From: Firmicutes bacterium ADurb.Bin146
GTDB lineage: Bacteria; Bacillota; Clostridia; DUPQ01
Direction: 5' to 3'
Assembly: GCA_002070475.1 (NCBI GenBank)
Contig: MWDI01000057.1
Location: 1-64,000, forward strand
DNA: 64,000 nt
The notes under the pieces: model-generated
Told to the model about the DNA's origin: nothing
What the model saw: only the letters and a program-made list of their open reading frames with translations
Database searches by the model: none
Shown: positions 1 to 64,000 of the stretch, one piece after another
How positions within the stretch are numbered: position 1 is the first letter of the stretch
Layout: the number at the start of each line of letters is the position of its first letter
Made by a program: the position numbers and the translations under genes

Positions 1-1197
1 GAAGCCCTGCAGTTATGGATGCATGAGCGCGTCCTGAAAAAATACAGCAGGGATACCAGCCTAGTGTATTACGACCTGACAAACTACTATTTCGAAACCG
101 ATCAGCAGGACGGGTTCAGGATGAAAGGGGTATGCAAAGAACACCGTCCGGACCCAATCGTACAGATGGGCCTGTTCATGGACCGGAACGGAATCCCGGT
201 CTCCTACAAGCTGTTTGCCGGAAATGAGGCTGACTGCATGACTCTAAGGCCTATGATAAGCGAAACGGCCCGCAACTATTCGCTCGGGAGGATCATTGTT
301 GTTGCAGATAAAGGGGTCATCTCCTCAGACAACATATGGTACACCCTCTCTGCAAGAAACGGATATGTGTTCAGCTACTCTGTCAGGAAATCAGATAAAG
401 CCTTTAAGGATTACGTTCTGGATCAGGACGGATACCGGTGGAACAAGGATAAGACTTTTAAAATCAAATCCCGCCTCGAGCCTCGCACAATAAAGGTCAC
501 TTCAAGCAGAGGCGGCAAAATATGCAAGCAGGTTGAAGAGAAGCAGGTAATCGTATACAGCGACAAGTACGCCGAAAAAGCACGGCACGACAGGGAGCAG
601 GCAGTCCAGAAAGCTAAAGACTTAATTAAAAACCCTTCAAGATACGACAGGGCCGCATCATACGGCGCGGCTAAATATATTAAAAATCTTGTTTTTGACA
701 AGGATACGGGAGAGATAATGGAAGACGCTAAGAACCTTCTGGTGTTTGATGAGGAAAAACTGAAGGATGAAGCGGTTTATGACGGCTATTACGCCATTGT
801 CACAAGCGAGATCGACATGGGCGACAACGAAATCCTTGATATATATCACGGCCTGTGGGAAATAGAAGAGACCTTCAAGATCACCAAGAGCACCCTGGAG
901 ACAAGGCCTGTCTATGTGTCTCTTAAGGATCACATTGAAGCCCATTTCCTTACATGCTTCATAGCCCTGGTCCTAGTAAGGCTGCTGGAATTCAAGCTGG
1001 ACGGCAAGTTCACCACGGAAGAAATCATCAGCAGCCTGAAAAAATACAACTGTTCACTTACAGAGCAGAACCTGTATATGTTCACGCATTACAGCGATGT
1101 CATATGCGATATAGGGAAGATGCTTGGCATGGACTTGAGCTTGAAATATGCTCCATTAAAAGATATTAAAAATAAATTGGGAAAAGTTAAAAAATAG
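1..1197 (+). CDS. IS1634-family (IS4 superfamily) DDE transposase, 5'-partial
   Basis: This is a DDE transposase that cuts and pastes its own element. The frame is open to the window edge, so the N terminus is missing; the first ATG is at 19. Counting from that Met, the first catalytic Asp is D19 in YYDLTNYYF and the second is D97 in VVADKG. The glutamate region is YHGLWEIEETFK, with Y276, E283 and K290 spaced as in the IS4 Y-(2)-R-(3)-E-(6)-K signature, Leu replacing Arg. The segment KEHRPDPIVQMGLF is typical of IS1634-type enzymes. Codon use is richer in G+C than in every other gene here. The visible part is intact, so the element may be active. Confidence 0.9.
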   Translation, partial: EALQLWMHERVLKKYSRDTSLVYYDLTNYYFETDQQDGFRMKGVCKEHRPDPIVQMGLFMDRNGIPVSYKLFAGNEADCMTLRPMISETARNYSLGRIIVVADKGVISSDNIWYTLSARNGYVFSYSVRKSDKAFKDYVLDQDGYRWNKDKTFKIKSRLEPRTIKVTSSRGGKICKQVEEKQVIVYSDKYAEKARHDREQAVQKAKDLIKNPSRYDRAASYGAAKYIKNLVFDKDTGEIMEDAKNLLVFDEEKLKDEAVYDGYYAIVTSEIDMGDNEILDIYHGLWEIEETFKITKSTLETRPVYVSLKDHIEAHFLTCFIALVLVRLLEFKLDGKFTTEEIISSLKKYNCSLTEQNLYMFTHYSDVICDIGKMLGMDLSLKYAPLKDIKNKLGKVKK

Positions 1198-1285
1198 TAT
1201 TTTACTGCACAAATATTTGCATCTGCACATCTTAAATAACCACGATAAATACGGGGATTTTTTAGGATATCTTGATTTTTGACTG
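1..1285 (+). mobile_element. IS1634-like insertion sequence, right part only
   Basis: The left edge of the window lies inside an insertion sequence whose transposase frame is open from base 1. Its base composition is close to 50% G+C by eye, against about 30% in the rest of the window, which points to recent arrival. The right boundary cannot be fixed because the left end is missing, so no inverted repeat can be matched. I place it between the transposase stop (1197) and the Cys codon at 1284, where a lipoprotein gene resumes without its signal peptide. Some IS1634-group elements are known for long target duplications, which also blurs the edge. Confidence 0.75.
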
Positions 1286-2942
1286 TAAAAGAAAAGAAAC
1301 AGCAACAGAAACAGCAACAGAGACAGCAACAGAAACAGCTACAGAAACTGAAACTCAGACTGAAGAACCAAAAGAGGTCGAAAAACCAAAAAGAATGGAT
1401 ATGACAGTATTGTATTTCTATGGTGATGCGACTGATAATGCAACTCAAAAGTTTGCATTCAAGAACTATGTATCTAGAACATATGGTATTGATTTTTATT
1501 TCAATACACCTGCAAGAGATACATACATCGAAACAATCAATCTTCAAGCTGTATCTGGGGACTTGACAGGTCTTGTATATCTGTTCACCGGATATGAAAT
1601 GATTGCATGGGCACAGGAAGGTATTATTCTTTCACTCGATGAATATCTGAAGGATAACGAGACTTGGATTAATATCATTTCTGAAGAGTGGAAAGAACTT
1701 TATACATGGGATGGCCACGTATGGGGTATTCCAAAAGGTGATGATGGAGCTCCTTCATACTTCATCAGAACTATGAGAGGAGACTGGCTTGAAGCAGTAG
1801 GAATGTCAAAACCAGAAACAATTGACACATTCTATGAAGTTGTAAAAGCTTTCACCTATAACGATCCTGACAAGAACGGCCAGAATGATACTTGGGGATT
1901 CTGCTCAAGAAACGTTTGGTTAATGCAGGATATGTTCCAAGCTCACGATGCACGTCTTAACCACGTTGCAGACGTTCTTCCAATATGGAATCCTAACAAG
2001 GATATCTGGGAAGATTCAGTTATCAAACCTGAAATGGCAGAAGCAGTTACATTCTTACGTAAATGCTATTCAGAAGGACTTGTTCATCCTGAATTATTCT
2101 CAATGAGCTCAACTAACGTCAGAAACCTTGTTTCCAATGGCCAGGCAGGTTCTTGCTTCTATTGGGATACATGGCTTATTGCATGGGAAGGCGCTGTAAA
2201 GAAAATTACACCTAATGCATATATGGTAGGTATAGGTGCAATCTCAAAAACAATCACAACTAAATTAAACCAGTGGGGAGGCAATGCAGGAGGCGGAGCT
2301 CCATATGTATTAATGGCTAATACAGAACAGCCTAAAGAATTTATTAACTGGTTTGTAACTTTGATGTGGGGATCACCAGAAACATTCTTTACATTCCGTT
2401 ATGGTATTCCTCAGGCTGACAAGAATGGAAAAGAAGGATATTTTCTTGATGGAAAGACTGTTTATCTTCTTTATTATCAGTTAAATACTGAAACAGATAC
2501 AGTTCAGACAGGTGCTACACCACAGGTAACAGCAGGCCACCCAAGTTATGCTCTTGATGTCGGTCCATTTGGTTTTGTATCAGCATATAATTCTGGTAAA
2601 CCATCATGGGATGGTGATCAGGTTAATATTAACGCTGCTAATCTTAGAAGAAGATATGATGTTCTTAATGAATACAATGATGGACGTTTATACATTCTTC
2701 CAGAAAGCATGAAAGAACCTGATATGGAAGCGTTTACTTCAGTAAAAGGTGAATGGGGAACAGCTGGACTTAAATATGTTTCAGATTGTATGGTTGAAGG
2801 TATTGCTCCAAGAGAAGCTTTGAAATCTTATCTGACTGTCGTTATGGCATTCAATCCACAAGCAGTACTTGACGCAATGAATCAAAGATTAGGAAAAACT
2901 ACTGAACAGAATTATGCTACAGTATGGTCATCTATGAACTAA
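1272..2942 (+). CDS. ABC-type sugar-binding lipoprotein, 5' end removed by IS insertion
   Basis: The product resembles large extracellular solute-binding proteins of the LplA/DUF3502 type, which capture oligosaccharides for an ABC importer. Typical stretches include WGIPKGDDG, TYNDPDKNGQNDTWGF and YSEGLVHPELF. The frame begins with a TTG at 1272 and an in-frame stop lies at 1263. There is no signal peptide. The sequence starts MIFDCKRKET and goes straight into a Thr/Glu-rich linker, the kind that normally follows the lipid-modified Cys. The Cys at 1284-1286 is therefore probably the old lipobox Cys, and the signal peptide was lost when the transposase element inserted. The remaining 556 codons are intact, so the damage is recent. 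The product should not be exported; treat it as a probable pseudogene. No permease genes are in view. Confidence 0.75.
   Translation: MIFDCKRKETATETATETATETATETETQTEEPKEVEKPKRMDMTVLYFYGDATDNATQKFAFKNYVSRTYGIDFYFNTPARDTYIETINLQAVSGDLTGLVYLFTGYEMIAWAQEGIILSLDEYLKDNETWINIISEEWKELYTWDGHVWGIPKGDDGAPSYFIRTMRGDWLEAVGMSKPETIDTFYEVVKAFTYNDPDKNGQNDTWGFCSRNVWLMQDMFQAHDARLNHVADVLPIWNPNKDIWEDSVIKPEMAEAVTFLRKCYSEGLVHPELFSMSSTNVRNLVSNGQAGSCFYWDTWLIAWEGAVKKITPNAYMVGIGAISKTITTKLNQWGGNAGGGAPYVLMANTEQPKEFINWFVTLMWGSPETFFTFRYGIPQADKNGKEGYFLDGKTVYLLYYQLNTETDTVQTGATPQVTAGHPSYALDVGPFGFVSAYNSGKPSWDGDQVNINAANLRRRYDVLNEYNDGRLYILPESMKEPDMEAFTSVKGEWGTAGLKYVSDCMVEGIAPREALKSYLTVVMAFNPQAVLDAMNQRLGKTTEQNYATVWSSMN
1299..1346 (+). 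repeat. Four 12-bp repeats coding Thr-Ala-Thr-Glu
   Basis: Four tandem copies of a 12-bp unit (ACAGCAACAGAA with few changes) encode (TATE)4, followed by ETETQTEEP. This is the flexible linker between lipid anchor and binding domain in surface lipoproteins. Such units easily change copy number by slippage. Confidence 0.8.
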
Positions 2943-2962
2943 TAAAAATTAATAATTTTTTT

Positions 2963-2989
2963 ACCCGGGATAAAACCCCGGGTTTTTTT
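2963..2989 (+). terminator. Rho-independent terminator after the solute-binding gene
   Basis: A 7-bp perfect stem (ACCCGGG / CCCGGGT) with a 7-base loop is followed by seven T. It ends transcription 20 bases after the solute-binding protein stop and isolates it from rpsB. Confidence 0.9.
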
Positions 2990-3019
2990 CAATTTTAAAT
3001 AAATACTGTAAATATGGTC

Positions 3020-3048
3020 TTGCATATTCATAATCAGTAATATATAAT
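3020..3048 (+). promoter_or_regulatory. Sigma-A-type promoter for rpsB operon
   Basis: TTGCAT (3020-3025), a 17-base spacer and TATAAT (3043-3048) match the housekeeping promoter pattern. Transcription would begin near 3055, leaving a leader of about 95 bases before rpsB. In that leader ACGCA (3062-3066) can pair with TGCGT (3088-3092), a possible but weak S2-binding or regulatory structure. Confidence 0.75.
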
Positions 3049-3149
3049 TCATTAGAAAATAACGCATGTCAGTGAATTTTTGCATGTTGCGTAATACGTT
3101 GTGCATAAAGCTGAAGCTGGCAGAGGAAAAAAACGGAGGAATATAGAAA

Positions 3150-3989
3150 ATGTCAGTTATTTCAATGAAACAATTGTTGGAAGCAGGAGTTCATTTTGGT
3201 CACCAGACAAGAAGATGGAATCCTAAAATGGGTGAATTCATTTTTACTGAAAGAAACGGAATTCACATTATTGATCTTCAAAAAACCGTAAAGCAAATTG
3301 AACAAGCTTATGAATTTATTAAGAATATTGTTCTTAGCGGTGGTGAAGTATTATTTGTAGGTACTAAAAAACAAGCTCAGGAATGTGTTGAGGAAGAAGC
3401 AATAAGATGCGGTATGTTCTATATCAATACAAGATGGCTAGGAGGAACATTAACAAATTACAAGACAATGGAAAAAAGAATTGCTTATCTTAAAAAGTTA
3501 CATGAGATGGAAACTGATGGAACTTTTGATTCTCTTCCAAAGAAAGAAGTTATTAAACTCAAAGCTGAAATGGAAAAGCTTGATAAGAATCTAGGTGGAA
3601 TAAAAGATATGCACGGCATACCGAATGTACTTTTTGTTGTAGATCCTAAAAAGGAAAGAAATGCTGTTCTTGAAGCAAGAAAACTTGGAATTCCTGTTGT
3701 CGCGATTATTGATACAAATTGTGATCCTGATGAAGTAGATTATGTTATACCTGGAAATGATGATGCAATTAGAGCAGTAAAGCTAATAACAAGTGTAATC
3801 GCTAACTCAGTTATTGAAGCAAATCAAGGCGAATCTTTCTCTGTAGAAGATGAAGAAGAAATTGATATGACTCAACTTACAGAAGAACAGCTTTTAAAAA
3901 TAAAACTTGATGAAAAGAAAGCAGATGATGCAAAAAAAGAACTCGAGAAAAAAGTTGAAAAAGCTGATAACGAAGAAGTAGAAGAATAA
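3150..3989 (+). CDS. rpsB: 30S ribosomal protein S2
   Basis: S2 sits at the head-body junction of the 30S subunit and helps recruit S1 and mRNA. The N terminus [20 protein letters not shown] is the family hallmark, and the region with [24 protein letters not shown] and [14 protein letters not shown] follows in order. Length is 279 residues, longer than the 230-250 of many S2 proteins, because of a charged Lys/Glu tail after about residue 225. GGAGGA at 3135-3140 supports the ATG at 3150. It is the first gene of a long operon with tsf 17 bases downstream. Confidence 0.98.
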
Positions 3990-4006
3990 ATAGGAGGTAA
4001 TTATTA

Positions 4007-4654
4007 ATGATAAGTGCAAATGCAGTTAAGGAACTTCGCGAAAAAACCGGAGTTGGAATGATGGAATGCAAAAAAGCTCTTGTAGAAGCTAATGGTAATT
4101 TTGAAAAAGCTATTGATATATTAAGAGAAAGAGGGCTTGCTAATGCACAAAAGAAGTCCAGCAGAATTGCTGCAGAAGGGATAGTGGGTTCATATATACA
4201 TGGAGGTGGAAGGATAGGTGTTTTAGTTGAAGTAAATATCGAAACAGATTTTGCAGCGAAAAACGAAGATTTCCAATTATATGTAAAAGATATAGCAATG
4301 CAAATAGCAGCTTCAAAACCTGAGTATGTAAGAAAAGATGAAGTACCAGCTGATGTTATTGAAAAAGAAAAAGCAATACTACGTACACAAGCATTAAATG
4401 AAGGAAAACCAGAAAAGGTTGTTGATAAGATGGTCGAAGGACGTATTGAAAAGTTTTATAAACAGGTATGTCTTATGGATCAGGCTTATATCAGAAATCC
4501 TGATATAAGTGTTCAAGAAATGACAAACTCTGTAATAGCCAAAATTGGTGAAAATATATCGGTAAGAAGATTTACAAGATATGAAATGGGTGAAGGTCTT
4601 AAAAAAAGAGAAGAAAATTTTGCTGATGAAGTAGCAAAGCAGATAAATAAGTAA
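4007..4654 (+). CDS. tsf: Translation elongation factor Ts, short form
   Basis: EF-Ts exchanges GDP for GTP on EF-Tu. The N-terminal UBA-like domain ([19 protein letters not shown]) and the TDF loop ([13 protein letters not shown]) that contacts EF-Tu are both present. At 215 residues it lacks much of the second core subdomain found in the 283-residue E. coli protein, as in other short EF-Ts such as that of Thermus and some Clostridia. AGGAGGT at 3992-3998 fixes the start. It directly follows rpsB, the usual partner. Confidence 0.97.
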
Positions 4655-4657
4655 TGA

Positions 4658-4684
4658 TTAAAAGGCACTTAAATGTGCCTTTAA
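4658..4684 (+). terminator. Hairpin between tsf and pyrH
   Basis: AAAGGCAC (4661-4668) and GTGCCTTT (4675-4682) form an 8-bp stem with a TTAAAT loop, followed by AATATT rather than a long T-run. It lies just before the pyrH ribosome site. It may be a weak attenuator or RNA-processing/stability hairpin that lowers expression after rpsB-tsf. Confidence 0.5.
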
Positions 4685-4698
4685 TATTGGAGATTAAT

Positions 4699-5400
4699 AT
4701 GAACTACAAAAGAATATTGATTAAATTAAGTGGAGAAGTATTTTCTGGAACAAATGGTGCAAACATAGATATGCAGATGCTGATGCAGATTTCTTCTGCA
4801 TTAAAATTGTTGAAAGAGGAAGGAAAAGAAATTGCTATTGTTGTTGGTGCTGGTAATTTTGTCAGAGGAAGAGACATAAAAGATGTTGTTAGATCTAGAG
4901 CTGATTCAATGGGAATGTTAGCAACTATTATAAATAGTATCGCATTAAAAGATGCATTAGAAAAAACTGGATTAGATGCTGAAGTATATTCTGCGGTATT
5001 AATGAGTGAAATCTGTAAAACATATAGAAGAGATGATGCTGTACGCGATTTAAAAAATGGCATAATAACAATATTAGCTGCAGGTACCGGTAATCCTTAC
5101 TTTTCAACAGATATGGCTGCTGCTCTACGTGCAATAGAAATTAACGCAGATGTTATTTTATTCGCAAAAAATGTAGATGGTGTATATGATAAAGATCCTA
5201 AAAAATATGGTGATGCAGTAAAATATGATAAAGTAACTTATTCAACTATTTTATCTAGACAGTTAAGTGTAATTGACATGGCTGCAGCAGTACTTTGTGA
5301 TGAGTTCGGAATGAGATCTGTTTTATTTGCACTTAAAGAACCAATGAATATCGTTGAAGCTGGAAAAGGCGGAAATATAGGAACTATTATTGAAAAATAA
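4699..5400 (+). CDS. pyrH: UMP kinase
   Basis: This hexameric amino-acid-kinase-family enzyme phosphorylates UMP to UDP. Hallmarks are ILIKLSGE at the N terminus, VVGAGNFVRG for nucleotide binding, GTGNPYFSTDMAA, and AKNVDGVYDKDP. An ATG at 4654 would add 15 residues, but it overlaps the tsf stop and would read through the intercistronic hairpin. The ATG at 4699 has GGAGA six bases upstream and gives the normal N terminus and length (233 residues). It sits between tsf and frr as in most Bacillota. Confidence 0.96.
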   Translation: MNYKRILIKLSGEVFSGTNGANIDMQMLMQISSALKLLKEEGKEIAIVVGAGNFVRGRDIKDVVRSRADSMGMLATIINSIALKDALEKTGLDAEVYSAVLMSEICKTYRRDDAVRDLKNGIITILAAGTGNPYFSTDMAAALRAIEINADVILFAKNVDGVYDKDPKKYGDAVKYDKVTYSTILSRQLSVIDMAAAVLCDEFGMRSVLFALKEPMNIVEAGKGGNIGTIIEK

Positions 5401-5453
5401 TCTCATATTGTGTAGAATGTATTTATCTAATTATACGAAAAGGAGTTATTGTT

Positions 5454-6014
5454 ATGATTAATAAAGATGAATACAGTAAAACTACCGAATTGATGTCTCA
5501 GGCAATTGATGCATTCAGTGAACATATCTCCACTATTAGAGCTGGAAGAGCAAATCCTTCTGTTCTAAATAATATCTATGTAGATTATTATGGTCAAAAA
5601 ACACCATTGAATCAAATAGGAAATGTCTCTTCACCAGAACCAAGATTGTTGGTAATACAACCTTGGGATTCAACCATTATTAAAATGATTGAAAAAGCTA
5701 TTTTAGCATCAGATCTGGGAATTAATCCTCAGAATGATGGAAGAGTCATACGACTTGTATTTCCTGTATTATCACAGGAAAGAAGAAATGATTTAGTCAA
5801 AAAGGTAAAAGCATATGGCGAAGAAGCAAAAGTTAAGATTAGAAATATTCGCAGAGATGATATCGAGAAATACAAAAAACAAAAAAAAGATTCAATAATT
5901 ACTGAAGATGATTATGCAATAATTGAAAAGGATATTCAGAACCTGACAGATACGAATATTACTAAAATTGATGATATAGTAAAAAGCAAGACCGATGAGA
6001 TAATGGAAGTGTAA
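5454..6014 (+). CDS. frr: Ribosome recycling factor
   Basis: RRF splits post-termination ribosomes together with EF-G. The 186-residue protein has the expected length and the two-domain pattern: the helical arm with IRAGRANPSVLNNIYVDYYG, then LVIQPWDSTIIKMIEKAI, then RRNDLVKKVKAYGEEAKVKIRNIRRD. AAGGAG lies just before the ATG. It follows pyrH by 53 bases and precedes uppS by 32, as in the common rpsB-tsf-pyrH-frr order. Confidence 0.97.
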   Translation: MINKDEYSKTTELMSQAIDAFSEHISTIRAGRANPSVLNNIYVDYYGQKTPLNQIGNVSSPEPRLLVIQPWDSTIIKMIEKAILASDLGINPQNDGRVIRLVFPVLSQERRNDLVKKVKAYGEEAKVKIRNIRRDDIEKYKKQKKDSIITEDDYAIIEKDIQNLTDTNITKIDDIVKSKTDEIMEV

Positions 6015-6046
6015 AATCTCATATTGAAACGGAGTTATATAACTAA

Positions 6047-6757
6047 ATGCAGTTACCACAACATATCGCCATCATAATGGACGGGAACGGAAGATGGGCA
6101 AAACAAAAAAAAATGCCGATCAGTTACGGACATAAATGTGGCGCTGATGCTATACAAAATTTAATAGAGGAAAGTGATAAACTGGGAATTAGGTATATTA
6201 CGGCATATACTTTTTCTACAGAAAATTGGAAAAGACCAGAAAGTGAAGTAAGGTATCTAATGAACCTTCTTCAGGAATTCTTAAATGACACTTCAGGCAG
6301 ACTTGAAAGATCGAACATACGAATAAAGTTTATAGGATCAAGAAATAAACTTAGTAATGCTATGCAAAAAAGTATGGATAGGATTGAAAATATGTCAAGT
6401 CATAAAACTGGACTGACTTTTATAATTGCATTAAATTATGGAGCTAGACAGGAAATTATCGAAGCAGTACAAAAAATATGCACTGATGTACAAAAAGGAT
6501 TACTTAAGATATCTGATATAAATGAAAACCTTATGAGTGATTATCTTTATACGAAAGATATACCTGATCCTGATCTTATAATCAGGCCTAGTGGTGAAAA
6601 AAGACTATCAAATTTTCTTCTATATCAAGCATCCTATTCTGAGTTGTGGTTTTCAGATATTTTATGGCCAGATTTTACAATTGAACATTTTAAAATTGCA
6701 ATATCTGATTATAATAACAGGAAAAGACGCTATGGAGGAAGAACAGATGAAAGCTAG
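6047..6757 (+). CDS. uppS: Undecaprenyl diphosphate synthase
   Basis: This cis-prenyltransferase adds eight isopentenyl units to farnesyl diphosphate to make the C55 carrier of cell-wall synthesis. IAIIMDGNGRWA at the N terminus contains the catalytic Asp and P-loop. TFSTENWKRP and the RPSGEKRLSNFLLYQ diphosphate-binding motif are also clear. Length 236 is normal. The GGAG before the ATG is about 12 bases away, a slightly long spacing. The end overlaps cdsA by 11 bases, so the two are probably translationally coupled. Confidence 0.96.
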   Translation: MQLPQHIAIIMDGNGRWAKQKKMPISYGHKCGADAIQNLIEESDKLGIRYITAYTFSTENWKRPESEVRYLMNLLQEFLNDTSGRLERSNIRIKFIGSRNKLSNAMQKSMDRIENMSSHKTGLTFIIALNYGARQEIIEAVQKICTDVQKGLLKISDINENLMSDYLYTKDIPDPDLIIRPSGEKRLSNFLLYQASYSELWFSDILWPDFTIEHFKIAISDYNNRKRRYGGRTDES

Positions 6758-7577
6758 AGTTATCAGCGGTTTACTGGCATTGTTGCTTTTAGTATATATT
6801 TATATTTTTCCTGGTCTTCCTGTGTACATATTGATTTTTTTAATTTCTGCGTTAATGTTCTATGAATTTTTGCATGTGACGAATGAAAAATTGACTTTAG
6901 GATATTATATAATATGTTCATTATTTACTTTAATGTATTATGCCAATCTCTATCTGACTATAGGTTTATCAATAATACCTAAGGAATATTTGTATACTTT
7001 AAATATTCTGCTTACTGTCTTTTTTGCATTAACAATTCTTGTCGCATCTATGTTCTACAAAATAAAAACCTTTAAAGAGGTAACATATACAATTTTCGGT
7101 TATATATATACAGTAATTCTGCTTTCTTTTATTGTACTTATACTTCAAATGGAAAAGGGAGGATTTCTTTTTGTATATGTATGGCTAGGAGCCTTAGGAT
7201 GTGATCTTTGGGCATTTCTGATTGGAAGAAGTTTTGGAAAAACTAAAATAATTAAAGATGTCAGTCCTAACAAAACAGTTGAGGGTTCTATTGGAGGAGC
7301 AATTGGATCAATAGTAATGATAACATTGTATACTGTAATAATTAATCGCTTTTTTAATGCACAGATACCTTGGTATGTATTAATTGCATTATATATTCCA
7401 TGCGGATTGTTCAGTCAATTCGGAGATTGGTGCGCATCATATATTAAAAGACAATTTAATGTCAAAGATTTTGGGAAAATAATGCCTGGACATGGAGGAG
7501 CTCTTGACCGATTGGATTCCATATTATTTATCTTACCTAGTGTATATGTTGTTTTTATGTTAACAGGTATGAAATAA
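6747..7577 (+). CDS. cdsA: Phosphatidate cytidylyltransferase (CDP-diglyceride synthase)
   Basis: CdsA condenses phosphatidate with CTP to CDP-diacylglycerol, the precursor of all phospholipids, in the cytoplasmic membrane. The C-terminal signature is present: SPNKTVEGSIGG, then GDWCASYIKRQFNVKDFGKIMPGHGGALDRLDS. About seven hydrophobic segments precede and surround it. The open frame reaches back to 6591, but the start at 6747 (MKARVISGLLAL) has GGAGG at 6734-6738 and gives a normal 276 residues. The longer start would lie entirely inside uppS. Confidence 0.95.
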   Translation: MKARVISGLLALLLLVYIYIFPGLPVYILIFLISALMFYEFLHVTNEKLTLGYYIICSLFTLMYYANLYLTIGLSIIPKEYLYTLNILLTVFFALTILVASMFYKIKTFKEVTYTIFGYIYTVILLSFIVLILQMEKGGFLFVYVWLGALGCDLWAFLIGRSFGKTKIIKDVSPNKTVEGSIGGAIGSIVMITLYTVIINRFFNAQIPWYVLIALYIPCGLFSQFGDWCASYIKRQFNVKDFGKIMPGHGGALDRLDSILFILPSVYVVFMLTGMK

Positions 7578-8722
7578 TGAATGTATTAATATTAGGGGTA
7601 ACAGGCTCAATTGGTGAAAATACAGTAAAAGTCTGTAAAGATATAGGATATAAAATCATTGGTATAACATGCAAATCTAATTATACGAAGCTTGCTGATA
7701 TAATAGCAAAATACACTCTTTACGAAGATTTAAAATATATTGGTATTACTGATATTGGAAGTAGTGACAAATTTAAATTACTTGGATTAGAACTTCAAAC
7801 ACAAGTATTTTCCGGTAAAAATGCAAATATTCAATGTATACAAAGTTACGATTATGACATAATTGTAAATTCGCTTGTGGGAACTGACGGGATAGAACCT
7901 TCATATTACGCGGTGTCAAATAGCAAAAAACTTGCACTTGCAAATAAAGAAACAATTGTCGCAGCAGGCGAGATAATACTTGACAAAGCAAGAAAATTTT
8001 CTTGTCAGATTATACCTATTGATTCAGAACATGGAGCTATCTTACAGTGTATTGAAGATAATCCTATAAAACGAATCCATTTAACTGCAAGTGGCGGGCC
8101 TTTTTGGAGACTAGATAAAGAACAATTATCAACAGTAAGCGTAAAACAAGCTCTGAGTCATCCTAACTGGAAAATGGGAAATAAAATTACTATTGACAGC
8201 GCTACTATGATGAACAAAGGTTTTGAGGTAATTGAAGCATCAAAATTATATAATCTTACATATGATAAGATAAACGTATTAATTCATCCGCAGAGCATAA
8301 TACATTCATTAGTGGAGTTTTATGATAATAGTATTAAAGCACAGCTAAGCACATGCGATATGAAACTACATATACAATATGCTCTAACATATCCTAAACG
8401 ATTTATGAACGCATATGAGGAACTAGATCTTACAGAACATGAGCTAACATTTCATAAACCTGATTTAGAAAAGTTTAAATGTTTAAAACTTGCATATTAT
8501 TGTGTAAAAGAAGGTAATTCGCTTGGAACTGTAGTTAATGCGGTAAATGATATTTGTGTTGAATATTTTCTTGAAGGTAAGATTAAATTCACAGATATTG
8601 CAGACATAATAGAAAAAGTTATGGATAAATATGATAATATTAAAGCCCAGACGTTTGAAGATATTTTAAACATAAATAATTGGGCAATAGCAAAAGCTAA
8701 AGAGTTGGAGGAATATAGATGA
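7577..8722 (+). CDS. dxr: 1-deoxy-D-xylulose-5-phosphate reductoisomerase
   Basis: Dxr makes 2-C-methyl-D-erythritol 4-phosphate with NADPH, the committed step of the MEP isoprenoid pathway. The N terminus has the Rossmann motif GVTGSIGENT. ALANKETIVAAGE, PIDSEHGAI with the metal-binding Asp and Glu, and SHPNWKMGNKITIDSATMMNKG follow in order. Length 381 is normal. The ATG overlaps the cdsA stop (TAATG). With uppS upstream and ispG downstream, the operon makes isoprenoid precursors and the lipid carrier. Confidence 0.97.
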   Translation: MNVLILGVTGSIGENTVKVCKDIGYKIIGITCKSNYTKLADIIAKYTLYEDLKYIGITDIGSSDKFKLLGLELQTQVFSGKNANIQCIQSYDYDIIVNSLVGTDGIEPSYYAVSNSKKLALANKETIVAAGEIILDKARKFSCQIIPIDSEHGAILQCIEDNPIKRIHLTASGGPFWRLDKEQLSTVSVKQALSHPNWKMGNKITIDSATMMNKGFEVIEASKLYNLTYDKINVLIHPQSIIHSLVEFYDNSIKAQLSTCDMKLHIQYALTYPKRFMNAYEELDLTEHELTFHKPDLEKFKCLKLAYYCVKEGNSLGTVVNAVNDICVEYFLEGKIKFTDIADIIEKVMDKYDNIKAQTFEDILNINNWAIAKAKELEEYR

Positions 8723-10005
8723 GTACATTTGCTAGTATATTAATTGCATTATTAGCTCTAAGTATAATAATTATTGTTCATGAAACAGGACATTTTATAG
8801 CAGCAAAAGCTTCAGGAATTAAAGTATTGGAATTTGGTCTTTTTATGGGACCTAAACTTTTCAGTAAAACAATAAAAGGTACAGTGTATAGCATTAGAGC
8901 TATACCAATAGGTGGATTTGTTGCAATGGAAGGTGAGGAAGAAAATGTTATAAGCCCAACATCATATTCCTCAGCTAAACCTTATAAAAAAATACTGGTT
9001 TCTTTTGCAGGCCCTTTTTTTAATATTATTTTCGCATTTTTGATACTAGCAATATTATTTAGTTTTACTGGATATGCATTAGATACAAATACAATAATTG
9101 ATATGAATGGTCCTTTATATGAAGCTGGATTAAGGGACGGAGATAAAATAATATCGATTGATAATAAAAGGGTTAATGATCCGTCTGATATAACTATGAT
9201 TCTTTATCCTATTAAAGAAGTTACACCTGTAAATGTAGTATATGAAAGTTATGGAATTAAACAGACCGTATCTGTTCTACCAATTAAGCAGGGCGGTAAG
9301 CGTGTTATGCTTAATATATCAACTCAAAACTCAAATACAATTGTTGCAGATATTGATAAAGATTCAAATGGATATATTGCAGGATTACGTGTTAATGATA
9401 TGATAACTCATATTAATGATAATCCTGTCAGTACTCCTAAGCAGTTAAGTGAACGGGTTACAAAAAATGGTGTTGGATCGATAAAAGTAACTGTATTGAG
9501 GGAGAATGAGCAGCTTACATTTGTTTTTGACACTATTGAATCAGAATCAATGGAATATCTTGATTTAGGTGTATATTATTACAGTACCGATATTAATTTT
9601 TTACAAGCAGTTAAACATGCTGTATTATACTCATTTTCTGTAGTAAAAACAGTAATTGTATCAATTGCATGGCTGATTACCGGTATTGTAAGCATATCAG
9701 AAATGATGGGTCCTGTAGGAATAATTTCAACAATTGGTGAACAGATTAAACAACCGACATTCGTGTTATTCATAATTAATCTTGTTAATATGATGGCATT
9801 TATATCCATTAATCTTGGTGTAATGAATCTTATACCATTTCCTGCACTTGATGGTTCGAAAATTATTATACACTCAATTGAATGGATAAAAGGTAAACCA
9901 TTTAATCAGGATAAAATGAAATATGTTACTATTGCAGGTTTCGTTTTACTAATATTATTACTTGTAATAACAACTTTTAATGATATATTCAGGTTAATAA
10001 AATGA
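8719..10005 (+). CDS. rseP: Site-2 intramembrane metalloprotease RseP/RasP
   Basis: This membrane zinc protease cuts transmembrane segments of anti-sigma factors and leftover signal peptides. Residues 17-27 carry the active site IIVHETGHFIA (HExxH), and the third zinc ligand is in NLIPFPALDGSKI near residue 375. Two PDZ-like stretches lie between, around NGPLYEAGLRDGDKI and KDSNGYIAGLRVNDMI. Length is 428 with about four membrane segments. It overlaps dxr by 4 bases and ispG by 4, so expression is coupled. Confidence 0.96.
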   Translation: MSTFASILIALLALSIIIIVHETGHFIAAKASGIKVLEFGLFMGPKLFSKTIKGTVYSIRAIPIGGFVAMEGEEENVISPTSYSSAKPYKKILVSFAGPFFNIIFAFLILAILFSFTGYALDTNTIIDMNGPLYEAGLRDGDKIISIDNKRVNDPSDITMILYPIKEVTPVNVVYESYGIKQTVSVLPIKQGGKRVMLNISTQNSNTIVADIDKDSNGYIAGLRVNDMITHINDNPVSTPKQLSERVTKNGVGSIKVTVLRENEQLTFVFDTIESESMEYLDLGVYYYSTDINFLQAVKHAVLYSFSVVKTVIVSIAWLITGIVSISEMMGPVGIISTIGEQIKQPTFVLFIINLVNMMAFISINLGVMNLIPFPALDGSKIIIHSIEWIKGKPFNQDKMKYVTIAGFVLLILLLVITTFNDIFRLIK

Positions 10006-11066
10006 TGACTTTTAATGAAAAAAGAAAAAACAAAAGTATTATACGGATTGGTGATATAACAATAGGGGGAAAAAATGATATTGCTATCCAATCTATGACA
10101 AATACTGATACAAGAGACCTTAAGTCTACTATCGAACAGATTGCAGCTCTTAAGGCTGAAGGTTGCGATATTGTCAGAATATCAGTTTTTGATAAAGAAT
10201 GTGTTAATAATATTCCTCTATTAAAAAAAGCAGTAAAAATACCTCTAGTAGCAGATATACATTATGATTTCAGATTAGCTGTTGAAAGTATAAAAAATGG
10301 AATAGATAAAATTAGAATTAATCCTGGAAATATTACTGATGAAAATAATATAAAAACAATCGTCAAAACAGCTAAAGAGTATAATGTGCCTATAAGGATT
10401 GGAGTTAACGCAGGTTCCTTACCTGAACACCTATACAGTATCTATAAAGGTCCTACTACAGAAGCTGTATTACATGCAGTAAAAGAACAGGTTGACATGA
10501 TTGAAAAGTGGGATTATAACAATATCGTAATTGCTGCAAAATCATCAGATCCTATGGAAACAGTTGAGATATACAGGCTTTTAAACAAATCTTTTAACTA
10601 TCCTTTGCATGTAGGCGTAACTGAAGCTGGAACTTTATTAAGAGGTGCAATTAAATCAACCATTGCTTTATCAATTTTACTTTATGAAGGTATATCAGAC
10701 ACCATAAGAATATCTCTTTCAGATAATCCAATACACGAAGTATCAGTAGCAAAAGATATACTAACTTTCTTGGGTATAAAAAAGTATGGAGTAAATATTA
10801 TAAGTTGTCCTACATGCGGTAGAACAAAAATTGATATAATTAAACTTGCTAATGTTATTGAGGAGAAAACCAGACATATAAATAAAAATATTAATGTTGC
10901 AGTAATGGGTTGTGCTGTAAATGGTATTAATGAAGCCAAATATGCTGATATAGGAATTGCTGGAGGAGATGGAAGAGCAGTCTTATTTAAAAAAGGACAA
11001 AAGATAAAAGTCATATCTGAAGACAGGATAATAGAAGAACTGCTTGAAGAGATAGATAAATGCTGA
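10002..11066 (+). CDS. ispG: (E)-4-hydroxy-3-methylbut-2-enyl-diphosphate synthase
   Basis: IspG converts the cyclic diphosphate MEcPP to HMBPP with a 4Fe-4S cluster, the penultimate MEP step. The TIM-barrel N terminus has IAIQSMTNTDTRD and the C-terminal cluster domain has SCPTCGRTKIDI and VMGCAVNGINEAK. The Cys residues in CPTC and GC are the expected cluster ligands. Length 354 is normal. Placement after rseP is the usual clostridial order. The end overlaps the next gene by 7 bases. Confidence 0.97.
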   Translation: MMTFNEKRKNKSIIRIGDITIGGKNDIAIQSMTNTDTRDLKSTIEQIAALKAEGCDIVRISVFDKECVNNIPLLKKAVKIPLVADIHYDFRLAVESIKNGIDKIRINPGNITDENNIKTIVKTAKEYNVPIRIGVNAGSLPEHLYSIYKGPTTEAVLHAVKEQVDMIEKWDYNNIVIAAKSSDPMETVEIYRLLNKSFNYPLHVGVTEAGTLLRGAIKSTIALSILLYEGISDTIRISLSDNPIHEVSVAKDILTFLGIKKYGVNIISCPTCGRTKIDIIKLANVIEEKTRHINKNINVAVMGCAVNGINEAKYADIGIAGGDGRAVLFKKGQKIKVISEDRIIEELLEEIDKC

Positions 11067-14000
11067 TTGATCATATTGATATAATTAAATTTCAATATAA
11101 TAAAAGCGATGGTACTTTGTTTATTTATTTAAATACAAAAAAGTATATTTTTTTTAATGAAGAAACTGACTTAACAGAAAAAATAAGAAATACACTTAAA
11201 ATAGGTAGGTCTTTTCCTAATATAGAATTAATTATTTCTGACTCAAAAATTGATTTATCAAAAATTAATGAATATGTTCATGATATATATGAGCATATTT
11301 TTGAGGAATTTCAATATCTTATATTATACAAAAGTATAATGGGATATGAGTTGGATGACAAACAAATGCTTATCAGTATTCCTGAAGAAATTAATAAAAT
11401 ATGTGATATTAGTCATTTAAAAGCATATTTATCCGATTGCAGAAAACGTTTAGGCAGTACTATTAAAATTGATCTTAAAATTATTGACAACTCAGAAGCT
11501 AAAAAAATACGTGATGCTTCTTATAAAAACATACAAAATGAAAAATCAAATATTGTCGTACCAAATGTACTTATTGAAGAAGAACCTGAAGGGATTGAAG
11601 AAAAAAAAGTAACTAGAATATGCGAACTTGATAGCAATTCATATAAAGTTCTTGTAGAAGGAAAAATAAATTATGTAAAAGAATATAAATCAGAAAATGT
11701 TCACATGTTCGAATTTGGATTAAATGACTTGTCAGGATCAATCATATGTAAGAAATTTTTTAGCAAGGATGACCCAAAGATTCAAAAATATTCTTCTATT
11801 ATAATTGAAAATAAATATGTGAACGTTTCCGGAAAACATCAGATAGAAAAAAATTCACCTCGATATTTTATTAATGCAGATAGAGTTTCAGAAATAAAAC
11901 TTAGTAATCGAACAGATAAATCCAAAGTTAAAAGAGTGGAAATGAATGTTGACACTGATAATGTAAATATTGACATGCTTCTTGATACTCTGATTAAATG
12001 GAAACATGAAGCTATTGGTATTATGCCAGAAAATAACATTGATTCTTTTGTAAATATATACAAAAAGAATTTGTCAAATAGGCATAAACTTAAAGTAATT
12101 TTTGGTATTTCAGTAAAAGTGCTTATGGATGATCATTCAGCAGTATTCAATCCAAACAAAACACATATTTCAAATAATATTTGTTGTGGTTATGTTAAAG
12201 AAGATAATATATTTATTTCAGACATATGTTATCAGCAGATTAAAAAAACCGAAATTTTTAAGAAAAATGATTTTATTGGCATAAGAGATTTTTGTGAACA
12301 TAAAACTTTATATTTATTTACTGATGTTAATGATGATGACACCTCTGCCTACATCGCAAAAAGCGGAATCACTGTTATAAACGTAAAAAAAGTATTTGAA
12401 ATACTGGAAAAAAAGACATTTACACTAAACACATTAATGTTAAGATTGAATACAGCAATAGATGATGTTGTAAAAGCTGCATATAATGCATCAGTAACCT
12501 TAATGAAAATGTTTGAAACATATGAAGAGATATGCATAAGTACTGCAAATAATAATTTACAGAACGAAAATCTAAATGTATATTCTGTATCATTAACTGT
12601 TAAAAACAGTGAAGGCTTAAGAAATCTATACAAAATACTTACGAAAAGGAATTGTATCTGGAAAATTGTGCCTAGAAGTTATCTAGAAGCACACAGATAT
12701 GGATTATTAGTAGGAACTTGTGATACAAAAGGAGAATTATATTCTCTGCTATTTAATGATGCGGATACCGAATCCATTTATTCGAAAGCAGTTTTTTATG
12801 ATTATGTCAATCTGTTATCTGACAGACATGCTGAACTATTAAAAGAGTCAAAGATAATAAAGACAATAAGTGAATATAGAAATTTTAACAAATTTCTATA
12901 TAAATGCGCAATCGAATGTAATGTAATACCTATTGCTACCTGTTATTCGAAAGATGTTTCAAAAAGAGAATTTATGACAACAAACGAAATGATTTCAGAA
13001 TTCTCTTATCTTGAAAATGAGAAAGCTAAAGAAGTTGTTATAGATAATACACGCAAATTAAATATGGAAATAGAGAATGTATCTCCTATCGTTAAAGCAG
13101 TTAATCACGATGATCTTGTAAGCAGTACATATCTTTCTAATTTTGATGATAAAACAGATAGTTTTAAAAAAGAATTAAATTTTATCTTTTCAGAGAAAAT
13201 TGCTGGAATTGTTGTAATGATAAAAGATTTAATTATCACTCTAAAACAAAAAAAAATACTTTTTCAGATAGAATCACTTCCGACTCCATATATATTGAGC
13301 AAACTTTTAAATGATAATAAATATGTAAATTTAAATAACACTGATTTTAAAATTCATATACAAATCAATATGCTTGATGAAGTATTTAAAATTTTAGAAG
13401 ATATAAATAAAAATCACCATCCATTTTTTGTTAAGTACGAAAAATTTATAGCTGTTCATTTATTACCGACAGGATACGGAATATATGATTTTTCTCCAAT
13501 GATAATAAAAGAAAATGAAATGGTAACGCAGTATAATGCTAATATACTTAAAGAATTTTTTACTACAATATTTATACAACCTAATGTAGATTTGCTTATG
13601 ATTATGAATCTGTATAATTTAACAGATAATTATCCTACAGATGAGCAGATAGATAAAACTGAGTATTATAATATTGAATTATGCACTTCAGACATAAAAA
13701 CAGTTGAAGTAATAAGTATGATAAAGCCTGCATCAAATAACGAATTTATAAGATGTATAGGATTAATTCATGGTAAAGGGACTTGGTATGACAATGCAGA
13801 AAAATTAATTCATGAAAAACTTGCAGAAATATATGATGTAATATGTTTTAAGTATGAGTTTGAGGATGAAACAAAGAATAGTGAAATGTATAAAGAATCT
13901 AAAAGGAAAATAATAGAATGTATATCATATGAAGAAGCAGTAGTACATGCAAGAAATTTGATGATAATTAAATGGTATTACGATAATTACCCGAAACAAT

Positions 14001-14326
14001 TCAAACTGGAATATATAAATAGATATAGAGACTTTTCAAAATTCGGTAATGAATTTATTATTAACAAATCTGATATTTCGACTTCTCTTAAGGACAGATA
14101 TTTAAGTAATAATGAAATAACCATCCTTATAGAACCTCTTGATACAATTTCATATTTAAGTGAAGAAATTATTGATAAGATAATAAGTAATAGGCCATAT
14201 TCAAGTATTAATGAATTTGCAGTAAAAAATTTAATTGATGATGATTTAGTAAAGAAGCTAAAAACAGATGGTTATCTTGATAGTCTTGATATTACTGATC
14301 AAATTGAAATAAATGATTTATTTTAA
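11060..14326 (+). CDS. Divergent PolC-like protein lacking polymerase, exonuclease and PHP active sites
   Basis: The gene occupies the normal polC position and its 1,088-residue product follows PolC end to end, against about 1,440 in B. subtilis. I see an N-terminal domain (1-190), an OB fold (195-285; LNDLSGSIICKKFF), and PHP part 1 (291-355). There the metal motif of PolC (VELHLH) reads VEMNVD and the second His motif is absent (WKHEAIGIMPENN). A shrunken exonuclease remnant (415-487) has KAAYNA where PolC has RAIYDT. PHP part 2 is at 505-675 (MTTNEMISEFSYLENEKAKE). The polymerase region (700-990) has lost the GSRGSVGSS loop and the PDIDLNF aspartates. GLIHGKGTWYDNAEKLI (901-917) and a C-terminal HhH ending QIEINDLF remain. 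No stop or frameshift interrupts it. It cannot be an active polymerase; its role is unknown. It overlaps ispG by 7 bases. Confidence 0.88.
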   Translation: MLIDHIDIIKFQYNKSDGTLFIYLNTKKYIFFNEETDLTEKIRNTLKIGRSFPNIELIISDSKIDLSKINEYVHDIYEHIFEEFQYLILYKSIMGYELDDKQMLISIPEEINKICDISHLKAYLSDCRKRLGSTIKIDLKIIDNSEAKKIRDASYKNIQNEKSNIVVPNVLIEEEPEGIEEKKVTRICELDSNSYKVLVEGKINYVKEYKSENVHMFEFGLNDLSGSIICKKFFSKDDPKIQKYSSIIIENKYVNVSGKHQIEKNSPRYFINADRVSEIKLSNRTDKSKVKRVEMNVDTDNVNIDMLLDTLIKWKHEAIGIMPENNIDSFVNIYKKNLSNRHKLKVIFGISVKVLMDDHSAVFNPNKTHISNNICCGYVKEDNIFISDICYQQIKKTEIFKKNDFIGIRDFCEHKTLYLFTDVNDDDTSAYIAKSGITVINVKKVFEILEKKTFTLNTLMLRLNTAIDDVVKAAYNASVTLMKMFETYEEICISTANNNLQNENLNVYSVSLTVKNSEGLRNLYKILTKRNCIWKIVPRSYLEAHRYGLLVGTCDTKGELYSLLFNDADTESIYSKAVFYDYVNLLSDRHAELLKESKIIKTISEYRNFNKFLYKCAIECNVIPIATCYSKDVSKREFMTTNEMISEFSYLENEKAKEVVIDNTRKLNMEIENVSPIVKAVNHDDLVSSTYLSNFDDKTDSFKKELNFIFSEKIAGIVVMIKDLIITLKQKKILFQIESLPTPYILSKLLNDNKYVNLNNTDFKIHIQINMLDEVFKILEDINKNHHPFFVKYEKFIAVHLLPTGYGIYDFSPMIIKENEMVTQYNANILKEFFTTIFIQPNVDLLMIMNLYNLTDNYPTDEQIDKTEYYNIELCTSDIKTVEVISMIKPASNNEFIRCIGLIHGKGTWYDNAEKLIHEKLAEIYDVICFKYEFEDETKNSEMYKESKRKIIECISYEEAVVHARNLMIIKWYYDNYPKQFKLEYINRYRDFSKFGNEFIINKSDISTSLKDRYLSNNEITILIEPLDTISYLSEEIIDKIISNRPYSSINEFAVKNLIDDDLVKKLKTDGYLDSLDITDQIEINDLF

Positions 14327-14379
14327 TCAAATGCTATAAAGTATAGAGATATTTTTAAAAAAGTGTGCAAATAAAAAAG

Positions 14380-14408
14380 TTGACAAAAAAATTCATATGT
14401 GTTAAAGT
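14380..14408 (+). promoter_or_regulatory. Promoter for rimP-nusA-infB operon
   Basis: TTGACA (14380-14385), 17 bases, then TAAAGT (14403-14408). The -35 box is perfect and the spacer optimal. It separates the translation-factor block from the PolC-like gene that ends at 14326. Confidence 0.75.
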
Positions 14409-14420
14409 CTTGTAGTACAA

Positions 14421-14440
14421 AAGAGTGGCTCGCCACTCTT
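14421..14440 (+). promoter_or_regulatory. Perfect palindrome in the rimP leader
   Basis: AAGAGTGGC and GCCACTCTT form a perfect 9-bp inverted repeat with only TC between them, a few bases after the expected transcription start. It is followed by TAATTT, a poor T-run. It could be a 5' RNA hairpin that protects or attenuates the rimP-nusA mRNA, or an operator. Confidence 0.6.
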
Positions 14441-14461
14441 TAATTTATGATAAGGAGAATA

Positions 14462-14917
14462 ATGGCTAAAAGTATAGCAAAACAAGCATTTGAAATAGCT
14501 TCAAGACATGCCATAAAGTGGAGTATAGAGGTACTTGATACTGAATTTGTAAAAGAAGGCCCTGATAAGTATCTTCGTATATATTTGTATAAACCTGATG
14601 GTATCACAATAGATGACTGTGAAAAAGTACACAGAGATATTGATGAGGAAATAGATATGCTTGATATAAAGGACGCATATTATTTAGAAGTTAGCTCTTT
14701 AGGTTATGACAAGAATCTAAAAACAGATAGGGAATTTGAAATTTTCGCGAATTCTAAAGTAAACATACAGTTATATAAACCTATCGAAAAAGAAAAAAAT
14801 TATGAAGGAGTTTTGATAAATAGAGATCAAAACATAACAGTTATAAAAATTGATGAAAAAGAAATTATTTTTGAAAATAAAGATATTGCAAAAATAACTC
14901 GTGTTTTTGAATTTTAA
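14462..14917 (+). CDS. rimP: Ribosome maturation factor RimP
   Basis: RimP helps assemble the 30S subunit. The protein has the N-terminal alpha/beta domain with YLRIYLYKPDGITIDDCEKVHRDIDEEID and YLEVSSLGYDKNLKTDREF, where most homologues read SSPGLDRPL, and a C-terminal SH3-like barrel with YEGVLI. An ATG at 14447 would add five residues, but AAGGAG at 14452-14457 lies between and supports 14462. Length is 151 residues. It is followed by nusA 12 bases on, as in most bacteria. Confidence 0.94.
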   Translation: MAKSIAKQAFEIASRHAIKWSIEVLDTEFVKEGPDKYLRIYLYKPDGITIDDCEKVHRDIDEEIDMLDIKDAYYLEVSSLGYDKNLKTDREFEIFANSKVNIQLYKPIEKEKNYEGVLINRDQNITVIKIDEKEIIFENKDIAKITRVFEF

Positions 14918-14929
14918 GGAGGATTAATA

Positions 14930-16135
14930 ATGAAAAAGGAACCTATGTCTAATTTGAGACAAAATACAGATTTAATTGATGCTATAAAGCAAATAGAGAG
15001 AGAAAGAGGCATTGATGGAAAAACATTAATAGAGGCCATCGAAGCTGCTTTAGCTTCAGCATATAAAAAGCACACAAAATCAGAACAGAATATAGAAGTA
15101 AATATGGATGTTAATACTGGTGAAGTTAAATTATTCAAAATAAAAAACATTGTTGATGAGATAGTTGATGAAGAAAATGATATGTTAATTGAGGATGCAA
15201 AACAATATGCTGAAGTAGAAGTTGGATACTGCTTAAAATTTGAAGAGGAAATGCTTCCTAGAGAATTTGGCCGTATTGCCGCTCAAACAGCTAAACAGGT
15301 AATACTTCAAAGAATAAAGGATGCTGAAAGGATTAAAATTCTTGATATTTATGAAAATAAATTAAAAGAGATTGTTAACGGAGTAGTTAGAAGAATTGAA
15401 AATGACACAGTATATCTTGATCTTGGTAATACAGAAGCAATTTTACCGAAGAAAGAACAGGTTCCGAGTGAAAGATACGGTATTAATTTCAAGTTTAAAG
15501 CATTTGTTTTTGATGTTAAGAAAACAAGTAAAGAACCAAAAATATTTGTTTCACGTACACATCCTGACTTAGTTAAAAGATTATTTGAAATGGAAGTCCC
15601 TGAGATTCAAAGCGGAATTGTTGAAATAAAAGATATTGCACGTGAACCTGGCGCAAGAACAAAAATTGCTGTCTATTCCTCTGATTCAAATATTGATGCA
15701 ACTGGAGCATGCATAGGTCATAAAGGTATCAGAGTATCTAATGTTGTAGAGGAATTAAGAGGAGAAAAAATTGATATTATTGAATGGAGTCCAAATCCTG
15801 CACAATATATTTCATCAGCTTTAAGTCCTGCTGATGTATCTAGAGTAGATATTTTGGAAGTTACAAATGCTGATGGAAACAGGGAAATCAAAGCGAGAGT
15901 TACTGTACCTGATAATCAGCTATCACTTGCTATAGGAAAAGAAGGACAGAATGCTAGGCTTGCAGCTAAATTAACAAATTGGAAAATCGATATAATTCCT
16001 GAATCAGAACTTAGAAAAATTATTGAAACACAGCTTCTTTCTGATGATGCTTTAATTGATGAGGCTAAGCCTGTAAGTCAGCTTGATGCTCTGTACATTG
16101 AAAATGTTAACGATAAGGAGAACGATGAAAACTAA
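14930..16135 (+). CDS. nusA: Transcription termination/antitermination factor NusA
   Basis: NusA binds RNA polymerase and nascent RNA and tunes pausing and termination. The N-terminal polymerase-binding domain includes LIEAIEAALASAYKKH. The S1 domain (about 130-200; IVNGVVRRIENDTVYLDLG) and two KH domains follow, with EPGARTKIAVYS, GACIGHKGIRV and LAIGKEGQNARLAAKLTNWKIDI. Length 401 is typical of Gram-positive NusA, which lacks the C-terminal acidic repeats of E. coli. GGAGG lies seven bases before the ATG. The end overlaps ylxR. Confidence 0.97.
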   Translation: MKKEPMSNLRQNTDLIDAIKQIERERGIDGKTLIEAIEAALASAYKKHTKSEQNIEVNMDVNTGEVKLFKIKNIVDEIVDEENDMLIEDAKQYAEVEVGYCLKFEEEMLPREFGRIAAQTAKQVILQRIKDAERIKILDIYENKLKEIVNGVVRRIENDTVYLDLGNTEAILPKKEQVPSERYGINFKFKAFVFDVKKTSKEPKIFVSRTHPDLVKRLFEMEVPEIQSGIVEIKDIAREPGARTKIAVYSSDSNIDATGACIGHKGIRVSNVVEELRGEKIDIIEWSPNPAQYISSALSPADVSRVDILEVTNADGNREIKARVTVPDNQLSLAIGKEGQNARLAAKLTNWKIDIIPESELRKIIETQLLSDDALIDEAKPVSQLDALYIENVNDKENDEN

Positions 16136-16394
16136 GAAAGTTCCAATGAGGATGTGTTTATCATGTAGAACTATGAAACCTAAAAAGGATTTGATACGAA
16201 TTGTCCTTTCACAGGATAATAAAGTTTTAATGGATTTAACTGGCAAGAAAAATGGCAGAGGTGCATACATATGTGATGATTTGGAATGTTTTTTAAAAGC
16301 CAAGAAATCAAGAAATATTGAAAGAACATTTTCTGTAGTTAATGATGATATTATATATAATGATTTGGAGGAATATATTAATAGAAAAAGATAA
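16125..16394 (+). CDS. ylxR: YlxR family RNA-binding protein (RNase P modulator type)
   Basis: YlxR is a small nucleic-acid-binding protein; B. subtilis YlxR (RnpM) has been reported to bind RNase P RNA. The 89-residue product has the family pattern VPMRMCLSCRTMKPKKDLIRI, NGRGAYIC and CFLKAKKSRNIERTF. In-frame ATGs exist from 16083, but the ATG at 16125 has AAGGAG at 16115-16120 and gives the normal N terminus. It overlaps the nusA end by 11 bases, indicating coupled translation in the nusA-ylxR-ylxQ-infB order. Confidence 0.93.
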   Translation: MKTKKVPMRMCLSCRTMKPKKDLIRIVLSQDNKVLMDLTGKKNGRGAYICDDLECFLKAKKSRNIERTFSVVNDDIIYNDLEEYINRKR

Positions 16395-16692
16395 TATATT
16401 AAAAATGATAGGATTGGCAGTGAAAGCCAGGAAAGCATCAACAGGAACTATGATATGTCTTGAAGACATAAAAAAAGACAGAATTAAGCTATTATTTGTT
16501 GCTTCTGACTGTTCAGAAAATACAAGGGAAAAGGTATTGAATGCAAAAATAAGTAAACAAATAGAAATAATAGAAATATTTTCAAAAGAGCAATTAGGAA
16601 GTATTATAGGTAAAGAAGAAATATCTGTTGTGGGAATAAAAGATTCAAATTTTGCAAAAGGTATTAGAAGCAAGATAACCAAGGAGAACTAA
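16381..16692 (+). CDS. ylxQ: YlxQ, L7Ae-family RNA-binding protein
   Basis: YlxQ is a small L7Ae/L30e-fold RNA-binding protein linked with nusA-infB. The pattern LKMIGLAVKARKASTG, then LLFVASDCSENTREKV and KQIEIIEIFSKEQLGSIIGK is typical. The start is uncertain. GGAGG at 16367-16371 is followed nine bases later by ATA at 16381, which would give an N terminus (MEKDNILKMIGLA) matching relatives. The first ATG downstream (16405) has no ribosome site and cuts into the conserved helix. ATGs at 16342, 16345 and 16360 precede the ribosome site and give atypical residues. Confidence 0.85.
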   Translation: MEKDNILKMIGLAVKARKASTGTMICLEDIKKDRIKLLFVASDCSENTREKVLNAKISKQIEIIEIFSKEQLGSIIGKEEISVVGIKDSNFAKGIRSKITKEN

Positions 16693-19600
16693 ATGGGGAA
16701 AAAAGTAAATGAATTAGCAAAAGAGATAGATAAAAAGGCAAGTGAAGTATTAAGAAAATTAGAGCAGATGGGTGTAAACTGTAATGTTAACACTGTTTTA
16801 ACAGATGAACAGGAACAGAAAATATATGATATATATAGAATAAAAAATACTTCAACAAGACAGAATACAACGACTGTAAACATTGCTTCAAATGACTCTA
16901 CTGGAACAAAAACAGTAGTTATCAAAGCTCCAGAAAAACAGCAAGTTAAAACCAAAAAAGATACTGATGATTCAAAACCTATGGTTGTTGTTGTTAAAAC
17001 TACAAAAGGTGGAGAAACAAAATCAACAATAAAACACTTAAAACAGGAACCGGAAATAATACAAGAACAAATAAAGGAAGTTGTTCAAAAGCCCCAAGAG
17101 AAAAAAGTAGTTGTTGTTAAAACTCCTGAAGTTGCAATACCAAAAAAAGAAAATCTAGTTCAAGCTCCTGCAGATGTTAAACCAGAAGAGGCTGCTTCAC
17201 AAAAAGTAAAATCAGAGGAAAAAACTGAGCTGAAAATTGAAGATAAAAAAGAAGTGATATTGCCCCAAAAGACAGAACAAAAAGTCACTGAGACAGAGAA
17301 ACCCGACAAAGAAAAATTTTCTCAAAGAGAAGAAAAGAAAGAGAAAACATATAACGAGCAAAAAGCATATAAGGACAAAACTTATATACCCAAAGATCGC
17401 TCCGACAAACAGTATCCTGCAAAAGATAACAGAACTGATAAGAGCGGTTACCAACAAAGGGATAATCGTACCGATAGGCCAAATACTCCTAGATCAACTG
17501 ATAGGCCATATACACCAAGATCTACTGATAGGCCATATACACCTAGACCTACAGATAAAAAGCCTGGATATACACGAACAGATTCCTCTAGCGGATATAA
17601 GCCAAGACCTTCTGGACAAAGTGGACAGTTCCAAGGGTACAATAAAGATAAAGATTCTCAATATGATAATAAAAGCAGGCCTCCTTTCAAAAAAACTACC
17701 GACAAAGATAAAGGACCTGAGGATAGTCGTCCTAGAATTGAGAAACCAAGAGTTATTAAAAAGGAATTTATAAAGAAAGATCAGGAAAAAGTATTAAATA
17801 AAGATTCTAAAAAAGAAGCTTCTGTTGTAAAATCAATTGCTTCTAAACAAACTAAATACGAAAAAAGAGAAATAATAACACCTAAGAGTGCGATTGATAC
17901 TGGAATGCTGACTGAAGATGAAATATTCAGCACTTTTTACAGAGATAATGGTGCTAAAAAGAGAAGAAAGAAAAGAGAAGATAGTAAACCGCAAATAGAA
18001 ATTCTTAAATTTGTAAAACTACCACCTGAAATGTCTGTTAAAGGATTTGCAGAAATAATAAAGAAAACTGGAGCGGATGTTCTTTCTAAACTACTCAGTA
18101 TGGGTTCAGATATTATGAGTATTAATGAAAATATCGATTTTGATACTGCAGCATTGATTGCAGATGAATTCGGCATAACATGTGAAATGGAAAACATCAT
18201 CACTGAAGAAGATATTCTTTTTGATGATGATGAAGATAATAATGAAAATCTTGAAGTAAGATCTCCTGTAGTGGTTGTAATGGGACATGTCGATCATGGA
18301 AAGACGTCATTACTTGACTACATTAAAAACTCAAATATCGCTGCTAAAGAAGCTGGAAGGATAACTCAGCATATTGGAGCATACAGAGTGAAAATAAATG
18401 ATAGATATATAACATTTTTAGATACTCCTGGTCATGAAGCCTTTACAGCTATGAGAAAAAGAGGAGCAGACGTTACTGATATCGCAATAATAACAGTAGC
18501 AGCTGATGATGGTATTATGCCTCAAACAATTGAAGCTATAAATCACGCAAAAGCTGCCAATGTAACAATAATTATCGCAATAAATAAGATAGATTTACCT
18601 ACTGCAAATCCAGATAGAATAATGCAGCAGCTTATGGAACATAATCTAGTAGCTACAAAATACGGTGGAGATATTGAGTGTATTCTAGTATCAGCCAAAA
18701 CGGGCGAAGGAATAGATACATTACTAGATACGATACTATTATCAGCTGATATACTTGAACTAAAAGCTGATCCGAATAAACAAGCAAAAGGTATTGTTCT
18801 TGAATCACGAGTAGAAAAAGCAGGAACAGTTACAACACTTCTTATTCAAAGAGGTAGTCTCAGAAAAACAGATTATATTATTTCTGGAACGTCAGTAGGT
18901 CATATTAAAGCATTATATGATGACAGAGGAAGAAGTATAGACATAGCTGGACCTTCAATGCCAGTTGAAATTTTAGGTTTAGATATGCCACCCGAAGCTG
19001 GTGAAATCTTTTATGCGGTTAATGATGAAAGAACAGCTAAGTCTTTAGCGGAAAGAAGAAAATATGAAAGACAGATAGTGAAAACTTCTCATAAGCTTAC
19101 AACTCTTGATGATTTATTCGAACAGATTAAGTCTGGTGATGTAAAGGATCTTAATATTATTGTAAAAGCTGATGTTCAAGGTTCTGTTGAAGCAATTACT
19201 GATTCATTTAAAAAATTATCAACTGATGAAGTAAAAGTACATATAATTCATGGAGCAGTTGGTACAATAACAGAGACTGATGTATCTTTAGCAGAGGTAT
19301 CAAACTCTATCATTGTTGGTTTTAATGTAAGACCTTTAGGTAATGTATTAGAAGTAGCAAAGAATGCTTCTGTTGATATAAGGCTTTACAGCATCATTTA
19401 TGATGCTATTGAAGATGTCAAAAATGCAATGGCTGGAATGTTGGATCCGAAAACTAAAGAAATAGTATATGGGCATGCACAGGTCAGAGATATATTCAAG
19501 ATAACCGGAATAGGAACTGTAGCAGGATGTATGGTGCTTGATGGAAAAATATTAAGAAATACTAATGTACGCCTGGTAAGAGACGGTATCACTGTATTTG

Positions 19601-19749
19601 ATGGAGCTTTAAGTTCGCTTAAAAGATTTAAAGAAGATGTAAAAGAAGTTGCAGCAGGTTACGAGTGTGGAATGTCAATTGAAAAATTCAATGATATAAA
19701 AATAAATGATATAATTGAATGTTATAAAATAGAGGTGATAAAGGAGTGA
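16693..19749 (+). CDS. infB: Translation initiation factor IF-2
   Basis: IF-2 is the GTPase that places initiator tRNA on the 30S subunit and drives subunit joining. The first ~45 residues are an IF2_N domain (VNELAKEIDKKASEVLRKLEQMG). A long, charged, disordered linker runs to about residue 420, then a second IF2_N domain. The G domain has G1 VMGHVDHGKTSLLDYI (residues about 531-546), G3 DTPGHEAF and G4 NKID, and domains II-IV follow. Length 1,018 is at the long end because of the linker. The stop overlaps the GTG start of rbfA. Confidence 0.97.
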   Translation: MGKKVNELAKEIDKKASEVLRKLEQMGVNCNVNTVLTDEQEQKIYDIYRIKNTSTRQNTTTVNIASNDSTGTKTVVIKAPEKQQVKTKKDTDDSKPMVVVVKTTKGGETKSTIKHLKQEPEIIQEQIKEVVQKPQEKKVVVVKTPEVAIPKKENLVQAPADVKPEEAASQKVKSEEKTELKIEDKKEVILPQKTEQKVTETEKPDKEKFSQREEKKEKTYNEQKAYKDKTYIPKDRSDKQYPAKDNRTDKSGYQQRDNRTDRPNTPRSTDRPYTPRSTDRPYTPRPTDKKPGYTRTDSSSGYKPRPSGQSGQFQGYNKDKDSQYDNKSRPPFKKTTDKDKGPEDSRPRIEKPRVIKKEFIKKDQEKVLNKDSKKEASVVKSIASKQTKYEKREIITPKSAIDTGMLTEDEIFSTFYRDNGAKKRRKKREDSKPQIEILKFVKLPPEMSVKGFAEIIKKTGADVLSKLLSMGSDIMSINENIDFDTAALIADEFGITCEMENIITEEDILFDDDEDNNENLEVRSPVVVVMGHVDHGKTSLLDYIKNSNIAAKEAGRITQHIGAYRVKINDRYITFLDTPGHEAFTAMRKRGADVTDIAIITVAADDGIMPQTIEAINHAKAANVTIIIAINKIDLPTANPDRIMQQLMEHNLVATKYGGDIECILVSAKTGEGIDTLLDTILLSADILELKADPNKQAKGIVLESRVEKAGTVTTLLIQRGSLRKTDYIISGTSVGHIKALYDDRGRSIDIAGPSMPVEILGLDMPPEAGEIFYAVNDERTAKSLAERRKYERQIVKTSHKLTTLDDLFEQIKSGDVKDLNIIVKADVQGSVEAITDSFKKLSTDEVKVHIIHGAVGTITETDVSLAEVSNSIIVGFNVRPLGNVLEVAKNASVDIRLYSIIYDAIEDVKNAMAGMLDPKTKEIVYGHAQVRDIFKITGIGTVAGCMVLDGKILRNTNVRLVRDGITVFDGALSSLKRFKEDVKEVAAGYECGMSIEKFNDIKINDIIECYKIEVIKE
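17470..17550 (+). repeat. Three 27-bp repeats in the IF-2 linker
   Basis: Three tandem 27-bp units (17470, 17497, 17524) encode TDRPNTPRS, TDRPYTPRS and TDRPYTPRP inside the disordered, basic linker. Units 2 and 3 are almost identical in DNA, implying recent duplication. It is a protein-coding repeat, not a CRISPR. Confidence 0.85.
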
Positions 19750-20108
19750 AGGAAAAAAGAGTTGAAAGATTAAATAATGAATTTAAAAGAGAAATATCCT
19801 CCATTCTTGCTGAAGAAATAAAAGATCCAAGGCTAACAGCAATTGTATCTATTGTTAATGTAAATATCACAAATGATTTGTCTTATGCTGACATTCATGT
19901 AAGCATGTTAGGAGATGAAAAACAAAAGAAAGATAGTTTTGCTGCTATTCAAAGCTCAGCCGGGTATATTCGTAAACTATTAGGGCAGAGGATGATGATT
20001 AGATACATTCCTCAATTAAGATTCAAGTATAATGATTATATAGAACAAGGTATAAGGATAAGCAAACTGATTGATGAAGTTAATAAAAATAGCAAACCAA
20101 CTGAATGA
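19746..20108 (+). CDS. rbfA: Ribosome-binding factor A
   Basis: RbfA is a KH-type 30S assembly factor important in the cold. The 120-residue product has the typical N terminus RVERLNNEFKREISSILAEEIKDPRL and the core DLSYADIHVSMLGDEKQKKDSFAAIQSSAGYIRKLLGQRMMIRYIPQLRFKYND in sequence order (split here for reading, positions 45-100). The GTG start at 19746 overlaps the infB stop and is preceded by AAGGA. It follows infB, as in nearly all bacteria. Confidence 0.95.
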   Translation: MKEKRVERLNNEFKREISSILAEEIKDPRLTAIVSIVNVNITNDLSYADIHVSMLGDEKQKKDSFAAIQSSAGYIRKLLGQRMMIRYIPQLRFKYNDYIEQGIRISKLIDEVNKNSKPTE

Positions 20109-21060
20109 AGATATATCGAATTATAATAGTTATCTGATATTGCCGCATGTTATGGCTGATGGAGATGCAGTAGGATGCTGCATAGCCATGACAAGGTTTT
20201 TACAATCTATAGGTAAAAAAGCTTTAATGCTTATGGAAGAAAAGATACCATATATATACTCATTTATGCAAAATTCCTGTGATATAGAAATATTCTCTCC
20301 ATTAAAGGAATATGATTATGATATATGTATTGCAATAGATACCGGAGATATCGAAAGACTTGGAAAAAGAAAAGAAATTTTTAATAAATGTATTTCTTAT
20401 AATATTGATCACCATAAAACCAATGAGGGATATGCTTTGAATAATTATGTAAACGAAAATGTATCATCATCAGGTGAGATAATATATGAACTATTTAAAA
20501 AAATGAATGTTCAAATGGACCATGATATTGCTCAAGCGCTTTATGTAGCTATATCAACTGATACTGGAGGATTCAGATATCAGAATACGAACAAAAAAAG
20601 CTTTAAAATCGCTGCAGAACTAATGGATTATGGTATAAATATTGAAAAAATATCTGAATGGGTATTCGAACGTACAAATATGAATAAATTACATCTTTTT
20701 GAGAAAACGATACAAAATATAAAATTTTATTGCGATAACAAAGTTGCTGTTTCGACTCTTAGAAACGATGAGTATATGCATCTGGATGTTTCTGATGAGG
20801 ATTTTGAGGGACTTGTTAATACAGTAAAAAATATAGAAGGCGTTGAGATAGGAGTTTTTCTAAGGGAAAGACCGGATAAGAAAGAAGTCAAAGGAAGCCT
20901 AAGATCAAATACTGATAATGTGGATGTATCATTAATTGCTAAATTATATGGAGGCGGAGGGCATTCGAGAGCTGCAGGACTTGTAACTACAAGAAGTATC
21001 GATGATATATATAATAGCATTATCAAAACTATCAGTGAAATATATAAATGTACGGAATAA
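20074..21060 (+). CDS. nrnA: DHH family phosphoesterase NrnA (nanoRNase / pAp phosphatase)
   Basis: NrnA-type enzymes degrade 2-5 nt RNAs and linear dinucleotides left by RNases or c-di-GMP/c-di-AMP turnover and can hydrolyse pAp. The DHH domain has ILPHVMADGDAVGC (motif I), IAIDTGDIERLG (motif II), NIDHHKTN (motif III) and VAISTDTGGFRY (motif IV). The DHHA1 domain ends with LYGGGGHSRAAGLVT. Length is 328. The ATG at 20074, preceded in frame by TTG at 20071, lies inside rbfA, giving a 35-base overlap. The rbfA-nrnA-truB-ribF order is common in Bacillota. Confidence 0.92.
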   Translation: MKLIKIANQLNEDISNYNSYLILPHVMADGDAVGCCIAMTRFLQSIGKKALMLMEEKIPYIYSFMQNSCDIEIFSPLKEYDYDICIAIDTGDIERLGKRKEIFNKCISYNIDHHKTNEGYALNNYVNENVSSSGEIIYELFKKMNVQMDHDIAQALYVAISTDTGGFRYQNTNKKSFKIAAELMDYGINIEKISEWVFERTNMNKLHLFEKTIQNIKFYCDNKVAVSTLRNDEYMHLDVSDEDFEGLVNTVKNIEGVEIGVFLRERPDKKEVKGSLRSNTDNVDVSLIAKLYGGGGHSRAAGLVTTRSIDDIYNSIIKTISEIYKCTE

Positions 21061-21950
21061 TTAATCTCTACAAAGAAAAAGGTATTACTTCTTTTAAGCA
21101 GATAAATATGCTTAAACAGGTTTTTCCTGGAATGAAAATTGGTCATACAGGAACTCTTGACCCTATAGCTGAAGGAGTATTAATTGTTTGTGTAGGAAAA
21201 GCAACAAGAATAGCTGATTATATACAATGTCAAAAAAAAGTATATTTAACCGAGATGATTTTAGGATTATCAACTGATTCATATGATATAACTGGGAAAG
21301 AACTAAGTAAGGAACCAGCAGAAGATGTATCAAATGATGAGATAGTAAATGTCATTAAGACATTTATTAAAAAGCAATCACAAAAACCTCCTATTTACTC
21401 AGCAAAAAAAGTGAAGGGTAAAAAATTATATCAGTATGCATTTGAAAATAAAGATGTTGAAATAAAAGAATCTAATATCGAAATTCTCTCCATAGAAGAT
21501 ATAAATATAAACAACATATTATATCAAGATATTCCGATGAAAAAAATTTCATTTAAGGTAGAATGCTCAAAAGGAACCTATATTAGAAGCTTATGTCATG
21601 ATATCGGGAAATCTTTAAATAAATACGGAACGATGTCAGGACTTATACGATTACAAGTTGGTAATTTTGGTATCAGTGATAGTAAAAAGATCAATGAAAT
21701 TATTAATTTAGCTTCTGAAGGAAAAATAAATGAATTGTTAACACCAATAGAAAAAGCAATTAACCTTCGATCTATTTATTTAAATTTATCAGATGTAAAG
21801 AAATACGTTAACGGGGTAAAAATTCAAACAGAATATAATCAAAATGATTACATAATACGAGAAATAAATGATCATATTATAGGTATTGGGAAAGTAGATG
21901 AAAACGGTATTTTGAAAGGTAAGGTAATGCTTGATGAAAATTATAAGTAG
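21048..21950 (+). CDS. truB: tRNA pseudouridine(55) synthase
   Basis: TruB makes pseudouridine 55 in the T loop of tRNAs. The N terminus MYGIINLYKEKGITS and the catalytic motif KIGHTGTLDPIAEGVL with the nucleophilic Asp are clear, followed by KPPIYSAKKVKGKKLYQYA and KGTYIRSLCHDIG. Length 300 fits the family; the C-terminal PUA-like tail is present. It overlaps nrnA by 13 bases and ribF by 17, so the run is translationally coupled. Confidence 0.96.
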   Translation: MYGIINLYKEKGITSFKQINMLKQVFPGMKIGHTGTLDPIAEGVLIVCVGKATRIADYIQCQKKVYLTEMILGLSTDSYDITGKELSKEPAEDVSNDEIVNVIKTFIKKQSQKPPIYSAKKVKGKKLYQYAFENKDVEIKESNIEILSIEDININNILYQDIPMKKISFKVECSKGTYIRSLCHDIGKSLNKYGTMSGLIRLQVGNFGISDSKKINEIINLASEGKINELLTPIEKAINLRSIYLNLSDVKKYVNGVKIQTEYNQNDYIIREINDHIIGIGKVDENGILKGKVMLDENYK

Positions 21951-22863
21951 TGAAGACAGATATAAGTTTGCATCTAAGAATGCCATAGCATTAGGTAATT
22001 TTGATGGTCTTCATATTGCACATAAAAAACTTATACTTAATACTGTAAAATTAGCAAAAGAAAATAATTTAAAGTCATTGGTATACATATTTGATATTCA
22101 TCCAGTTTCATTAATAAATACTACTCCTCCAAGATTGATTATTGATTTTGAGCAAAAGTTGGAAATAATTAGAAATCTAGGAGTAGATTACATATTTTTA
22201 CAAAAATTTGATATTCCGTTTTCTATGATGAAACCTGAAGATTTTTTAATTAATATTTTAAAAGTCAAATTATCTTGTGCATATGCGATATGCGGTTTTG
22301 ATTATAAATTCGGTTATAAAGCAAAAGGTGATGTAAATCTTTTAAAAGACATATGTGAAAAAAACAATATATGTGTTGAAATATTAGACCGTATGGATTA
22401 TCTTGACGAGCCTGTCAGTGCATCCAGAATACGAAATCTGCTCTCGAAAGGAGATATTCAAAATGTAAATAATCTTTTAGGAAGAAAATATCAAATAAGA
22501 GGAGTTGTAATAAAGGGAAGATCAATAGGAAGCAAACTAGGTTTTCCAACCGCAAATATTATTATAAATGAAGATATGCAAATACCTGCATTCGGTGTGT
22601 ATCAGACAGTTACAATTGTTGATGGAACTTCCTATAAAAGTATTACTAACATAGGCAGTAATCCTACAATTAGTGATAATACTATTTTTAAAGTTACATG
22701 TGAAACACATTTAATTGATATATCTGATATTAATCTATATAATAAAAAAATATATATCAATTTTATCAGAATGATAAGAAAAGAAAAAAAATTTGAATCT
22801 TTAGAAATGCTAAGGAATGCGATAAGTAATGATGTTTTGCTTGTTAAATCATATGATGAGTAG
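21934..22863 (+). CDS. ribF: Bifunctional riboflavin kinase / FAD synthetase
   Basis: RibF phosphorylates riboflavin to FMN and adenylates FMN to FAD. The N-terminal nucleotidyltransferase domain has ALGNFDGLHIAHKKLI and FDYKFGYKAKGD, ending with DEPVSASRIRNLL. The C-terminal kinase domain has GVVIKGRSIGSKLGFPTANI and NIGSNPTI. The start at 21934 (MKIISSEDRYKF) is preferred over an in-frame TTG at 21931. Length is 309. It overlaps truB and ends the rimP-ribF block; lgt follows after 53 bases. Confidence 0.95.
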   Translation: MKIISSEDRYKFASKNAIALGNFDGLHIAHKKLILNTVKLAKENNLKSLVYIFDIHPVSLINTTPPRLIIDFEQKLEIIRNLGVDYIFLQKFDIPFSMMKPEDFLINILKVKLSCAYAICGFDYKFGYKAKGDVNLLKDICEKNNICVEILDRMDYLDEPVSASRIRNLLSKGDIQNVNNLLGRKYQIRGVVIKGRSIGSKLGFPTANIIINEDMQIPAFGVYQTVTIVDGTSYKSITNIGSNPTISDNTIFKVTCETHLIDISDINLYNKKIYINFIRMIRKEKKFESLEMLRNAISNDVLLVKSYDE

Positions 22864-22916
22864 TATACTCTAAAATACATACTTATTATGTTCAGTTACA
22901 AAAGTGAGGTGAAAGG

Positions 22917-24020
22917 ATGAGAAGTACTATAGCTTTTCCAAATCTATTCGGAGGATTAGAATTATCAGTTAGCAGGGTTGCTTTTAAAATAGGCAGATTT
23001 GAAGTTTACTGGTATGGACTTTTAATAGCGATTGCTGTTTGTCTTGCAGTTGTTCTTGTTTTGATGGCTGCTAAAAAATATGGCATAAATGAAGACGACC
23101 TATTAAATATATGCCTTATAGGTATAATAACTGGTGTTATAAGTGCAAGATTACTTTATGTTTTAGGAAGACTTGACCAAGAGTGGACATTTGCTGACAT
23201 ATTAAATGTCAGAGATGGAGGGATGTCAATATTTGGAGCTTTGATTGGCGGTTTTATAGCAACAGCCATTTATTGCAAAATCAAAAAAATTAATTTCTTA
23301 AAATTGGCTGACCTTGTTGTTCCTTATATTGCATTAGCTCAAGCAATAGGCAGATGGGGTAATTTCATTAATAAAGAAGCATATGGGGTTCCTGTAAAAC
23401 CAAGCAGCATATTAAGCAGTCTTGCTATGACAAGCATGAAAATTGGTGGAAATATTGCCGGTTCAATTGAAGAAGAACTATATAAACTTGGACTTGTTGA
23501 TGCAACTCTTGTAGCAAATGTAAATGGAAATACTTTTGACTACATAGGAGTGCACCCGACATTCTTTTATGAATCAGTTCTTAATCTTACATTATTTTTA
23601 GTACTCATCCTTGTAGCAAGAAACGGCAAATATTTCTATGGAAGATCCTTATGCATATATATGGCTTCATATGGATTATATAGATTTTTTATCGAAGGTA
23701 TAAGGATTGATCCGCTATATTTGTTTAATACTGATATTAAATTATCTAGGCTTATAGCATTAGTAAGCGCAATCTTCTTTGGAACAATGCTTATTTTAAT
23801 TTCAATACTTCGAGCTAAAGATAAAAAATTATTTATGAAGTCATTAATCGATGAAGAAGAGATACAGGTAGGCCAATCTGATTATAAAGATCTTCTTACA
23901 GATAAAGATACATATATACCAAATAACGATATTGAAGTTGAAATCGAAAAGGATAAAGAAGAGATACTACACACTGATTTAGAGGAAGCAAGTAAAGAAT
24001 CTGAATCTGTTGACAAATAA
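22917..24020 (+). CDS. lgt: Prolipoprotein diacylglyceryl transferase
   Basis: Lgt moves diacylglycerol from phosphatidylglycerol to the lipobox Cys of prolipoproteins, in the membrane. There are about seven hydrophobic segments. The signature AIGRWGNFINKEAYG and the later GRSLCIYMASYGLYRFFIEGIR match the family, and YWYGLLIA is at the N terminus. At 367 residues it is longer than usual, because about 50 acidic residues follow the last membrane segment. GAGGTGAAAGG precedes the ATG. A tRNA promoter lies inside its last codons. Confidence 0.95.
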   Translation: MRSTIAFPNLFGGLELSVSRVAFKIGRFEVYWYGLLIAIAVCLAVVLVLMAAKKYGINEDDLLNICLIGIITGVISARLLYVLGRLDQEWTFADILNVRDGGMSIFGALIGGFIATAIYCKIKKINFLKLADLVVPYIALAQAIGRWGNFINKEAYGVPVKPSSILSSLAMTSMKIGGNIAGSIEEELYKLGLVDATLVANVNGNTFDYIGVHPTFFYESVLNLTLFLVLILVARNGKYFYGRSLCIYMASYGLYRFFIEGIRIDPLYLFNTDIKLSRLIALVSAIFFGTMLILISILRAKDKKLFMKSLIDEEEIQVGQSDYKDLLTDKDTYIPNNDIEVEIEKDKEEILHTDLEEASKESESVDK

Positions 24021-24037
24021 AAAGTTAAAGTTATAAT
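24010..24037 (+). promoter_or_regulatory. Consensus promoter for tRNA-Pro, inside the end of lgt
   Basis: TTGACA (24010-24015), 16 bases, TATAAT (24032-24037). Both boxes are perfect. The -35 box is formed by the last sense codons of lgt. Transcription should begin near 24044, just before the mature tRNA. Confidence 0.85.
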
Positions 24038-24046
24038 AAAACAAGT

Positions 24047-24123
24047 CGGGGTGTGGCTCAGTTTGGTAGAGTACTTGAATGGGGTTCAAGGGGTCGCAAG
24101 TTCGAATCTTGTCACTCCGACCA
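24047..24123 (+). tRNA. tRNA-Pro (anticodon GGG)
   Basis: The cloverleaf folds well: acceptor CGGGGTG with CACTCCG, D stem GCTC with GAGT, anticodon stem CTTGA with TCAAG, and T stem GCAAG with CTTGT around TTCGAAT. The anticodon at 24081-24083 is GGG, which reads CCC and CCU proline codons. The discriminator is A at 24120 and CCA (24121-24123) is encoded. Confidence 0.95.
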
Positions 24124-24126
24124 GAC

Positions 24127-24156
24127 AAATCGATTATCCCAGGATAATCGATTTTT
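24127..24156 (+). terminator. Terminator after tRNA-Pro
   Basis: A perfect 13-bp stem (AAATCGATTATCC with GGATAATCGATTT) with a two-base gap runs into TTTTT. It lies only about 15 bases before the next coding start, so it may also limit expression of that gene. Confidence 0.88.
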
Positions 24157-24170
24157 ATTAGGAGGATGAA

Positions 24171-24713
24171 ATGGAATATAGTGTTGAAAATTTTAAAGTT
24201 CAAGCAAAAAAATTTGGGTTTTCAAATGCATCTGAATTAAATACTAATGCACTTGTTTTCATGCCTGAAGTCAGGCAAATGTGTAATTCTGACTTATGTC
24301 ATAGCTATAATAAAAACTGGATGTGTCCGCCTGCTATAGGTTCGCTAGAAAACGCGTCTCAAAAAGTTAAAGATTACAGTTTTGGAATGATAGTTCAGAC
24401 AACAGCTCAAATGGAAGATGAATTTGATTATGAGACTATACAATCAACTGAAACCAAACACAAGCATAATTTTCAAAAACTTATAACTGAATTAAAAAAA
24501 GAATATCCTGAAATATTACCAATGAGTTCAGGAACATGTTCAATATGTAATAAGTGTACATATCCTGAACAGCCATGTAGATTTCCTGATAAAGCTTTTG
24601 GTTCAATGGAATCATATGGTTTATGGGTAAGTAAGGTATGTGAATTGTCATCAATTCCTTACTATTATGGGAAAAACACTTTAACATTTACTAGTTGTTA
24701 TCTGCTTAAGTAA
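24171..24713 (+). CDS. DUF2284 family putative metal-binding protein
   Basis: The 180-residue protein belongs to the DUF2284 group of Cys-rich, presumed metal-binding proteins of anaerobes. Its Cys pattern includes MCNSDLCHSYNKNWMCPP near residues 38-54, then CSICNKCTYPEQPC near 123-136 and further Cys at about 154 and 177. The biochemical function is unknown. GGAGGATGAA precedes the ATG. No promoter lies between the tRNA terminator and this gene, so it probably depends on read-through. Confidence 0.85.
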   Translation: MEYSVENFKVQAKKFGFSNASELNTNALVFMPEVRQMCNSDLCHSYNKNWMCPPAIGSLENASQKVKDYSFGMIVQTTAQMEDEFDYETIQSTETKHKHNFQKLITELKKEYPEILPMSSGTCSICNKCTYPEQPCRFPDKAFGSMESYGLWVSKVCELSSIPYYYGKNTLTFTSCYLLK

Positions 24714-24782
24714 GGTATGAATATTAATTTTCCTTATAATTTGGGAAAAATATAATTATTATTAAGAATTTATATATTTACC

Positions 24783-24811
24783 TTTATTTTTGGAAAAACT
24801 AATAATATAAT
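24783..24811 (+). promoter_or_regulatory. Possible promoter for the SSB-pgi genes
   Basis: TATAAT at 24806-24811 is perfect, with a poor -35 (TTTATT, 24783-24788) 17 bases upstream. The 24714-24866 gap otherwise holds only AT-rich sequence. A promoter is expected here but this assignment is tentative. Confidence 0.35.
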
Positions 24812-24866
24812 AAGAGAAAAGTCATCTGATTTTCATCAAGGGGTCAATTACAAAAGAAAGCCTGGT

Positions 24867-25517
24867 ATGCGAATGATAAACGAAATCGAACTTTTGGAAA
24901 ATAATAAGATTTACATCGTCGGCAATATTGCTGCAACGCCTGTCTTCAATCACCAGATATATGGCGAATCTTTTTATAACGTAATTATTGAGGTACAAAG
25001 ACTTAGCAAACAGATTGATATGGTTCCTGTACTAATTTCTGATCATCTTATTGATATTAATCTTTTGAAATTAGGTGTAATTATTGAGATAAAGGGACAA
25101 GTCAGATCCTATAACAATCTTGATAAAACAGAAAAGAAAAGACTGGTAGTAAATATATTCGCTAGAGAAGCAAAGATTCTAGATACTTTGGATGGCATCG
25201 AAAATTATAATGACGCATTTTTTGATGCATTTATCTGTAAAGAACCAAATTTCAGAATTACTCCATTTGGAAGAGAGATATGTGATTTATTGATTGCAGT
25301 CAATAGAGCATATAAAAAGAGCGATTATATCCCATGTATATGCTGGGGGAGAAACGCAAGATATTGTGAAAATATGCAGGTTGGTACACGTCTTAGAATA
25401 TGGGGAAGATTCCAAAGTCGAGAATATGAAAAAAAAGATCAATATGGCAACATTGTAATAAAAACTGCGTATGAAGTATCAGTAATTAAACTAGAAAAAG
25501 CAGAGGAAGAAAAATGA
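24867..25517 (+). CDS. Single-stranded DNA-binding protein with two OB folds
   Basis: The 216-residue protein appears to hold two SSB-like OB folds: residues about 10-100 ([14 protein letters not shown], then [11 protein letters not shown]) and about 115-210 ([28 protein letters not shown], then [37 protein letters not shown]). The second fold is the recognisable one. Tandem-OB SSB proteins of this size occur in Clostridia beside a standard SSB elsewhere. No strong ribosome site precedes the ATG at 24867; an ATG at 24873 is the alternative. It overlaps pgi by four bases. Confidence 0.8.
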
Positions 25518-26776
25518 AGTTAATATTAAATGATTGTTTAAGTTTTGCCGATAAATTAGAATTTGAAAATGTGCTCAAAAAAGCAGAACAATCTAATTTA
25601 TTGCTTAAAAGTAAAACAGGTGCTGGTTCAGATTATTTAGGATGGTTAGAACTTCCCTTAAAAATATCTGCAGAGGAAATAAAATATATTAAAAAAATTG
25701 CCAAACAAATTCAAAATCAATCAGATGTACTAGTTGTGATAGGTATTGGCGGATCTTATCTTGGAGCTAGAGCAGCAATTGAGGCTTTAACAGATAATAT
25801 AAACAAAAAAGGAACTGAGATTATTTATGTAGGTAATAATATTAGTGGAAGATATGTAGAGTCTATACTTGAATATTTAAAGAACAAAAATTATTCATTG
25901 AATGTAATAAGTAAATCCGGAACCACTACTGAACCTGCAATAGCATTCAGGATATTTAAAGAAGCTTTATTTAAAAAATACAAACAAGAAGCAAAGGAAA
26001 GAATATATATAACTACTGATAAGGAAAAAGGTTCATTAAGAGCAATAGCAAGAAAAGAAGGTTACACAAGTTTTGAGATACCTTCTGATGTGGGAGGCAG
26101 ATACAGCGTACTTACCGCTTGTGGACTGCTTCCTATTGCCGTAGCAGGAATTGATATAGATCAAATGCTAGAAGGAGCAAAATATGCTTATGCTAATTCA
26201 GAAGAAATTGCTATACAATATGCTGCTGCACGAAACTTAATGTATAACAAGAATAAAACTATTGAAATTATGGTTAACTACGATCCATCATTACATTTTT
26301 TTACGGAATGGTGGAAACAGCTTTATGGTGAATCAGAAGGTAAAGATAATAAAGGTATTTTCCCTGCAGGAGTAGACAATACGACAGATTTACATTCCAT
26401 GGGCCAGTACATACAAGAGGGTATAAGAAATATATTTGAAACAGTAATTTATATAAAAAATGATATGTCAACAATATGCATTCCAGATACAAAGGATGAC
26501 TCAGACGGGCTTGATTATATTAAAAATAAAAGCCTTAAATATGTTAACGAAATGGCTATGCAAGGTACCAAACTTGCTCATGTAAAAGGAAATGTTCCTG
26601 TTATTTCTATAGAAATTGATAAAATGGATGCTTTTAATTATGGCCAACTAGTATATTTTTTTGAAAAAGCATGTGGGATAAGCGGATATGTGCTTGGAGT
26701 GAATCCTTTCAATCAGCCAGGAGTTGAAGCATATAAGAAAAGTATGTTTAGATTATTAGGAAAACCGGGTTATTGA
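25514..26776 (+). CDS. pgi: Glucose-6-phosphate isomerase
   Basis: Pgi interconverts glucose 6-phosphate and fructose 6-phosphate. Family motifs occur in order: [58 protein letters not shown], and QYIQEG. The C-terminal catalytic Lys region is [18 protein letters not shown]. Length 420 is that of the short Gram-positive form. The ATG overlaps the SSB stop and AGAGGAAG precedes it, so the unusual SSB-pgi pairing is translationally coupled. Confidence 0.96.
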
Positions 26777-26777
26777 T

Positions 26778-27866
26778 ATGAGTGATAAAAGTAAAAATTC
26801 TAGAAGAGCAAGAACTAATACTCGAAGGTTAAGCACTAAAGGCATTATCATTATTTCAGCAATTATACTGTTTTTGTTGTGTGTTGTTATTTCTATATTA
26901 ATATTTTTTGATATTATGCATAATTCAATTTACGAAACACCAAGCCCTACTCAAAGCCAGCTTATTGAAACAATTACCCTACCGCCAACAGAAACAAATT
27001 CCAGTGAACCTGTTGAATCAGATATTCCGAAATATATTTCACCATATAAATCTGAAGATGACATTGAATTTCTTCTATTGTTTGGACTTGCTGAATTTGA
27101 TCTTGCTGATACTATCTGGATAGCAATTATTAATAAGACAGACAATACTCTTGACTTTCTAAGTATACCAAGAGATACATGGTTAAGATATGCAGATAGA
27201 AATAAACCGGAACATTGGAAAATCAACTCTTACTATAATTATTTTGTTAATGATGTACCAGTTGAATCGTCTAGTTCTGCCTCATCAATGCAATTATTAG
27301 GTGCATGTGAAACACTTTTAGATATTGATATGGATTATTATGTAAGGATTTCGTATGATACTGTACAAAAAATCGTAGACACTATGGGAGGCATAGAGTA
27401 TGATGTTCCGTTCGATATGTACTATTACGATTTTACCCCAGGCAAGGAGCTGGTTATAGAGATAGAAAAAGGTCTGCAATTATTGGATGGTGAGCAAGTC
27501 GTTAAATTCTTAAGATTTCGCCAAGGAGTAGGTTACGACAATATTTCAGATATTGCACGAATAAACAGGCAACAAAGTATGATAAAGGCAATTATTAAAA
27601 AAGCATTAAATTTATCAAATATCTCAAACGTTATTGATGTAGCAAGAAATAATATAAGGACGAATATCGGCAAAGAAAAACTCACATCATATATTTCATT
27701 TGCTTTGAATCTGAACAGTAGTGTTATACAAACTCATACATTAGATGGATATGAAGATTCGATATATGTTGGACAAAAAGATTCGGAAGGTAATGACAAA
27801 CCAACCAGCTTCTATATTACAAGTCAGACCAAAATCAGAAATCAGCTGATTGCTATATGTGAATAG
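26778..27866 (+). CDS. LytR-CpsA-Psr (LCP) family cell-wall glycopolymer ligase
   Basis: LCP proteins transfer undecaprenyl-linked glycopolymers to peptidoglycan on the outer face of the membrane. After a basic N terminus, a membrane anchor spans about residues 22-46. A Pro/Thr/Glu-rich stalk follows, then the LCP domain from about 90. Typical elements are FLSIPRDTWLRY, KINSYYNYF, MGGIEYDVPFDM, LQLLDGEQVVKFLRFRQG and RINRQQSMIKAII. In place of the usual GxD start the domain reads LLLFGLAEFDLADTIWIA, so one common Asp is changed. The gene follows pgi by one base. Terminator and promoter signals follow. Confidence 0.9.
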   Translation: MSDKSKNSRRARTNTRRLSTKGIIIISAIILFLLCVVISILIFFDIMHNSIYETPSPTQSQLIETITLPPTETNSSEPVESDIPKYISPYKSEDDIEFLLLFGLAEFDLADTIWIAIINKTDNTLDFLSIPRDTWLRYADRNKPEHWKINSYYNYFVNDVPVESSSSASSMQLLGACETLLDIDMDYYVRISYDTVQKIVDTMGGIEYDVPFDMYYYDFTPGKELVIEIEKGLQLLDGEQVVKFLRFRQGVGYDNISDIARINRQQSMIKAIIKKALNLSNISNVIDVARNNIRTNIGKEKLTSYISFALNLNSSVIQTHTLDGYEDSIYVGQKDSEGNDKPTSFYITSQTKIRNQLIAICE

Positions 27867-27872
27867 CCCTAC

Positions 27873-27901
27873 TTGACAAATAGCATCTTTTGGTATTAAA
27901 T
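27873..27901 (+). promoter_or_regulatory. Promoter for hisS operon
   Basis: TTGACA (27873-27878), a 17-base spacer, then TTAAAT (27896-27901). The predicted transcript has a leader of about 110 bases before hisS. Confidence 0.65.
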
Positions 27902-27969
27902 TATTCAAAGTAAAGGATTTATGTTTTCTTAATATAATTTATTTAAGAAGCATGTATCATGATAAAATC

Positions 27970-28000
27970 GTCTTTTACATTAATCTGTAAGAGACTTTTT
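27970..28000 (+). terminator. Attenuator-like terminator in the hisS leader
   Basis: GTCTTTTACA (27970-27979) pairs with TGTAAGAGAC (27986-27995), ten pairs with one G-T, loop TTAATC, followed by TTTTT. It lies downstream of the hisS promoter and 17 bases before the ATG, so it may attenuate hisS-aspS as well as end transcripts from the LCP gene. An upstream palindrome (TTCTTAA 27926-27932 with TTAAGAA 27943-27949) could be part of an alternative fold. No T-box sequence is seen. Confidence 0.7.
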
Positions 28001-28016
28001 CATAAAGGAGGGCAAA

Positions 28017-29279
28017 ATGAAAATAACAATACCAAAAGGGACTAAGGATATTTTACCAGGCGAAATAAATAAATATAAATATATTGAAAATATTTATTCT
28101 ACTTTACTTGAAAATTTTGGTTTCGAGCAAATTAGATTTCCAGTTTTCGAACACACCGAGTTGTTTCAAAGAGGTGTTGGCGATACTACTGATATAGTTA
28201 AAAAAGAGATGTATACTTTTAAAGACAAAGCAGGGAGATCACTTACTTTAAGACCCGAGGGTACAGCATCAGTTGTAAGAAGCTATATTGAAAATGGAAT
28301 GTCTTCAAATCCACAACCGATCAAGCTATATTATGATATAACTGCATATAGATATGAGAATGTTCAAAAAGGCAGATATAGAGAATTTAACCAGTTGGGA
28401 GCTGAAATATTAGGTTCAGATTCTCCAAATGCTGATGTGGAAATAATGTATATGCTTAATTCATTTTTTTCAAAACTAGGAATAAATGGTTTGCAGCTAA
28501 ATATTAATAGTATAGGATGCAAAAATTGTAGAATAAAATATAATCAGATGCTACTGGATTATTTTTCTGATAAATTAGATAGTATTTGTGATGATTGTAA
28601 AGAAAGGTATAAAAAGAACCCAATGCGCCTAATTGATTGTAAACAAGAAAAATGTTCAATTATATCTAAAGAAGCTCCAATGCTACTCGATAATCTTTGT
28701 GATAGCTGTAAAAATCATTTTGATAATGTTCTTAAAGGACTAGATGAAATGTATATCCCTTATATTATTAACAAAAGAATAGTAAGAGGTCTAGATTATT
28801 ATGTCAGGACTGTTTTTGAGTTTATATCAGAAGGTATTGGTGCTCAGGATACTGTATGTGCAGGTGGTAGATATGATGGATTAGTTGAACAGCTTGGCGG
28901 TACTGATACTCCTGGAATCGGATTTGCATTAGGACTTGAAAGACTTGTAAATACCATGGAGAAATCAAATATAATGGTTCCAAACGAAAAAAGACCAATT
29001 ATTTTTATTGCATATGTAGGAGAAAAAGCATATAAAATTGCTAGAAAAATGGTTAATGAATTAAGAGTTAACGGAATTTATTGCGAAATTGATATAAATG
29101 AAAGAAGCCTTAAAGCGCAATTGAAATTTGCAGATAAGAAAAATGCATTATACAATGTAGTATTAGGTGAGAATGAAATAGATACAAATAAAGCTGTAAT
29201 TAAAAATATGATGACTCAGGAAACAAAAGAAGTTAGTGTAGATTCAATTGTTAAAAGAATCATTGAGAAAAAAATATGA
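28017..29279 (+). CDS. hisS: Histidyl-tRNA synthetase
   Basis: HisRS charges tRNA-His. It is a class II synthetase: motif 1 region KGTKDILPGE and VFEHTELFQRGVG, motif 2 with TLRPEGTASVVRSY and YRYENVQKGRYREFNQLG, the histidine-A motif RGLDYYVRTVFEF, and motif 3 GIGFALGLERL. The C-terminal anticodon domain follows. Length 420 is typical. AAAGGAGGG precedes the ATG. It pairs with aspS as in many Bacillota. Confidence 0.97.
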   Translation: MKITIPKGTKDILPGEINKYKYIENIYSTLLENFGFEQIRFPVFEHTELFQRGVGDTTDIVKKEMYTFKDKAGRSLTLRPEGTASVVRSYIENGMSSNPQPIKLYYDITAYRYENVQKGRYREFNQLGAEILGSDSPNADVEIMYMLNSFFSKLGINGLQLNINSIGCKNCRIKYNQMLLDYFSDKLDSICDDCKERYKKNPMRLIDCKQEKCSIISKEAPMLLDNLCDSCKNHFDNVLKGLDEMYIPYIINKRIVRGLDYYVRTVFEFISEGIGAQDTVCAGGRYDGLVEQLGGTDTPGIGFALGLERLVNTMEKSNIMVPNEKRPIIFIAYVGEKAYKIARKMVNELRVNGIYCEIDINERSLKAQLKFADKKNALYNVVLGENEIDTNKAVIKNMMTQETKEVSVDSIVKRIIEKKI

Positions 29280-29287
29280 GGTGTAAT

Positions 29288-31075
29288 ATGGAAAACATCA
29301 AAGGGTTGAAAAGAACTGGGTATTGTGCAGAGTATGACATAAAAGATATAAATAAAAAAGTAGTATTAATGGGATGGGTTAACAGATCAAGAAACCTCGG
29401 TAGTATTATTTTTTGTGATCTTAGAGATAGAACAGGTCTAATACAGGTAGTATTCAGACATGAAAGCAACAAAAATCTATTTGTGAAAGCAGAAAATTTA
29501 AAAGCTGAATATGTCATTGCTGTAGTTGGTATTATATGCGAACGTGAAGATAAAAATCCTAATATTAAAACAGGAGATATTGAAGTAGAGGTAAGCGAGT
29601 TAAGGATATTATCTGAAAGCGCTGTACCAGTAATTGATATAACAGAAAACACATCTACTAATGAATTACTTAGACTAAAATACAGATTTTTAGATCTAAG
29701 AAAACCTAAGCTTCAACAGTATCTTTTTATGAGAAATAAAATTGCAAAATGCGCACGTGATTTTTATTCTGAAAATGGATTTATTGAAGTTGAAACGCCT
29801 GTTTTGACAAGAAGCACCCCTGAAGGCGCAAGAGATTATCTTGTTCCAAGTAGAGTTAATCAAGGTACATTTTATGCACTCCCACAATCACCTCAGCTTC
29901 TTAAGCAGCTTCTTATGATTTCAGGTTTCGATAAATATTATCAAATAGTAAAATGTTTTAGAGATGAAGATTTACGTGCAAACAGACAACCTGAATTTAC
30001 ACAAATCGACCTTGAAATGAGTTTTGTTGACATTGATGATGTTATTTCTATAAATGAAAAATTCATTAAGAAATTATTTAAAGATACTTTAGATATTGAA
30101 TTAGATATTCCTTTCTTGCGTATGACTTATGAAGAAGCTATGAATAGGTTTGGAAGCGATAAACCTGATCTTAGATTTGGTATGGAATTAGTTGATATCT
30201 CAAATTTGGTTAGTTCATGTGATTTTAAGGTTTTTTCTGATGCATGCTCTAATAATGGATCAGTAAGAGGAATTAATGCTAAAGGATGTGCAAGTTTTTC
30301 CAGAAAAGATATAGATAAATTAATAGAATTCGTAAAAGATTATAAGGCAAAAGGTATTGCTTGGTTGAAAATCGGAACAGGAAACGAAATAACTGGTTCA
30401 ATTTCGAAATATTTCAATCAAGAACAATTAAAAGAAATTGCTCATGTTTTTAATGCTGAAGAAAATGATTTGATTATGCTGATTGCTGATAAAAATCAAA
30501 TAGTATATAACGCGCTTGGCGCATTAAGAATAGAGATAGCAAAAGAATTAAACCTTCTTGATAGCAATAAATACAATTTTCTTTGGGTGACAGAATTTCC
30601 TTTACTTGAATATAATGAAGAAGATAAGAGATTTTATGCAAAACATCATCCATTTACATCACCTATGGACGAGGATTTGAATATATTATACTCAGATTCA
30701 GGCAGTGTGAGAGCTAAAGCTTATGATATTGTTTTAAATGGTGAAGAGATTGGCGGAGGAAGCATAAGGATTAATGATTCAAATTTCCAACATGAAATGC
30801 TTAATATTCTGGGCTTTTCTAAGGAAAAAGCAGAAGAGTCTTTTGGCTTTTTATTGAATGCATTAAAATATGGAGCACCACCACATGGAGGAATGGCATA
30901 TGGTTTAGATAGATTAGTAATGAGTATTACTAAAACTGATAACATTCGTGATGTTATTGCTTTTCCAAAAATACAAAGCGGAGCATGTCCGCTTACTGAT
31001 GCACCTAATGTTGTGGAAGCCAAGCAACTTGATGAACTAGGTATAAGTTTAAAGGCGAAAAAGAATGAAGTTTAA
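29288..31075 (+). CDS. aspS: Aspartyl-tRNA synthetase
   Basis: AspRS charges tRNA-Asp. The N-terminal OB anticodon domain has KKVVLMGWVNRSRNLGSIIF. The class II core has TPEGARDYLVPSR, CFRDEDLRANRQPEFTQIDLEMSF split over motif 2, a GAD insertion domain, and the motif 3 region GGMAYGLDRLVM. An ATG at 29276 would overlap hisS, but GAGGTG (29278-29283) supports the ATG at 29288 (MENIKGLKRTGY). Length is 595, the normal bacterial type. It ends inside the next gene's start. Confidence 0.96.
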   Translation: MENIKGLKRTGYCAEYDIKDINKKVVLMGWVNRSRNLGSIIFCDLRDRTGLIQVVFRHESNKNLFVKAENLKAEYVIAVVGIICEREDKNPNIKTGDIEVEVSELRILSESAVPVIDITENTSTNELLRLKYRFLDLRKPKLQQYLFMRNKIAKCARDFYSENGFIEVETPVLTRSTPEGARDYLVPSRVNQGTFYALPQSPQLLKQLLMISGFDKYYQIVKCFRDEDLRANRQPEFTQIDLEMSFVDIDDVISINEKFIKKLFKDTLDIELDIPFLRMTYEEAMNRFGSDKPDLRFGMELVDISNLVSSCDFKVFSDACSNNGSVRGINAKGCASFSRKDIDKLIEFVKDYKAKGIAWLKIGTGNEITGSISKYFNQEQLKEIAHVFNAEENDLIMLIADKNQIVYNALGALRIEIAKELNLLDSNKYNFLWVTEFPLLEYNEEDKRFYAKHHPFTSPMDEDLNILYSDSGSVRAKAYDIVLNGEEIGGGSIRINDSNFQHEMLNILGFSKEKAEESFGFLLNALKYGAPPHGGMAYGLDRLVMSITKTDNIRDVIAFPKIQSGACPLTDAPNVVEAKQLDELGISLKAKKNEV

Positions 31076-32081
31076 AAAGAGTTCAAAAATTATAATCATT
31101 ATCTGGTTAACTGCAATATTAATATTATTGACTAGTTGCAGTATTGTAAAATTTCCTGTGTATCTTTACGGTCTTATCGATACTCAAGGTAACTATATAA
31201 TAGAACCGACTTTTACAGGAATTAAGATTGGAAAAGAAGGTATGTATCCAATCAGACAAGGATACAATGAATACTATAAATGGGGATTCTGTGACTTAAA
31301 TGGTAATATAGTTATAGAACCTCAGTATAAAGATGCCAGTATGTTTAGTGAAGGTTTAGCGCCAGTACAAAAATATGATGAATCCGGATTATGGTTTTTT
31401 ATTGACTATGCAAATAATAAAGTATTTGATGGTGAATTTAAATTTGCTTTGCCTTTTTCAGAAGGACTTGCATGTGTTCAATCTGCAGCAAGAGATTCGA
31501 CATATAATTTATGGGGATATATTGACACTACAGGTGAATATGTTATACCTCCACAGTTTCAAGCTGCAGCTTCTTTTTCTGAAGGATTAGCAAAAATTCA
31601 GGAAGGATCAGGAGTAGCAGGATTATGCGGTTATATAGATAAAACTGGCACAATAGTGATTGAACCTCAATTTTCATACGCAGGTCTGTTTTCAGAGGGT
31701 TTAGCTTCAGTAAAATTAAGCATGGACCAAGAGGTTAATGATTCAGGTTATATCGATAAAAATGGAAATATAGTAATTCCATTAATGTATTATAACACCT
31801 CAACTTTCAATGATGGATTGGCTCCAGTACTTGTTGGAGAAACATTTGATAAGGCTTTATATGGGTATATAAATTTGAACAACGAATTGGTAATTAAACC
31901 AAAATATTATATGGCATATTCTTTCAGTGAAGGATATGCGGCAGTTAAAACTGATTATTATGAGAATTCAGGATGGATGTATATAAATACTGAAGGAAAA
32001 CTTGTAATTAAAAATGATTATAGCTCAGCTTCATCATTTATAGATGGAGTTGCTCCTGTTGGGATGGTTGTATACAGATGA
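31065..32081 (+). CDS. WG-repeat lipoprotein
   Basis: The N terminus is a lipoprotein signal: basic MKFKKSSK, a hydrophobic run, then lipobox LLTSC with Cys25. The rest consists of about seven WG-type repeats, each with a pattern like GYIDKTGTIVIEPQFSYAGLFSEGLASV. WG repeats form beta-rich surfaces and are thought to bind other proteins or ligands; no enzyme activity is implied. The gene overlaps aspS by 11 bases and recJ by 4, so a surface lipoprotein sits inside a tRNA synthetase and repair operon. Lgt for its maturation is encoded upstream. Confidence 0.88.
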   Translation: MKFKKSSKIIIIIWLTAILILLTSCSIVKFPVYLYGLIDTQGNYIIEPTFTGIKIGKEGMYPIRQGYNEYYKWGFCDLNGNIVIEPQYKDASMFSEGLAPVQKYDESGLWFFIDYANNKVFDGEFKFALPFSEGLACVQSAARDSTYNLWGYIDTTGEYVIPPQFQAAASFSEGLAKIQEGSGVAGLCGYIDKTGTIVIEPQFSYAGLFSEGLASVKLSMDQEVNDSGYIDKNGNIVIPLMYYNTSTFNDGLAPVLVGETFDKALYGYINLNNELVIKPKYYMAYSFSEGYAAVKTDYYENSGWMYINTEGKLVIKNDYSSASSFIDGVAPVGMVVYR

Positions 32082-34099
32082 TGTTTAATAACGAATGGGA
32101 TCTTTCCAAGACTGTCGATATAAGCAGTTCAAATCTAGCTGAATCAATATTAAAATTTCGAAAGATTAAAAATCTTGAAAATTTTCTTTATCCAAAACTA
32201 GAAAATCTGAATGATCCTTTTTTGCTTAACGATATGGATAAAGCAGTCACAAGAATTGTTGATGCTGTAACAAATAATGAATTAATTCTCATTTATGGCG
32301 ATTATGACACAGATGGCATAACTGCAACTGCTATAATGTATAGATTTCTGCTTAGTATAAATGCTGATGTAACATATTACATTCCAAAAAGAGAAGAAGG
32401 TTATGGATTATCTATTAATGTTTTAGAAAATATATTAAATAAAGATATAGGTCTGATAATAACAGTTGATTGCGGGATTCCATCTGTGAAAGAGTTAGAA
32501 TTTATAAATGAAATAGGGATTGATTGTATTATTTCAGATCATCACACTCCTTTAGATACATTACCTGATGCATACTGCATAATATCTCCTAAACTATCAA
32601 GTAATTACCCTTTTTCTGAATTATGTGGAGCTGGAATTGCTCTAAAAATTGTACAAGCTATATGTATAAACTTAAATTTGGGTTTTGAATATGCTAGATA
32701 TGTAGATCTTGCTGCATTAGGAACAATAGCTGATATTGTTCCTTTAAAAGACGAAAACAGGGTAATTGCAAAAATCGGTATGGATCTTATTGTATCAACG
32801 GAAAATACAGGATTAAAAGAGTTAATAAAACAGTCTTATCCTTTTGGTATTGATAAAGTAAATTCCAGTCATCTTATGTTTAATATAATACCTAAATTGA
32901 ATGCTTCAGGTCGTATGGAGTCAGCTCAGCATGCAATAAAGCTATTGATTTCAGATGATAATGATGAATGCATAAATTTATCAAAAAAAATAATAGAACT
33001 TAATGATGATAGAAAAAACAAGCAAAAAATAATTATAGATTCTGTAATTAATAAAATTGAAAATGATGATAACATAAAGAATGATCTGATAATTGTATTA
33101 AAAGATGAAAATTGGGATATAGGAATACTTGGAATAGTAGCCTCACATGTCGTTGAAAGATATAATAGGCCATGCATACTGATGGGATATGATAACAGAC
33201 TAGACGGTGATGTAGAAGAGATAAAAAAAACCCTAAAAGGATCCGGACGTTCTGTCACGAATTTTAACCTGATATCTGCAATTGACTATTGTAAAGAATT
33301 TCAGATTACATACGGCGGTCATAAAGCTGCTGCAGGTAACATGATTTATGAACACAACTTTAATACATTCAAGAAGAAAATAAATGAATATGCAAGCCAA
33401 ATAGGATATAGTGTATCAAATAGAAAAGCCATATGCCCTGATTATAAAATAGATTTAAATGATATAACTTTAGATAATGCTCAAATTTTATCTTGTTTTG
33501 AACCGCATGGTTGCGAAAATGAAGCCATTGCTTTTCTGCTTGAAGATATTGAATTAGAAGCATATAGGAGAATAGGAAAAAATAAAGACCATCTTTTTAT
33601 ATCATTTAAGAAAAATGAAAAACATATTAATTGTATTTCATTCAGGAGTTCTGATTACGAAAGATTATTAATAGCAGGAAATAAATATGATATTATTATT
33701 AGCATTTCATACAATACCGTTAAAGATTCTAACTCTTCTTCATTATCTTCTAGAAAATATGTTAATTGTGAAATATTAGATATGCGTTTGAAAGACATAC
33801 CATTATGTACTATTGACAATTTGATTAAATATACAAAAAAGACTGTGTACATTGACAGGAATGATATTGCAAATACTTATAAATTCATAAAAAACAAAGA
33901 TATACCATGTAAATTAAGTATAAAAGATATTGAACAACTTCCTGTATTTCTGATTTGTCTTGATATTTTACAGGAATTAGGTATTATTAAATACAATAAT
34001 GTTGATTTTAAGTTCTTATATGTTACGGAACTTAACGACAGTATAAAAAGAGATCTTAAGGAATCGTTAACTTTTATTGAGGTGAATAAGAAACTTTAA
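32078..34099 (+). CDS. recJ: Single-stranded-DNA-specific exonuclease RecJ
   Basis: RecJ is the 5'-3' ssDNA exonuclease of recombination and mismatch repair. The DHH domain has LIYGDYDTDGITATAIMYR (motif I), IITVDCGIPS, CIISDHHTPLDTLPDA (motif III) and DLAALGTIADIVPL (motif IV). The DHHA1 domain ends in ITYGGHKAAAGNMIYE. An OB fold and C-terminal region follow to residue 673. All catalytic Asp/His positions appear intact. The ATG overlaps the lipoprotein stop by 4 bases and rel follows directly. Confidence 0.93.
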   Translation: MMFNNEWDLSKTVDISSSNLAESILKFRKIKNLENFLYPKLENLNDPFLLNDMDKAVTRIVDAVTNNELILIYGDYDTDGITATAIMYRFLLSINADVTYYIPKREEGYGLSINVLENILNKDIGLIITVDCGIPSVKELEFINEIGIDCIISDHHTPLDTLPDAYCIISPKLSSNYPFSELCGAGIALKIVQAICINLNLGFEYARYVDLAALGTIADIVPLKDENRVIAKIGMDLIVSTENTGLKELIKQSYPFGIDKVNSSHLMFNIIPKLNASGRMESAQHAIKLLISDDNDECINLSKKIIELNDDRKNKQKIIIDSVINKIENDDNIKNDLIIVLKDENWDIGILGIVASHVVERYNRPCILMGYDNRLDGDVEEIKKTLKGSGRSVTNFNLISAIDYCKEFQITYGGHKAAAGNMIYEHNFNTFKKKINEYASQIGYSVSNRKAICPDYKIDLNDITLDNAQILSCFEPHGCENEAIAFLLEDIELEAYRRIGKNKDHLFISFKKNEKHINCISFRSSDYERLLIAGNKYDIIISISYNTVKDSNSSSLSSRKYVNCEILDMRLKDIPLCTIDNLIKYTKKTVYIDRNDIANTYKFIKNKDIPCKLSIKDIEQLPVFLICLDILQELGIIKYNNVDFKFLYVTELNDSIKRDLKESLTFIEVNKKL

Positions 34100-36283
34100 A
34101 TGGAAAATTATGAAATGCTATATGCAAAGTTAATAGATGAAATCAAACTATATAATCCTAATAGTAATTTTGATTTAATTAATAAAGCATATAATCTTGC
34201 TCTTGAAGGGCACATGCAACAAAAAAGAGCTTCAGGAGAACCTTATATAATCCATTGCATAGAAGTAGCGAGAATTATTGCTAGTCTTGAATTAAACTCA
34301 AAATCCATTGCAGCGGCATTGTTGCATGATGTTATTGAAGATACAAGATTTACTGCTAACGATATAAAAGAAATGTTCGGAAGTGAAATTGCCTTAATCG
34401 TAGAAGGTGTCAGTAAACTTACAAATATACCATTACAAAGTCAAAAAGAACAACAGGTTGAGAATATTAGAAAAATGTTTATGGCTATGAGCAAGGATAT
34501 TCGTGTAATTATCGTTAAACTAGCTGATAGGCTTCATAACATGAGGACTTTAGAGTATAAGACTAAAAAGAGTCAAATTGAAAAATCCAAAGAAACAATG
34601 GACATATATGCACCTATTGCTCACAGATTAGGTATGTCTTCATTCAGAATAGAGTTAGAGGATTTGGCTTTTATGCATCTGTATCCAGATGATTATGCGG
34701 ACCTATCTCAAAAGATGGAGAAAAATAGGCAAGAAAGATACGATTTAATCCATAATATAAAGAATGAGCTTGAAATTGACTTAAGCCATAATAAAATAGA
34801 AGGACATGTCGAGGGAAGAGTAAAACATTTATATAGTATATATAGAAAAATGATTTCTCAAAATAAATCATTAGAAGAAATATATGATATTTTCGCATTA
34901 AGGATAATTGTAAATAATATTAAAGATTGTTATTTTGCTCTGGGGATGCTTCATGAAAACTATAAACCGATACCAGGAAGATTCAAAGATTATATAGCAA
35001 TGCCTAAAAAAAACATGTATCAATCTCTGCACACTACACTGATAAACAAGAATGGCAGGCCTTTTGAGGTTCAAATAAGAACTTGGGAAATGCATAGGGT
35101 TGCTGAATTCGGTATAGCAGCACATTGGAAATATAAGCAAAAAATTAATGATGCTGAACAATCATCTTCACTGGAATGGATTTCACAATGGATGGAGTGG
35201 CAAAAAGAAACAAAGGACGAAGATGAATTTTATTCTAATTTAAAAAATGATCTTTTTGACATGGAAGTATTTGTTTTTACTCCAAAAGGTGATGTTATAA
35301 ATCTTCCTTATGGTGCAAATCCAATAGATTTTGCTTATCATGTACATTCTGCTGTAGGAAATAAAATGATAGGAGCTAAAGTAGGCGGTAAAATGGTTCC
35401 AGTAACATATACGTTACAAACAGGAGATATTGTAGAGATTATTACATCAAATACATCAAAAGGGCCAAGCAGAGATTGGCTTAAACTTGTAAAGACAAGT
35501 CAAGCTAGAACTAAAATTAAACAATTTTTTAGAAAAGAAAGAAAAGAAGAAAATATTGAAAAAGGAAAAGATCAATTACTTAAAGAAATAAAAAGACAAG
35601 GTTTAAATCCTGTAGATCTTTTAAAACCTCAATATTATGAAAAAGTATTAGAAAGATATAATTTTCAAGAATTAGAAGACATTATGTGTGCAATAGGATA
35701 TGGAGGAATAACATCTAATAAAATTATATCTAAACTAAAAGAAGAATATAGAAAAGATCATAAGGAAGATCCAGTTATAATTGTACCTGCACTTGCAGAT
35801 AGTATAAAATATTCTAAGAGTACCGAAGGTGTCATAGTAAAAGATATACCGAATTGTATGGTGAAAATAAGCAAATGCTGTAATCCTGTACCGGGTGATG
35901 AAATAACCGGATATGTGACTAGAGGCAGAGGAGTATCAATACATAGAATAGATTGTATAAATATAATTAATGATAAAGAATTCGAAGACAGAAAAATCGA
36001 TGTTTACTGGAATCTTAATTCAGATGAATCATATGAGACTCAGCTTGATATAAAATCATATGACAGACCAAATTTAGTTACTGATATAATGAAGTTATTG
36101 TCTGAACAAAAAATTCAATGCAATGGTGTGAAAGCAAAGATAACTAAAGAGGGCTATGCAGATGTAAAAATTCTTGTTATGATGAAAAATAAAGATGAGA
36201 TTCAGGAATTAAATAGAAGACTTCGTAAAATATCTGGAGTTTTCGAAATTTCTCGTTTTTCAAAGAGGCAGAAATTAAGATGA
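34100..36283 (+). CDS. relA: Bifunctional (p)ppGpp synthetase/hydrolase Rel
   Basis: Rel makes and degrades (p)ppGpp in the stringent response. The N-terminal HD hydrolase has H52 in IIHCIEVARII, H76-D77 in LLHDVIEDT, and KLADRLHNMRTL, so hydrolysis should be active. The synthetase domain has IPGRFKDYIAMPKKNMYQSLHT. TGS (about 395-455; VFVFTPKGDVINLPYGANPIDFAYHVH), zinc-finger-like CCNPVPGDEI, and a C-terminal ACT domain follow. Length 727 is typical. The recJ-rel-dtd-MBL order is common in Clostridia. Confidence 0.97.
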   Translation: MENYEMLYAKLIDEIKLYNPNSNFDLINKAYNLALEGHMQQKRASGEPYIIHCIEVARIIASLELNSKSIAAALLHDVIEDTRFTANDIKEMFGSEIALIVEGVSKLTNIPLQSQKEQQVENIRKMFMAMSKDIRVIIVKLADRLHNMRTLEYKTKKSQIEKSKETMDIYAPIAHRLGMSSFRIELEDLAFMHLYPDDYADLSQKMEKNRQERYDLIHNIKNELEIDLSHNKIEGHVEGRVKHLYSIYRKMISQNKSLEEIYDIFALRIIVNNIKDCYFALGMLHENYKPIPGRFKDYIAMPKKNMYQSLHTTLINKNGRPFEVQIRTWEMHRVAEFGIAAHWKYKQKINDAEQSSSLEWISQWMEWQKETKDEDEFYSNLKNDLFDMEVFVFTPKGDVINLPYGANPIDFAYHVHSAVGNKMIGAKVGGKMVPVTYTLQTGDIVEIITSNTSKGPSRDWLKLVKTSQARTKIKQFFRKERKEENIEKGKDQLLKEIKRQGLNPVDLLKPQYYEKVLERYNFQELEDIMCAIGYGGITSNKIISKLKEEYRKDHKEDPVIIVPALADSIKYSKSTEGVIVKDIPNCMVKISKCCNPVPGDEITGYVTRGRGVSIHRIDCINIINDKEFEDRKIDVYWNLNSDESYETQLDIKSYDRPNLVTDIMKLLSEQKIQCNGVKAKITKEGYADVKILVMMKNKDEIQELNRRLRKISGVFEISRFSKRQKLR

Positions 36284-36756
36284 TTGCAGTTATTCAAAGA
36301 GTTTCAAAAAGCACAATAAATATTGATAATATAACGATATCCGAAATAAATAAAGGTCTTAATGTTTTATTATGTGTTACAGCTGATGATACAAAAGATG
36401 ATGTATATTATTTGGCAGATAAGATAGTAAAATTAAGAATATTTTCGGACATGAATGACAAGATGAATCTATCAGTTTTAGATATAAATGGACAGATTAT
36501 TGTGATAAGCCAATTTACCTTAGCTGCTGATACTAAGAAAGGTAACCGTCCTTCTTTTATCAATGCTGCAGATTCTGAAAAGGGTGAGGAATATTATAAC
36601 CTTTTTGTAGATTATATTAGATCAACTTATAAAATGGACATTAAAACAGGGAAATTTGCAGCTAAAATGTCCGTAGAAATTGTCAATGAAGGACCTGTGA
36701 CAATTATAATTAACAGCAAAGAAAACAGAAAGAAAAACTCATATGCAGATAATTAA
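36280..36756 (+). CDS. dtd: D-aminoacyl-tRNA deacylase
   Basis: Dtd removes D-amino acids mischarged onto tRNA. The N terminus MIAVIQRVSKSTINID, the SQFTLAADTKKGNRPSF motif and the trans Gly-Pro motif NEGPVT that forms the substrate site are all present. Length 158 is slightly above the usual ~148. Most homologues read FGADM before the Gly-Pro segment; here it is FAAKM. It overlaps rel by 4 bases and the next gene by 14. Confidence 0.94.
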   Translation: MIAVIQRVSKSTINIDNITISEINKGLNVLLCVTADDTKDDVYYLADKIVKLRIFSDMNDKMNLSVLDINGQIIVISQFTLAADTKKGNRPSFINAADSEKGEEYYNLFVDYIRSTYKMDIKTGKFAAKMSVEIVNEGPVTIIINSKENRKKNSYADN

Positions 36757-37372
36757 GCTAACAAGCAATATGTTATCCTCTAATTGTTATATAGTTGTAT
36801 CAAAAAAAGAAGCAATAGTTATTGATCCTTCTATAGAACCGGAATTTATCTTAAATAAAACAAATGAGCATAATACTTTTATTAAAAAAATCATATTCAC
36901 TCATGCACATATAGATCATATATTTTATTCAAGCCAACTAAGTGAGTTAACAAAAGCACAGACATATGGCCATAAAGATGATTTGTGTCTTTATAATGAT
37001 GAACATAAGAATGGTTCAATTCTTTTTGGTATGCGAAAGAAATTTATGATTTATGATAATGAATTAAAAGATAATGACATTATAACTTTCGGTGATAAAA
37101 AAGCAAAAATTATTCATACTCCGGGGCATACTAAAGGATGTATTTGCATATTGATTGATAATTATCTTTTTACAGGTGATACTCTTTTTTTTGAATCAAT
37201 AGGCAGAACTGATTTGTATACTGGCGATATGGATATGCTTTTTGATTCAATAAAAAATAAATTATATAAATTACCTGATGAGACAGTAATACTACCAGGA
37301 CATGGAATAAAATCAACAATAAAACACGAAAAGGAGAATAATCCATATGTCTACGAGAGTCAGCAATACTAA
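36743..37372 (+). CDS. MBL-fold metallo-hydrolase (glyoxalase II-like)
   Basis: The 209-residue protein has the metallo-beta-lactamase fold with two-metal motif THAHIDH, then HTPGHTKGCICILI, FTGDTLFFESIGRTD and LPGHG. This matches the YcbL/glyoxalase-II-like hydrolases that often follow dtd in Bacillota. The true substrate is not known; thioester hydrolysis is the family's usual reaction. It overlaps both dtd (14 bases) and the beta-helix gene (26 bases). Confidence 0.9.
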   Translation: MQIIKLTSNMLSSNCYIVVSKKEAIVIDPSIEPEFILNKTNEHNTFIKKIIFTHAHIDHIFYSSQLSELTKAQTYGHKDDLCLYNDEHKNGSILFGMRKKFMIYDNELKDNDIITFGDKKAKIIHTPGHTKGCICILIDNYLFTGDTLFFESIGRTDLYTGDMDMLFDSIKNKLYKLPDETVILPGHGIKSTIKHEKENNPYVYESQQY

Positions 37373-39011
37373 ACAGCTTTTAGAAGCAATTAAGAAGGAA
37401 AATCAGGAGATTATACTGAATGAAGGTACTTATAATCTTGAAGAACCATTAAATTTAACTGGAAAAGTTAATTTAATCTTAAGAGGAGAAGGGAATGTTA
37501 TAATAAGCGGAGCTTCAAAATTAATAAAAAAAGGTGATTATCCAAATAGTATATTTGTTAATAATGTAAGAAGAAATAAAAGTTCAGCATATAAAGTACA
37601 AGCATCTGCATGGAACAGATGTGAACGTGAGGATTTTATTTTTCATAATGCAATTGATCAGCATAATGGTAATACTATTTATGAAGGGTTTCTTACTTCT
37701 AATAATGAATTACTAAACGAGAATCCAAAAAATATGGAATTTTATTTTAATGTAGGTTGGAATCAAAATATAGCAAGTGGTCTGAAATCTAGAATAATTG
37801 AAGATAAAGTTTACATAGGTTTAGAACCATCACAATTTAAATTATTGCAGACAAAAGGTCTGAGAGTAGGAGCTCCAACAGAAGTTAAAAATATTAAATG
37901 TGCATTAAAGGAAGGAACATTTTATCACGATAAAGAAAAATCTGTCATAGAATATTTGCCAACAGAGCTTGAAATTCAAAATGGTTTTAACATCCTTTAT
38001 CCAGTACTTGAAACCTTAATATGTGTAAAGGATTCGAAAAATATTAAATTTTCAAATCTTTCTTTCAAATACACCACATGGGAGTATCCATCAAAAAATG
38101 GATTTTCTGAGATACAGTCGACTACATATGATGATATTACTAAATCTTCTATTGATACTTTTTCTGTACCAAAAGCTGCTGTTTATGTGGAATACAGTGA
38201 AGATATTATTTTTACACAATGTAAATTTTTAAACCTTGGAGGAACAGGAATACATTTATCAAGAGGATGTAAGAATAATAGCATATTATGCTCTGAATTC
38301 TATGATATTGCTGGTGGAGCTGTAATAATAGGTAATTTTGAATATACTGATGCTCATCCGAATGATGATAAAGATATAAATTACAATACAATAATTAAAG
38401 ATAATGAAATACATGATATTGGAGTTTTATATAATGGTGCATGTGGAATACTTGCAGGTTATGTTAACACTTTAAAAATATTTAATAACTTACTATATAA
38501 CATTGCATATACAGGAATCTCTGTAGGTTGGGGTTGGGGAAGACCGGACCCTTGTGCTAATTTAATATTTAATACCGATGTTCAAGTACCATATTTAAAA
38601 CCGACAATTCTTAAAAATAATCATATTAAAGGTAACGAGATACATCACATTATGCAACAGATGCATGATGGAGCAGGAATATATACTTTATCAAATCAAG
38701 ATGGTTCTATAATTGAAGATAATTATATTCATGATAATACTGATGCAAATGATGAACCAGTAACAAAAATATATGTTAAAAAATCATATCTTCTTGGTGT
38801 AACCACAAAATGGGGAAGGCTCTCGAAAAGAAAAGGGTTTCCTGGAGGCATATATCTTGATGAATGTAGTAGTGGGATAACTGTAAGGAATAATAGAATA
38901 GAAAATGTTGCGGTGAATTACTACTATCATGATACTGGAGTTCCAGGAATATTTGAGACAAACTCTTTTGATGTCGAAAAACTTGAAAATCCAATACTTA
39001 GTTATGACTAA
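37347..39011 (+). CDS. Right-handed beta-helix protein, possible cytoplasmic glycoside-active enzyme
   Basis: The 554-residue protein has parallel beta-helix repeats from about residue 230 on. They show Asn-rich turns such as IIKDNEIHDIGVLYNGACGI, LKIFNNLLYNIAYTGISVG and IIEDNYIHDN. The N-terminal half has NEGTYNLEEPLNLTG and a segment FKYTTWEYPSKNG that resembles beta-helix glycosidases of the GH141/GH120 kind. There is no signal peptide or membrane segment, so it should act in the cytoplasm on imported oligosaccharides. The assignment to a glycosidase family is tentative. AAGGAG (37330-37335) precedes the ATG, inside the upstream gene. A consensus promoter follows. Confidence 0.72.
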   Translation: MSTRVSNTKQLLEAIKKENQEIILNEGTYNLEEPLNLTGKVNLILRGEGNVIISGASKLIKKGDYPNSIFVNNVRRNKSSAYKVQASAWNRCEREDFIFHNAIDQHNGNTIYEGFLTSNNELLNENPKNMEFYFNVGWNQNIASGLKSRIIEDKVYIGLEPSQFKLLQTKGLRVGAPTEVKNIKCALKEGTFYHDKEKSVIEYLPTELEIQNGFNILYPVLETLICVKDSKNIKFSNLSFKYTTWEYPSKNGFSEIQSTTYDDITKSSIDTFSVPKAAVYVEYSEDIIFTQCKFLNLGGTGIHLSRGCKNNSILCSEFYDIAGGAVIIGNFEYTDAHPNDDKDINYNTIIKDNEIHDIGVLYNGACGILAGYVNTLKIFNNLLYNIAYTGISVGWGWGRPDPCANLIFNTDVQVPYLKPTILKNNHIKGNEIHHIMQQMHDGAGIYTLSNQDGSIIEDNYIHDNTDANDEPVTKIYVKKSYLLGVTTKWGRLSKRKGFPGGIYLDECSSGITVRNNRIENVAVNYYYHDTGVPGIFETNSFDVEKLENPILSYD

Positions 39012-39018
39012 ACAAGGA

Positions 39019-39047
39019 TTGACACAATAATAATGAAGTAGTATAAT
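39019..39047 (+). promoter_or_regulatory. Perfect consensus promoter for guaB-uvrA
   Basis: TTGACA (39019-39024), exactly 17 bases, TATAAT (39042-39047): the full sigma-A consensus, immediately after the beta-helix gene. Transcription should begin near 39054, leaving about 18 bases before the ATG at 39072. Confidence 0.9.
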
Positions 39048-39071
39048 AATCTGAAATTTATGAGGTGCAAC

Positions 39072-40571
39072 ATGGCTAAAATATATGAGGAAATATCGAG
39101 AACATTCAGTGAGTATTTACTTATACCTAATTTAACTTCAAAGGACTGCTATCCTGATAACATAAATCTTCGTACTCCCTTAACAAAATTCAAGGCAGGT
39201 GAAGAATCACAGATATATCTAAGCATACCATTTACTTCCGCTATAATGCAGTCAGTATCTAATGATACATTAGCAATAGCATTAGCTAAAAGAGGAGGTC
39301 TGAGTTTTATATTCTGTTCACAAACTATAGAATCCCAAGCAGAAATGGTAAAAAAAGTTAAAAAATTCAAAGCTGGATTTGTAATTTCAGATTCAAACCT
39401 CACTCCTGAGCATTCACTTAAAGATGTCGTTGCTTTAAAAGCAAAAAGCGGGCATTCAACAATACCTATAACACATGATGGTTCTTCACAGGGAAAACTG
39501 TTAGGAATAGTAACCAGCAGGGATTACAGAGTATCAAGGGACTCCCTTGATAAAAAAGTATCTGAATTTATGACACCATTTTCGAAACTCATAACCGGAA
39601 CACTTGGAATTTCGTTAAAAGAAGCAAATGATATTATATGGGATCATAAATTAAACTGTTTACCAATAATTGATGATGAAAACAATCTTAAATATCTTGT
39701 TTTTAGAAAAGATTATGACGAGCATAAAGAAAATCCTATGGAACTTTTAGATCACGAGAAGAGATACATGTGTGGAGCAGGTATAAATACTAGAGATTAT
39801 AAAGAAAGAGTTCCTGCTCTTGTTGAAGCTGGTGCTGATGTATTATGTATAGATTCATCAGACGGTTTCAGTGAATGGCAGTACGATACTATTAAATATG
39901 TTAAAGACAGATATTATGGGAAGGTTCTGGTAGGAGCAGGTAATGTTGTGGATGCAGAAGGTTTCAGATTTTTAGCTGATGCAGGAGCAGATTTTGTTAA
40001 AGTAGGCATAGGTGGAGGAAGCATCTGTATAACAAGAGAACAAAAAGGTATAGGTAGGGGACAAGCTACTGCTGTTATAGATACAGTAAAAGCTAGAAAT
40101 GAGTATTTTCAGGAGACTGGAGTATATATACCTATTTGTTCTGATGGTGGTATAGTCTATGATTATCATATTACTTTGGCATTAGCTATGGGAGCAGATT
40201 TTGTTATGATGGGTAGATATTTTGCAAGATTTGACGAATCACCGACAAAAGTAATAAAGTTAGGTAATAATTACGTTAAGGAATACTGGGGAGAAGGTTC
40301 CGAACGTGCAAGAAATTGGCAAAGATATGATGTTGGCACAGATACGGGTATAAAATTTGAGGAAGGTGTTGATAGTTACGTGCCATATGCAGGAAAACTT
40401 GTTGATAACCTCAATAAGTCTATTGCTAAAATTAAGAATACTATGTCAAGCTGTGGATCAAAATCAATTAAAGAACTTCATGAAACAGCAAGGATTTCTA
40501 TGGTTTCTGCAACAAGTATTGTAGAAGGTGGCGCGCATGACGTCATATTAAAGGATAAAACCGATTTTTAA
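39072..40571 (+). CDS. guaB: IMP dehydrogenase of the Tritrichomonas-like type
   Basis: IMPDH oxidises IMP to XMP, the first step to GMP. The barrel is interrupted by two CBS domains (about 105-220). Started at 39072 (MAKIYEE), the catalytic Cys in [13 protein letters not shown] is residue 319 and the flap Arg-Tyr in ARNWQRYD is 418-419. These are exactly the positions known in the Tritrichomonas foetus enzyme, and from memory long stretches agree closely, such as [11 protein letters not shown] and [11 protein letters not shown]. Length is 499. An ATG at 39060 is unlikely since GAGGTG (39062-39067) lies after it. It overlaps uvrA by one base. Confidence 0.95.
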
Positions 40572-43396
40572 TGCAAAAATACATATTCGTAAAAGGTGCA
40601 AAGGAAAACAATCTTAAAAACATTGATGTACTTATTCCAAAGGATAAACTAGTTGTTTTGACAGGTATATCAGGATCGGGTAAAACAACACTTGCTTTCG
40701 ATACAATATATGCAGAAGGCCAGCGAAGATATGTTGAAAGCTTGTCTTCTTATGCGAGACAATTTTTAGGATTGATGAATAAACCGGATGTAGAGTTTAT
40801 TGAAGGTTTATCGCCATCAATATCCATTGATCAAAAGACAACTAGTCATAATCCTCGTTCAACAGTTGGCACAATAACAGAAATATATGATTATCTTAGG
40901 CTGTTATATGCTAGAATCGGTATTCCGCATTGCCCTGAATGCAATAGAGAAATAAGTTCACAATCAATAGATCAGATTATAGATCAGTTAATGGATTACC
41001 CAGAGGGAACAAAAATAATGATAATGGCTCCTATTGTTAAAGGTAAAAAAGGTGAATTTCAAAAACAATTCGAGTCTTTAATAAAGCAAGGATATTCACG
41101 AGTAATAGTAGATAACATACAATATGACTTAAATGAAAATTTTATTGATTTGGACAAAAATAGAAGACATGACATATCAATAATTGTTGACCGCCTCATA
41201 ATACGAGAAGGAATAAGAAAAAGACTTACTGAATCAGTTGAAATTGCCTTAAATGAATCTGATGGTATTCTATTAATTAATAAGGATCTTACCGAGGATA
41301 TATTATTTTCTACAAAACTTGCATGTCCTGATTGTTCATTTAGTATTGATGATCTTAATCCAAGGATGTTTTCATTCAACAGCCCTTTTGGAGCATGTGA
41401 AAAATGTACAGGATTAGGGATATTATTAAAAGCAGATCCTGATTTGATAATACCTGATCGTAATCTCTCAGTACTTGATGGTGCCTTCATAGTTGCTGGA
41501 TTATCCTTTGAAAAAGGATCAATGATGTATTCAATTTACAAAATGTTATCTGATAAATTTGGATTTAAAATACACTCTCCATTTAATGAACTGCCTGTTG
41601 AAGTTCAAGATATTTTGCTTAATGGCACTAATGGTAATCCGCTTTATGTAGAATATGAGACAAAAACACGTTCATTTACTGCAAATGAACCATTTGAAGG
41701 CATATTAAAAACGGTTGAACGAAGGTATAAAGAGACAACGCAATCGTATATGAGAGCTTATTACGAAGGATTTATGAGTGACTCAGCCTGCCCTGCATGT
41801 AACGGGAAAAGACTTAAACCTGAAATTCTTGCTGTAACAGTAGGAGGTTTTAACATACATGAAGTGACACAAGTTTCTGTAAAAGAATGTATCTCATTTT
41901 TTAATAATTTAGAACTTTCAAAGATGCATAAAGCCATTGCTGATATTTTATTAAAAGAAATTAATACAAGACTCAAGTTTTTATCTGATGTCGGGTTAGA
42001 CTACCTTACTTTAAGTCGGAATGCTGGTTCATTGTCTGGTGGTGAAGCACAGAGAATTAGACTTGCTACGCAGATAGGATCAGGACTTACTGGAGTAATA
42101 TATATACTCGATGAACCAAGTATCGGGTTACATCAAAGAGATAATTCAAAGCTTCTAAACACTCTAAAAAAGATGAGAGATTTAGGTAATACCCTTATTG
42201 TTGTTGAACATGATATGGAGACAATAGCTGAAGCAGACTACATAATAGATATCGGACCTGGTGCTGGAGTACATGGTGGAGAAATAGTAGGAAAGGGAAC
42301 AGTTCAAGAACTTATTAAATCGGAAAGATCAATAACAGGTAAATATTTTTCTAAAGAACTAACAATAGAAAGACCTGAAAAAAATAGACCATTAAACGAT
42401 AAATTTCTTGAAATATACGGAGCACGACAGAATAATTTAAAAAATATAGATGTAAAGATACCATTAGGTGTAAGCGTATGTGTGACTGGAGTATCCGGAT
42501 CAGGAAAAAGCTCTTTAATTAATGAAATATTATATAAAGAACTTGCTTTTGTCCTTAATGGTAAGAAAATAAAATCAGGACTGCATGACAGAATTGAAGG
42601 GATGAATTATCTGGATAAAGTAATAAATATCGACCAAGCTCCTATAGGCAGAACACCAAGATCAAATCCTGCTACTTATATAGGTGTTTTTGATGATATT
42701 CGTGAGATTTTTGCTATGACTAAAGAAGCAAAAGCCAGAGGTTACAAAAAAGGAAGATTTAGTTTTAATGTAAAAGGGGGAAGATGTGAATCTTGCTCAG
42801 GTGATGGAATAAAAAAAATTGAAATGCATTTTTTACCTGATGTGTATGTTCCATGTGAAGTATGTAAAGGAAAAAGATATAATAAAGAAACCTTGGAAGT
42901 CAGATTTAATGGGAAAAATATTACAGATATTTTAGATATGACAATCGAGGAAGCATTCAATTTTTTTGAAAATATTCCACAAATAGAAAATAAATTCCAT
43001 GTACTAATGGATGTAGGACTGGGTTATTTGAAAGTTGGCCAATCATCAACGACTCTTTCAGGAGGCGAAGCTCAAAGAGTTAAGCTTGCATACGAATTAT
43101 CAAAACGTAGCACAGGCAAGACTATGTATATTCTTGATGAACCAACTACTGGGTTACATATCGATGATGTAAAAAAATTATTGAAAATTATTGACAGACT
43201 CATACAATCAGGTAATTCTGTTGTTATAATAGAGCATAATCTTGATGTTGTAAAATGCGCAGACTATATAATTGATCTTGGACCTGAAGGCGGTGATTTG
43301 GGAGGTAATATTATCGCAAAAGGAACTGTTGATGAAATAATGAACACGCAGAATTCTTATACAGGACAATATTTAAAAAAGTACCTAGAATTATAA
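40571..43396 (+). CDS. uvrA: Excinuclease ABC subunit A
   Basis: UvrA is the damage-sensing ABC ATPase of nucleotide excision repair. Two Walker A motifs are seen, [12 protein letters not shown] (residues 32-43) and [11 protein letters not shown] near 635. Signature motifs are [19 protein letters not shown] and [18 protein letters not shown]. Zinc-binding CPEC/CPDC...CEKC, CPAC and CESCSGDG...CEVC clusters are present. Length 941 is normal. The ATG shares a base with the guaB stop (TAATG). uvrB and uvrC are not in the window. Confidence 0.97.
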
Positions 43397-43473
43397 ATTG
43401 CGTATAATTCACATAAATTTCACAAATTAGTGGTAGAATAAAATTAACCTATAATAGGTGAAGGAGAAAAAAT

Positions 43474-45699
43474 ATGAGATTATGTGATATTTGCAAAAAA
43501 AACGTAGCAGTAGTATTCGTAACAAAAATACAAAATAATCAGCATACTCAGATAGGCTATTGCATTCCTTGTGCAAAAAAAGCTGGAATATCTCCTATTG
43601 ATCACCTGATAAAAGAATCAGGTATGTCAGAGGATGAAATTGGCAATATTAACAATCAGATGGGACAGTTTTTACAGTCCTTGAATATGGATGATATGGC
43701 ACTTCCAAATAATTTCCAGGAAAGCATTTTGCCTCAGAAGACAGATGCTACTAGAAAGACAAGAGTAAAGGATCAAAAAAAGGATGATAAAAAGAAGTTT
43801 CTTGATGCTTTTGGTACAAATTTAAATAAAAAAGCAGCAGATGGTAAAATAGACAATATTATTGGCAGAACAAAAGAAATTGATAGAATGATTCAAATAC
43901 TAAACAGACGCCAGAAAAATAATCCATGTCTTATTGGGGAAGCAGGAGTTGGGAAAACTGCTATTGCTGAAGGGCTTGCTATGAGGATTGTAAATCAAGA
44001 CGTTCCTGCAAAATTGTTAAATAAAGAGATATATATGCTAGATATGACTGGTATAGTAGCTGGTACGCAATTTAGAGGGCAATTCGAATCAAGAATGCGC
44101 AGTATCATTAATGAAGTTAAAGATTTAGGTAATATAATACTTGTAATAGATGAAATACATAATATTATTTCTGCAGGAGATGCGGAAGGCGGTATGAACG
44201 CAGCAAATATTCTAAAGCCAGCTTTATCAAGAGGGGAAGTTCAAATTATTGGTGCTACAACTATAGACGAATACCGGAAACATATAGAAAAGGACTCTGC
44301 GCTAGAAAGGCGTTTTCAACCTATTATGGTTGATGAACCTTCTATAAATGATACAATAGAAATATTGCACGGGATAAAAAAGTATTATGAACAATATCAC
44401 TTTGTCACATTCACTGATGAAGCCATTCGACAAGCTGCGATTTTATCAGAAAGGTATATATCAGACAGATATCTTCCAGATAAAGCTATTGATGTGATTG
44501 ATGAAGCAGCATCAAGAGCAAATCTTAATAATGAAGCATTAGTTAAACTACAACTTTTGAATAACGAACTTGATGATATATTACTCGAAAAAGAAACAGC
44601 TGCATCAGCTGACTCTATAGATGATTATAAAAGAGCAGCTGAATTGAAAGAAAATGAGTGTAGGGTAAGAGAAGACATTAGAAAGTATCAGGAAATAGCA
44701 GACAAAACAGAAGTTACAGTAAAAGATATAGCTAATGTTATTGAATTATGGACAAAAATTCCTGTAACAAAAATTACTCAAGTTGAGTCAACAGCTTTAC
44801 TTGATTTAGAACGAAGATTAAAAAGTAGAATTATCGGTCAGACTCAAGCTATTGAAGCTGTATCAAAAGCAGTAAGAAGAGCAAGATCGGGAATAAAAGT
44901 AAAAAAGAGACCTGCATCTTTCATTTTTGTTGGACCGACCGGTGTAGGTAAAACTTACCTTGCAAAAATTCTAGCAAAAGAACTCTTTGTTAATGAGGAA
45001 TCAATGATAAGGCTGGATATGAGTGAATATATGGAAAAACATTCTGTATCTAAACTTATCGGTTCACCTCCAGGATATATAGGTTATGATGAAACCGGAC
45101 AATTAACAGAAAAAGTAAGAAGGAATCCTTATTCATTACTTCTTTTTGATGAAATTGAAAAAGCTCATCCAGATGTTTTCAATATACTGTTACAGATACT
45201 AGAGGACGGAAGACTTACTGATAGTAAAGGAAGAGTTGTACAGTTTGAAAATACAATAATTATAATGACTTCAAACGCAGGTACTTCATACAAAAACAAT
45301 GGATTTGGTTATATTCAGGAAAAATCAGATGCTTCAGAGAGAGTTAAAGAAGCTCTTAAGGAAATATTCCGACCTGAATTTTTAAACAGAGTTGATGATA
45401 TAGTTGTATTTACAAGCTTAAGTGAGCAAGAAATTTTCGAAATTGGAAAATTAATGATTGATGAATATTCATGCGATTTGAAAGAGAAGAATATTTTATT
45501 GAAAGTTAGCGATGATGCTTTGAGAAAAATTATCGGAGAAAAATATGACGATAAATATGGTGCAAGACCATTAAGAAGAAATATCCAGACGAATATAGAA
45601 GATGTGCTTTCTGAAATGTATATAAAAGAAGAGCTTAAAGATGGAATGATGGTTATGATATCTCTTGAAAATGATAATATAAAATATGAGTGTGTATAA
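43474..45699 (+). CDS. clpE: ClpE-type AAA+ unfoldase with N-terminal zinc finger
   Basis: This Clp ATPase unfolds proteins, normally for ClpP. The N terminus has a four-Cys zinc finger (C4, C7, C30, C33), as in ClpE, in place of the Clp_N repeats of ClpC. Two AAA+ modules follow: CLIGEAGVGKTAIAEGLA with VIDEIHNI, then FVGPTGVGKTYLAK with LLFDEIEKAHPDV. GSPPGYIGYDETGQLTEKV and RPEFLNRVDDIVVF complete module 2, and a D2-small C domain follows. Length is 741. A ClpP-binding loop could not be located with certainty. AAGGAG precedes the ATG. Confidence 0.92.
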   Translation: MRLCDICKKNVAVVFVTKIQNNQHTQIGYCIPCAKKAGISPIDHLIKESGMSEDEIGNINNQMGQFLQSLNMDDMALPNNFQESILPQKTDATRKTRVKDQKKDDKKKFLDAFGTNLNKKAADGKIDNIIGRTKEIDRMIQILNRRQKNNPCLIGEAGVGKTAIAEGLAMRIVNQDVPAKLLNKEIYMLDMTGIVAGTQFRGQFESRMRSIINEVKDLGNIILVIDEIHNIISAGDAEGGMNAANILKPALSRGEVQIIGATTIDEYRKHIEKDSALERRFQPIMVDEPSINDTIEILHGIKKYYEQYHFVTFTDEAIRQAAILSERYISDRYLPDKAIDVIDEAASRANLNNEALVKLQLLNNELDDILLEKETAASADSIDDYKRAAELKENECRVREDIRKYQEIADKTEVTVKDIANVIELWTKIPVTKITQVESTALLDLERRLKSRIIGQTQAIEAVSKAVRRARSGIKVKKRPASFIFVGPTGVGKTYLAKILAKELFVNEESMIRLDMSEYMEKHSVSKLIGSPPGYIGYDETGQLTEKVRRNPYSLLLFDEIEKAHPDVFNILLQILEDGRLTDSKGRVVQFENTIIIMTSNAGTSYKNNGFGYIQEKSDASERVKEALKEIFRPEFLNRVDDIVVFTSLSEQEIFEIGKLMIDEYSCDLKEKNILLKVSDDALRKIIGEKYDDKYGARPLRRNIQTNIEDVLSEMYIKEELKDGMMVMISLENDNIKYECV

Positions 45700-46578
45700 A
45701 TGCAATCATATCCGACAATTAGTGAATACTTAAGAAAAACATTTAATAAAAAAATTGTAAAGCTTCCCGTTGATGGAGGCTTTACATGTCCTAACCGTAT
45801 AAATGGCAACACAGGTTGTCTTTTTTGTTCAGAAAAAGCAAGTGGAGAGTTTACTTTTTCTGATTTATCTATAAAAGAGCAATTAATAAGACAGATGGCA
45901 AGATATAAAAGCATAAACAAAAGCAATGAAAATACCGGTTATATAGCATATTTTCAAAATTTTTCAAACACATATGCAAGTTCTGATATCTTAAGTAAAA
46001 AATATGATGAAGCCTTATCTGTTGAACAAATTGAAGGTATTGCAATTGCAACAAGACCAGACTGTATAGATTATAAAATTTCTGAGTTATTGGAATATTA
46101 TAATAAAAAAACAAACTTATGGATTGAATTAGGTTTTCAGACTGCTAATGAAAAAACTTCTATTTTAATCAATAGAGGATATAGTAATAAAGTTCTTACT
46201 GAATGTGTGGAACAACTAAATAAAAGATCTATTAAAATTGTCATCCATGTTATATTTGGTTTGCCATATGAAGAATATGATGATTATATAGAGACAATTA
46301 AATTCGTGAAGAGCTTGAATGTTTGGGGAATAAAATTACATTCTTTATACATACAGAAAGATACAGCATTGCATAAATATTATGAGAACAATCCTTTTCA
46401 TATTATTACCTTTAACGAGTACACTGATGCGGTATGTGAAGCTATTAAAATATTAGAGAATAAAATAGTAATTCATCGTTTAACCGGAGACTGTGTTAAA
46501 TCTGAATTATACGAACCAAAATGGTCATTAGATAAATTAAAAGTAATAAGTACAATAAACAGAAAATTATCAATTTGA
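45700..46578 (+). CDS. TIGR01212-family radical SAM protein (YhcC/YtqA type)
   Basis: The cluster-binding motif is C30-x9-C40-x2-C43 in FTCPNRINGNTGCLFCSE, the spaced form found in YhcC/YtqA proteins in place of CxxxCxxC. Later elements GIAIATRPDCI, WIELGFQTANEKTS, NRGYS, HVIFGLPYE and GIKLHSLYIQKDT follow the TIGR01212 pattern. Length 292 is typical. The family is implicated in RNA-linked chemistry, but I assign no reaction. It begins directly at the clpE stop and converges with the minus-strand gene, overlapping it by 9 bases. Confidence 0.9.
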   Translation: MQSYPTISEYLRKTFNKKIVKLPVDGGFTCPNRINGNTGCLFCSEKASGEFTFSDLSIKEQLIRQMARYKSINKSNENTGYIAYFQNFSNTYASSDILSKKYDEALSVEQIEGIAIATRPDCIDYKISELLEYYNKKTNLWIELGFQTANEKTSILINRGYSNKVLTECVEQLNKRSIKIVIHVIFGLPYEEYDDYIETIKFVKSLNVWGIKLHSLYIQKDTALHKYYENNPFHIITFNEYTDAVCEAIKILENKIVIHRLTGDCVKSELYEPKWSLDKLKVISTINRKLSI

Positions 46579-48501
46579 TGGTTTGTATTTTTCTCTAACC
46601 GGATCGATAATTTCTGCATAAGTAAATCCGAATACATCCTCAAGTTTCACATCTTCTTTATAAAAACTTTTTCCATCTATATTATATCTATCCATGAAAA
46701 GAGAAGTACCGTAAAAAAAAGTCGGATTACTTATTCCTATTATTTTGTTTGTATATGCCTGACCTCTACCAACACTTAAAATAATCTGATATCCAGCTGA
46801 AACAAGGTAATTGTAACATGGATCAGTTTTATCTCCATCAACATATTTAGAAACAGAATAATTCTTTCCTCCAGGAGTTATGTAGATATTTGTTTTTCCA
46901 AGTATAGGTTCTATATATTGTTTCCATAATTCGGTATCATATTTTAACCATTCGAAATCGGTATATCTTGAAGGAATATCTGAACTGTTTGAATAATGAT
47001 AATATGAATGATTGGCAAAAACATAACCCATTTCTTTTAGTTTATCAGCAATAATTTTAGCATTTTGTAATTCATCCTGTCGATTCTGAGAATTAAGATC
47101 AGCGGTATTATAACCAAAAAGACTTTCATATCCTGACATGCCTATTGTAGCCATAGCATTATTATAAGAAAAATCAGGATGTTGTTTTACAAAGTCATTA
47201 AGAATTAAAATGTGTTCTCCATCATAAGTCATCGTATCAATGCCATCTATTGTAACAATTGAAGCAAGATTATTTTGATTATCCAAAACGAGTTTCTTGC
47301 AGAATCCTACATTTGCATGTGTAAAGGAGAGGTTATCAAAGGATAAAATAAGAGGTTTTTTACCTTCAGGAAGTAATATGTATTCTTTTATTTTCAGATA
47401 CTCCTGTCCATCTTGAATGTATATATCATATACATCAGATGCATTGATTAGAATGTATCCATGGTCATACAACTTATCAAGACATTTAATAAATTCATAT
47501 TTAGTGGTCATAATGTTAAATAATTCTGTACCTCTAGATGATGAGAATGCAATGTCGGGGTAAAGCACAAGTGAATGAAAAAACATATTATAAACGATAC
47601 CAGTATATTTTACATATGTAGATTTTTGGTAAAGATCAGTAATATATTCTGTATACTCAATTATTTCTTGATCATCTATAATGATTTTTGGAGCAGATTT
47701 AATAGTATAATATGCGTTTTCTATATCATTTTCACTTTCAAATGTACGTGCACGTTCCAATAAGCTTGATTTTAGCGATTGTTTTAAATTTGCAGCATCT
47801 TGTTGGGCAAGAGAATAATAAAATACATCTTCAGAAATAACGTTTATATAACATTCATATGCATTTAAATAATCATTTTTCTGTTCAAACAACTTTGCTT
47901 TGTTATATTGCTCCCTCGAAAATTTAATTATTTCAGCTTTTTCTCTGTAAAGACTAATAATATCTTCAAAATTACCCTTTTTAAGAATATCGCTAATATG
48001 GTTTATCGTGTTTGAATAAGTTTCATATGACATGTTGCTTGTTTTAAAATTACTAAACAGATTAGCTGCAGCTTTTTCGACTTCTGCATTATCAATAAAA
48101 AATGAAAAATATTGCACAATTTTATAGGTATTGTTGTTTTCATCAACAGATAATATATTTATGAATTTATTATTTATCTCTTCTTTGAATGTATCTGACT
48201 CTGATAATGAGTTTTTATCTTCTTCAGTTAATTGTTCATAAATAGTTACAGCTTTATTATAATCATCGTTTTGAACAGCAGTAATTAAGTTATTAACAGA
48301 TTTTTCATTTATAATATTTCTCTTGCTTACAAGATTTAAGGACCAGTCAAGTATAAGATAAATAGCTAACGCGATTATAAAAACGAATAATATGACTAAA
48401 ATTAGTTTGCCTAATCCGTACTTGAATTTCGATATTTGTCGTTTTGATTTGGGTTCTTTATTATTTGATTTGTTTTTTTTCTTATGTAAATAATTTTTCA
48501 T
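46570..48501 (-). CDS. Membrane-anchored polysaccharide-deacetylase-like protein
   Basis: It is the only minus-strand gene. After a basic tail, one membrane anchor spans about residues 33-53. A helical, TPR-like region (60-290) follows, with repeated YNKAKLFEQKNDYLNAYECY-type units. The C-terminal domain resembles NodB deacetylases: KPLILSFDNLSF where TFDDG is usual, ANHSYYHYS (HxxxH) and ITPGGKN. The first Asp (base) and both His remain, but the metal-binding second Asp is Asn, so activity is doubtful. A start at 48540 is possible, but AAAGGA before 48501 favours MKNYLHKKK (643 residues). Likely faces the cell wall. Confidence 0.8.
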   Translation of the reverse strand: MKNYLHKKKNKSNNKEPKSKRQISKFKYGLGKLILVILFVFIIALAIYLILDWSLNLVSKRNIINEKSVNNLITAVQNDDYNKAVTIYEQLTEEDKNSLSESDTFKEEINNKFINILSVDENNNTYKIVQYFSFFIDNAEVEKAAANLFSNFKTSNMSYETYSNTINHISDILKKGNFEDIISLYREKAEIIKFSREQYNKAKLFEQKNDYLNAYECYINVISEDVFYYSLAQQDAANLKQSLKSSLLERARTFESENDIENAYYTIKSAPKIIIDDQEIIEYTEYITDLYQKSTYVKYTGIVYNMFFHSLVLYPDIAFSSSRGTELFNIMTTKYEFIKCLDKLYDHGYILINASDVYDIYIQDGQEYLKIKEYILLPEGKKPLILSFDNLSFTHANVGFCKKLVLDNQNNLASIVTIDGIDTMTYDGEHILILNDFVKQHPDFSYNNAMATIGMSGYESLFGYNTADLNSQNRQDELQNAKIIADKLKEMGYVFANHSYYHYSNSSDIPSRYTDFEWLKYDTELWKQYIEPILGKTNIYITPGGKNYSVSKYVDGDKTDPCYNYLVSAGYQIILSVGRGQAYTNKIIGISNPTFFYGTSLFMDRYNIDGKSFYKEDVKLEDVFGFTYAEIIDPVREKYKPSN

Positions 48502-48577
48502 ATGATTTGTCCTTTGTATTAATAGATAGGATTTTATCACTTTTAAAAAAATAAATAAATAACTTAATAGAAAATAT

Positions 48578-48606
48578 TTGCTAAAACATACTTAAAAGTA
48601 TAAAAT
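48578..48606 (+). promoter_or_regulatory. Promoter for the RNA methylase-icd operon
   Basis: TTGCTA (48578-48583), 17 bases, TAAAAT (48601-48606), in the gap between divergent genes. No clear promoter was found for the minus-strand gene in the same AT-rich gap. Confidence 0.5.
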
Positions 48607-48656
48607 AAACAAATCTCGATAAATTAAATCGGATGATTAAAGATAAAGGAAATATT

Positions 48657-49772
48657 ATGAAATGCACAGCTACATGCAGTTTTGGCCTTGAATCGGTACT
48701 AGCTGCAGAACTAAAAAAAATGGATTTTGAGAATATCGCTTCAGAAAATGGAAGAGTAAATTTTCAATCAGACCTTACAGGAATCGCTAAAGCTAATATT
48801 AATTTAAGAACTGCAGAAAGAGTATATATTGAATTAGCTAATTTTAATGCAACTAATTTCGATGAATTATTTGAAAAAACTGAAAAAACTCAGTTTTACA
48901 GTTTTATTGATAAATATGGTGCTATAATTGTCAATGTTTCATCTGTTTCTTCCATGTTGAAAAGTATTCCCGACTGCCAGTCTATAGTAAAAAAAGCAAT
49001 AATAAAATCAATGTCATATTACTATAAAATGGAAAGATTTCCTGAAACAGGTCCAAAATATCCCATTAATGTCTTTATATTAAAAGATAATGTAAGAATA
49101 TATCTAGACACTTCAGGATCTTCATTACATAAAAGAGGATACAGAAAAAAAGGAGGAGAAGCACCTCTTAAAGAAACATTAGCAAGTGCAATTGTACAAA
49201 TCTCATACTGGAACAAAGATAAGATACTGATAGATCCTTTTTGTGGATCAGGGACAATATTAATAGAAGCTGCTATGATAGCAAAAAATATTGCTCCTGG
49301 TTTATATAGGGAATTTATTGCAGAAAAATGGCCAATTTTTAAAAATAAGGAATGGGATAAAACACGTGAATACTTTGAATCAAAAATTATAAATGATAAT
49401 ATTCAAAAGATGTATGGTTCTGATATGGATAAAGATATGATTTCTATAGCAAGACAAAATGCAAGATCCGCAAGAGTATCTGAAATAATTGAATTTTCTG
49501 TTAAAGATTTTAAGGATATTGTTTCTCTATCTGAAAAAGGAATAATAATATGTAATCCTCCATATGGAGAGAGATTAGAGGATCAGCAAATAGCGAAAAG
49601 GATTTATTCAGATATGAATATTAAATTTAAAGAATTTCCGAAATGGAGTAAATATATACTTGCACCAGATAAAATATTTGAAGAAGCATATGTAACCAAA
49701 GCAGATAAAAAAAGAAAATTATATAATGGTAAAATATTATGTAATCTATATCAATATTTCGGATCAAAATAA
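48657..49772 (+). CDS. THUMP-domain rRNA N2-guanine methylase (RlmL/YpsC type)
   Basis: The 371-residue protein has an N-terminal THUMP region (MKCTATCSFGLESVLAAELKKM; then RTAERVYIELANF), a Leu-His-Lys-Arg-Gly-Tyr stretch (LHKRGYRKKGGEAPLKETLA) and a SAM-dependent methylase domain. That domain has ILIDPFCGSGTILIEAAM, YGSDMDKDMISIARQNA and the catalytic NPPYGERL. This is the YpsC/RlmL-N type that modifies 23S rRNA guanine. An ATG at 48633 is possible, but AAAGGA precedes 48657, which gives the conserved start. Confidence 0.92.
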   Translation: MKCTATCSFGLESVLAAELKKMDFENIASENGRVNFQSDLTGIAKANINLRTAERVYIELANFNATNFDELFEKTEKTQFYSFIDKYGAIIVNVSSVSSMLKSIPDCQSIVKKAIIKSMSYYYKMERFPETGPKYPINVFILKDNVRIYLDTSGSSLHKRGYRKKGGEAPLKETLASAIVQISYWNKDKILIDPFCGSGTILIEAAMIAKNIAPGLYREFIAEKWPIFKNKEWDKTREYFESKIINDNIQKMYGSDMDKDMISIARQNARSARVSEIIEFSVKDFKDIVSLSEKGIIICNPPYGERLEDQQIAKRIYSDMNIKFKEFPKWSKYILAPDKIFEEAYVTKADKKRKLYNGKILCNLYQYFGSK

Positions 49773-49785
49773 TTTGGGGGAAAGC

Positions 49786-50070
49786 ATGAACAGAAATGAA
49801 TTATCAACAAAACTTGCTCAAGAAAAAAAAATTACAAAACAACAAAGTGATGATATTATTGTCACTCTCTTTAATATTATTAAAGAAGCATTAAAAAATG
49901 AAGGTAAAGTCTGTATAAAAGATTTTGGCACTTTTCTTCTCAAATCAAGAAAAGGAAGAACGCTAAAAGCAATCTCTACAAATGAGATTATAAAAATACC
50001 AGATATAATTGAAGTAAAACTTAAAGTTTCAAAATCTTTAAAGGATTTCTTGAATGAAAAAGAAAATTAA
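49786..50070 (+). CDS. HU family DNA-binding protein
   Basis: HU-type proteins bend and compact DNA as dimers. The 94-residue product starts MNRNELSTKLAQEKKITKQQ and has the core KVCIKDFGTFLLKSRKGR, where most HU proteins have VxIxGFGTFxxxxRxxR, followed by the DNA arm. Asp replaces the usual Gly before FGTF. GGGGGAAAG precedes the ATG at 49786; an earlier in-frame start at 49726 lies inside the methylase gene. It overlaps the fumarase alpha gene by 17 bases, an unusual link of a nucleoid protein and a metabolic operon. Confidence 0.88.
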   Translation: MNRNELSTKLAQEKKITKQQSDDIIVTLFNIIKEALKNEGKVCIKDFGTFLLKSRKGRTLKAISTNEIIKIPDIIEVKLKVSKSLKDFLNEKEN

Positions 50071-50896
50071 TTCAATTGATATTATAAATGCTGTATCTGA
50101 TGCATGTATTGAATGTGCATGTATTTTAAATAAATCCACATATAATTATATAAAAGAAGCTATTAATTCGGAAAGAAATGAAACTGCAAAATATGTTATA
50201 AATGAATTAATTTCAAATGCTGATATAGCAAAACAAGAGCAAATACCTATCTGTCAAGATACGGGAATGGTATTATGTTTTGTAGAGTTGGGAATAAATA
50301 TTGATCTTGATAAACCTATAAAAGATTCTATTAACAAAGGTATTAGTAAGGGATATATCGAAGGTTATTTAAGAAAATCCATTGTTAAAGATCCATTTAA
50401 CAGGATTAATACAAATGATAATACCCCTGGAATCGTATATATTGAGCAAAATGAGACAGATATATTAAAAATTAATATCATGCTTAAAGGTTTTGGAAGC
50501 GAAAATATGAGTTTTGTTAAGATGCTAAATCCGTCAATCTTAAAAGATGATGTCACAAAGATTATTTCAGAAGAAATATGTAAAAGAGCACATAATGCTT
50601 GTCCGCCTATTTTTGTAGGTATTGGTATAGGTGGTACTATAGATTTTGCATCAGTTCTTTCTAAAAAAGCTCTTTTACGACCAGCAGGACAAAAAAATGC
50701 TGATGAAAATTACGCTGAAATGGAAAACAATATTCTGAAATATGTAAATAAATCGAATATAGGCCCAGCTGGTTATACAGGAGATACAACAGCATTATCC
50801 GTCGCGATAGAAGCTTATCCTACACATATAGCTTCTTTACCAGTTGCAGTAACAATACAATGTCATGCTTTTAGGCATAAGGAAATAATATTATGA
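50054..50896 (+). CDS. Class I fumarate hydratase, alpha subunit
   Basis: The alpha subunit of the two-part class I hydratase holds the 4Fe-4S cluster that acts as a Lewis acid. The three expected Cys regions are IPICQDTGMVLCFVELG, HNACPPIFVGIGIGG and VTIQCHAFRH. GFGSENMSFVKMLNPS and GPAGYTGDTTAL are also typical. Length is 280. A close relative, L-tartrate dehydratase alpha, cannot be excluded. The beta subunit starts 4 bases before its end, and isocitrate dehydrogenase follows. Confidence 0.93.
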   Translation: MKKKINSIDIINAVSDACIECACILNKSTYNYIKEAINSERNETAKYVINELISNADIAKQEQIPICQDTGMVLCFVELGINIDLDKPIKDSINKGISKGYIEGYLRKSIVKDPFNRINTNDNTPGIVYIEQNETDILKINIMLKGFGSENMSFVKMLNPSILKDDVTKIISEEICKRAHNACPPIFVGIGIGGTIDFASVLSKKALLRPAGQKNADENYAEMENNILKYVNKSNIGPAGYTGDTTALSVAIEAYPTHIASLPVAVTIQCHAFRHKEIIL

Positions 50897-51420
50897 TTGA
50901 AATAAATACTCCTTTTAATGAAAATATATTGAGTAATTTAAAACCTTTTGACCGAGTGTTAATAACAGGTATTATTTATATGGCAAGAGATCAGGCACAC
51001 AAAAAAATGAAAGAAGAGGGAATACCTTTTAATATAAAAGGACAATGTATATATCATTGTGGACCTTCGGAAGCAAGGGATAATATGATTATCGGTTCAG
51101 CAGGTCCTACTTCAAGTTACAGGATGAATGCTTACATGCCATATTTATTTGACAAAGGACTGAAAGCCTTTATCGGAAAAGGAAAAGTTGAAGATTCTGT
51201 AATTGAAAGTATGATAAGAAATAAATGCGTGTATTTCGGAGCTATTGGCGGTTTAGGAGCAAAATTATCTAAATGTATAAAAAAACAAAATATTATTGCA
51301 TATGAGAATTTAGGAACTGAGGCCTTAAGAGAAATCTATGTTGAAAAATTCCCTGCTATTGTTATAATAAACAGCAATGGAGAATCAATATACGAAAGAG
51401 ACAGGGATAACAATGAATAA
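50893..51420 (+). CDS. Class I fumarate hydratase, beta subunit
   Basis: This is the C-terminal half of class I fumarases as a separate chain of 175 residues. It carries VLITGIIYMARDQAHKKM, IYHCGPSEARDNMIIGSAGPTSSYRMN, and the GKGKV and YFGAIGGLGA segments. It joins the alpha subunit to form the active enzyme. The ATG overlaps the alpha stop by 4 bases, ensuring equal production. Its stop overlaps the isocitrate dehydrogenase start by 8 bases. Confidence 0.93.
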   Translation: MIEINTPFNENILSNLKPFDRVLITGIIYMARDQAHKKMKEEGIPFNIKGQCIYHCGPSEARDNMIIGSAGPTSSYRMNAYMPYLFDKGLKAFIGKGKVEDSVIESMIRNKCVYFGAIGGLGAKLSKCIKKQNIIAYENLGTEALREIYVEKFPAIVIINSNGESIYERDRDNNE

Positions 51421-52624
51421 AATAATAATGATAAATCCAATAGTAGAAATGAACGGAGATGAAATGACCAGGATAATATGGTCGCTTATCAAGGAAAACT
51501 TGATTCTGCCATTTATAGATCTAAAAACAGAATACTATGATCTTGGTCTTAATCACAGAAATGATACAAATGATGAAGTTACAGTTGAATGTGCAAACGC
51601 TATTAAAAAATATAAAATAGGTGTTAAATGCGCAACAATAACACCTAATGCTCAAAGGATGACTGAATATAACCTAAAAAGCATGTGGAAAAGCCCAAAT
51701 GGCACTATTAGGGAAATACTTGATGGAACTGTTTTTCGAGAACCCATTATAGTAAAGAATATCATACCTACAGTATCATGTTGGAAAAAGCCCATCATTA
51801 TCGCAAGACATGCTTATGGTGATGTTTATTCTGCAAGAGAATTCAGGGTAAAATATCCCGGATATCTTAATGTCGAATATCTGCAAGAAAACGGGGAAAA
51901 GCAAAAGATACAGGGTTTTGATTTTGATTCGGAAGGTATTATTCAGATTTTGCATAATAAGGATACTTCAATAACATCATTTGCCAGGTCATGTTTTAAC
52001 TTTGCTCTTGACAGGAAAATGGATTTATGGTTTTCCACAAAAGATACGATATCAAAAAAATATGATCATCATTTTAAAGATATATTTTATCATATTTATT
52101 CTAATGAATATATTGACAAGTTTAAGCAAGCTGGCATTGAATATTTCTATACTCTTATTGATGATGCAGTTGCAAGAGCAGTTCGTTCAGAAGGCGGATT
52201 TATATGGGCACTTAAAAATTACGATGGTGATGTAATGAGTGATATGGTTTCATCTGCTTTTGGCTCTTTAGCCATGATGACTTCAGTTTTAGTTTCACCA
52301 AATAATCAATATGAATATGAAGCAGCACATGGAACTGTTACCAGGCATTATTACAAATATTTAAAAGGTGAGAAGACATCTACAAATCCTATTGCGACTA
52401 TATTTGCATGGACAGGCGCATTGAGAAAAAGGGGAGAAATGGATAATATAAAAGAACTTGAAAATTTCTCTGACATGCTGGAAGAATCCTGTATAGATGC
52501 TATACAGGAAGGTTATATAACAAAAGATTTACAGAATCTGATTAAAAGTGATAAAATCACAGTAATGGATACAGAATCATTTATTATGAATATTAGAAAT
52601 AGATTAAAGGAGAAAATGATATGA
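51413..52624 (+). CDS. icd: NADP-type isocitrate dehydrogenase, eukaryote-like subfamily
   Basis: It decarboxylates isocitrate to 2-oxoglutarate. The sequence follows the eukaryotic/cytosolic dimeric IDH class, not the E. coli class: MNGDEMTRIIWSLIKENLI, CATITPNAQRMTEY, SPNGTIREILDGTVFREPII, RHAYGDVYSAREF, DDAVARAVRSEGGFIWALKNYDGDVMSD and AAHGTVTRHYYKYLKGE. NADP use is inferred from the class. The start at 51413 (MNKIIMINPIVEMNGDE) is preferred to 51377. Length is 403. With fumarase it suggests a partial TCA branch; aconitase and citrate synthase are not in the window. Confidence 0.93.
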   Translation: MNKIIMINPIVEMNGDEMTRIIWSLIKENLILPFIDLKTEYYDLGLNHRNDTNDEVTVECANAIKKYKIGVKCATITPNAQRMTEYNLKSMWKSPNGTIREILDGTVFREPIIVKNIIPTVSCWKKPIIIARHAYGDVYSAREFRVKYPGYLNVEYLQENGEKQKIQGFDFDSEGIIQILHNKDTSITSFARSCFNFALDRKMDLWFSTKDTISKKYDHHFKDIFYHIYSNEYIDKFKQAGIEYFYTLIDDAVARAVRSEGGFIWALKNYDGDVMSDMVSSAFGSLAMMTSVLVSPNNQYEYEAAHGTVTRHYYKYLKGEKTSTNPIATIFAWTGALRKRGEMDNIKELENFSDMLEESCIDAIQEGYITKDLQNLIKSDKITVMDTESFIMNIRNRLKEKMI

Positions 52625-52821
52625 AAAAAATAACAAAAGAAATGATAATAATCGATGTATTGAAAATGGATCCAAATACAGCTGATATTTTTTTTGAATA
52701 TGGAATGCATTGTATAGGTTGTCCACATTCAAGTGGAGAAAGTATTGGTCAGGCATCAAAAGCACATGGTGTTGATGCAGATGCTCTTGTAAACGCACTA
52801 AATAATTATTTCGCACAGTAA
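52621..52821 (+). CDS. DUF1858 domain protein
   Basis: The 66-residue protein is a single DUF1858 domain: VLKMDPNTADIFFEYGMHCIGCPHSSGESIGQA, with the CxxC pair at C31 and C34. DUF1858 occurs alone or fused to redox proteins such as ScdA/hybrid cluster proteins and is presumed to bind metal or sense redox state. AAGGAG lies just upstream of the ATG, which overlaps the icd stop by 4 bases. Function unknown. Confidence 0.9.
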   Translation: MKKITKEMIIIDVLKMDPNTADIFFEYGMHCIGCPHSSGESIGQASKAHGVDADALVNALNNYFAQ

Positions 52822-52831
52822 ATATGTATTA

Positions 52832-52859
52832 ACAGATCCGCTACAAAAAGCGGATTTGT
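52832..52859 (+). terminator. Hairpin after DUF1858 gene
   Basis: ACAGATCCGCT (52832-52842) pairs with AGCGGATTTGT (52849-52859), eleven pairs including one G-T, with loop ACAAAA. It is followed by CATATAT, not a T-run, so termination is likely weak; trmL begins 18 bases on. Confidence 0.5.
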
Positions 52860-52877
52860 CATATATAAAGGAATATT

Positions 52878-53354
52878 ATGATTAATATAGTTTTAGTGGA
52901 ACCAGAAATTCCACAGAATACAGGAAACATAGCAAGAACTTGTGCTGCGACAGGATGCAGGCTGCATCTTGTAAAACCTTTTGGTTTTAATATAACTGAC
53001 ACTCAGCTAAAACGAGCAGGATTAGATTATTGGAATGATGTGGATATTTATTACTATGACTCATTATCACAATTTTTGAATGTCCATAAAGATGAAGTAA
53101 TGTTTTTTTCAACAACAAAAGCTTCCAATATATATACCCAAGTCCATTACCCAAATGATTGTTACATACTTTTTGGAAAGGAAACAAAAGGACTAGATGA
53201 AGATATTTTAAGGCAAAACTACGAATTTACTATACGGATTCCGATGAATGATAATATAAGGTCTTTAAATCTATCCAATAGTGTAGCAATAATAACATAT
53301 GAAATACTTCGTCAACATGGTTTTTCTAATATGAAGTTATATGGAAAACTATAA
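52878..53354 (+). CDS. trmL: tRNA (cytidine/uridine-34 2'-O)-methyltransferase TrmL
   Basis: TrmL is a SPOUT methylase that modifies the wobble base of tRNA-Leu. The N terminus INIVLVEPEIPQNTGNIARTCAATG, then LHLVKPFGF, RAGLDYW, ILFGKETKGLDEDIL and the knot region IRIPMNDNIRSLNLSNSVAIITYE match the family end to end. Length 158 is typical. It stands after the icd-DUF1858 pair and before the gap regulatory region. Confidence 0.95.
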   Translation: MINIVLVEPEIPQNTGNIARTCAATGCRLHLVKPFGFNITDTQLKRAGLDYWNDVDIYYYDSLSQFLNVHKDEVMFFSTTKASNIYTQVHYPNDCYILFGKETKGLDEDILRQNYEFTIRIPMNDNIRSLNLSNSVAIITYEILRQHGFSNMKLYGKL

Positions 53355-53356
53355 AA

Positions 53357-53383
53357 TAGTTAAAATTTTAACAATTTAACAAT
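53357..53383 (+). promoter_or_regulatory. Rex-like operator upstream of gap
   Basis: TAGTTAA-AATT-TTAACAA (53357-53374) matches the clostridial Rex site TTGTTAANNNNTTAACAA with one mismatch. A second TTAACAAT follows directly (53376-53383), and an inverted TTGTTAA (53410-53416) lies in the spacer of the gap promoter. Rex is an NADH-sensing repressor of fermentation genes. Confidence 0.6.
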
Positions 53384-53401
53384 AATTAATGAATTTACAT
53401 A

Positions 53402-53430
53402 TTGAAAAATTGTTAATAATAATATAGAAT
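53402..53430 (+). promoter_or_regulatory. Promoter for gap-pgk-tpiA-eno
   Basis: TTGAAA (53402-53407), 17 bases, TAGAAT (53425-53430). The spacer contains an inverted TTGTTAA half site (53410-53416). The ribosome site AGGAGG follows before the ATG at 53473. Confidence 0.7.
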
Positions 53431-53472
53431 AAACGATGGTAATTAAAAGATATTAATTAGGAGGATATATAA

Positions 53473-54486
<1,014 letters not shown>

Positions 54487-54498
54487 TAAATAAAAACT

Positions 54499-54523
54499 AA
54501 GGCCCGTTGAACGGGCCTTTTTT
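54499..54523 (+). terminator. Terminator between gap and pgk
   Basis: AAGGCCCGT and ACGGGCCTT form a 9-bp stem with a TGA loop and run into T's. It lies right before the pgk ribosome site. No promoter was seen after it, so pgk-tpiA-eno probably depend on partial read-through. Confidence 0.88.
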
Positions 54524-54539
54524 AGTAAAGGAGAATATC

Positions 54540-55726
54540 ATGACAACATTGAATAAAAAGACAGTAGAAGATATCAATGTATCCGGCAAAAGGGTAATTG
54601 CCAGAATGGATTTCAATGTTCCAATAAAAGATGGCGTTATTACCGATGATAAGAGGATACGTGAAGCAATGAAAACAATCAAGTATCTTTCAGATAATGG
54701 CGCAAAAACAATTCTTGTGTCACATCTTGGACGTCCTAAGGGAGAGTTCAATATGAAATATTCTTTAGCTCCAGTTGCTGTAAGAATTTCTGAATTATTA
54801 GGAAAACCAGTTACTCTTGCAAAGGATGTTATTGGAGATGATGCAAAGACAAAAGCAGCAGAATTAAAAAATGGTGAAGTTATGCTTCTCGAAAATGTAA
54901 GATTCCATGCTGAAGAAGAAATGAATGATCCTGCTTTTTCAAAAGAATTAGCTTCCATTGCAGAAATTTTTGTTAATGATGCATTCGGTACTGCTCATAG
55001 AGCTCATTCATCTACTGCAGGTCTTGCAGATTATCTTCCTGCCGTGTGTGGCTTTTTGATAAAAAAAGAAATTGATATTATGGGTGCTGCTTTAACTAAT
55101 CCTGAACATCCATTTGTAGCAATACTTGGCGGTGCCAAAGTGTCTGATAAAATAGGTGTAATCGAAAGCCTACTAGATAAAGTGAATACATTATTAATAG
55201 GTGGCGGTATGGCTTATACTTTCTTCAAAGCTCAAGGATATGAAATCGGAAAGTCAATATGCGAGATGGATAAGCTAGATTTAGCAAATGATCTTTTAAA
55301 TAAAGCAAAAAAGAAAAATGTAAAACTACTTCTACCTCTTGATACCATTGTTGCAGACAAATTTGAAAATGAAGCTAATAGAAAAACAGTTAAATATACA
55401 GACATTCCATCGGACATGATGGGTATGGATATCGGAGAAAAAACTATTGAGCTTTTTACAAAAGAAATAATGAAAGCTAAAACAATTATTTGGAATGGAC
55501 CGATGGGTGTGTTTGAATTCGAAAACTTCGCTAACGGGACTAGACAAATTGCAAAAGCCGTTGCTGAATCAGGAGCAATATCAATTATTGGTGGTGGAGA
55601 CAGTGCAGCCGCTATTGAAGTTCTAGGCTTTGCTGATAAAGTTACGCATATTTCCACTGGTGGAGGCGCTTCTTTAGAGTTTCTTGAAGGAAAAGTCTTG
55701 CCAGGTATAGATGTACTGGAGGATAA

Positions 55727-55730
<4 letters not shown>
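54540..55730 (+). CDS. pgk: Phosphoglycerate kinase
   Basis: PGK forms ATP from 1,3-bisphosphoglycerate. Motifs [96 protein letters not shown] and [13 protein letters not shown] follow in family order. Length is 396. The frame extends back to 54507, but that would read out of the terminator loop; AAGGAG at 54527-54532 supports 54540. It overlaps tpiA by 4 bases. Confidence 0.97.
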
Positions 55731-57813
<2,083 letters not shown>

Positions 57814-57825
57814 TAAAAAATATTG

Positions 57826-57856
57826 AAAAGGCACAGTCTATAGATTGTGCCTTTTT
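57826..57856 (+). terminator. Terminator after eno
   Basis: AAAAGGCACAGTC pairs with GATTGTGCCTTTT (one G-T) around a TATA loop and continues into T-rich sequence. It ends the glycolytic operon. Its right arm contains the candidate -35 box of the next promoter. Confidence 0.9.
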
Positions 57857-57872
57857 GTTTTTAATATATAAT
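57845..57872 (+). promoter_or_regulatory. Possible promoter for nagB operon
   Basis: TTGTGC (57845-57850), 16 bases, TATAAT (57867-57872). The -10 is perfect; the -35 is weak and lies in the terminator's right arm. The transcript would begin near 57879, just before a strong ribosome site. Confidence 0.45.
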
Positions 57873-57898
57873 AAGAATATTATTATTAAAGGAGGAGT

Positions 57899-57913
57899 AT
57901 GAACAGTCACTGA
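57899..57913 (+). other. Four-codon leader ORF (MNSH) before nagB
   Basis: GGAGGAG (57891-57897) is the best ribosome site in this region, yet it serves ATG-AAC-AGT-CAC-TGA, not nagB, which starts 20 bases later in another frame with a weak site. The leader ORF overlaps a hairpin (ACAGTC 57903-57908 with GACTGT 57912-57917). Translation of it may control access to the nagB start. Confidence 0.5.
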
Positions 57914-57932
57914 CTGTATCATACAGGTTGTT

Positions 57933-58700
57933 ATGTTAATTAAGAATTTTAAAAAAGATAATCTCGATGTATCAATATTTGATTCAAGAAAAGAAATGGG
58001 AAAGCAAGCAGCTAATGATGTCAGTCAGGCAATAAAAAAAGCACTCACTCAAAAAGATGAAATAAATATGATATTTGCTGCAGCACCTTCACAGAATGAT
58101 TTTATTGAATCATTGATTTCATATAAGGAGATACCTTGGGAAAAGATAAATGCATATCATATGGATGAGTATCTAGGAATAGATAAAGATTCTCCACAAT
58201 CATTCGGCAATTTTTTAAAAAAAGCCATTTTTTCAAAAGTAAAATTTAAATCTATAAATTATCTTGATCCTTCAGCAGAAGATGTTACCAAAGAATGTAT
58301 GCGATATGAAGAATTATTAAATAATAACAATATAGATATAGTCTGTATGGGTATAGGAGAGAATGGTCATATAGCTTTTAATGACCCTCCAGTTGCTGAT
58401 TTTTCTGATAAAGTAAAAGTTAAGATTGTAAAATTAGATGAGAAATGTCGTCAACAGCAAGTTAACGATAAATGTTTCAACGAAATTAGTGAAGTACCAA
58501 AATATGCTATGACTTTAACTGTTCCTGCACTGTTTGAAGCAAAGAAACTTTTCTGTATGGTACCTACTGCATCAAAAGCTGATGCAGTGTATATGACCTT
58601 AAACGGTCAAATTGAAGAGAAGTGCCCAGCAAGCATCTTAAGGCTACATTTATCTGCTAAGCTCTATTTGGATAAGCTGAGTGCATCTAAGGTTATTTAA
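57933..58700 (+). CDS. nagB: Glucosamine-6-phosphate deaminase family protein
   Basis: NagB converts glucosamine 6-phosphate to fructose 6-phosphate and ammonia. The 255-residue protein has the NagB/RpiA-fold pattern: MIFAAAPSQNDFIESL, INAYHMDEYLGI, VCMGIGENGHIAFNDPP with the catalytic Asp and His region, and AMTLTVPALFEAKKLFCMVP. The family includes related isomerases, but the GENGHIAFNDP motif favours the deaminase. It is followed by a hexosamine kinase-like gene and a GH123-like gene, fitting amino-sugar breakdown. Its own ribosome site is weak. Confidence 0.9.
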   Translation: MLIKNFKKDNLDVSIFDSRKEMGKQAANDVSQAIKKALTQKDEINMIFAAAPSQNDFIESLISYKEIPWEKINAYHMDEYLGIDKDSPQSFGNFLKKAIFSKVKFKSINYLDPSAEDVTKECMRYEELLNNNNIDIVCMGIGENGHIAFNDPPVADFSDKVKVKIVKLDEKCRQQQVNDKCFNEISEVPKYAMTLTVPALFEAKKLFCMVPTASKADAVYMTLNGQIEEKCPASILRLHLSAKLYLDKLSASKVI

Positions 58701-58710
58701 GGTTAACAAC

Positions 58711-59811
58711 ATGATTACTGAGACAGAAATTTCTGAAAAATTCCGTTACAATGGATACATTAAAAGCATAAAACCAATAGGTGCTGGACACATAAATAAG
58801 ACCTATATGGTAGAGACAAGCGAAGAAAAATATACTCTTCAGTTAATTAATACTGCAATATTCAAAGATCCAACAGGTCTTATGCAGAACATATATAATG
58901 TTACTGAATTTCTTAAGAAGAAGATTATATCAAGAGGCGGAGATGTAAAAAGGGAAACATTATCTGTGGTTAAAACTCATGATGACTGCTTATTTTATAA
59001 AGATTCTTTCAATCGATACTGGAGATCATACATTTTTATCGATGATGTGATTACTTATCAGGAACCTAAAAATCTAAAAGTTACATATTATAGCGGATAT
59101 GCATTTGGAGATTTTCTTAACATGCTTTCTGATTATGATATGAACACACTTAATGAGACAATAAAGGATTTTCATAATACTGTTAAAAGATATAAAGATT
59201 TTTGCAAATCTGTGAATGATGATATTGCTAATAGAGCATCTTTTATAGAAAAGGAAATAGAATTCATTAATAAACATTCTGAAGATTATAATATTATATT
59301 AAATTATATTAATGAAAATAAAATACCATTAAGAGTCACGCATAATGATACAAAGTTAAATAATCTTCTGTTTGATAAAAAATCAGATAAGCCGATATGC
59401 ATACTTGATTTGGATACTGTAATGCCAGGATCTTTACTATATGATTATGGAGATGCCTTAAGAATTTCGGGTTCATCGGCTGCTGAAGATGAAGAAGACC
59501 TTGATAAAGTCCACTTTGTAATGAATAACTTTATATCTTTTACTGAAGGTTTTCTTTTAGCTACAAAAGACAGTATAAATGAATTGGAACTATCTCTTTT
59601 ACCATTTTCAATTAAATTGATAACTCTAGAGATAGGAATGAGGTTTTTAACAGATTATCTTAATAATGATGTATATTTTGCAGTTCATAAAAAAGATCAC
59701 AATTTATTCAGAGCAAAGACTCAATTCAAACTTGTGACTGATATTGAGAATAATATGGAACAGATGAACATGATAGTAGAAAGAATCGCGAGGAAATATG
59801 AAAGATTATAA
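58711..59811 (+). CDS. N-acetylhexosamine 1-kinase-like phosphotransferase
   Basis: The protein has the aminoglycoside-phosphotransferase fold. RVTHNDTKLNNLLFD (catalytic loop) and ICILDLDTVMPGSLLYDYGDALR (metal-binding DxD region) match the NahK/LnpB group that phosphorylates GalNAc or GlcNAc at C1. An early glycine-rich element IGAGHINKTYMVET binds ATP. Length is 366 from ATG 58711; an in-frame GTG at 58681 inside nagB is less likely. Next to nagB and a GH123-type gene, a role in using GalNAc/GlcNAc released inside the cell is reasonable. The exact sugar is unproved. Confidence 0.82.
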   Translation: MITETEISEKFRYNGYIKSIKPIGAGHINKTYMVETSEEKYTLQLINTAIFKDPTGLMQNIYNVTEFLKKKIISRGGDVKRETLSVVKTHDDCLFYKDSFNRYWRSYIFIDDVITYQEPKNLKVTYYSGYAFGDFLNMLSDYDMNTLNETIKDFHNTVKRYKDFCKSVNDDIANRASFIEKEIEFINKHSEDYNIILNYINENKIPLRVTHNDTKLNNLLFDKKSDKPICILDLDTVMPGSLLYDYGDALRISGSSAAEDEEDLDKVHFVMNNFISFTEGFLLATKDSINELELSLLPFSIKLITLEIGMRFLTDYLNNDVYFAVHKKDHNLFRAKTQFKLVTDIENNMEQMNMIVERIARKYERL

Positions 59812-61462
59812 AGTTAAAGCGATTTCATCACTGGAAAAATGTTTTTATGATGATGATATCAGCGAGAAAAAAGATTTAAATTTATTTTCGTGTTTGAAAA
59901 ATGAAAAGTTGAATTTTCAAATAGCCTTTACAATCAAATCAGATAATCTAGTGGACAAAGTACCTTGCTTTTTCCATATTGAATCAGAATTAACAGATTT
60001 CATTAGCATTTACAAGATAGAGTCTGTTCCATGCAGATTTCCTGTATATCATAATACTGTTGAAAGGGATTATCAGAGAAATAGTCCATATTGTTATCCT
60101 GATTTATTGGACCTTTATGATAAATCTGATAATATTTATTTCGTGCCTGACCTTCTTCAATCGCTTTTTATTGAAATTAATTTGTCTTCAAATTTAAAAT
60201 TTCATGGTTTGCATAATTTGAGATGTTTTTTTACAAATTCAGAAAAAGAAATTTTAGCTGAGATTAATGTGAAAATCAATATTATCAACTCTAACTTATC
60301 TGATGATAGGATAATATTTACACAGTGGTTTCATGGCGACTGCCTAGCATCTTATTATAATGTAAAACCATTAAGTAAAAAGCATTTTATTATAATGGAG
60401 AATTTCTTGAAAACAGCTTATGAATATGGGATTAATGCAGTACTGACGCCTGTTCTTACACCTCCTCTCGACACAAAAATTGGAGGTGAAAGACCTACTA
60501 TGCAACTTGTCGATATTGTAAAAACCGATAATGGATACAAATACTCATATGAGATGTTAGATAAGTGGATAAGCATGTGTAAAGCGATAGGATTTGAGTA
60601 TTTTGAAATATCACATTTTTTTACTCAATGGGGTGCGTTGCATGCTCCAAAAGTTATTGCTTCAGTTAATGGGCGAAAAAAGAAAATTTTCGGATGGGAT
60701 ACTGACGCTTCATCAGAGGAATATATTAAATTTTTACGAGATTTTATAAGTTGTTTATTAACTCATTTGAAAAATCTTGGTATTGAAAAGAAATGTTTTT
60801 TTCATATTTCTGATGAGCCGAATGAAAAAAATCTTGAAGGATATAATAAAGCAAAAAAAAGTATTAGCGATCTTTTCGACGGTTATCTTGTTACTGATGC
60901 TCTGTCCTCCATCGAATTTTATAAAAAGGGCATTGTTAACTTTCCAATTCCATCAACAGATAAAGTAGAAGATTTTATTAATTATGGTGTTAAGGATTTA
61001 TGGACATACTATTGTTGTGGCCAATATCTTGAAGTAAGTAATCGGTATATTGCTATGCCATCATATAGAAACAGAATAATTGGAACTCATCTATATAAAT
61101 ATAATATAAAGGGATTTCTGCATTGGGGTTACAATTTTTATTATAACCAGTATTCTAGAAAACTTATTAATCCTTTTTTGATAACTGATGGAGATTTTTT
61201 TGCTCCAAGCGGTGATGCTTATTCAGTTTACCCTGGTGATAAAGGTCTTCCGGTAAAATCATTAAGACTAGTCATATTCAATGAAGCTTTACAGGACATA
61301 AGAGCATTTAAGAAACTTGAATCTTTAACTTCTTATGATTATGTTATGAATATTATTGAAAATCATGGTGAAATAACATTTAAAAAGTATCCTAGAAAGA
61401 CTGACTATATAATTGAACTTCGAAAAATAGTAAATAATGAGATATCTAAGTTCTCTGTATAA
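59798..61462 (+). CDS. GH123/DUF4091-type putative N-acetyl-beta-galactosaminidase
   Basis: The 554-residue protein resembles DUF4091/GH123 proteins: a beta-rich N-terminal domain (1-170), then a barrel with FTQWFHGDCLASYYNV, YGINAVLTPVLTPPLD, FEISHFFTQWGA and FHISDEPNEKNL. In the last, adjacent Asp-Glu match the catalytic pair of GH123. FLHWGYNFYYNQY, GDFFAPSGDAYSVYPGDKGLPVKSLRLV and a final RDI-type DUF4091 segment follow. There is no signal peptide, so it should act in the cytoplasm on imported oligosaccharides. It overlaps the kinase gene by 14 bases. Specificity for GalNAc is inferred from family and context. Confidence 0.82.
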   Translation: MKDYKVKAISSLEKCFYDDDISEKKDLNLFSCLKNEKLNFQIAFTIKSDNLVDKVPCFFHIESELTDFISIYKIESVPCRFPVYHNTVERDYQRNSPYCYPDLLDLYDKSDNIYFVPDLLQSLFIEINLSSNLKFHGLHNLRCFFTNSEKEILAEINVKINIINSNLSDDRIIFTQWFHGDCLASYYNVKPLSKKHFIIMENFLKTAYEYGINAVLTPVLTPPLDTKIGGERPTMQLVDIVKTDNGYKYSYEMLDKWISMCKAIGFEYFEISHFFTQWGALHAPKVIASVNGRKKKIFGWDTDASSEEYIKFLRDFISCLLTHLKNLGIEKKCFFHISDEPNEKNLEGYNKAKKSISDLFDGYLVTDALSSIEFYKKGIVNFPIPSTDKVEDFINYGVKDLWTYYCCGQYLEVSNRYIAMPSYRNRIIGTHLYKYNIKGFLHWGYNFYYNQYSRKLINPFLITDGDFFAPSGDAYSVYPGDKGLPVKSLRLVIFNEALQDIRAFKKLESLTSYDYVMNIIENHGEITFKKYPRKTDYIIELRKIVNNEISKFSV

Positions 61463-61520
61463 TTATTAAAGATTACTTTTGTATATGTAACAATACAGCA
61501 ATACAACATATCTTATATAA

Positions 61521-63842
61521 ATGAGTATTAAGAAATCGTTTATTCCATTACTTACTATGTATGCGATTATTGCAGTCATGATGAGCACAAACTGCAGTAA
61601 TACATTGATTTACTTATTTGGAATACTTATATTCATTTCTTATTATATTTACTCTAAAGATAAAAATGTATCATTTAAAACTAAGCTTTTCATTGTGATT
61701 TTATATTTTATGATTTATATATTTTTCTTTTTCTATTCTAATATTGTATATTCGAATATAAACAAGGATCAGATGCATAATGATAGAAAGTATGTAGTTT
61801 TGACAGGATATATTTCAGATCTGACTAAACATGAAGAGGATAGTGAGGAATATCTTTTAGTATCTGATAATGGATATAAATATAACATAATTATTAGCAA
61901 TAGTTATATTCAAATTGGAGATATTGTTAAAATTACTGGAAAAGTATATAAACCGAATACTCCAGGAAATAAAGGTCAGTTTAATTATCGGAATCATTCT
62001 TACTCAAAAAATATCTCTGCTGATATATATGTGAACAAAGTAAATATATTAATATTAGGATATAAATCGATTCCTCGCTTTCTAGGTAAGATAAGAAGTT
62101 GGGCAGTTGATAGAGTAATGTTAAAATTGAAAGAAGATAAAATAGGTATAGCAACAGCTCTAATAACAGGTTCATATGTATATATAGACAACAATACAAA
62201 GGAAATTTTCCAAAAAAGCGGGTTATCACATATACTTAGTATTTCAGGTACTCATTTCAATATACTAATTTTACCTATATACTCGATTTTTGCTCTATTG
62301 TGTAAAAATAAAAGAATATCACTTATTATAACAATAATATTTATTATATTATTACTTGTATTTACAGGTGCTAGAGTAGGAGCTATAAGATCTGCATTAT
62401 CTTTGATAACAATATACCTATGTCGTTTCTTTTTTCTTGACTCAAATAAATTATTGCCTATATGTTTTTCGGTACTTGTTATTATTTTTTTAAACCCATT
62501 ATCAATATTTGATACAGGATTCATAATGTCATATGCATGTGTATTATCTATTTACATATTCAGCGACAAAATAAGAAGCATTATTTATTATTTAATAAAT
62601 AAAATCAAAGTAGTGCTTGATGAGAAAATTTTTAAAAACCATATTATTCTAGAGGATTATTATAGAAGAATTAAAAGTTCAATCATAAAAAAAATAATGG
62701 ATAGAACAGTATCAGTTATGAGTTTTTTATTATCCATACAACCATTGATGATTTTAATAACATATAGATTGTTTTTATGTATATACCCTTATTCTCTTAT
62801 TTCGAATATGCTAACTTTTTTACTTATTATTCCTTTGCTCATTTCATTATGGCTTGGAATAATAATTCCTACGATTTTTTGTCCTGTATTTTCTTTTCTA
62901 AGTTCTGTTCTGATTAAAATAGCATCATATATATGTTATCTTCCTTTCTCGAAATTTTATATTAAACACATACCGGATTTAATTTTTCTTACGTTGATTA
63001 CTGTATATGTCTTAATTAAATTTAAAATACTGAAAACTAAAATCCTTAAATTAATTATGTATATGATAGCATGTATATCATGTTTTATTACGCTGTTGGT
63101 TTACTATAATACCAAAGTGGTATTTCTTGATGTGGGACAAGGAGATAGTACAATAATCACAACAGCATCAGGATATAGTATCCTCATAGATACAGGAAAA
63201 TACATTGAATCTTCCTGTCTTGCTTTTTACACTGGGAATAAAATAAATACAATAATACTTACACATTCAGATTCAGATCATAGTGGATATATAATGAATA
63301 TCTTAAATGATTTCAAAATAGAAAACATTTATCTTCCAGACACACTAGATATTGCTAACATAAATCTATTTAATGAGATTCGATCAAATTATCCTGATGT
63401 CAATATTAATTTAGTTAAAAGAGGTGATTTTATTGAAGATAGTAATATTTATATAAAAGTTTTAAATCCAAATCCACAAAATGAATATACTGATGTAAAT
63501 GATTCAAGTATTGTTTTCTCTCTATATACGGAATCATGTTCAATTCTTTTTACTGCTGATGCAGATTTGAAGAAGATATCATTAGATAATTTCATAAAAT
63601 GCGATATTATAAAAATACCTCATCATGGTGACTCAAGCGTAATTGATGAAAATTGCTTGCAATATATATCACCAAGTGTCGGGATTATTTCAGTGGGAAG
63701 ATATAATTCATATGGTCATCCTGAAAAAAAGACATTAGAATATCTTCATAAAATGAATGTTAAGGTACTCAGAACAGATATTGACGGTTCCATTACTATA
63801 TACATGCTAAATAAAAAATACTATGTTTATAAATACAGATAA
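61521..63842 (+). CDS. comEC: ComEC/Rec2 DNA-uptake channel protein
   Basis: ComEC is the membrane channel that carries single-stranded DNA into competent cells. The N terminus is hydrophobic, followed by an OB-like extracellular domain (about 85-170; YVVLTGYISDL, VKITGKVYKPNTPGNKGQFNYRNH). The Competence domain holds many membrane segments and SGLSHILSISGTHFNILI. A C-terminal MBL domain has VFLDVGQGDSTII, THSDSDHSGYI, FTADADLKKI and IPHHGDSS. Length is 773, complete. No clear ribosome site precedes ATG 61521. holA follows as in many Bacillota. Confidence 0.94.
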   Translation: MSIKKSFIPLLTMYAIIAVMMSTNCSNTLIYLFGILIFISYYIYSKDKNVSFKTKLFIVILYFMIYIFFFFYSNIVYSNINKDQMHNDRKYVVLTGYISDLTKHEEDSEEYLLVSDNGYKYNIIISNSYIQIGDIVKITGKVYKPNTPGNKGQFNYRNHSYSKNISADIYVNKVNILILGYKSIPRFLGKIRSWAVDRVMLKLKEDKIGIATALITGSYVYIDNNTKEIFQKSGLSHILSISGTHFNILILPIYSIFALLCKNKRISLIITIIFIILLLVFTGARVGAIRSALSLITIYLCRFFFLDSNKLLPICFSVLVIIFLNPLSIFDTGFIMSYACVLSIYIFSDKIRSIIYYLINKIKVVLDEKIFKNHIILEDYYRRIKSSIIKKIMDRTVSVMSFLLSIQPLMILITYRLFLCIYPYSLISNMLTFLLIIPLLISLWLGIIIPTIFCPVFSFLSSVLIKIASYICYLPFSKFYIKHIPDLIFLTLITVYVLIKFKILKTKILKLIMYMIACISCFITLLVYYNTKVVFLDVGQGDSTIITTASGYSILIDTGKYIESSCLAFYTGNKINTIILTHSDSDHSGYIMNILNDFKIENIYLPDTLDIANINLFNEIRSNYPDVNINLVKRGDFIEDSNIYIKVLNPNPQNEYTDVNDSSIVFSLYTESCSILFTADADLKKISLDNFIKCDIIKIPHHGDSSVIDENCLQYISPSVGIISVGRYNSYGHPEKKTLEYLHKMNVKVLRTDIDGSITIYMLNKKYYVYKYR

Positions 63843-63861
63843 AATATGATAAAATCATAAT

Positions 63862-64000
63862 ATGAAATATGAAGATATTAAAAATGAGATATCCATTAAT
63901 AATTTTAAGCACATATACTTACTTTACGGAGATGATGAGTATTTGAAAGATGTTGTCTTTAATGTATTGAAGGCAATGATAATAAACCACACAAAGATGA
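63862..64000 (+). CDS. holA: DNA polymerase III subunit delta (HolA), 3'-partial
   Basis: Only the first 46 codons are inside the window: MKYEDIKNEISINNFKHIYLL and then YGDDEYLKDVVFNVLKAMI. The pattern HIYLLYGDDEYLK is the start of the delta subunit that opens the sliding clamp in the clamp-loader complex. Position straight after comEC is the standard order in Bacillota. The gene runs off the right edge. Confidence 0.88.
   Translation, partial: MKYEDIKNEISINNFKHIYLLYGDDEYLKDVVFNVLKAMIINHTKM

Follow-up and report, generated by a model that had tools for sequence, protein, structure and literature searches.

The window, a stretch of 64,000 nucleotides from an uncultured Clostridia-like bacterium, carries three intact genes on the forward strand that encode a NagB-like protein (here NagBx), a homologue of the kinase NahK and a GH123-family hydrolase (Table 1). 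A preliminary description of this DNA had reported the same genes in the same order, and all three are real. It had also called them overlapping, which is certain only for the kinase and hydrolase genes (14 bases, 59798-59811); the program placed the kinase start at a GTG (58681), and from the alternative ATG at 58711 the NagBx and kinase genes lie 10 bases apart. The order and location of the trio are kept in all four genomes of the genus examined (the window genome and three others), where it is flanked by genes reading as eno and comEC and its proteins are 70-83% identical. A terminator-like hairpin follows the eno-like gene, suggesting that the trio is its own transcription unit; the search that found it returned 2 sites in the region against 1.0 expected.

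Table 1. Features of the NagBx-NahK-GH123 locus (positions in the window)
Feature	Position	Strand	Remarks
Intrinsic terminator-like hairpin with T tail, 3' of eno-like gene	57824..57857	+	15-pair stem and T run
NagB-like gene (NagBx)	57933..58700	+	255 aa, intact
NahK homologue gene	58711..59811	+	366 aa counted from ATG, intact
GH123-family (Group 4-like) beta-N-acetylgalactosaminidase gene	59798..61462	+	554 aa, intact

Two simpler explanations of the arrangement were set aside. Membership in a glycolysis operon was rejected on account of the hairpin after eno and of the two extra genes that one genus genome (G002) has ahead of NagBx. Chance is ruled out by the synteny in the four genus genomes, and also by a GH123-NahK-NagB trio in a Ruminococcaceae lineage (locus L025). 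The latter was assembled separately: its NagB is canonical-type by motifs, and its NahK comes from another branch of the tree. A close relative of this locus (L026, tree distance 0.16), in which only NahK fragments were found, was not counted as independent.

The hydrolase scores 356.7 bits with the GH123 catalytic domain model PF13320 (curated cut-off 23.1), which bears out its initial assignment as GH123-like. It aligns with the NgaP2 chain 8k2l at E 9e-144 (221 of 538 aligned residues identical, 41%), and its DE motif, D339-E340, falls on the DE of that chain. The Asp is found in 73 and the Glu in 74 of 74 aligned GH123 sequences, a set made up of the 4 genus proteins and 70 of 77 other loci, with 7 loci left out. 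Of the five NgaP2 contacts that are named individually, four are kept (W177, D225, Q277 and W278, among them the equivalents of W196, D244 and W298); because W177, Q277 and W278 were part of the search patterns, how conserved these three look in the wider set is subject to bias. Unlike NgaP2, the protein has Ala (Ala469) at the F489 position, which is variable in the wider GH123 set. A contact printed as D297 for NgaP2 in the available part of PMC11087588 is Gln in both chain 8k2l and the window protein. Judging from these sequence features, the hydrolase is closest to the monosaccharide-releasing beta-N-acetylgalactosaminidases of GH123 Group 4, which include NgaP2, NgaLy, NgaBl and NgaBf in the same part of that source. 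Its N-terminus has no hydrophobic stretch by eye and a signal peptide is not apparent, so the cytoplasmic location proposed earlier is favoured on a visual judgement. The hydrolase is coupled to NahK here, whereas NahK was found nearby, in the stretch examined, in only 2 of the 77 GH123 loci outside the genus, where every neighbour family occurs in 7 loci or fewer.

The kinase finds its best relative with a solved structure in NahK (phmmer against 4ocu, E 1.3e-92), and 159 of 343 aligned residues (46%) are identical to those of Bifidobacterium longum NahK. Its Asp213 aligns with residue 228 of the 4ocu chain, which we take to be the catalytic D208 of NahK, assuming a 20-residue tag. The protein thus appears to be a clear NahK relative with the catalytic Asp kept, in agreement with its first description as hexosamine 1-kinase-like. 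A GalY-like nucleotidyltransferase is a neighbour of NahK in 16 of 20 other loci, a count corrected after the automatic cluster had taken in GalE by way of a fusion. The fusion, of GalE to a nucleotidyltransferase, occurs in locus L215. In the genomes of the window genus, no strong match to the GalY-like protein was found.

The first gene had been read as nagB, a name that finds no support as it stands. NagBx matches PF01182 at the superfamily level (70.8 bits, cut-off 27) and scores 143.2 bits with the nagB equivalog TIGR00502, below the cut-off of 236.9, whereas a paralogue elsewhere in the genome (on contig C16) reaches 267.3 bits and is a canonical nagB. A second PF01182 protein is present in all four genus genomes. 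The catalytic residues of Escherichia coli NagB are presumably D72, D141, H143, E148 and K208; NagBx keeps the equivalents of D72, H143 and K208, with Asn at the D141 position, a substitution also seen in 2bkv, which bears the name of a deaminase. The E148 position is Asp (FND versus the canonical FNE), and the phosphate loop reads AAAPSQ versus the canonical TGx(S/T)P. By these sequence criteria NagBx belongs to a separate NagB-like clade. The clade occurs in 41 of 341 genomes of the class; partial matches in G021 and G145 were left out of the locus set, and residue counts cover 35 of the 36 loci in other genomes (L197 left out). None of these 36 has NahK near NagBx. Their neighbours include Gfo/Idh/MocA oxidoreductases and NagA-like amidohydrolases, the latter being immediate neighbours of NagBx in 12 of 36 loci and no more than 5 kb away in 14. 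Among the three NagA-like proteins of the window genome that were compared, one on contig C28 is closest to this linked type (40-48% identity, versus 27-33% to other NagA-like proteins). NagB counts were corrected because the automatic cluster had taken in ROK-type kinases through locus L203, where a NagB-ROK fusion was seen by eye. A predicted structure of NagBx from a 5-row alignment (mean pLDDT 45) was discarded.

The expectation that the genes between a sugar 1-phosphate and glucosamine 6-phosphate (GlcN6P) lie elsewhere proved right, since candidates for galT-galK-galE, glmM, nagA and nagB were all found. galT, galK and galE stand in a row on contig C22 (galT_1, 200 bits over a cut-off of 102; galE, 432 over 262). 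Both nagA, 14 kb downstream of the trio, and glmM were sought in the window genome, which has four mutase-family genes, and exceed their equivalog cut-offs, as does nagB. GalT was found in all four genus genomes; that of the window genome, in a row with galactokinase, is of the ordinary galactose type. With 5.4% contamination listed for the assembly, an individual gene on a different contig may be of foreign origin. A nucleotidyltransferase-mutase-epimerase row is also present, on contig C34. No transporter was seen by eye among the ORFs neighbouring the trio in the window and the genus loci. PF09508 (GH112) has no match in the genome, and it gave none in control genomes either. Nothing found supports the mucin or glycolipid source suggested at first: no pointers to a host were found within the window, and none of the three nearest relatives (L015-L017) has a gut host named in its record title. 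Two of these relatives, we presume, belong to a biogas-plant series.

In the bifidobacterial GNB/LNB pathway, as given in the available parts of PMC6668579 and PMC8106489, HexNAc is phosphorylated at C1 inside the cell, with NahK, GalT and GalE. The window genome has all three, with GalT and GalE on another contig; the cluster contains a GH123 hydrolase where the bifidobacterial system has the GH112 phosphorylase, and it includes a NagB-like gene but not, as far as was seen, a dedicated ABC transporter. With galT-galK-galE, glmM and nagA present, GalNAc could take a similar route through UDP-sugars and do without the GalY-like nucleotidyltransferase, the usual partner of NahK in Clostridia. 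The NahK-nucleotidyltransferase-GalE clusters of other Clostridia share the NahK family HexNAc kinase, whereas the window genus has GalT and no strong nucleotidyltransferase match; this fits the GalT-or-GalY pattern predicted in the available part of PMC5583593.

From the genes, their conservation, the residues kept and the other pathway genes present, we infer activities, substrate and flux as follows. Short beta-GalNAc-terminated oligosaccharides would enter the cell via a transporter, and the GH123 Group 4-like enzyme would free GalNAc by substrate-assisted catalysis for NahK to convert to GalNAc-1-phosphate. Homology and residues give good support to two of these steps, the release of beta-linked GalNAc inside the cell and its subsequent phosphorylation at C1. 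GalT and GalE of the Leloir operon would then yield UDP-GalNAc and UDP-GlcNAc with release of GlcNAc-1-phosphate, which GlmM or a related mutase could turn into GlcNAc-6-phosphate; NagA would deacetylate this, and a NagB-type deaminase would form fructose-6-phosphate. NagBx most likely takes this last, deaminating step, as a divergent deaminase for GlcN6P or a closely related amino-sugar phosphate, a role that is putative given its score below the nagB cut-off and the presence of a canonical nagB. On balance we lean towards reading the trio as a small unit that salvages beta-linked GalNAc inside the cell, for breakdown through the Leloir genes and, at the end, NagBx. Counting against this pathway are the neighbourhoods elsewhere (NahK near 0/36 NagBx and 2/77 GH123 loci), the amidohydrolases and oxidoreductases that accompany NagBx there, the galactose-type GalT, the contamination figure and the lack of a visible transporter beside the trio.

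A less probable reading, still to be taken seriously, leaves GalNAc salvage to the hydrolase and kinase and has NagBx and the C28 amidohydrolase act on an N-acetylated amino-sugar phosphate other than GlcN6P, the shared operon then reflecting a common source of substrates and not consecutive steps. The recurrent company of NagBx and this amidohydrolase type, the resemblance of the C28 protein to it, the separate canonical nagB and nagA and the altered phosphate loop and catalytic Glu all point that way, whereas the D72, H143 and K208 equivalents are kept and the GH123 and NahK genes of the Ruminococcaceae trio are accompanied by a canonical-type NagB. More doubtful still is a broader proposal, that NagBx founds a deaminase/isomerase family that is spread widely among Clostridia, has a deacetylase partner of its own and acts on an amino-sugar phosphate other than GlcN6P, and that it was recruited here beside NahK and GH123 for a GalNAc route unlike the NagB and tagatose pathways. 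It is unlikely that the trio serves biosynthesis, recycling GalNAc to UDP-GalNAc for the cell envelope while the NagB-like protein balances amino-sugar pools: the NahK product is a direct precursor of UDP-GalNAc, the C34 gene row exists and no transporter was seen, whereas a NagB-type protein with a glycosidase, and the parallel Ruminococcaceae trio with its canonical-type NagB, point to breakdown. A route without nucleotide sugars, in which a mutase makes GalNAc-6-phosphate from GalNAc-1-phosphate, the C28 protein deacetylates it and NagBx converts galactosamine-6-phosphate to tagatose-6-phosphate, is very improbable, since NagBx, despite being a paralogue that has diverged and is linked to a deacetylase-like family, in a genome with four mutase-family genes, scores 75 bits with the galactosamine-6-phosphate isomerase model versus 143 with nagB, and GalT and GalE give an established alternative.

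Under the favoured salvage reading the chemistry is known, the gene combination appears new and one deaminase-like clade is uncharacterised. Paper searches, in which most candidates were judged by title or the start of the abstract, did not show the trio among the matches listed, an absence that is weakly supported; a search for papers on a NagB/NagA paralogue found none, and among the matches listed for NahK with a nucleotidyltransferase in Clostridia none was relevant by title. Inside the cells of this uncultured bacterium, the trio probably serves to cut GalNAc from short sugar chains and to begin burning it. The outcome is a concrete, testable route by which uncultured Clostridia may use GalNAc intracellularly, with a hydrolase in place of the bifidobacterial phosphorylase. 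The label 'glucosamine-6-phosphate deaminase' can hide a distinct clade such as NagBx, and correcting it would touch the reconstruction of amino-sugar pathways in a sizeable share of Clostridia.

The preliminary description had three overlapping genes. This holds for the kinase and hydrolase genes, which share 14 bases; the NagB-like gene and the kinase gene are instead separated by 10 bases, provided that translation of the kinase begins at ATG 58711, the start that agrees with the alignment to Bifidobacterium longum NahK. A hairpin with a T tail follows the gene reading as eno, and therefore the trio is probably transcribed separately, as its own unit. No second site of this kind was found on the forward strand of 57700-61700. 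The names eno and comEC, the latter for the gene beyond the hydrolase, were assigned by eye. Also named by eye are genes at 50054-52624 of the window, upstream of the glycolysis genes, which resemble a two-part fumarate hydratase followed by an isocitrate dehydrogenase.

Positions and supporting matches of the trio and of related genes in the genome (C, contig; C57 is the window contig)
Feature	Position	Strand	Evidence
Hairpin with T tail, 3' of eno-like gene	57824-57857		terminator scan
NagB-like gene	57933-58700	+	intact ORF; Pfam Glucosamine_iso 70.8 bits (cut-off 27)
Kinase gene	58711-59811	+	intact ORF; Pfam APH 45.3 bits (cut-off 23.2)
Hydrolase gene	59798-61462	+	intact ORF; Pfam GH123_cat 356.7 bits (cut-off 23.1)
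nagA	C57:75129, 14 kb downstream of trio	same as trio	263 bits (cut-off 226)
Second nagA-like gene	C28		231 bits (cut-off 226)
Canonical nagB	C16:101009		267 bits (cut-off 237)
galT-galK-galE, in a row	C22		galT_1 200 bits (cut-off 102); galE 432 bits (cut-off 262); galK by Pfam
glmM	C34		512 bits (cut-off 448)

In a sample of 11 genomes of the taxonomic order, the hydrolase occurs at 70-73% identity in the three other genomes of the genus; of the seven remaining genomes, six lack a match and one, from another genus, matches at only 27%. NahK is present in the same four of the 11 genomes, as is the NagB-like gene at E 1e-30. The gene order NagB-like, NahK, GH123, comEC-like is common to all four; the eno-like gene directly precedes the trio in three, and two extra genes intervene in the fourth (G002).

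The best solved relatives of the hydrolase, 8k2l (483 bits) and 8k2n (310 bits), are both named monosaccharide-releasing beta-N-acetylgalactosaminidases; 8q8h (159 bits), 8k2j (86 bits) and 5l7r (44 bits) are more remote. We regard 8k2l as NgaP2 of Group 4, since W196, D244, W298 and F489, named for NgaP2 in PMC11087588, correspond to W, D, W and F of the chain once positions are shifted by 3; residue 297, printed there as D, corresponds to Q. According to the discussion of that paper, CAZy keeps Group 4 within an enlarged GH123. The hydrolase is identical to 8k2l at 221 of 538 aligned positions and retains the DE motif (D339-E340), W177, D225, Q277 and W278; Ala469 occupies the F489 position, which is variable among 74 aligned relatives. 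By eye, its N-terminus has no hydrophobic stretch.

The kinase aligns with structures of B. longum NahK (E 1.3e-92), shares 159 of 343 aligned residues with it and keeps the equivalent of the catalytic Asp208. NahK matches at E 1e-30 were found in 103 of the 341 class genomes. Among the best 20 loci outside the genus, NahK adjoins a nucleotidyltransferase in 16 (for example L216:2985-6086), and the surrounding stretch holds GalE in seven and NagB in seven; at L215 (3167-6080) the nucleotidyltransferase is fused to GalE. Two GalE and two nucleotidyltransferase proteins, the L215 fusion counting in both, were identified by Pfam, the others by cluster identity. For the nucleotidyltransferase, 3pnn and PF00483 gave matches, and we identify it as GalY-like; PMC5583593 predicts that GalY replaces GalT. 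Its adjacency to NahK in other Clostridia, often with GalE in the stretch, suggests that GalY handles HexNAc-1-phosphates. A one-sequence search of the 11 order genomes for this protein, run without a control, gave no match. With an 11-row alignment, three genus genomes lacked a match and the fourth, G003, gave a weak one (36 bits); all six control genomes, two of which (G136 and G062) had supplied rows, matched at 418 bits or more. At another NahK locus, L203:2535-4127, near a NagA-like gene, a 530-aa protein seems to join NagB to a ROK-type kinase domain, this second domain being assigned by eye.

As predicted, candidates for the connecting genes lie elsewhere in the genome: galT-galK-galE, glmM, nagA and nagB were all located outside the window. 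The listed contamination of the assembly is 5.4%, but all four genus genomes carry GalT and a second PF01182 protein, which are thus not likely to be contaminants. A GH112 search, run without a working control, gave no match. Inspection by eye of the genes beside the trio showed no transporter.

The first gene had been called nagB. This name is not retained, on score, motif and neighbour data: its protein reaches 143 bits with the nagB equivalog, under the cut-off of 237, and a canonical paralogue lies on C16. It falls in a separate clade, here NagBx, matched at 45% identity or more in 41 of the 341 class genomes (two partial); all further matches stay at or below 40%. The four canonical-type NagB enzymes aligned carry FNE and a loop of the form TGx(S/T)P, whereas an APSQ-type loop is found in all 35 NagBx sequences outside the genus and FND replaces FNE in 34. 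NahK was absent from the stretches fetched at 36 loci from 35 NagBx genomes; a NagA-like amidohydrolase adjoins NagBx directly in 12 of these loci and lies within 5 kb in 14. Among three NagA-like proteins of the genome compared, that on C28 is nearest to this amidohydrolase type (40-48% identity). The NagB-like protein of the trio may nevertheless deaminate GlcN6P. At the NagBx loci (L164-L199), Gfo/Idh/MocA oxidoreductases recur with the NagA-like amidohydrolase, a context unlike classic GlcNAc use, as do creatininase-like and PreA-like proteins (both by eye). On C21 of the genome (L008:544-2664), the gene directly 5' of one for a NagA-like amidohydrolase encodes a further NagB-like protein, which is highly diverged and scores 54 bits with nagB.

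From 309 GH123 relatives 80 were kept, three from genus genomes and 77 from outside the genus, each with a neighbourhood of at most 8 kb per side and often less. In these stretches, NahK accompanies two of the 77, one of them also with NagB; a NagA-like gene occurs in two further loci, and any other neighbour family is seen at seven loci at most. The locus with all three (L025, of a Ruminococcaceae lineage) is arranged GH123-NahK-NagB, opposite to the order in the window; its NagB is canonical-type and its NahK lies on a different branch of a FastTree tree. The same three activities were thus brought together separately in two lineages, which supports a functional link, although the count is small. 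No description of this gene combination was found in the literature searched. It is plausible that the trio is an intracellular GalNAc salvage unit built of known enzyme families, and its unusual part is the NagB-like clade.
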